Made by a program: the position numbers and the translations under genes
Shown: positions 1 through 26,620 of the stretch, piece after piece
Numbering within the stretch: the stretch's first letter is position 1
Layout of the letters: each line of letters begins with the position of its first letter
Source of the DNA: Thermococci archaeon
GTDB lineage: Archaea > Hadarchaeota > B88-G9
DNA: 26,620 bases
NCBI GenBank assembly: GCA_003660555.1
Contig: QMUK01000005.1
Coordinates: 1 to 26,620 of the forward strand
Direction of reading: 5' to 3'
Notes under the pieces: model-generated
The model's input: only the letters and a program-made list of their open reading frames with translations
The model's database searches: none
Told to the model about the DNA's origin: nothing

Positions 1-2
1 AG

Positions 3-1010
3 ATAATATCTCACCCCCTCCCTTTGATACTCTTCTACCAAGATTTCCATTACTTCAGGACTTGTTTCTATTCTACCTCTTTCCAGATTTAGGTATATCT
101 CCTTTCCTTCAACTAAGTTATATCTATGGGAAATTTCCTTCATGATTTCCAATAGTTTCTCTTTCTCTGGATGTTCTATTACGCCTATTACAATCAGACC
201 ATCTTCGTTAACGTATTCGTATTCTCTTGCTATTCTGAGGGATGTTCTGATAAATCTCTTTCTCAGTTGTACTCCATCCTTAAAAGACGCTGAACAGAAG
301 TGAATGTTGAAATCTACTGATTTAATTACTTTTAACGCAGCTTCTTTGCTTCCTTGCACAGATATATCACCAATAGAGTATCCTAAGTCCTTTAGTGCTC
401 GATAGTTCGTCTCAGTAACCTCCAGCTCATTTAAGTTGAGGAAATCAGCATTTATTTCCTTCAGGGATTTGGCTAGGGAGATGAGGTCACTAACCCTGTC
501 TGGCATCGATGGTACCTCTGAACCAGAGCACAATCCAATCTCCTTTGAAATTGAAATGCTATCCAGCATGAAGTCACTTTCTACGGTTGAGTGAAATCTC
601 AATTCATCTAACCCTTTGCTGTATAGTTCCTCAATGGTATCCCTATCCAATCTCTTTGAAGTATACATATGGATGTGAAATTCGTCTCCAAACTCCCGTT
701 TAAGAATTTCCATGAAATTGATAACCCTTTCTTTCACTATTGCTGGCTCTCCACCGGTAATACCAGCTCCCAGAGCACCCATTAATTCAGCTTCTTTTAC
801 TAAATCTTCAGGAGACTTCACTGGTCTCTCATTAGCCCAAACACAGTCTTTTCCTCTTCTCATCTCAGATAGTGGGCAATATGGACAATTCCTGTCGCAA
901 ACACCAGTTACAAATAACACTAGCTTTGCTCCTTCCATGCATAGCTTGCAACCATTAGGTAGTCTTCCTTTGAAGAAATTTCCGTATTTCCTTTTGATAG
1001 ACCATCTCAT
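3..1010 (-). CDS. Radical SAM protein, COG2108 type (C-terminus cut by window edge)
   Basis: 336 codons are visible; the gene continues past the left edge. The cluster-binding motif CDRNCPYC (Cys38, Cys42, Cys45) is a CX3CX2C radical SAM motif, and GGEP follows at about residues 86-89, the usual SAM-contacting segment. An extra pair, Cys21 and Cys24 (GCKLC), precedes it. This layout (N-terminal CxxC, VLFVTG strand, CX3CX2C, later TIM-barrel strands such as EVPSMPD) matches the archaeal COG2108 family, whose substrate is not established as far as I know. Start: the ATG at 1010 overlaps the stop of the upstream gene as ATGA, so the two are probably co-transcribed. The radical SAM assignment is firm; the reaction is unknown. 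Confidence 0.85.
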   Translation of the reverse strand, partial: MRWSIKRKYGNFFKGRLPNGCKLCMEGAKLVLFVTGVCDRNCPYCPLSEMRRGKDCVWANERPVKSPEDLVKEAELMGALGAGITGGEPAIVKERVINFMEILKREFGDEFHIHMYTSKRLDRDTIEELYSKGLDELRFHSTVESDFMLDSISISKEIGLCSGSEVPSMPDRVSDLISLAKSLKEINADFLNLNELEVTETNYRALKDLGYSIGDISVQGSKEAALKVIKSVDFNIHFCSASFKDGVQLRKRFIRTSLRIAREYEYVNEDGLIVIGVIEHPEKEKLLEIMKEISHRYNLVEGKEIYLNLERGRIETSPEVMEILVEEYQREGVRYY

Positions 1011-1366
1011 GGCTCCATGTCTCTCCCAAACTTACCAATTACTACTTTTTTTATGGCCATCAATCTCTTATCTAGGAGAATCAACCTCTTAATGACACAT
1101 ACTAAGGCCTGCTTGACCTTTATCATTTCCCTTATGATGGGAGTCTCTCCCATCTCTGCTCCGATGTACCAGCTCTCAGATGAGAGTATTTCTCTGGCTA
1201 CATCTGCTATTATTTCACCCTCAGCTTTGACCCTGTTTTTTATTCCTATCAATTTTTCCTTTCTCTTCAGAGCAGATTTCAATGTTACGTATTCCTTGAA
1301 TCTGATGAGTATTGATCCCACCAGGAGTAAGAGGAGCGTCGCACACGCAATAATTGACCACTCCAA
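1007..1366 (-). CDS. Small membrane-anchored hypothetical protein
   Basis: 119 residues with a TTG start preceded by a GGGG-containing ribosome-binding stretch five bases away. Residues about 4-21 form one hydrophobic segment (IIACATLLLLLVGSILI), so the protein is probably anchored with the charged remainder in the cytoplasm. The rest is rich in Lys, Arg and Glu and looks helical. I do not recognise a family. It overlaps the downstream COG2108 radical SAM gene by four bases (ATGA), so a shared transcript is likely, but no functional link can be read from the sequence. Confidence 0.65.
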   Translation of the reverse strand: MEWSIIACATLLLLLVGSILIRFKEYVTLKSALKRKEKLIGIKNRVKAEGEIIADVAREILSSESWYIGAEMGETPIIREMIKVKQALVCVIKRLILLDKRLMAIKKVVIGKFGRDMEP

Positions 1367-1480
1367 CTCTGCCCCACGTAGTTTTAACTTAACTACTTTC
1401 TTATTTCACTTTCTGATACGTTGATATTCCCTAAGGTATCTCGAACGTATGGAAATGGAAAGAGTAAGTGTAGGTAAACA

Positions 1481-1489
1481 TTTTTATTG
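1481..1489 (+). promoter_or_regulatory. TATA-like box of the tRNA-Ala gene
   Basis: TTTTTATTG is centred about 27 bp before the first base of the tRNA-Ala gene, the standard archaeal TATA-to-start distance. It implies transcription starting at or very near the mature 5' end. Confidence 0.5.
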
Positions 1490-1511
1490 TGTAGAGGCCA
1501 TCACTCGACTA

Positions 1512-1588
<77 letters not shown>

Positions 1589-1596
1589 CTCCGATT

Positions 1597-2472
1597 TCAC
1601 TTCAGTATCTTACCAGTCTTGATGTACCATAAATATAAATCGAGTTCTCCTAGACTCAATCCCCCCTCCTCGGCTATCCTCTCTAGTATTTTCTCTATTT
1701 GTAAATACCTCCTTCTAGTAAGACTCCTCGGAATTTCTCTAATTAGATCGTAATCTCTCAGAACATTTAAAATGTGCCTATCTATTATAGCAACGTCTTC
1801 GAATCCTATATTCCTCAGGAAATGGCTACTCTCTTTGTATCCTAGCCCTTTAATCCTTTTGACTAGCTCTTCTCTTATCTCCTTTCCACTTCTTCCACTG
1901 TTGATTAGATTTCCCAAGTACCCTAAGCTCTCTCTAGCCTTAACTATATACTCAGCCCTTTTCTCCGGATATCTGTGCCCTAATCTCTTTAACTCTTTTC
2001 TGAGTTTGTCCTCACTCCAAAGGATGAACCCATCTCCTATTTCCTCTTGTATTCTGATCGATCTCTCTGCCGAGAAGTTAGCGGTTAACAAACAGAAACA
2101 AAGTTCTTTAAATATCTCCTTCTCTCCTTTAGCTCGAATTTCTCTGAACTCCTCCATCCTCTCTTTGACGATCTCACCGACTGAGAATTTTAGTCTTTTA
2201 ATTTCGTCCAATAGTTTTGCCCTATTATTCACTAACTTCAGTAGTAGAAATCTCTCAGATTCCACTACAACCTCTTCAAATTCGTCTACACTCCATCCAG
2301 GCTCTTTCTGATCTAATATTATTAGGAAGTCTTCCAAGTAGTCATGTGAGCAGCAACTGTATGCCATTGGCCCTTTAAATAGAAGCACAACTTCGTTACT
2401 CCTAGAATCTATGACTTCAAGATCCGCCTCTGGGAAAAATTTCCTCTTGAACTCTTTAATGACTTCTCGCAT
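1597..2472 (-). CDS. ogg: 8-oxoguanine DNA glycosylase/AP lyase, Ogg2 type, with extra N-terminal domain
   Basis: Base-excision repair enzyme that removes 8-oxoguanine and nicks the abasic site. The C-terminal ~210 residues match the helix-hairpin-helix Ogg2 family: CFCLLTANFSAER, the hairpin GLGYKESSHFLRNIGF with the Schiff-base lysine, then AIIDRHIL with the catalytic Asp, ending in LWYIKTGKILK. The family is usually about 205-215 residues; this protein has roughly 80 additional N-terminal residues, including GPMAYSCCSHDYLEDF, that I do not recognise. Start: the ATG at 2472 lies 26 bp after a TATA-like TTAATAAAA, which fits a leaderless mRNA. An in-frame ATG at 2547 would add 25 residues but would run into the divergent gene. 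Confidence 0.88.
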   Translation of the reverse strand: MREVIKEFKRKFFPEADLEVIDSRSNEVVLLFKGPMAYSCCSHDYLEDFLIILDQKEPGWSVDEFEEVVVESERFLLLKLVNNRAKLLDEIKRLKFSVGEIVKERMEEFREIRAKGEKEIFKELCFCLLTANFSAERSIRIQEEIGDGFILWSEDKLRKELKRLGHRYPEKRAEYIVKARESLGYLGNLINSGRSGKEIREELVKRIKGLGYKESSHFLRNIGFEDVAIIDRHILNVLRDYDLIREIPRSLTRRRYLQIEKILERIAEEGGLSLGELDLYLWYIKTGKILK

Positions 2473-2493
2473 GTTCCGGACTGATGCCAATCC

Positions 2494-2502
2494 TTTTATT
2501 AA
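2494..2502. promoter_or_regulatory. TATA-like element between the divergent Ogg2 and membrane-protein genes
   Basis: TTTTATTAA (TTAATAAAA on the minus strand) is centred 26 bp from the ATG at 2472 and about 21 bp from the TTG at 2519. It suits leaderless transcription leftward and could also serve the rightward operon. Confidence 0.4.
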
Positions 2503-2518
2503 CTCTCCCCCTAACCCG

Positions 2519-2944
2519 TTGGGGAGGAAGCTGAACAGGAAGGACATCCTAATATACTCAGTGATCTCCCTGCTGATAGGCCTAGTCTTGGGAGGGATAA
2601 TGGACTCCCTGATAAATGAAAAGCCAATCGACAGAGTGTTGTTCCTCTCATTTGATTACTTACTGGCGAGTTTAGGAATATTTATCTTTTCCACGGAGTG
2701 GAGAGGAAAGAGAATGAAACTAGGAGATCTAATTCCAATATCTGCCCTATTGTTACTCCTGTCTGTCTGGCTCATTCTCTCTGACGGAATACTTCCTGTA
2801 GTGAGGTATTCCTCAATGGTTTTGGCAATCTCCTCCGCAATAGTCCTCCTATACATAAGGAAGGAGGGAGCCTTAGTCTCCCTCGGAGGCCTCTTCCTCT
2901 TCCTAGTAGCTTCCACGTACTACTCTCTTTACGTCTTGGGGTGA
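2519..2944 (+). CDS. Multi-spanning membrane protein, unknown function
   Basis: About 141 residues if started at the TTG at 2519; longer in-frame starts would overlap the divergent glycosylase gene. Four or five hydrophobic segments are visible: YSVISLLIGLVLGGIM, FDYLLASLGIFIF, IPISALLLLLSVWLIL, YSSMVLAISSAIVLLYI and LGGLFLFLVASTYYSLYVL, separated by short basic loops. No family recognised. Its stop overlaps the GTG start of the next gene (GTGA), which in turn overlaps an ATP-grasp gene, so the three form a tight operon. The start is the weakest part of the call. Confidence 0.6.
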   Translation: MGRKLNRKDILIYSVISLLIGLVLGGIMDSLINEKPIDRVLFLSFDYLLASLGIFIFSTEWRGKRMKLGDLIPISALLLLLSVWLILSDGILPVVRYSSMVLAISSAIVLLYIRKEGALVSLGGLFLFLVASTYYSLYVLG

Positions 2945-3189
2945 TTTTCTTGTTCAAGACTAAAAAAATACTAGTCTTTCATGTGTTCTTTCTAGTGATG
3001 TATCTCTCCTTACTCGGCACCCTTTTATTGACCAAATTCGTGAGACCTCACATACTGCTTGACGATCCAGAACTACAGAGGGCAATGAGAAGGATTTCAG
3101 CTCTTTTATTCCTACTACTTTGGGCCCTTCTATGGGTTTTGGTTTTCAAGGTATTCTATACTCACAGGTGGTCTAAATGCTCAGAGTAA
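2941..3189 (+). CDS. Small membrane protein, two transmembrane segments
   Basis: 82 residues, starting with a GTG that overlaps the previous stop. Two hydrophobic helices are visible, about residues 11-33 (VFHVFFLVMYLSLLGTLLLT) and 52-72 (ALLFLLLWALLWVLVFKVFY), joined by a charged loop (RPHILLDDPELQRAMRR). This organisation is typical of small accessory membrane subunits. It overlaps the ATP-grasp gene by 13 bases, indicating translational coupling. No family recognised. Confidence 0.6.
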   Translation: MIFLFKTKKILVFHVFFLVMYLSLLGTLLLTKFVRPHILLDDPELQRAMRRISALLFLLLWALLWVLVFKVFYTHRWSKCSE

Positions 3190-4118
3190 TAATTCACGGA
3201 TGTGGCATCTCCGTGGGGGTCATAAAATCTCTGAGAGAAAGAGAGGTAAGGAAAACCATTGGAGACTTGAAACTAATAGGCTTGGATAGCGATCCACTAG
3301 CCCCAGGTCTTAGACTAGTGGACAGTGGATTGGTGGTTCCTAGAGCGGACAGTGAAAAGTTCAACGAACTCCCCAAAATCCTGAGAGAATTGGGAGGAGG
3401 AATCCTGATAAATCTGGTTGATGAAGCGCTACCGAAGTTGATCTCCATGCAAAGAGACCTAAAGAGATCTGATGTGAAGTTCATTTTTCCACCAGAGAAG
3501 TCCTTGAAGAAATCAATGGATAGGAAGATCCTATACGAAATTTTAGGGGAGGAGGGAGTCCCTGTACCAGAGACAGATAGATTAACTCCACCAATAGCGA
3601 TAAAAAGAAGGATAGGGAGAGGAGGAAGTGGATTTAGAGTATTAGAGGAGAAGTCTCATGTTCCTGAGGGATACATAGCCATGGAATATCTCCCCGGAAG
3701 AGAATACGGAGTGGAGATGCTGTATTCCAAGAAAGGAGAATTAATATCAGCGAATCCAAGAGAGAAGATAGACTACAGGATAGAATTAGGCCACTCGGTC
3801 AAAAACGTAACTCTGAGGAGGGAAGACCTATGCGAAATAGCGGAATCAGCAATAGATGCAATAGGGGGTTGGAGAGGTCCATGTAGCGTCGAGATGAAGG
3901 AAGACAAGAACGGAAAACCGAAGATCACAGAGATAAATCCGAGGTTCACTAGTCCAATTTACTTGATAACTAAAGCTGGTGTGAATCTCCCTTTGATGTA
4001 CGTCATGGATTGCTTAGGAATGAAGATAGAATTGGAAGAAAGACGCAATACTTGCAAACCAGGCGTGTACCAAACCAGGTATCTCGAGGAGATAATACTG
4101 CCGGAAGACCAATTATAG
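3177..4118 (+). CDS. ATP-grasp ligase, CarB-like
   Basis: 313 residues. The N-terminal Rossmann-like part (VIIHGCGISVGVIKSL) resembles the pre-ATP-grasp fold of carbamoyl-phosphate-synthase-like proteins. The ATP-grasp core has a nucleotide-contacting Lys in AIKRRIGRGGSGF (about 141-153), a hinge-like AMEYLPGREYGVE and the metal-binding Glu/Asn in EINPRFTSP (Glu253, Asn255). Such enzymes form acyl-phosphate intermediates and ligate an amine or similar nucleophile; the substrate cannot be inferred. At 313 residues it is much shorter than CarB, so it is a single-domain relative. The ATG at 3177 has an AGGTGG ribosome-binding site four bases upstream. It sits behind two membrane proteins, hinting at work on a membrane-linked or exported product. 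Confidence 0.8.
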   Translation: MLRVIIHGCGISVGVIKSLREREVRKTIGDLKLIGLDSDPLAPGLRLVDSGLVVPRADSEKFNELPKILRELGGGILINLVDEALPKLISMQRDLKRSDVKFIFPPEKSLKKSMDRKILYEILGEEGVPVPETDRLTPPIAIKRRIGRGGSGFRVLEEKSHVPEGYIAMEYLPGREYGVEMLYSKKGELISANPREKIDYRIELGHSVKNVTLRREDLCEIAESAIDAIGGWRGPCSVEMKEDKNGKPKITEINPRFTSPIYLITKAGVNLPLMYVMDCLGMKIELEERRNTCKPGVYQTRYLEEIILPEDQL

Positions 4119-4423
4119 AGGTTACTCATCGTTATGGGATTTCTCTTTCCACGAGGACAAATTGCAATTCGATTGTCAATGGTTAGAACGAAAAGAAGAA
4201 GGGAGACACTTGGAGGATGGAATCACGTTTTAGGAATTTCATCGACTAATAATTAAAGGATTCTTCTATGGTTGAGTCGTTCGTAGACATTCCCTTGGAT
4301 GATACCGGTGCAGACTCTCACTTCAATCGAACGCACAGTACAAGTATCTTTAAGTACACGAGCTACCAGAGGGAAACACTTAAATTGTGGGAGAAGAAGA
4401 AAACAGCTGAAGTTCATTCCTTA
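4119..4423. other. Intergenic, no gene seen
   Basis: No convincing reading frame on either strand. An AT-rich stretch near 4376-4386 (CACTTAAATTG) could be the TATA region of the tRNA-Cys gene, about 42 bp before it. Nothing else recognisable. Confidence 0.5.
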
Positions 4424-4497
4424 GCCGGGGTAGCCTAGGGGTCAGGCGGGGGACTGCAGATCCCCTTACCTGGGTTCGAATCCCAGCCCCGGCTCCA
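4424..4497 (+). tRNA. tRNA-Cys (anticodon GCA)
   Basis: The acceptor GCCGGGG pairs with CCCCGGC. The anticodon stem GGGGA/TCCCC encloses CTGCAGA, with anticodon GCA at 4456-4458. The T arm is CTGGG TTCGAAT CCCAG. The discriminator is T (4494), the U73 identity base typical of tRNA-Cys, followed by an encoded CCA. No intron. Confidence 0.97.
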
Positions 4498-4573
4498 CGA
4501 GATTAACGAGGTTTACGTATTCAGATTCAGAGAAGAGGAGTAACCGTTTAGCTAGACTTGGAGCCTGTTGGCA

Positions 4574-5617
<1,044 letters not shown>

Positions 5618-5630
5618 CCTAATCACCGCC

Positions 5631-6074
5631 ATGGAGCAGTATGGAGAGGAGGGCCTATTCTATTTGGCCGTGAGGGTCTCAGATGTAATAGACGAGATAA
5701 GACTTTCCCTGAAGCCATACCCATACGATGAAGGGAAAATAGCGAAGAGAATATTCAAAAGGTACATGAATAGGAAAGATCCATCTAAAGGTCTGAAACT
5801 CCCTGAGATAAAAAGGGAGTTGTTTGTACTCAAGGAAATACCTTGGGGAAGAGTTACGTCCTATTCTGAATTCGCTAGGAGAATAGGGGCACATCCGAGA
5901 ACTGCCGGAAAGATACTTAAGGGTAACAGACATCCCTTGATATTCCCGTGTCATAGAGTGATAAGAAAGAATCGTGAGTTAGGGGGATTCTCATTTGGCC
6001 TAAGAGTAAAGCTAAAACTCTTGGAGATTGAAGGCCCCCTCACCGAAATAGAGGAGAGGTGGTTCTCTTGGTAG
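5631..6074 (+). CDS. ogt: O6-alkylguanine-DNA alkyltransferase
   Basis: Suicide DNA-repair protein that transfers O6-alkyl groups from guanine to its own cysteine. The active-site motif IFPCHRVI (Cys107) is intact. It is preceded by the recognition-helix segment WGRVTSYSEFARRIGAHPRT, with the Arg finger region, and followed by GGFSFGLRVKLKLLEIEG. 147 residues, short but normal for archaeal members whose N-terminal domain is reduced. The ATG at 5631 is the first candidate; a TTG at 5664 behind a GGAGAGGAGGG stretch is an alternative, because no ribosome-binding site precedes the ATG. Its end overlaps nadM, so the two are likely co-transcribed. Together with the Ogg2 gene it gives the window two base-damage repair enzymes. 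Confidence 0.92.
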   Translation: MEQYGEEGLFYLAVRVSDVIDEIRLSLKPYPYDEGKIAKRIFKRYMNRKDPSKGLKLPEIKRELFVLKEIPWGRVTSYSEFARRIGAHPRTAGKILKGNRHPLIFPCHRVIRKNRELGGFSFGLRVKLKLLEIEGPLTEIEERWFSW

Positions 6075-6610
6075 TCGCTCTATATGTAGGTAGGTTCCAA
6101 CCGTTCCATAAGGGCCACCTCATGGTGACCAAGTCCATCTTAGAAGACGTAGAGGAATTAATAGTAGGTATCGGGAGCTCCCAATATAGTTACTCAATCG
6201 AGAATCCATTCACAGCAGGGGAAAGAGTACTGATGATAAAGAGAACTCTTGAAGAGGAGGGAATACCTAGTGAGAAGTATTGTGTTCTGCCAATTCCGGA
6301 CACCGAGCCCAAAGGCTCCCATTCGCTTTGGGTTTCTTTAGTTAGAACGTATCTTCCACCCTTTCAAGTAGTTTATTCCAGAGAACCCCTAACTAAGTTG
6401 CTCTTTAGGGAAGCTGGAATCGAAGTGAGAGAACCTCCGGAATTTGACAGAGATAAATATTGGGCCTCCAGAATAAGAAAGATGATGATAGATGGGGACG
6501 ACTCTTGGAGAGATCTAGTCCCGAAGGCTGTTGAGAGAACGATAAACGAAATTAGGGGGGTAGAGAGACTGCAGGAGCTATCTAAAGTGGATAGCCCATC
6601 GAAGCTTTGA
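6068..6610 (+). CDS. nadM: Nicotinamide-nucleotide adenylyltransferase (archaeal NadM)
   Basis: Last step of NAD synthesis, NMN plus ATP to NAD. The nucleotidyltransferase signature GRFQPFHKGH, with its HxxH-type ATP-binding pair, is intact near the N-terminus. SSQYSYSIENPFTAGERVLMI and the C-terminal YWASRIRKMM segment (counterpart of the family's ISSTxIR motif) are also present. About 180 residues, as expected for the archaeal family. Start: the TTG at 6068 has AGGTGG five bases upstream; a GTG at 6059 would add three residues. Either start overlaps the end of the alkyltransferase gene, so translational coupling is likely. Confidence 0.94.
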   Translation: MVVALYVGRFQPFHKGHLMVTKSILEDVEELIVGIGSSQYSYSIENPFTAGERVLMIKRTLEEEGIPSEKYCVLPIPDTEPKGSHSLWVSLVRTYLPPFQVVYSREPLTKLLFREAGIEVREPPEFDRDKYWASRIRKMMIDGDDSWRDLVPKAVERTINEIRGVERLQELSKVDSPSKL

Positions 6611-6641
6611 AAAAATTAGTATGCTAGGAGGGAATTACTGA

Positions 6642-7895
6642 TTAACCTCCACAACCCCCCCTCGGGCTTTTTCCACCTCCAGATAGTGTCTCTCCGCATT
6701 CTTTTGGCGGAACTTTGAATCCGGAACATATTGCGTTTTTATAAGCCTCTGGAGTCCTCTCCCCTCGATACACCTTGTCGTTTATGAAGACTGTAGGAGA
6801 CCCCCTCACGTTATACTTGCTATTTAGGGAAGTCTCCCCCTCTAGGAGAGAGATCGCCTCCTCTGCTTGACACTTCTTTACTTGTTCTAGGTTTATGCCT
6901 AGTTTCTCGGCAATCTGCTCCCAACACGTATCTGCGTTCCTTGAATTACAACTCTGGTTCACTTCTTTAACGAACTTCCACCAAACGTCGTGGGGATAGT
7001 ACTTCCAAACACATAGTTCTCTAACGTCCTGATTCAATTCTTGGATACCATGCATGGAGCAGTACCAAGTCTCCTCATCCTTGGCTATACAGTAATTCTC
7101 CCTGCAGGAGTCCATATCTGGAACATTTCCTCTCTGGACTAGTATTTCACAGTATCTCTTACCGTATATCACGTAATGTGGCTCCCACTCTACTTTTTCT
7201 TCTCCTAGTAATTGATAAACTGGCATTAATGCCTCTTCTGCTATGTTCCCATATGGACAGAAGCTCATGACGAAGAACTTCACGTTGACTACCTCTGAGT
7301 CAGGAGCATCGAACCCCTCATAGAGCTGAGAAGTATCGTAAGCCTGAGGGAAAAACACGGAGCCGTCCTTAGTTACGTAGGACTCGACCACTCTGCCTTG
7401 TCCAATGTCTATCTTCAGCCTATATAACCCCTTGTATTCTTCTACACCAACGAGCTTTATCTCAGGCATTCCCTGCTCTTTCAAAACGCTATTTATGTAG
7501 TCTATCGTCTTATTTGCTATTTCCTCTTTCGATAAACCCTCTCCACTAATGGGGATTGGGCTAGCCTTATCAAACATTAGAGAACCATCTTTAGTCGAAT
7601 ATACTTCGAACACTCTTCCATTTACATCTATCTTCAGCCTATATAACCCCTTGTATTCTTCTACACCAACGAGCTTGGCCTCCACGCCCTGAGTCTTCAA
7701 GTAACTGTTCATGTATTCCAGTACCTTATTCGTTGCCTCTTCAGCCCCTACTTCCTTAGAAGGCGTACTTTCACTTTTAGGTGGAACTTCCTTTTCTTCT
7801 GCTTTTTCTCGGAACAACCCGAAGTATATCCCTGAAGATACGACTAAGACCACTATTGCTACTACGACTACTGCATATATTCCACTCCTACTCAA
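6642..7895 (-). CDS. Exported thioredoxin-fold protein with two tandem N-terminal repeats
   Basis: 417 residues. Residues about 6-27 form a membrane anchor or signal segment, followed by a Lys/Glu/Ser/Pro linker. Two PepSY-like repeats follow (about 52-110 and 124-184), each containing KLVGVEEYKGLYRLKID. The C-terminal half is thioredoxin/DsbA-like: VKFFVMSFCPYGNIAEEAL carries the active-site position (Cys213) as CPYG rather than CxxC, and GSPTVFIND supplies the cis-proline (Pro367). Twelve cysteines lie outside the anchor, ending in a GGCGG tail, which suggests a disulfide-bonded extracytoplasmic protein. A redox or metal-handling role is inferred, and the missing resolving cysteine argues against ordinary dithiol oxidase chemistry. 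The TTG start has GAGGTG eight bases upstream. Confidence 0.75.
   Translation of the reverse strand: MSRSGIYAVVVVAIVVLVVSSGIYFGLFREKAEEKEVPPKSESTPSKEVGAEEATNKVLEYMNSYLKTQGVEAKLVGVEEYKGLYRLKIDVNGRVFEVYSTKDGSLMFDKASPIPISGEGLSKEEIANKTIDYINSVLKEQGMPEIKLVGVEEYKGLYRLKIDIGQGRVVESYVTKDGSVFFPQAYDTSQLYEGFDAPDSEVVNVKFFVMSFCPYGNIAEEALMPVYQLLGEEKVEWEPHYVIYGKRYCEILVQRGNVPDMDSCRENYCIAKDEETWYCSMHGIQELNQDVRELCVWKYYPHDVWWKFVKEVNQSCNSRNADTCWEQIAEKLGINLEQVKKCQAEEAISLLEGETSLNSKYNVRGSPTVFINDKVYRGERTPEAYKNAICSGFKVPPKECGETLSGGGKSPRGGCGG
7408..7676. repeat. Exact 50-bp direct repeat inside the thioredoxin-fold gene
   Basis: The 50 bases at 7408-7457 and 7627-7676 are identical and both encode KLVGVEEYKGLYRLKID-type sequence in the two tandem repeats. 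The flanking repeat sequence has diverged at the DNA level, so this core has been homogenised or recently copied. Confidence 0.9.
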
Positions 7896-8167
7896 TTATA
7901 GCACCTCGTCATCTTTCGCTGGAGGGTGAAGATAAAGTTTCCCCTTACTTGAGCGGAGTGCTCGAGCGATTAAGTGGAGTAGTATGTGTTGTGGGAGTAT
8001 CGTTGAAGAATCCAAGACTCACCACTCTAGGCAAAGGAAATCAATGAAGGTCCAAGTATACCAAAGAAATCAATCAAATTCGATACTTAACACCCAATAC
8101 AACAAGCGAAAAAGCCCTAGTCTTTCAACAGATTAACGAACTAAGAGGAAGCTGAAAGCAAAAATTT
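7896..8167. other. Intergenic, no gene seen
   Basis: No convincing reading frame on either strand. The left end holds the ribosome-binding region of the thioredoxin-fold gene. The right end (AAAAATTT at 8160-8167) abuts the GC-rich RNA-like island. Confidence 0.45.
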
Positions 8168-8267
8168 GGGGTGGCCCAAGGCTCGGAGGTGGACACAGGG
8201 CATGGAAAGCGGCTCTGGCCGGGTAAGGGGCCACCCCAGGCACGGGGAGGTGCCAGGGAATCCGGGC
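8168..8267. ncRNA. Candidate structured RNA, GC-rich island after ftsZ
   Basis: These 100 bases are about 72% G+C by hand count, in contrast to the AT-leaning flanks; the only other such islands here are tRNAs. GGGGTGGCCC (8168-8177) pairs perfectly with GGGCCACCCC (8228-8237), closing a 50-base interior. A second hairpin, GGCAC/GTGCC, lies at 8239-8254 with a GGGGAG loop. Unpaired stretches are A-rich when read on the plus strand (GGAAAGC, GTAAG, GGGAATC), which favours a plus-strand RNA. On the minus strand the large stem is followed by T5, which could instead make it part of the ftsZ 3' end. It does not show recognisable SRP, RNase P, 5S or tRNA motifs. Confidence 0.5.
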
Positions 8268-9311
8268 TCACAATTTAGGTATATTCAGCTCCCCTACTAT
8301 CTCATCTCCTCCCGAGATCAGGTTGTGGTACTTCACTCCAGTCATTATCACCATCACTCTTAGTCTGCCCATGAATTCCTCATCCACTCTGGCTCCCCAA
8401 ATTACTTGAGCACCTGGTCCCATGTTTTCTGTTACTATTTCTCCCACTTCGTTTGCCTCTGATAACGTCATGTCAGGACCGCCTGTTATGTGTATTAATG
8501 CCCCCTTGCAGTTAGAGTAATCCACCTCAAGTAATGGATTATTTAAAGCAGAATATACTGACTCCCTCACTCTGTCTCTTCCGTTAGATTCACCTAAACC
8601 AACCATAGCAACTTCTCCGTTGCCCATGACTGCTTTAACGTCAGCGAAGTCTAGATTTATTAGACTAGGTAAAGCTATTGTCTCGGATATTCCCTTCACC
8701 ATTTGCGCTAGCACTTCGTCCGCGACACTGAAAGCTTCATCTACAGGCAAATGTGGAGCTAAATCCAGTAACTTGTTATTGTCTATTGCCACTACTGTGT
8801 CACAATGTTTTCTGAGTTCCTTTAGACCATCTCTCGCCTTTGATATCCTGGCTCTCTCTAAGGCAAAGGGTAAGGTGACCACTCCTATTACTAGAGCACC
8901 GTTTTCCTTAGCCACTCTGGCTATGACGGGAGCAGCACCTGTCCCAGTTCCGCCACCCATGCCAGCGGCTACGAAAACCATGTCGCCCTTCATACTCTCC
9001 CTCAACTCCGATATTGATTCCTCTGCAGCCCTTCTGGCTATCTCTGGATCTCCACCAGCTCCTAGTCCTCTAGTGGTTTCCTTTCCAATTAAGACCTTCT
9101 TGTTGGCTCTAGTCATTTCCAAATGTTGAGCATCTGTATTCACTGCTATTGTTTCCACCCCTCTGACGCCTATGGTGTAAAGTCTGTTTATGGTGTTGTT
9201 TCCAGCTCCTCCCACTCCCACTGCTAAGATTCTGGCTTTCCCTATTCCCAACCCAGTCAGTCTGTTTTCGAGTTTAGCGTGAAGTCTAGCTTCTTCTATT
9301 ATACTGTCCAA
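8268..9311 (-). CDS. ftsZ: Cell-division GTPase FtsZ
   Basis: Tubulin-like GTPase that polymerises into the division ring. The N-terminal GVGGAGNNTINRL strand-loop, the tubulin signature GMGGGTGTGAAPV and the synergy-loop motif NLDFADVKAVM needed for GTP hydrolysis are all intact. The protein ends in ELNIPKL, a short tail somewhat like the conserved C-terminal peptide of other FtsZ proteins. Start: a TTG at 9311 has a strong GGGGGAGGT ribosome-binding site seven bases upstream, placed just after the stop of the RHH gene. An ATG at 9356 would add 15 residues and force an overlap, and it lacks such a site. 347 residues with the preferred start. It is cotranscribed with the RHH regulator. Confidence 0.96.
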   Translation of the reverse strand: MDSIIEEARLHAKLENRLTGLGIGKARILAVGVGGAGNNTINRLYTIGVRGVETIAVNTDAQHLEMTRANKKVLIGKETTRGLGAGGDPEIARRAAEESISELRESMKGDMVFVAAGMGGGTGTGAAPVIARVAKENGALVIGVVTLPFALERARISKARDGLKELRKHCDTVVAIDNNKLLDLAPHLPVDEAFSVADEVLAQMVKGISETIALPSLINLDFADVKAVMGNGEVAMVGLGESNGRDRVRESVYSALNNPLLEVDYSNCKGALIHITGGPDMTLSEANEVGEIVTENMGPGAQVIWGARVDEEFMGRLRVMVIMTGVKYHNLISGGDEIVGELNIPKL

Positions 9312-9325
9312 TTTACTACCTCCCC

Positions 9326-9487
9326 CTAAATCCTTCTCAGCCCAGTGTCTCTCCATAATTCTTTCTTTAACAAGTCTCTTATTGCATATCTTATTGCTTC
9401 ACTTCTGTTTGGATAAAGCCCCTTCTCAACCAGCTCCTCTAGGCCTCTGAGATACGCTTCCGGAACTTGGATGGAGATGAGTCTCAT
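9326..9487 (-). CDS. Ribbon-helix-helix regulator upstream of ftsZ (CdrS-like)
   Basis: A short DNA-binding protein of about 53 residues. The strand ISIQVPEAYLRGLEELV, the turn EKGLYPNRSEAIR and the final helix YAIRDLLKKEL match the MetJ/Arc RHH fold. A short RHH protein directly upstream of ftsZ is known in haloarchaea (CdrS with FtsZ2), where it regulates division genes; extending that role here is inference. Start: the ATG at 9487 has GAGGGGA upstream and begins right at the RHH strand; an ATG at 9505 would add six residues. Upstream in-frame starts (9523, 9583) lie at or before the start site predicted from the TATA box at 9538-9546. Fourteen bases separate its stop from the ftsZ start. 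Confidence 0.85.
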   Translation of the reverse strand: MRLISIQVPEAYLRGLEELVEKGLYPNRSEAIRYAIRDLLKKELWRDTGLRRI

Positions 9488-9537
9488 GCCCTTCCCCTCT
9501 TCCATGATATCCGCCGCATACATGTATATCACGAGAC

Positions 9538-9546
9538 AAATATAAA
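9538..9546 (-). promoter_or_regulatory. TATA box of the RHH-ftsZ operon
   Basis: TTTATATTT on the minus strand, preceded by purine-rich GAAGG as a possible BRE. It predicts transcription starting near 9516, giving a leader of roughly 10-30 bases before the RHH start. Confidence 0.55.
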
Positions 9547-9922
9547 CCTTCTGGTATAACACACATGCCAAAAATATGCACATATAGCAAGAGATATTTA
9601 ATAAGTATTCCGATCATCGGGGAATCTCGGCTCTCTTCTGGCCATTGAATTCCAATGTGACACCAGAGACCGAATTCCTTCCCTTGGATCTCCCAATAGA
9701 TCTCTCATGGCACGAACCATCATTCCATTTCTGTTTAAATAGGCCTTCCCTGTTAGTCTTTCCGATTTCCTGTGGAGTTCATCTTATGGTTCAAGAGCCA
9801 TGTGCTTAAGAGACCTTCCTGTACTTCCTCTCTTCTCTTCTTTTTTCTTTGTGGATCTTAGTTTTATTTCCGTGTATGTACGTAGTACAGTGCGATAATC
9901 TCATTGCTATGCTATGAACACA
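9547..9922. other. Intergenic, no gene seen
   Basis: No convincing reading frame. It contains a small palindrome CCGATCATCGG (9610-9620), about 65 bp upstream of the RHH-ftsZ TATA box, which could be an operator but is unproven. A pyrimidine-rich tract lies at about 9813-9857. Confidence 0.4.
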
Positions 9923-10660
9923 TTAGGACCTCACTGAGACCCTTAAATTCCTATTAGATCTAACGTCATCCAGAGCTAGACTCGATAGCATCACTGCATC
10001 CAATGGTACTTCTGACTCACCCACTCCTACCTTTATTGTTAGATTAAACTCTTTTTCAAATGATTTGACTAATTCTATGAATTCTACCCTGTCTAAGAAG
10101 TTGGTCACTCCCATGAAATTATCTCCTCCCATGTAGAATAGGAGAGAATCCCTATCTCTTAATTCCTCAGACAGAAAGACCTCTATCTCCCTCATTAAAG
10201 AAAAGGACTCGTATATAGAAGAAGAATCTGTTAGATTCCTGCTACTCTCTAAATCGAAGTGGGCTATCTGTATTTTACCATTTCCAAGTGAATCTACCTT
10301 CAGTTTACCTCTCCTACATGGATCCCTACTTCCACCTAGTGAATACAAAACCTCTGAAGCCCTCTTTTGTGCCTCTAACGGAGTTTCACCAGATGAGACT
10401 CCCATGCTAACTGTGAACGGATAAGTCGAACTGATCTGTTCCATGAAGGAATAGTGCTCCCTCTCTCCGATTCCGTTGCTCAATGCTAAAAGGCTATCCT
10501 CTCTGGCCCTAAAGACGAATCCTCCATGGGTAGAGAAGAGAGTCTGTATGTCCAGATAAAGTCTAGATTGTATTATTTGCAAGTCACTTTCTCTCTTGTG
10601 TTTCGGTTTGACAGTCCAAGGCCCGTAGTCATCTATTTGTATTGCAGTGAACTGTAGCAT
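9923..10660 (-). CDS. arfA: GTP cyclohydrolase III
   Basis: Converts GTP to the formylated pyrimidine FAPy, the first step toward riboflavin and coenzyme F420 in archaea. The start FTAIQIDDYGPWTVKPKHKR matches the family N-terminus closely, followed by SDLQIIQSRLY, YPFTVSMGVSSGETPLEAQKRA, IQIAHFD and the cyclase-like FYMGGDNFMG motif near the C-terminal domain. 245 residues, close to the ~250-270 of known members. The ATG at 10660 is chosen because the family begins there and a TATA box lies 28 bp upstream, implying a leaderless mRNA; a longer in-frame opening to 10777 would overlap the divergent gene. It suggests the host makes flavin or F420 de novo. Confidence 0.92.
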   Translation of the reverse strand: MLQFTAIQIDDYGPWTVKPKHKRESDLQIIQSRLYLDIQTLFSTHGGFVFRAREDSLLALSNGIGEREHYSFMEQISSTYPFTVSMGVSSGETPLEAQKRASEVLYSLGGSRDPCRRGKLKVDSLGNGKIQIAHFDLESSRNLTDSSSIYESFSLMREIEVFLSEELRDRDSLLFYMGGDNFMGVTNFLDRVEFIELVKSFEKEFNLTIKVGVGESEVPLDAVMLSSLALDDVRSNRNLRVSVRS

Positions 10661-10683
10661 GGGCTTACTTTCGGGAAAGAGAC

Positions 10684-10692
10684 TTAAATATA
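10684..10692. promoter_or_regulatory. Shared TATA element for divergent gch3 and methylthiotransferase genes
   Basis: TTAAATATA (TATATTTAA on the other strand) is centred 28 bp from the ATG at 10660 and 23 bp from the GTG at 10711. No other TATA candidate is seen in the 50-bp gap, so one element may serve both directions. Confidence 0.5.
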
Positions 10693-10710
10693 TCTCGAGG
10701 ATGGAGGGGT

Positions 10711-11937
10711 GTGAAGGTCTTCTTGAAGGTATTCGGTTGCACGATGAATAAAGTCGATGCCCAACTAATAGAATCACTAGCCAAGGCAGGAGGACACGAA
10801 GTAGTTCACAGTGAAGACGAAGCAGACCTAATTGTAATAAATTCGTGCGTGGTAAGAGAAGAAAGCGAGAAAAAAGCTCTCAGATACCTAGAAAGGATAA
10901 AGAAATGTTACAATGGGAAGAGAGTCATATTGACGGGTTGCCTACCATCAGCACTTCCGGAATTGGTTAGAGATACCGAGACTGTAAAACTGGACGAATT
11001 AGAGAAGGCATTTTCGAAGCTGTTCGGAGTCAAAGAAGCTAAAGTAGAGAGAGAAGTGAACTCGATTTCTCACCCAGTCCCTATAGCTAGGGGATGCTTA
11101 GGTAATTGTTCGTATTGCATAGTTAAGCTAGCTAGAGGAAGACTCAGGAGTTCTCCGATGGATGAAGTCATTAGCGAAGTAGAGAGGGCCTTATCGAGAG
11201 GGGCAAAAGAAATCCTATTGACTGCAGAAGACACAGCAGCATACGGCTTAGATTTAGGGGAGAATCTTCCGAGCCTATTGAGAGAGATGCTATCAACAAT
11301 AGAGGAAGAGGAGTTCAGAATCAGAATTGGAATGATGACTCCAGGTTTAGCGAAGAGGATATACAGGGATCTATCTGAGATCTACGAGGATCCGAGGGTA
11401 TACAAATTCCTACACCTGCCACTCCAGAGTGGAGACGATGGGATATTAAGAAAGATGAGGAGGAACTACTCTGTAAAGGACTATTTGGAGATAGTCAAGC
11501 ATTTCAGGAGAAAATTCCCTGAGCTAAATCTAGCTACGGACATAATAGTGGGATTTCCAGGAGAAGGAGCCGAGGAATTCTCCAGAACTTTAGAAGCTTT
11601 GATGAAGTCAGAACCCGATAAAGTTCACGTGGCTAGATACTCACCTAGACCAAAAACTGAGGCCTATGAAATGAAACCTCCACCAGGAAGAGTAATTAAG
11701 AGTAGATCTAGGATCTTGCACAATCTAAGGATGAACTTAGGACTAAAGAGAAACTCCATGCTACTAGGAGAAAGATTTGAAGTACTTCTCACTTCCAAAG
11801 GAAAGAAAGGGGGACTAATAGGGAGAGCTCCGAACTACAAGCAAGTGATCCTAAGAGAAGGAGCTCTAGGAGAATTTTCGAGAGTCGAAGTAGTGGGATA
11901 CACCCCAACTTATCTGAAGGGTGTCAGGGTTGAGTGA
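10711..11937 (+). CDS. tRNA t6A37 methylthiotransferase (archaeal/CDKAL1 type)
   Basis: Radical SAM enzyme predicted to convert t6A to ms2t6A at position 37 of tRNAs reading ANN codons. 408 residues with the full family architecture. The MTTase domain has three cluster cysteines (Cys10 in FGCTMN, Cys46 in INSCVV, Cys77 in TGCLP). The radical SAM motif is ARGCLGNCSYCIVKLARGRL (Cys129, Cys133, Cys136), followed by HLPLQSGDD and DIIVGFPGE. The C-terminal TRAM-like segment includes GERFEVLLTSKG. Start: the GTG at 10711 sits three bases after GGAGG and about 23 bp from a TATA box, so the leader is very short. The following methyltransferase gene overlaps its stop region. Confidence 0.93.
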   Translation: MKVFLKVFGCTMNKVDAQLIESLAKAGGHEVVHSEDEADLIVINSCVVREESEKKALRYLERIKKCYNGKRVILTGCLPSALPELVRDTETVKLDELEKAFSKLFGVKEAKVEREVNSISHPVPIARGCLGNCSYCIVKLARGRLRSSPMDEVISEVERALSRGAKEILLTAEDTAAYGLDLGENLPSLLREMLSTIEEEEFRIRIGMMTPGLAKRIYRDLSEIYEDPRVYKFLHLPLQSGDDGILRKMRRNYSVKDYLEIVKHFRRKFPELNLATDIIVGFPGEGAEEFSRTLEALMKSEPDKVHVARYSPRPKTEAYEMKPPPGRVIKSRSRILHNLRMNLGLKRNSMLLGERFEVLLTSKGKKGGLIGRAPNYKQVILREGALGEFSRVEVVGYTPTYLKGVRVE

Positions 11938-12805
11938 TCCGATCTTCGAATTCAAGCCTAAGCACTTCCCACTATTGACTCAGAAAGAAATAATGAGAAT
12001 TCTAAAAGAGGGGAAATTCAACCCGGATCTGGGATACACTGATCTCGAGGTCAAGGCTCATGTGTTAAACCACGATGGTGAAACTCATTCCGGCGAAGAA
12101 ATACCTGTGAACAGAAGGGAGTTAGAGGTTGCACTCAGTAGGGGAAAGAGAGAAGACGTATACGTCCTAAAGAATGGAAAATTGTTCAAGCTTTCCTTTT
12201 TTAAAAATGGGAGGTACTACAGACTCTTAGACACAGGTGAAGCTCCAACTATAGAGATAAGTGGAATAAGGATGCACAGGACCAAGGGAATAGGACCTTG
12301 GAAGGACTCCGAGAGGAAGACGCTCTCTCTGAGACCTGGAAAGAAGCACCTAGACATATGCACTGGTTTGGGATACACTGCAATCAATGCCTTGAGATTT
12401 GGCTCTCAGGAAGTAATAACGATAGAGAAAGACGAGACCATTCTGGAGATAGCAGAACTAAATCCATGGTCTAGGGGTTTATCCTCCGAGAGGATAAAGA
12501 TAAAGTTGGGAGATGCTACCGAATTAATTCGAGACTTGGAAGATAGTAGCTTCGACTCTGTGCTCTTGGATCCCCCTAGGATGGCTTTAGCTGGAGAACT
12601 ATATTCGAGAGAGTTCTATCAGGAGATATTCAGAGTTCTTAAGACCGGAGGGAGACTCTTTCACTACACAGGAGATCCAGGGGGGAAGTACAGAGGGAAA
12701 GACATTCAGAGGGGAGTAATGGAGAGATTGAGAGTGGTTGGTTTCTCTTGCAGAAGAGACAGAGAAAACTACGGGATTCTAGCAATCAAAAGGTCAGAAT
12801 TTTAG
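11930..12805 (+). CDS. SAM-dependent methyltransferase, archaeal COG2521-like
   Basis: About 291 residues. The C-terminal two-thirds is a class I methyltransferase: motif I LDICTGLGYTAINAL, the acidic end of strand 2 in ITIEKDE, and motif IV SVLLDPPRMALAGELYS, followed by FYQEIFRVLKTGGRLFHYTG. The N-terminal ~100 residues (FKPKHFPLLTQKE onward) form a separate domain seen in predicted archaeal methyltransferases. The substrate is unknown; the DPPR motif resembles nucleic-acid methylases and the tRNA-modification neighbour fits an RNA target, but this is inference. The start is a TTG at 11930, with a GTG at 11921 as an alternative; both overlap the upstream stop. Its 3' end overlaps the convergent membrane gene by 12 bases. 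Confidence 0.85.
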   Translation: MSDPIFEFKPKHFPLLTQKEIMRILKEGKFNPDLGYTDLEVKAHVLNHDGETHSGEEIPVNRRELEVALSRGKREDVYVLKNGKLFKLSFFKNGRYYRLLDTGEAPTIEISGIRMHRTKGIGPWKDSERKTLSLRPGKKHLDICTGLGYTAINALRFGSQEVITIEKDETILEIAELNPWSRGLSSERIKIKLGDATELIRDLEDSSFDSVLLDPPRMALAGELYSREFYQEIFRVLKTGGRLFHYTGDPGGKYRGKDIQRGVMERLRVVGFSCRRDRENYGILAIKRSEF

Positions 12806-13270
12806 AGAACCATCCAAAATCAGATGTATGGTATATCCAAAGAACGCCATGAGGAAGAGGAAGAGAGTGGAGTTCAAGTTACCCCCGAGGATTATGGAAA
12901 CGGGCAAAGAGAGGAGGGAATACACAAAGGAGAATCTTATGGAGTGAAAGATTCCTCTGTGTTTGGTCTTAGGAAGTACCTTCCAGGAGATATAAGCAAT
13001 TCCCATTGAGAGAGGCCAGCTATAGAATCCCAAGTGCTTCACAAAGAAGGAGTGAGAAATTGAAGAGACAGATCCTAGATACAGGAGATACATGGCTCGC
13101 CTTATAGTGGAATCCTCTTTATCAAAGTCCGGAAGAACAGTCCCAAGTAAATAGAAGAGGAAACCAATTATCTCGAATTTAAGTTCCACTTCACCTATGA
13201 TGGTAACTAGGATGAGATATATTGGTATAAAAAGCCAAAATCCAAATTCTAAGTGTTCTTTGAAGTTCAT
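12794..13270 (-). CDS. YdjM/DUF457-like membrane protein (putative metal-dependent hydrolase)
   Basis: 158 residues with about four hydrophobic segments. Conserved polar positions of the family lie at the membrane edges: GTVLPDFD after the first helices, HRGIFHS in the middle and HLILDG near the end, giving the His/Asp set proposed to bind metal. Members are integral membrane proteins of unsettled function. The ATG at 13270 has AGGTGAG about six bases upstream; a GTG at 13279 would add three residues. It converges on the upstream methyltransferase with overlapping 3' ends, so the two mRNAs may be antisense at their tails. Confidence 0.75.
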   Translation of the reverse strand: MNFKEHLEFGFWLFIPIYLILVTIIGEVELKFEIIGFLFYLLGTVLPDFDKEDSTIRRAMYLLYLGSVSSISHSFFVKHLGFYSWPLSMGIAYISWKVLPKTKHRGIFHSIRFSFVYSLLSLPVSIILGGNLNSTLFLFLMAFFGYTIHLILDGSLKF

Positions 13271-13491
13271 GGTTCTCACCTAATTGCTCATCAATCTTCA
13301 TCGTTTAGTACATTACTTCTTTTCCTCCACTAGGTCTAAGACCACCATTCATCACTCGTCTGGAATCAAGCTAGAAGCACACTGCTCCTCGCAATACGGA
13401 TGCATTGCTTTCTTCATTCAATTAGTCTCCGTGATTCGCGTGAGTTAACGAGTTCAACGTGCACTCTCTTCTACTCGTACTTTACTCCCAT

Positions 13492-14289
13492 TCATTCTTC
13501 CCTCTTTACTCTAATTTCTGCGTTTCCCACGGTATTCAGACGAACTTCTACACCTTTATCAGATTCAGAATATTTGAAATCCCCTTTGCAATCATACTCT
13601 TCATTTTTTATAAATAGGGAGCAGGATCCAATGCTATTGGATGAGAAACTCAGTGGAACTTCATTTTCCAATAGTAATTCAACTGAGAAGTTTCCTACTC
13701 CAGAGATAAATAATTTTCCATCATCTTTCACTTTGAAGGAGGTGTTAAGGGACCCCGATCCAATTTCTAGCCTTAGATCCTTTATTTCCGCATTTCCATC
13801 GATTTCTCCCATCCCCAGTTCTATTTCAACTGATTCTGCCTTTGCTTCAGAGAAAGAGACTTTTCCTACACCTATTTTTATTGAAATTTCGTTTGAGGGA
13901 TAAACTTCAATTGAACCACTGTTTCCAGTGAATTTAATCTGCTTTCCATCCCTTTCGACTGTAATTTCACCGCATACTCTTGTTGACCTGCTTTCTCCCA
14001 GCAATTTCACTTCTCCAACATTTAATTCTATGTTTATGCTCTTTTCACTGATATCCTCAATTTCTAGGCAATCTTCACTGGAACGATACGTTCTAGTTAC
14101 TTTCAGTCCATTCCAATTTTCCCAGGATATGTGTATTCTCTCACTCCATGAGTGATTTCCCTTGTTTACCTCGAATTTCATTTCATCTATGTTGAAACTC
14201 GGGGAAAGGTAATAATACACAACTGGAGAGATTAGTCCTAAAATCAAAGAAGAAATAACAAGATATCCAAGAATTTCCCCCGATTTCAT
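13492..14289 (-). CDS. Membrane-anchored DUF4097-like beta-rich protein
   Basis: 265 residues. One N-terminal hydrophobic segment (ILGYLVISSLILGLISPVVYYYL) anchors a long, mostly beta domain with repeating short strands alternating with glycine turns (INIELNVGEVKLLG, IEIELGMGEIDGNAEI, LRLEIGSGSLNT, LFISGVGNFSVELLL). This pattern resembles the DUF4097/adhesin-like beta-helix found in envelope-stress proteins. Two cysteine pairs lie in the exported part (Cys near EDCLEIED and RVCGEITV; CSLF and DCKGD). The ATG at 14289 has a GGAGGTG site seven bases upstream and overlaps the previous stop (ATGA); the longer in-frame opening upstream is a shadow of the Yip1-like gene. An extracytoplasmic role is inferred. 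Confidence 0.7.
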   Translation of the reverse strand: MKSGEILGYLVISSLILGLISPVVYYYLSPSFNIDEMKFEVNKGNHSWSERIHISWENWNGLKVTRTYRSSEDCLEIEDISEKSINIELNVGEVKLLGESRSTRVCGEITVERDGKQIKFTGNSGSIEVYPSNEISIKIGVGKVSFSEAKAESVEIELGMGEIDGNAEIKDLRLEIGSGSLNTSFKVKDDGKLFISGVGNFSVELLLENEVPLSFSSNSIGSCSLFIKNEEYDCKGDFKYSESDKGVEVRLNTVGNAEIRVKREE

Positions 14290-14915
14290 GCCAACACCTC
14301 CTGTAGGGCTGAGATTAGGAGGAAGAAGGACATGAGAAGGAGCACTACTATCGGGGAGAGAGCTGAGATTAGGGAAGCAATTACGTCTATTCCGTGAACT
14401 TCCCTCAGGGAGGAGACTACTACGAAGAGTTGCCATACCATAGACAAAGCTCCGAAGAAAATCAAGGAGATTATTGGTCCCAAAATCCCCAATGGTGAAA
14501 ATAAGAAGATAGAAAGCGGTATTGGGAAAGTAGCAACCCAGGAGAATCCTATTGAAGACAAGGTGTCTGAAAAAGACCCTTTTCCTCCTAAAATAACTGC
14601 GAACACGTGGGAGGACACTGACCAAATTGCCCAAGAGATGAATCCCAGTGCTAAGAAGAGGAGCACGGATATGGAAATAGAGAACCACATGGCGTTGCCT
14701 ACTACACTCTCTATTAGTTCAATTCTAAGAAACTCAGAAGGAATGGAAATCTTCCTAAGGCTAATCAGAGTAGATGAGGACAAACTAAACCCTATTGTCC
14801 CAGAGAAAATCGAAACGAATAGCAGGGAAAGTCTAATCCCTTCTCCTTCAGTCAACCATATCCTAGCTCTCTTCTCTGGCCTTAATAGTATCTCTCCCAA
14901 TTCCTCGATCTTCAC
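14286..14915 (-). CDS. Yip1-domain-like membrane protein
   Basis: 209 residues with a short cytoplasmic N-terminus (EELGEILLRPEKRARIWL) typical of Yip1-like proteins, then about five hydrophobic segments (LLFVSIFSGTIGFSL, WFSISISVLLFLALGFISW, WVATFPIPLSIFLFSPLGIL, ALSMVWQLFVVVSSLR and the C-terminal helix). Function in prokaryotes is unknown; the family often neighbours envelope proteins. The GTG start has GGGGT five bases upstream. It overlaps the downstream DUF4097-like gene by four bases, so the two are translationally coupled. Confidence 0.7.
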   Translation of the reverse strand: MKIEELGEILLRPEKRARIWLTEGEGIRLSLLFVSIFSGTIGFSLSSSTLISLRKISIPSEFLRIELIESVVGNAMWFSISISVLLFLALGFISWAIWSVSSHVFAVILGGKGSFSDTLSSIGFSWVATFPIPLSIFLFSPLGILGPIISLIFFGALSMVWQLFVVVSSLREVHGIDVIASLISALSPIVVLLLMSFFLLISALQEVLA

Positions 14916-14938
14916 TCAAGACCCCAATTTGGGAAATC

Positions 14939-15244
14939 CTACACAATATAAAACATTTCTTCTCCAGGCCTAGATAGGACTGAGCGGATCCAAACTGCGA
15001 TGGGTGAGTGCAATCTATCTGTAAAAGACGCGAGACCCAACCCTAAAGCGATTGCCAGTTCTTCGGTCAACGAACCCAAGTAATAGAAAATCCACAAAGC
15101 AGTTACCGTGCAGAGCAAATTCAAAGCTATTGCAATTCTCTCTTCGCTTGTCAGATCATTTTCCGAAGTTATCTCATCCCTGATTTGGATTAGAGTCCAT
15201 AGAATAGCACAGAGCATTCCTATTATCAGAGGCAAGGGAATCAC
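14939..15244 (-). CDS. Small membrane protein downstream of a structured leader
   Basis: About 101 residues from a GTG at 15244 (an ATG at 15217 is also possible). Hydrophobic segments are PLIIGMLCAILWTLIQI, IALNLLCTVTALWIFYYLG and LAIALGLGLASF. The in-frame opening extends to 15295, but that stretch encodes part of a strong RNA hairpin and is not hydrophobic, so I exclude it. No family recognised. It lies 23 bp upstream of the Yip1-like gene on the same strand, and a TATA box at 15379-15387 could drive all three envelope-type genes. Confidence 0.55.
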   Translation of the reverse strand: MIPLPLIIGMLCAILWTLIQIRDEITSENDLTSEERIAIALNLLCTVTALWIFYYLGSLTEELAIALGLGLASFTDRLHSPIAVWIRSVLSRPGEEMFYIV

Positions 15245-15272
15245 CCGAATCGAACGGAAACAAACAGAGTGA

Positions 15273-15355
15273 TGCCGGGGTTGGTCACTGCTCATCGCTC
15301 CCGCAAGTACTCTGGAAGTCGCTCAAATGAGCAAATTGAGTACCAAACCCCGGCA
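15273..15355 (-). ncRNA. Candidate structured 5' leader or small RNA
   Basis: TGCCGGGGTTTGGT (15355-15342, minus strand) pairs with ACCAACCCCGGCA (15285-15273) through 13 pairs and one bulged base, closing a loop of about 56 bases. Inside, GTACTC (15307-15312) can pair with GAGTAC (15338-15343), and a GCTC/GAGC mini-hairpin sits within it; part of the inner stem competes with the outer one. A TATA box centred 28 bp upstream of 15355 on the minus strand predicts that transcription begins at the first base of the outer stem. The element could be a cis-regulatory leader of the gene starting at 15244 or an independent RNA. Family unknown. Confidence 0.5.
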
Positions 15356-15378
15356 CTAGTAAATTCGATAAAACAGTC

Positions 15379-15387
15379 ATTTAAAAC
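15379..15387 (-). promoter_or_regulatory. TATA box upstream of the structured leader
   Basis: GTTTTAAAT on the minus strand, centred 28 bp from the predicted first base (15355) of the hairpin element. Confidence 0.5.
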
Positions 15388-15426
15388 TTATTGGGAATTT
15401 TCGGGACGATTTTAGGGTGAAAAGGG

Positions 15427-15804
15427 TCAGTCATTGGCCTCTTCGTCGAACGGCGTAACTACCTTCTCTAAGTCGCACTCCCGTGGCACGCCATTTTCGT
15501 CGTAGGTGTACTCCCTGATTAATACTATCTTCGGTTTAGGAACGTTCGTTTCCGCAACAACCCATGGAGTGAAAACGAGGAGCCAGTTATACAAATCCCT
15601 CTCTCCCTTTGTGTTCTTGTAGTATGGACAAACGTATCCGTCATTTCTCAAGGATCTCAACGTAGCCTCTACAAATATCTTAGCCTCTTTCCCCTTGGTT
15701 TGAATTTCCAAGTCAACTAGGTCCTTGGGCGTTTTCCCTGTTCCAGAAACCAGTACTTCGTCTCCACTCTCAAGGTTCTTGAGGCGCACGAACCACTTCT
15801 TCAC
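15427..15804 (-). CDS. Hypothetical soluble protein
   Basis: 125 residues, no membrane segment or signal. The composition is acidic at the C-terminus (EECDLEKV-like, ending DEEAND), with a Trp/Tyr-rich middle (RDLYNWLLVFTPWVVAE) and an alternating strand/turn pattern. The GTG start is strongly supported by a GGGAGGT ribosome-binding site six bases upstream, so I regard it as real. No family recognised. It follows the decayed gene at 15844-16498 on the same strand by 39 bases, so the two may once have formed an operon. Confidence 0.6.
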   Translation of the reverse strand: MKKWFVRLKNLESGDEVLVSGTGKTPKDLVDLEIQTKGKEAKIFVEATLRSLRNDGYVCPYYKNTKGERDLYNWLLVFTPWVVAETNVPKPKIVLIREYTYDENGVPRECDLEKVVTPFDEEAND

Positions 15805-15843
15805 GTCTTTACCTCCCTTTTCACTCCTTAATAAAACTACCTC

Positions 15844-16498
15844 TTAGAGCAGCCAATAGAAAACCGAAATATTCTGGTCCTTTTTTCTCATCTTCTTTAT
15901 GTCTTCTTCATCAAGTAATTTCTCTAGACCCACTGAGACTATTTGTGTTTGCGCCACTTCCATTGTTAAAATGTGTTCTGGATTGTTAATGAGATCTCGC
16001 AATGTCTGCAAATCCACATATATTCTCCCCATATATTCGAAGTAGTCGTCGAGATTCTCTAGTTCGGGGATATTCTATTACTCTATAACCAAGTGATAAG
16101 CAAGTTCATCTTCTATCCATCAAAAATTCTACGAATCCTAAATCCGTTCTTTTCAGCTCTTGAAAGATAGACTTCCACACGACCTCGAAGTTCCTTCCTC
16201 GTGATGAAATGCGATGGCCATACCAATGTATAGGTCTCCTATTCGTCATATCGCAGATATGGTTCTATCTCGGAAAGCAGTTTGCCCCCCACTCTTTTTG
16301 ATCTTCACTACTACTACACCCCTCACTACTTCTGGGTTACTCTCCTAAGAACTACGCTCGTTTCTTCATTTCCAACTGTAACTTCCACCTTCTATTGAGA
16401 AGCAATTTAAGAGATCTTCAACTTTATTCCAATGACTTTCTCTATTGCATCTAAACTTCGTCCTTTTGTGTCACTTCGGTAAGCCTGAACTTACACAT
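15844..16498 (-). pseudogene. Decayed protein-coding gene with several frameshifts and stops
   Basis: Reading the minus strand, protein-like segments follow one another in different frames: MCKFRLTEVTQKD, SLDAIEKVIGIK, VEDLLNCFSIEGG, VEVTVGNEETSVVLRR, then GKLLSEIEPYLRYDE, an in-frame stop, ETYTLVWPSHFITRKEL, GRVEVYLSRAEKNGFRIRR, WIEDELAYHLVIE, two stops, NIPELENLDDYFEYM. The intact tail (15844-16032) starts MGRIYVDLQTLRDL and ends ISVFYWLL. One break falls at a run of six G (near 16283-16288, minus strand), where removing one base would rejoin two segments. A complete ancestor would be about 215 residues. The family is not recognised. The last 62 codons are open and might still be annotated as a gene, but they look like the surviving 3' end. 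Confidence 0.55.
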
Positions 16499-16623
16499 CA
16501 TATGAACTTCGCAGTGTAAGCGTGAAGAAGAGATTACCTAGGAAGATAAAGAAAAAATGGAACGAACAGTGTTTTTAACCCCAATGGATTGAGAATTACA
16601 GCCTTTGAAAGGTTAAAATTGGA

Positions 16624-16700
16624 TGGAGCCCCGGGCGGGATTCGAACCCGCGACCTGGTGATTACAAGTCACCCGCTCTACCGGGCTGAGCTACCGGGGC
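16624..16700 (-). tRNA. tRNA-Thr (anticodon TGT)
   Basis: Minus strand. The acceptor GCCCCGG pairs with CCGGGGC. The D arm is GCTC/GAGC. The anticodon stem GGTGA/TCACC encloses CTTGTAA, with anticodon TGT at 16666-16664. The T arm is GCGGG TTCGAAT CCCGC. The discriminator is T, followed by an encoded CCA (16626-16624). It reads ACA/ACG threonine codons. Its first ten bases are also the last ten of pgk. Confidence 0.97.
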
Positions 16701-17899
16701 TCGTATTTGTTGAGGACTTCTATCCCTGGAAGGGGAACTCCTGATAAGAGTGTGGTACTAGCTCCCCCTCCTGTACTAACGTGATTTATTCTTTTCTCTA
16801 GCCCGAGCATTTTCACTGCAGCTACTAGATGCCCCCCTCCTATTACAGTAAAACCCTCGGTCCTCGCCATAGCCCTCAGGATCATTTCAGTCCCTATCGC
16901 AAATTGTGGGACTTCAAACATCCCTGCAGGACCGTTAGCCACTATCGTCTTAGAGCTCATGATCTCCTCTGAGTACTTCTCAGCAGTGCCTATTCCTATG
17001 TCTAGTATTCTACCTTTGGGTGGAACCTCCTTAATTGAGATATCGATTCTTTCTCCTCCAATTTCAACACCGAAGTCCTCCGGAAGTACTATTTTTTCCT
17101 TAAATCTACTGAGAATACTTCTAGCTTTTTCTATTAGGGTATTGTCCTTCTTTTTTATCAATTCTTCGTTCTCCTTACCTAGATTCACTCCCTTGGCCAA
17201 GAGGAATAAGTTAGCCACTAACCCAGTAAGCAGTACTTTATCGGCAATTCCCCTCTCTAGTGAGTTCTCTATGGTATTGAGAGCATCTTCTAATTTAGCT
17301 CCACCCAGAACGAATATAGATGGTCTACCTGGGTCCCTGAGCCTTTCCACTAGGGAATGATATTCCTTTTCCATGAGCCTACCTGCATAGGACGGGATGA
17401 CCGGAGGAAACCCTATTATGGAGGCGTGTGGCCTATGGGCAGCGGCGAAGGCATCGTTTACGTATACATCGGAAACTCTAGAGAGCTTTCTCACCATGAC
17501 ACATCTAGAGTGTTCCTCTGGACTCCGCTTCAAAGTCTCCTCAGAATAGAATCTAACGTTTTCCAACATTATTGCATCACCTTCATCCAAGGAAACTATG
17601 GATTCCCTCGCGTATTTACCGAAAATGTCTTCTATGTACTCTATTTCGAATCCCAGCAATTTAGAGAAGAGCACAGCGTGCTTCTTTGTAGTGGTGAAGT
17701 CTCTAGCGCCAGGTCTGCTTTGATGAGCCATGATTACTACCTTGGCCCTCTTCTCCAATAACTCTCTGATGGTGGGCAAGTGTGATCGAAATCTCTCGTC
17801 GTCGAGTATTTCACCAGTTTCTGGATTTATGGGAGAATTCACGTCAACTCTTAGAATAACGACTTTTCCTTTTGGATCTAGGTGATCCAGAGTCTTCAA
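16691..17899 (-). CDS. pgk: Phosphoglycerate kinase
   Basis: Interconverts 1,3-bisphosphoglycerate plus ADP and 3-phosphoglycerate plus ATP. 402 residues, standard for archaea. Visible signatures: VVILRVDVNSPIN at the N-terminus, MAHQSRPG, ENVRFYSEE, VYVNDAFAAAHRPHAS (substrate-binding basic patch), FVLGGAKLEDAL (nucleotide domain), ANGPAGMFE, VIGGGHLVAAV and VSTGGGASTTLLSG. The TTG start has an AGGGGG site a few bases upstream, and AT-rich TATA-like sequence lies near 17925-17940. The last codons (GAG CCC CGG TAG) lie inside the tRNA-Thr gene, so tRNA 5' processing would cut the message before its stop codon. tpiA lies upstream on the same strand. Confidence 0.96.
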   Translation of the reverse strand: MKTLDHLDPKGKVVILRVDVNSPINPETGEILDDERFRSHLPTIRELLEKRAKVVIMAHQSRPGARDFTTTKKHAVLFSKLLGFEIEYIEDIFGKYARESIVSLDEGDAIMLENVRFYSEETLKRSPEEHSRCVMVRKLSRVSDVYVNDAFAAAHRPHASIIGFPPVIPSYAGRLMEKEYHSLVERLRDPGRPSIFVLGGAKLEDALNTIENSLERGIADKVLLTGLVANLFLLAKGVNLGKENEELIKKKDNTLIEKARSILSRFKEKIVLPEDFGVEIGGERIDISIKEVPPKGRILDIGIGTAEKYSEEIMSSKTIVANGPAGMFEVPQFAIGTEMILRAMARTEGFTVIGGGHLVAAVKMLGLEKRINHVSTGGGASTTLLSGVPLPGIEVLNKYEPR

Positions 17900-17968
17900 T
17901 GCAAGCCCCCTATCAACTAATCGAAGTATTTTATTATTTTTTCAGTTTTCTTCTCTCGATGCCTTCCA

Positions 17969-18628
17969 CTAGATGAACTTCGAATAAGCTTCAATCAGTT
18001 CTAAAGCCTTCTCTTTAGGATTTTTACTCTTTACAAATGAGGAAGAAACTAGTACTCCATCCATTCCTATTTCCATGGCCCTCTCAACGTCTTCTCCGGA
18101 GGATATACCTGCACCACAAAGTATTCTAATTTTGAACTCTTTCAGTTGTAGTGTTCTCTCTAGCAGCTCCGGTTTTGCTTTAGAGACGGAAATTCCGGTA
18201 CCTATTAACTCGGGAGGCTCCACTGCTATGAAATCCGGTGAGAGTTTAGAGATCATTGAAGCTATCAACTCGTCCTCTGCGCAGACTATGCTAGTCAGTC
18301 CTAGATCCTTCAAGGTGAGGACACCCTCTTTTATGGAGGAAATCTTAAGTTTTCTCTCGGAGTGATTCAATAAGCTGCCAGAAACTCCAGCTTCTTTTAG
18401 AGAGAGAGGAGAGACCGATCCAGTGTAAGCCCCTTTCACAGGATCCACGTGCTGAGAGAATACTTCTAAGTTCCTAGTCTCCCTAATTATCGTGGGTATG
18501 TCCAAGTACTGGGGTGAGACAGAGATCTTGACTCCAAATTCCTCTCCAATCTCATCTAAATATCTCGATAGTCTCAGAGCACCCTTGCCTATTGCCTCAG
18601 GATATGCCTTGTAGTTGAACAGTATCAT
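17969..18628 (-). CDS. tpiA: Triosephosphate isomerase (archaeal short form)
   Basis: Interconverts dihydroxyacetone phosphate and glyceraldehyde 3-phosphate. About 219 residues, typical of the compact archaeal enzyme. Catalytic residues are visible: Asn/Lys in ILFNYKAYPEA, the electrophilic His in LLNHSERK, the base Glu in FIAVEPPELIGTG, and the phosphate-binding CGAGISSGED and DGVLVSSSF loops. SQHVDPVKGAYTGSVS is also family-typical. The ATG at 18628 has GGTGATG just upstream and gives the family-like N-terminus; an ATG at 18640 would overlap the purP stop. With pgk downstream, it forms a glycolysis/gluconeogenesis pair behind purP. Confidence 0.95.
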   Translation of the reverse strand: MILFNYKAYPEAIGKGALRLSRYLDEIGEEFGVKISVSPQYLDIPTIIRETRNLEVFSQHVDPVKGAYTGSVSPLSLKEAGVSGSLLNHSERKLKISSIKEGVLTLKDLGLTSIVCAEDELIASMISKLSPDFIAVEPPELIGTGISVSKAKPELLERTLQLKEFKIRILCGAGISSGEDVERAMEIGMDGVLVSSSFVKSKNPKEKALELIEAYSKFI

Positions 18629-18633
18629 TGCCA

Positions 18634-19677
18634 TCACCATATCAGCTCGGATTCCCTATTGGTTTCCAATCCCCTTTTTATTTCAAGGGCAATTCTCCTA
18701 CCTGTGCTCATTGGCTCGTTGTATTTCACCCAGGTGTAGGGGGAGCCCCAGACGTATAAAGAGGTCCCTGCAACGATTCTGGCCGATATCTCAAAGACGT
18801 AGAATTCCAATCCATCGGTGCATACAGTCTCTAGACAGAATGGACCTATCATCCCTGGGTAGAATAACTCCTTAGATTTTTTGACCACTCTCTCCCCCAT
18901 TTCAAAAACCTCTGGCAGAAGGGACTCTCTCAGAATCACAGGTATATTTCCAGTGACAACGTAAGTGGGCGAGAAGTATTTCTCCCAGTCCGGAATTCTG
19001 GTCAAACCATCTACGTTGCTCTCATATCTTATGTCGGAACCAGTGAACTCTATCTCGTCATTTAACGGAGAATAGAAGTAATGTAGGTAAAATCTAGTCC
19101 CCACTACATATTCCTGGATTACGTGAGGCTCTTTCTCCCTACCTCTTATTTTGTCCCAGTACTCCTCCTCGCTACTTGCTAGGAAGAAGTCCCTACCACC
19201 CTTTGCGCCGAAGAACTTGACTATCACAGGACCATCAATTTCATCAGGTTTTACTTCTCTCGGCATTTTCAATCCAGAAGACGTCAACCATTCTCTTTCC
19301 TTTCTTCTATCTGATTCCCATTCCAATACTAACCTATTTCCAAAGCATGGAACCTCTAACTTATCCAATATGTTTTTTGGGCCTATGTATTCTACGAAAG
19401 AACCGTGAGGGATTAACACGCAGTTTCTCTCTATCAATTCGTCCTGAACTTCACTTGAAAGTATGTCTTTGAAATTTTCTACGAATAAAGTAAAGTTAGC
19501 CACATTGAAATTTCTATAGAGCTTCTCTCTATCCTTTGTTGTTATTAAAAGGGTGTCAAATCCTTCTTGCCTTGCACCGTGCAGTATTTGCAGGGCGGAG
19601 TGAGACGCTATAGTTCCTATGGTGATCTCTCCTCCATAGGACTCGAGTATCTCTTTTATCCTCTCTTGGCTTATCAA
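18634..19677 (-). CDS. purP: Formate-dependent FAICAR synthetase PurP
   Basis: ATP-grasp enzyme that formylates AICAR with free formate in archaeal purine synthesis. 347 residues. The N-terminus TIGTIASHSALQILHGARQE carries the family's SHSALQI signature, followed by LIPHGSFVEYIG, FGNRLVLEWESDRRKE, VIVKFFGAKGGRDFF (ATP-grasp glycine loop), IQEYVVGTRFYLHYFYSP, GPFCLETVCTDG and YVFEISARIVAGTSLYVWGSPY (metal-binding end). The TTG start has GGGGAG four bases upstream. PurP families include paralogues of uncertain activity, so the exact step is probable rather than certain. Its stop lies six bases before the preferred tpiA start. Confidence 0.9.
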   Translation of the reverse strand: MISQERIKEILESYGGEITIGTIASHSALQILHGARQEGFDTLLITTKDREKLYRNFNVANFTLFVENFKDILSSEVQDELIERNCVLIPHGSFVEYIGPKNILDKLEVPCFGNRLVLEWESDRRKEREWLTSSGLKMPREVKPDEIDGPVIVKFFGAKGGRDFFLASSEEEYWDKIRGREKEPHVIQEYVVGTRFYLHYFYSPLNDEIEFTGSDIRYESNVDGLTRIPDWEKYFSPTYVVTGNIPVILRESLLPEVFEMGERVVKKSKELFYPGMIGPFCLETVCTDGLEFYVFEISARIVAGTSLYVWGSPYTWVKYNEPMSTGRRIALEIKRGLETNRESELIW

Positions 19678-19838
19678 TCAGCTCCCCTAGCTTGGATGAA
19701 GATTCAGGTATTTTACCCTTGCCGAACTTGGCCTATAGGGATACACTAAGTAGTCATGTAAATTTGGGCCAACAGAAGACTAATAAGAGATAAATAAACA
19801 GGAGAATCGGGTATAGTGTTAGGTCACAAATTGGTAAT

Positions 19839-19916
19839 TGGCGGGCCCGCCGGGATTCGAACCCGGGGCATCTGGCTCCGAAGGCCAGCGCTCTATCCTG
19901 GCTGAGCTACGGGCCC
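19839..19916 (-). tRNA. tRNA-Arg (anticodon TCG)
   Basis: Minus strand. The acceptor GGGCCCG pairs with CGGGCCC. The anticodon stem CTGGC/GCCAG encloses CTTCGGA, with anticodon TCG at 19881-19879. The T arm is CCGGG TTCGAAT CCCGG. The discriminator is G (19842), followed by an encoded CCA (19841-19839). It reads CGA-type arginine codons. An AT-rich element at about 19944-19952 could be its TATA box and may be shared with the divergent gene. Confidence 0.97.
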
Positions 19917-19966
19917 GTAATTTTTATCTCCGAAACACCTAGGTAAATTTTTCCATGGTGATTTGC

Positions 19967-20325
19967 ATGAAGGCAATAGTTTGTGGAAGCTCATCCCACC
20001 TAAAAGAGCTGAGAAAAGCCCAGGAATTTTTATCAGAGTTGGGTTATGAGGTGATAGACCAATTTGACTTAAATTACACTGGAAAATTATTTTCTCCAAG
20101 AGATTTGGAAGAAATACACTCGATAGTGAGACATGACATATCTAAAGTATTGGAGGCAGATATAGTGTTTTTGTTAGCCGAAAACCCCTCTTGGGGAGCG
20201 GCCATTGAGGCAATGATAGCGAAACAACTAGGAAAAAAGTCGTACTCATGCTAAAGAAGGAAAGGAGAAGAGAACTAGGAAGTCCATGGCCTTTCGTAAT
20301 TTCAGATGAAATCCTTGAGTATTAG
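19967..20325 (+). CDS. Nucleoside 2-deoxyribosyltransferase-like protein, interrupted by a -1 frameshift
   Basis: Frame 0 from the ATG at 19967 (GGTGAT four bases upstream) gives KAIVCGSSSHLKELRKAQEF, then LFSPRDLEEIHSIV, EADIVFLLAE and NPSWGAAIEAMIAKQLGKK, and stops after three more codons at about 20254. The P-loop-like start and the GxxxExxxA pattern (WGAAIEAMIA, candidate catalytic Glu81) resemble 2-deoxyribosyltransferase/DUF4406-type nucleotide enzymes. In the -1 frame the protein continues naturally as VVLMLKKERRRELGSPWPFV and ends ISDEILEY at 20325, for 119 residues in total. The switch point is A AAA AAG (20233-20239). The full product needs programmed slippage, an assembly correction, or an ancestral extra A. 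The 3' end overlaps the convergent presenilin-like gene. Confidence 0.7.
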
Positions 20326-21066
20326 GCTTAGTATACATCCGGAAGCGAGACCGGGAATTGCCGGCAATCCCCTTCTGTATCTGTTCAGGTAGACTGTTAC
20401 TAGAAGTCCAATCAAAGACAGGAACATGGCTAATAGAGAGCACTTCAGCCCACAGTACATTCTCATGGAGACGAAGAAAGAGGCAGGAAAAACTAGGTCT
20501 CCACCTCCTAAGCCAGCTACGTCATCTCCAATGGGGATCAGAAAAGCGGGAACAAATCCACTTCGTTCTCTCATTTCTTCGAACATGTATATCATGTGCT
20601 TGGTCCAGAACACTGCTATGACGTCGTATATTGCTAGGAGGACCAGTAGTACTGTGAGCACACCTATGCTGAACATCACACCTAGGTTTAGGCTTATTCC
20701 AACCAAAGCGAGCAATAAGCCAGTGTTACTCAAAACTAGGTTGAATTTCCTAACAGTTAAAATCCCGACGATTATGGATAAAATTGAACTAATACTTAAA
20801 TCCAAACCTAAGAACAAACTCAGTAGAAGGAAGACACCGACTGAGATGGCAAAGAAGTATAGAACCCTTATGGAGGAGGGGAACTTACGCATCAGATATA
20901 TAGTGATTGCTGTGACTACCAATATCAACACGAGCACGTTCACGGCCTGACTCAAGTCGTCGGAAGTCTCCATTCCACTTGGCACCTCCTCCGGAGCCAG
21001 AGAGATAGAGAGAATGGATCCAGAAATCCAAAGAAGTATTAGGAGGAAGTCAGCTCTCATCCTCAT
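20302..21066 (-). CDS. Presenilin/signal-peptide-peptidase-like intramembrane aspartyl protease
   Basis: 254 residues with about nine hydrophobic segments, a typical archaeal presenilin homologue. The two catalytic aspartates are present: Asp148 in LLAIYDVIAVF and Asp190 in VAGLGGGDLVFPA. The C-terminal PAL motif position reads LPAIPGLASG, i.e. PAI rather than PAL. Such enzymes cut transmembrane helices within the membrane. The middle Gly of the GxGD motif is retained as GGGD. The ATG at 21066 has GGGG six bases upstream. It converges with the frameshifted gene and diverges from a winged-helix gene. Confidence 0.88.
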   Translation of the reverse strand: MRMRADFLLILLWISGSILSISLAPEEVPSGMETSDDLSQAVNVLVLILVVTAITIYLMRKFPSSIRVLYFFAISVGVFLLLSLFLGLDLSISSILSIIVGILTVRKFNLVLSNTGLLLALVGISLNLGVMFSIGVLTVLLVLLAIYDVIAVFWTKHMIYMFEEMRERSGFVPAFLIPIGDDVAGLGGGDLVFPASFFVSMRMYCGLKCSLLAMFLSLIGLLVTVYLNRYRRGLPAIPGLASGCILSLILKDFI

Positions 21067-21140
21067 GGTTTCCCCTATGGAAAGGAAACGAATAAAAGTT
21101 TTTCACCCAGTCAACTCTCACATTTGAAGAGGAGATTGAA

Positions 21141-21443
21141 ATGGTAGTTAAACCACATAGCTTGGAGTTCAGGATTCTGAAGGAGCTATCGAGAGACATG
21201 CCACTCACTCCAGACGAATTGTCCTGTAGACTAAAAGTCAAGAAGGAAGTCGTACTAGGAACTCTGATTAAGATGAAAATGAGGGGATTGGTGAAAAACA
21301 ATGGAGACAGATATTTCCTTAACTACATGAGGAGACTAAGTTACATTGGAGTTAACGAGAAACAAAAGGTACCTGTAAAGAAAGAGAAAGTGAAGAAAAA
21401 GGATTCGGACAACAACAAGGGAGGAGATGCTGAATACATTTAG
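21141..21443 (+). CDS. Winged-helix DNA-binding protein with lysine-rich tail
   Basis: 100 residues. The first ~65 form a winged helix-turn-helix: EFRILKELSRDMPLTPDELSC, the recognition-helix region KKEVVLGTLIKMKMRGLV, and the wing KNNGDRYFLNY. The tail (VPVKKEKVKKKDSDNNKGG) is highly charged and probably disordered. The ATG at 21141 has GAGGAG about seven bases upstream. Likely a transcription regulator; the target is unknown, although the divergent presenilin-like gene shares its promoter region. Its 3' end overlaps the convergent phosphoesterase by four bases. Confidence 0.75.
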   Translation: MVVKPHSLEFRILKELSRDMPLTPDELSCRLKVKKEVVLGTLIKMKMRGLVKNNGDRYFLNYMRRLSYIGVNEKQKVPVKKEKVKKKDSDNNKGGDAEYI

Positions 21444-22138
21444 ATCCACGGGCAGTCGACAATTCTTATTAAGACGTCTTTCTCATCCTTCTGAGAAATC
21501 TCTAGAACTAAGTATCTTCCATCTATTACAGCTCCAGGATTAAATACTTCCACATTCCCTATGAGGTCTCTCCCAGGAGATTCGTGTATGTGTCCACATA
21601 TTCCAAGGGAAATTCTATCGCTGTTTTCTAGATAGAGTCTCCTTACAGCTTCACTTCCTACATGACCTCTGTAAGACAGGTCTAGGGAAGTCATCCTTGG
21701 AGCATCGTGTGTTAGGAGAATCACTCTGCTTTGTCTACTCACAGAGTTAAGAGAGGCTCTTCCGAGGAGGTACAACTCTTCCTCTGAGATTTCAAATGGT
21801 GTTGAAAAGGGAGTGGGAGTTGACCCTCCTATTCCACAGATCTCGAATTCCCCTATTGTGAAACTACTACCGTGTAGTCCGATACCTGGGAGTTCCTCTA
21901 TTACATCAACTAGCCTGGGATCGTCGCAATTTCCGAACACGAATAGGGTATTCTCGCTAACTCCTAGTATCTCGTTCAGTAGATCCTCTACTTGTTCTAC
22001 ACTACCTTTGTTTGTTAGGTCTCCTGCCACTATTATAGAGTCAGGGGAATACTCTGATATTTTATTTAGGACTTCGTTCAGCCTATCGCTATCAGCATGG
22101 ACGTCACTAATTACCCCAACTATCAAGTGAGGGATCAC
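21440..22138 (-). CDS. Calcineurin-like metallophosphoesterase
   Basis: 232 residues with the full set of metal and phosphate motifs of the family: GVISDVHAD (Asp12, His14), IVAGDLTN (Asp40), FVFGNCDD (Asn70), LLTHDAP and ICGHIHES near the C-terminus, ending with the FNPGAV motif. Two metals hydrolyse phosphoesters. The substrate is unknown; small archaeal members act on nucleotides or nucleic acids. The GTG start overlaps the upstream zinc-ribbon gene stop as GTGA, so the pair is translationally coupled. Confidence 0.88.
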   Translation of the reverse strand: MIPHLIVGVISDVHADSDRLNEVLNKISEYSPDSIIVAGDLTNKGSVEQVEDLLNEILGVSENTLFVFGNCDDPRLVDVIEELPGIGLHGSSFTIGEFEICGIGGSTPTPFSTPFEISEEELYLLGRASLNSVSRQSRVILLTHDAPRMTSLDLSYRGHVGSEAVRRLYLENSDRISLGICGHIHESPGRDLIGNVEVFNPGAVIDGRYLVLEISQKDEKDVLIRIVDCPWI

Positions 22139-22626
22139 TCGCTTAGTTTCTTTATTAACTCTCTAATTCTGGATTGTATCTCCTCTAATTCGGATATTAT
22201 TGCTTGTCTCTCCTCATAGAGTATCTGGCCCAGAAGTCCCTCTATATCACTCATTAATTCGTGCTTGCTCTCGGTCAAAGCTCTAACTTTTCTCCTTATG
22301 GGAACTATCCCAGCACCAGTGGTTTCAGGAATCGGTGCAGGCCTCTCCACTGTTGGTTCTGGGGCTGGCGGCACCCTAACTGGTTCTGGGGTAGGCCCTG
22401 GTTTAGATACTTCTGCAGGTTTTTCTTCCTTAACTAATGGTTTAAGCTTTACTCCCGGTTTGTACATTTTTCTTTGACAGTCTTTACATACTAAAACCAT
22501 TTTTCCATCGATAACGGCCTGTTCAGGTCTCCCTATGATTTCTCTACCGCACACCGCGCACGTGGGCAAACTCACTCCCTCCAGGAGTATCCCTCTCTTA
22601 TCCCATGTTATATATCTTTCCGCCAC
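22135..22626 (-). CDS. Zinc-ribbon and coiled-coil protein
   Basis: 163 residues in three parts. A treble-clef-like zinc site has CAVC (Cys23, Cys26) and CKDC (Cys47, Cys50), and resembles the N-terminal zinc ribbon of archaeal MBF1-type proteins (GREIIGRPEQAVIDGK). Next comes a Pro/Glu-rich flexible linker (about 68-105). The C-terminus is a charged helix likely to form a coiled coil (SDIEGLLGQILYEERQAI, then heptads ending ELIKKLSE). No helix-turn-helix is present, so it is not a full MBF1. The GTG start has no clear ribosome-binding site. Overlap with the downstream phosphoesterase suggests the two act together, possibly with this protein as an adaptor (inference). Confidence 0.65.
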   Translation of the reverse strand: MAERYITWDKRGILLEGVSLPTCAVCGREIIGRPEQAVIDGKMVLVCKDCQRKMYKPGVKLKPLVKEEKPAEVSKPGPTPEPVRVPPAPEPTVERPAPIPETTGAGIVPIRRKVRALTESKHELMSDIEGLLGQILYEERQAIISELEEIQSRIRELIKKLSE

Positions 22627-22672
22627 TCTGTAATCTCATCTTGATATGCATGTAATTCCAGCATCGTAAGCC

Positions 22673-22681
22673 TTATAATAC
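22673..22681. promoter_or_regulatory. TATA-like element between divergent regulator genes
   Basis: TTATAATAC lies in the short gap between the zinc-ribbon gene and the winged-helix gene, and predicts rightward transcription starting near 22703. Confidence 0.4.
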
Positions 22682-22715
22682 GGTATAGCGTATAGGGTTG
22701 AGCGAAGGGGTGGAG

Positions 22716-22982
22716 ATGTTCCTCAACGAGAAGGCTTGCAGGATAATAATAGCACTGAGAGAACTTGGGGAGGCGAATATATCCGAAGTAGCTAGGGTTG
22801 CTGGGGCAAACGTTGGGCATACCTCGAACACCCTTACTAAAGCAATATTAAGGGGTTACGTAATAAGAGAGAGAACGGACCGGGGTATAGTCCACAGGTT
22901 GACTGAGAAAGGAAGGAGAATGGCAGAAGTATTGGAAGAAACACTAAGAAAAATCGAGTCAATAGAATCTGAGGAGTTATGA
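22716..22982 (+). CDS. Winged-helix transcription regulator (MarR/ArsR-like)
   Basis: About 88 residues. EKACRIIIALRELGEANISE, the turn VARVAGANVGHTSNTLTKAI (recognition helix), LRGYVIRERTDRGIVHRLTEKG (wing) and a C-terminal helix match small archaeal MarR-like proteins. The ATG at 22716 lies just after AGGGGTGG; in-frame GTG (22710) and TTG (22698) starts are also possible, but the TTG lies upstream of the start site predicted from the TATA box at 22673-22681. It is 25 bp upstream of the large subtilase gene on the same strand, so it may regulate or be cotranscribed with the protease (inference). Confidence 0.78.
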   Translation: MFLNEKACRIIIALRELGEANISEVARVAGANVGHTSNTLTKAILRGYVIRERTDRGIVHRLTEKGRRMAEVLEETLRKIESIESEEL

Positions 22983-23007
22983 AACATTAGAATAGAGGTG
23001 TTAGGAC

Positions 23008-26000
23008 ATGATTTCCGGTCGGGGGGGGCATTTAGTTAATGTGCTATTAGTGTTACTGACCCTCTCTTGGACTCTATCCGGAGTGAGCTATGCTGAGAGG
23101 GAGGAACCTAAGTATAGAGTGATAGTACAACTAGTAGAAGAAGAAGGAGACCAATTTAGGGGAGTAGGTCGATCTGTGGCCTTGTTCTCTGACTCCGTCA
23201 TAGAGGAACTGAGCATAGTGAACTCTGTTGTCATGGAACTGACTCCTAGAGAAATAGAAGAGATATCGAGACTCCCTGGAGTGAAAAGCATCCAAATAGA
23301 CAGGATAGTTTACTTAATGGGAGATGGAGAGGGCATAGCAGGTAACGTGGGAGCAGAGCCAATGTGGCAACTCGGCTATTACGGAGAGGGAGTCAAAGTA
23401 TGTGTCATAGACTCCGGTATATATCCAGTAGATGATGCGCTTGGAGAGAACAAGATAGTTGAGTGGAGGAAATTCCATAAGGAGGCTCCAAGACCGACTT
23501 CCATAACACATGGTAACTACGTTTCTAGGATAATAGCAGCTAATGGGACTATAATGGGAATCGCCCCAAAGGCAGTACTACTCGATGCTCAGGCATTTGA
23601 TCCGAGAAGCAATACTGGATATGAGTCTAATGTAATAAAGGCCATAGAGTGGTGCGTATCTCAGGGAGCAGACATCATAAACATGAGTTTTGGAATTCCA
23701 TCGACGCCATACAATATAGATGACGTGCCAGATCTCCCAGATGGAGAAGATTTGATGTCTAGAGCAGTAGAAGAAGCAGTAAAGAATGGGGCCATAGTTG
23801 TAGTCTCGGCAGGAAACTACGGACCAGGAAAGGGAACACTGACAACTCCTGGTTGCAGTGAATATGCCATAACTGTGGGAGCAACTTATGGATCAAATAT
23901 CTGGGATGGGAGCAGCAGGGGCCCTAATTCAAAAGGTTATCCAAAGCCAGAGATAGTAGCTCCCGGAGTAGGACTCCCTTCGGAATACACTCCAACAGGA
24001 GGAACGAGTTTCTCAGCCCCTCACGTATCTGGAGCAGCAGCTTTGATACTCGAGGCATATTATAAGGAGTATGGGAATAAACTAGATCAAATCGAGATGA
24101 AATCAATCTTAGTAGCCAATTCGATAGACATAGGATTGGATCCTCTCTCATATGGGGCGGGAATGCTCCATGTCCATAATTCCTATTCCTCAAAGCTATT
24201 GATCAAGGAGAACCCAGTGCTAATATATGGATCCAAAGGGGAAGCCGTGAAAAAGAAAATAAAGATAGAAAACCTGAGGAGACATAGGGTAGATCTAGTA
24301 CCCTCTGCATTCGATTTAGTAAACATCTATGATCCAAATGAACTAATAGAGGGGGAAGTAGAGGAGAGAACTATTTCCATACCACCAGGGGATCTCTCCT
24401 ATATGCATCTCAAGTTAGACGTACCAGAGGAAGTTGAGCCCGGAATTTACATGGGGATGGTATCCCTACGTCAGGACATAGCTAGCATAGAACTCTCGAA
24501 TGGGGAGGGCACCCTGAGAGAACAGGAGATTGAAATGGATCTGAATGGAGATTCAGACACTTCAGATGAAATAGAGTTTCACCTGTACTATGATAGGTTA
24601 GATGTGGACTTCAAGGACAACGGTGAAGACGACGGAATAATAGAATACTCTGGACTGAGGAACATGGAGAGCTTCTCATTGGGGAGCCCAGGACAAGGGT
24701 ATTTGGTGGAGTTCAGGGGGAACTCGCTTTCAATTCTCATAACTTCTAAGGTTTTGGTCTCCTTGGTTATCCCCATGGATTTAACTAAGAACCAGGAAAC
24801 ACTCTCAAACACTATAAAATACGAGCTAGGGGAGAGAGTCTCGGACAATTTGGGGGATTTCCACTATTATCCACTGAAAGTTGGACCCTCCACTAGAGAT
24901 CTGAGAACGTCTTTGTTCTCATTCAGGGAGTGTGATTACACAGAGGACATTGAGCTATATCTTTTCGACTACATGGGGAATTTAGTAGATAGAGAAGGCA
25001 CATATGGAACTTGTTCAGCCACAATGGTTACTCAAAAGGAACCTTCGCCGACTTTTTGGACAGTTGCAGTACACCTAAAAGATAAGTCCGGAGATGAGGA
25101 GGAATACACACTGAATGTAATGACAGATAACCTAGTCTACGTGGATCCAGACAAATGGGAGGCTCTAGCAACAATTACTAACCCGGTAACCTCTAAGAAC
25201 TTCTCTATACAGAGAATCAAGGAGATCTCGAATGTCACGCTCAGGGGAGAATTCATTAGTAGCTTAGATGAACACTCCCTCTCATCGACAATGAATAGTG
25301 ATTACGATCTATGTGAACTAGGAGTAAAAGCCCAAGACTATGCTTGTCTCTTGAAAGACGGGACTACAGTAGATTACCAAGACGGAGAAGACATAATACT
25401 CCCTGCAGCTCAGTTCTTGGAAGTAGAGCTGACTTGGTCCGATGAGAGCCAAGACTTAGACCTAGAGGTTTGGGTCTGGTATGACGTAAATGGAGATGGA
25501 ACTTACGTGACCGACAGTGGAGAAGTGGATTACGACGAGATATTCTTCGCCGGAGGATCCTATCATTCCATTGGAAACGAGGAGAAAGTGAGAATCTATT
25601 TACCACAATACGAGATGGTGTACTTGGACGGTTCATTTTTCAAGGAACCAACCGACATCGAAATAGACGTCCTGTCATATGACTTAACCTCAACCGTTAG
25701 CTTTCAACTCAGATACGGATTCCTTTCCTACTTGGAGGAAGACACCTTTTCGTTTACATCTCAAGATTCAGAGTGGGATCCAAGTCTTCCCGGATACAGG
25801 ATAATTCCAGCTAGAGGACAATTTAAAGCATCTATAGACATAAAGGAATCTGGAAGAGAGGGAAGAATCTGCGGGTATAAGGAGTACGAAGTGTCTCTGC
25901 CAGAAATTGATGTTCTGGGCAACGACCACCACCTACAGAATCACAGAGAGTTCGAGTTAGATTGGCTTCCTTCAGAAGGTCCATCACAATTCTACGTCGG

Positions 26001-26620
26001 ATACATCTCAGAAGAAAACATAGGAGAGGACTTGAACCAAGACGGAGATACTGATGACACCTTTGGAATCCTCATGAACAGGGAGGACGAGAAGGAGATA
26101 TACATCGGAGTGGACGAGGAAGCTGAGACTTGGCAGTTCTCCAGAGAGGATTCCCTCACAAAGGGATCGATCTTCTACTTGAGTGGCGAAATTCCATATC
26201 ACGTATTAGAACTCGAACCAGGGAAAGTCACCATAGGATATAGGGTATTCGAGGTTCCTGTCTACACCCTTCTGGAGGAATCTTGGCTCACTCTCCTAGA
26301 GAGGGAAATGATAATAGACCATGGACACTTCTTGGAGAATTCAGTCGAGATTCAGAATGTTTTTGACACTAGAGAGGACTTCACCGTCAACTTCTCAGGG
26401 ATAGGATTTAATGCTACCTCTTGGGTCAGTTTCCTCTCTGGAAATACTGTAACTCTTGATCCAGGAGCGTCTCATACTTTCCCAATCCAAGTGGAGGTTC
26501 CCGTGTACACTCCTCCGGGGAATTACACAATAGAGTTCTACTCAGAGGTAAACGGAGAGAGAGCCTCCGACATACTCAAAGTCGTGGTGTCAGAGTCCAT
26601 TGAACTAGAGATAATTCCTG
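23008..26620 (+). CDS. Large secreted subtilisin-family serine protease (C-terminus past window edge)
   Basis: At least 1204 residues, open at the right edge. The ATG at 23008 has a GAGGTG ribosome-binding site seven bases upstream. A signal peptide (MISGRGGHLVN, hydrophobic core VLLVLLTLSWTLS, AxA-like end SYAE) precedes an I9-like propeptide (about 37-110; KYRVIVQLVEEE, LPGVKSIQIDR). The S8 catalytic domain has Asp135 (CVIDSGIY), His168 (THGNYVSR, instead of the usual HGTHVAG), oxyanion Asn270 (VSAGNYGP) and Ser334 (GGTSFSAPHVSGAAAL). A long beta-rich C-terminal part carries acidic loops like calcium sites (near 511-517, 826-832 and 1008-1014) and, near the edge, a CARDB/NEW3-like segment. 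A run of eight G at 23021-23028 lies in the coding region. Confidence 0.9.
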   Translation, partial: MISGRGGHLVNVLLVLLTLSWTLSGVSYAEREEPKYRVIVQLVEEEGDQFRGVGRSVALFSDSVIEELSIVNSVVMELTPREIEEISRLPGVKSIQIDRIVYLMGDGEGIAGNVGAEPMWQLGYYGEGVKVCVIDSGIYPVDDALGENKIVEWRKFHKEAPRPTSITHGNYVSRIIAANGTIMGIAPKAVLLDAQAFDPRSNTGYESNVIKAIEWCVSQGADIINMSFGIPSTPYNIDDVPDLPDGEDLMSRAVEEAVKNGAIVVVSAGNYGPGKGTLTTPGCSEYAITVGATYGSNIWDGSSRGPNSKGYPKPEIVAPGVGLPSEYTPTGGTSFSAPHVSGAAALILEAYYKEYGNKLDQIEMKSILVANSIDIGLDPLSYGAGMLHVHNSYSSKLLIKENPVLIYGSKGEAVKKKIKIENLRRHRVDLVPSAFDLVNIYDPNELIEGEVEERTISIPPGDLSYMHLKLDVPEEVEPGIYMGMVSLRQDIASIELSNGEGTLREQEIEMDLNGDSDTSDEIEFHLYYDRLDVDFKDNGEDDGIIEYSGLRNMESFSLGSPGQGYLVEFRGNSLSILITSKVLVSLVIPMDLTKNQETLSNTIKYELGERVSDNLGDFHYYPLKVGPSTRDLRTSLFSFRECDYTEDIELYLFDYMGNLVDREGTYGTCSATMVTQKEPSPTFWTVAVHLKDKSGDEEEYTLNVMTDNLVYVDPDKWEALATITNPVTSKNFSIQRIKEISNVTLRGEFISSLDEHSLSSTMNSDYDLCELGVKAQDYACLLKDGTTVDYQDGEDIILPAAQFLEVELTWSDESQDLDLEVWVWYDVNGDGTYVTDSGEVDYDEIFFAGGSYHSIGNEEKVRIYLPQYEMVYLDGSFFKEPTDIEIDVLSYDLTSTVSFQLRYGFLSYLEEDTFSFTSQDSEWDPSLPGYRIIPARGQFKASIDIKESGREGRICGYKEYEVSLPEIDVLGNDHHLQNHREFELDWLPSEGPSQFYVGYISEENIGEDLNQDGDTDDTFGILMNREDEKEIYIGVDEEAETWQFSREDSLTKGSIFYLSGEIPYHVLELEPGKVTIGYRVFEVPVYTLLEESWLTLLEREMIIDHGHFLENSVEIQNVFDTREDFTVNFSGIGFNATSWVSFLSGNTVTLDPGASHTFPIQVEVPVYTPPGNYTIEFYSEVNGERASDILKVVVSESIELEIIP

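Follow-up and report, generated by a model that had tools for sequence, protein, structure and literature searches.

Probable one-base loss at an A_AAA_AAG heptamer in a nucleoside deoxyribosyltransferase-like gene of a Hadarchaeota genome

A gene on contig C5 of a draft Hadarchaeota genome changes reading frame at A_AAA_AAG, a heptamer that, with its phase, is identical to the one in E. coli dnaX. The question raised by this locus is whether the break is a programmed −1 frameshift site or the trace of a lost base. The stretch analysed, referred to here as the window, is 26,620 nucleotides in length. The best explanation, with a probability of about 0.86, is a recent one-base deletion, or an assembly or sequencing error, in the A-run of a stand-alone nucleoside deoxyribosyltransferase-like gene.

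The break site and its reading frames

The heptamer lies at positions 20233 to 20239 of the forward strand, at the frame break and in the −1 phase X_XXY_YYZ, with its first A as the third base of a GGA codon. Direct reading of the sequence confirms what the first-pass annotation had stated of its position and phase. Near the break, frame 0 from the ATG at 19967 reads CAA CTA GGA AAA AAG TCG TAC TCA TGC TAA, and 12 bases separate the heptamer from the frame-0 stop (TAA 20252-20254). Re-reading in the −1 frame past the heptamer gives KKVVLMLKKERRRELGSPWPFVISDEILEY, followed by TAG at 20323-20325. This frame is open for 28 further codons after the break, which agrees with the 28-residue continuation first described. 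The features of the locus, together with one control, are as follows.

19956..19963, forward strand: Shine-Dalgarno-like TGGTGATT, read directly and likened to archaeal Shine-Dalgarno sequences
19967..20254, forward strand: frame-0 ORF, the N-terminal part of a nucleoside deoxyribosyltransferase-like domain, with an unrelated SYSC tail at its end
20233..20239, forward strand: A_AAA_AAG heptamer in −1 phase at the frame break
20239..20325, forward strand: −1 continuation VVLMLKKERRRELGSPWPFVISDEILEY, 28 codons and TAG, with the family's next core strand and invariant SPW
20248..20254, forward strand: ATGCTAA, where an ATG in the −1 frame runs into the frame-0 stop and could in theory restart translation to give a 25-residue peptide
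20302..21066, reverse strand: convergent SPP/presenilin-like membrane protease gene, sharing at its 3' end the 24 terminal bases of the −1 continuation
17150..17156, reverse strand: control, A_AAA_AAG in the same phase inside an uninterrupted pgk (16691-17899, reverse strand)

Just upstream of the ATG at 19967, TGGTGATT is plausibly an archaeal Shine-Dalgarno sequence. The frame-0 product is 95 residues long from this ATG and 99 residues long from the ATG at 19955, and the joined product has 119 residues. The 99-residue length previously given for a start at 19967 thus requires the ATG at 19955; the accompanying statement that this reading is incomplete is borne out by homology.

The joined protein and its homologues

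Searching related genomes and one order, the Archaeoglobales-type genomes, turned up unbroken relatives that are 31–45% identical to the joined 119-residue sequence. The homology covers residues 1 to 119, with the break at residue 91. Ten unbroken homologues run through the junction ungapped, and all have the invariant SPW that the −1 part encodes at positions 106-108, so the continuation is beyond chance. The strand-forming segment that follows GK is also in the −1 part. These alignments support the −1 frame as the carrier of the true C-terminus. Because the family sequence goes on in the −1 frame, where the Ser-Pro-Trp of the unbroken relatives is found, the joined protein can be taken as the ancestral form, a Rossmann-like protein of the nucleoside deoxyribosyltransferase kind.

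Joining the two parts raises the PF05014 score from 17.6 to 24.0 bits (curated cut-off 28.8) and the PF14359 score from 20.3 to 22.8 bits (cut-off 22). Homologues of the joined protein pass PF05014 with 29.3, 29.0, and 34.7 bits. The S-x-G-x-x-x-E motif (S75-G77-E81) is invariant in the alignment and is kept in the window protein. Compared with its homologues, the joined protein has also kept the catalytic-type Glu (E81), D57, A64-D65, G89-K90, and SPW. The family is nucleoside 2-deoxyribosyltransferase-like (PF05014, PF14359), and the window protein retains the motif, D57, and D65.

In the model of a relative (mean pLDDT 89), a strand at 91-95, a helix at 104-108, a strand at 111-113, and a helix at 116-128 all lie past the break point. 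The 95-residue frame-0 product folded alone shows only three strands at lower confidence, which is weak evidence as it comes from a single sequence. The frame-0 product is an incomplete domain without the last core strands. The earlier claim that it lacks the real C-terminus is upheld by the alignment and by the model of the relative.

Origin of the frame break

The A-run at the break is one A too short to keep the frame. The break falls exactly in this run, and one added base restores the family reading with the expected spacing. The alignment implies an ancestral GGA AAA AAA GTC (Gly-Lys-Lys-Val), with a run that was presumably one A longer, a base count drawn from distant relatives (31–45% identity). 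The proposed change is GG-A7-G to GG-A6-G, a net loss of one base, which would have arisen either by a recent replication-slippage mutation or as an assembly or sequencing error in a 150-contig draft. Replication slippage, sequencing error, and slippage during expression all favour A-runs. The event is probably recent, since the −1 part shows no further damage. A ribosome reading the gene as written would terminate at TAA 20252 and release a 95-residue product, which ends short of the final core strands in the Rossmann-like sheet and is probably non-functional.

The phase of the heptamer follows from the same loss. Removing one A from GGA AAA AAA GTC leaves GGA AAA AAG TCG and with it, automatically, the X_XXY_YYZ phase; the phasing therefore lends programming no support beyond the break itself. 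As the loss of one A forces a phased heptamer, nothing coincidental is left to explain. This is a general trap: a one-base loss from A7 before G in such a phase always gives a textbook slippery heptamer. With the homologues unbroken and the phase following from the loss, sequencing error and one-base deletion, listed as alternatives in the first-pass annotation, become the better readings. For singleton frame transitions validated by BLASTp, the authors of GeneTack chiefly blame sequencing error (PMC3711429).

The heptamer is also unremarkable in number. The window holds seven copies against 7.7 expected, without enrichment, and the copy in pgk (17156-17150) has the same phase in an uninterrupted gene. 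Elsewhere the genome was sampled in stretches amounting to 684 kb, about 53% of the assembly. In these 684 kb, the heptamer in the same phase has 34 occurrences among the 539 genes with 150 residues or more, and 40 among all called ORFs with the break site counted in. These 34 copies compare with 79 expected from codon shuffling, so the heptamer is depleted in coding sequence. Avoidance of slippage was considered as the reason and rejected: A6, T6, and G6 show depletion in almost every phase, the one exception being A6G in phase 0, which points mainly to homopolymer avoidance.

The assembly has 150 contigs and 1.30 Mb and is an estimated 91% complete. None of 275 gene pairs compared by tblastn with the proteins of a genome of the same phylum showed a frame break, in a test that caught simulated deletions in about 40–50% of genes. 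Given this detection rate, a break rate of a few percent is still compatible with the result. Six-A homopolymers near ORF ends show no excess over the comparison genome. The assembly is not riddled with indels, which argues against a high rate of error; an isolated event, be it an error or a recent mutation, is compatible with this. Two frame breaks from a first scan of the draft genome were rejected as antisense shadow ORFs full of stops. Separately, at 711-1424 (forward strand) of the window, two overlapping ORFs join in another frame at a T7 run, and may represent either antisense shadow ORFs or another break. A/T runs stop sharply at seven in 684 kb of coding and intergenic sequence from the window genome (85 of length 7, one of at least 8), compared with 93 of length 7 and 25 of at least 8 in 800 kb of the same-phylum genome. 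This abrupt stop could be biology or an assembly effect.

A programmed −1 frameshift of the dnaX type, in which two lysine tRNAs slip on A_AAA_AAG and a fraction of ribosomes make the 119-residue protein, is unlikely. The heptamer sits in the correct phase at the frame switch, the slip product matches the family sequence exactly, and the −1 part is undamaged. Archaeal genes that shift by −1 on A-runs have been described before, namely the magnesium chelatase overlap with A_AAA_AAR (PMC5009743) and fucA1 with A_AAA_AAT (PMC8211752). Against these points, neither the heptamer nor the break is conserved. AAAAAAG is present at the junction in none of the nine homologues with printed junction codons, which read, for example, GGT AAG CCC GTC, GGA AAA GTT GTT, or GGT AAA AAA GTA. 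The frame break is absent from every full-length homologue found, and the sole short match (L030) ends where its contig ends. The first-pass annotation had held that unbroken orthologues without the heptamer would speak against programming, and every full-length homologue, each of them distant (31–45% identity), is of this kind. At the DNA level no ortholog was found in 27 other genomes of the phylum, short chance matches aside. No relative above about 45% identity was found, nor a copy from the same species or genus, and a first contig scan, a viral-contig scan, and a phage search yielded nothing. Protein matches from the same phylum were considered as close orthologues and rejected as remote paralogues. 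On these alignments, the lack of conservation of break and heptamer is clear, though at long range.

The tRNA genes and the flanking sequence also count against programming. One review puts the high shiftiness of A_AAA_AAG in E. coli down to a sole tRNA-Lys that pairs weakly with AAG, and offers the two lysine tRNAs of Thermus as a possible reason for its use of polymerase slippage in place of ribosomal slippage (PMC5009743). Among 42 tRNA matches in the window genome are lysine tRNA genes with anticodons TTT (contig C3) and CTT (contig C42), so the genome departs from the E. coli mechanism, in which one tRNA-Lys(UUU) reads both AAA and AAG; tRNA-Lys(CUU) is encoded as well. Downstream RNA, where a stimulatory structure would be expected 5-9 nt after the site, folds no better than shuffled sequence in a test of pseudoknot-free structures: the energy of 20240-20320 is −11.4 kcal/mol, less stable than that of most shuffles (z +1.26), and z is +0.75 for 20244-20300. 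No Shine-Dalgarno-like element occurs 8-16 nucleotides upstream, where GCAATGATAGCGAAACAACTAGG before the heptamer holds only an AGG that directly adjoins it. The same phased heptamer is harmless in pgk and in dozens of other genes. The short product lacks a core strand, and the two-product logic of dnaX is not evident here.

Comparison with known systems places the window gene apart from each. In dnaX the shift leads to a quick stop and a shorter functional product, and is aided by an upstream Shine-Dalgarno sequence and a downstream stem-loop. In the window gene the −1 frame instead holds the family C-terminus, and such stimulators were not found. The E. coli gene works with a sole tRNA-Lys (PMC5009743), while the window genome also encodes tRNA-Lys(CUU). 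The fucA1 gene of Saccharolobus solfataricus is closer, being archaeal and broken at an A-run with the remainder of its domain in the −1 frame, and the run in its unbroken homologues likewise differs by one base (PMC8211752). Unlike the window gene, fucA1 has a putative stem-loop, tandem rare codons, a break common to two strains, and a demonstrated full-length product. The magnesium chelatase overlap of Methanocaldococcus and Methanococcus has the same type of heptamer, which is under purifying selection there (PMC5009743) and unconserved in the window gene. Likewise improbable is a lineage-specific programmed −1 shift that controls the amount of the nucleoside deoxyribosyltransferase-like protein with both lysine tRNAs and no visible stimulators. 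If programmed, the site would belong to a type with archaeal precedents, would lengthen the still very short list of recoded archaeal genes, and would challenge the view that a CUU-reading tRNA-Lys blocks slippage of the dnaX type.

It is improbable that the gene is a real recent frameshift mutant in which unselected slippage of the ribosome or RNA polymerase on the A-run yields a little full-length protein. The intact −1 part would suit such a rescue, and slippage that bypasses indels on homonucleotide runs is reported to occur sporadically (PMC3812077). However, six A's are short for transcriptional slippage, programmed transcriptional realignment being listed at n > 7 (PMC3711429), and both lysine tRNAs are present. 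Least credible of all is a split gene, in which ribosomes that stop at TAA 20252 start again at the overlapping ATG 20248 (ATGCTAA) and make the C-terminal 25 residues separately: start and stop do overlap, but the second ORF would be just 25 codons long, with its start within the fourth core strand, no Shine-Dalgarno-like element lies at a normal distance, and all relatives are single-chain.

As an indel, the preferred one-base loss is a matter of annotation only, and the gene should be marked as frameshifted with a joined product of 119 residues.

Family context and neighbouring genes

Archaeoglobaceae-type genomes carry this domain as a fusion with a QueF-like one (PF14489, E 4e-19 to 7e-18). 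The full-length fusion ORFs at Archaeoglobaceae-type loci are as follows.

L015:1123-1833, reverse strand: full-length fusion ORF
L017:1501-2214, forward strand: full-length fusion ORF
L020:1138-1845, reverse strand: full-length fusion ORF

Relatives of the fusion in the PDB include QueF and the archaeosine synthase QueF-Like, and from this domain pairing the fusion can reasonably be given a putative role in the metabolism of 7-deazaguanine or archaeosine. The fused deoxyribosyltransferase-like domain may serve archaeosine metabolism as a partner for salvage or base exchange; no paper that brings these subjects together turned up in the literature searched. Compared with these fusions and with nucleoside deoxyribosyltransferase-like and DUF4406 proteins, the window gene has no QueF-like half, misses the last helix, and breaks at residue 91. 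Its end lies inside the convergent gene.

Neither QueF nor TGT (tRNA-guanine transglycosylase, PF01702) was found in the 91% complete assembly, although 20 of the phylum's 28 genomes have TGT. Archaeosine has possibly been lost in the window genome. The absence of both fits a gene that is without its context and tolerates damage, though it is suggestive only. Two neighbours, at 18634-19677 and 9923-10777 (both reverse strand), match PurP-type DUF1297/DUF1246 and GTP cyclohydrolase III, and agree with an archaeal origin.
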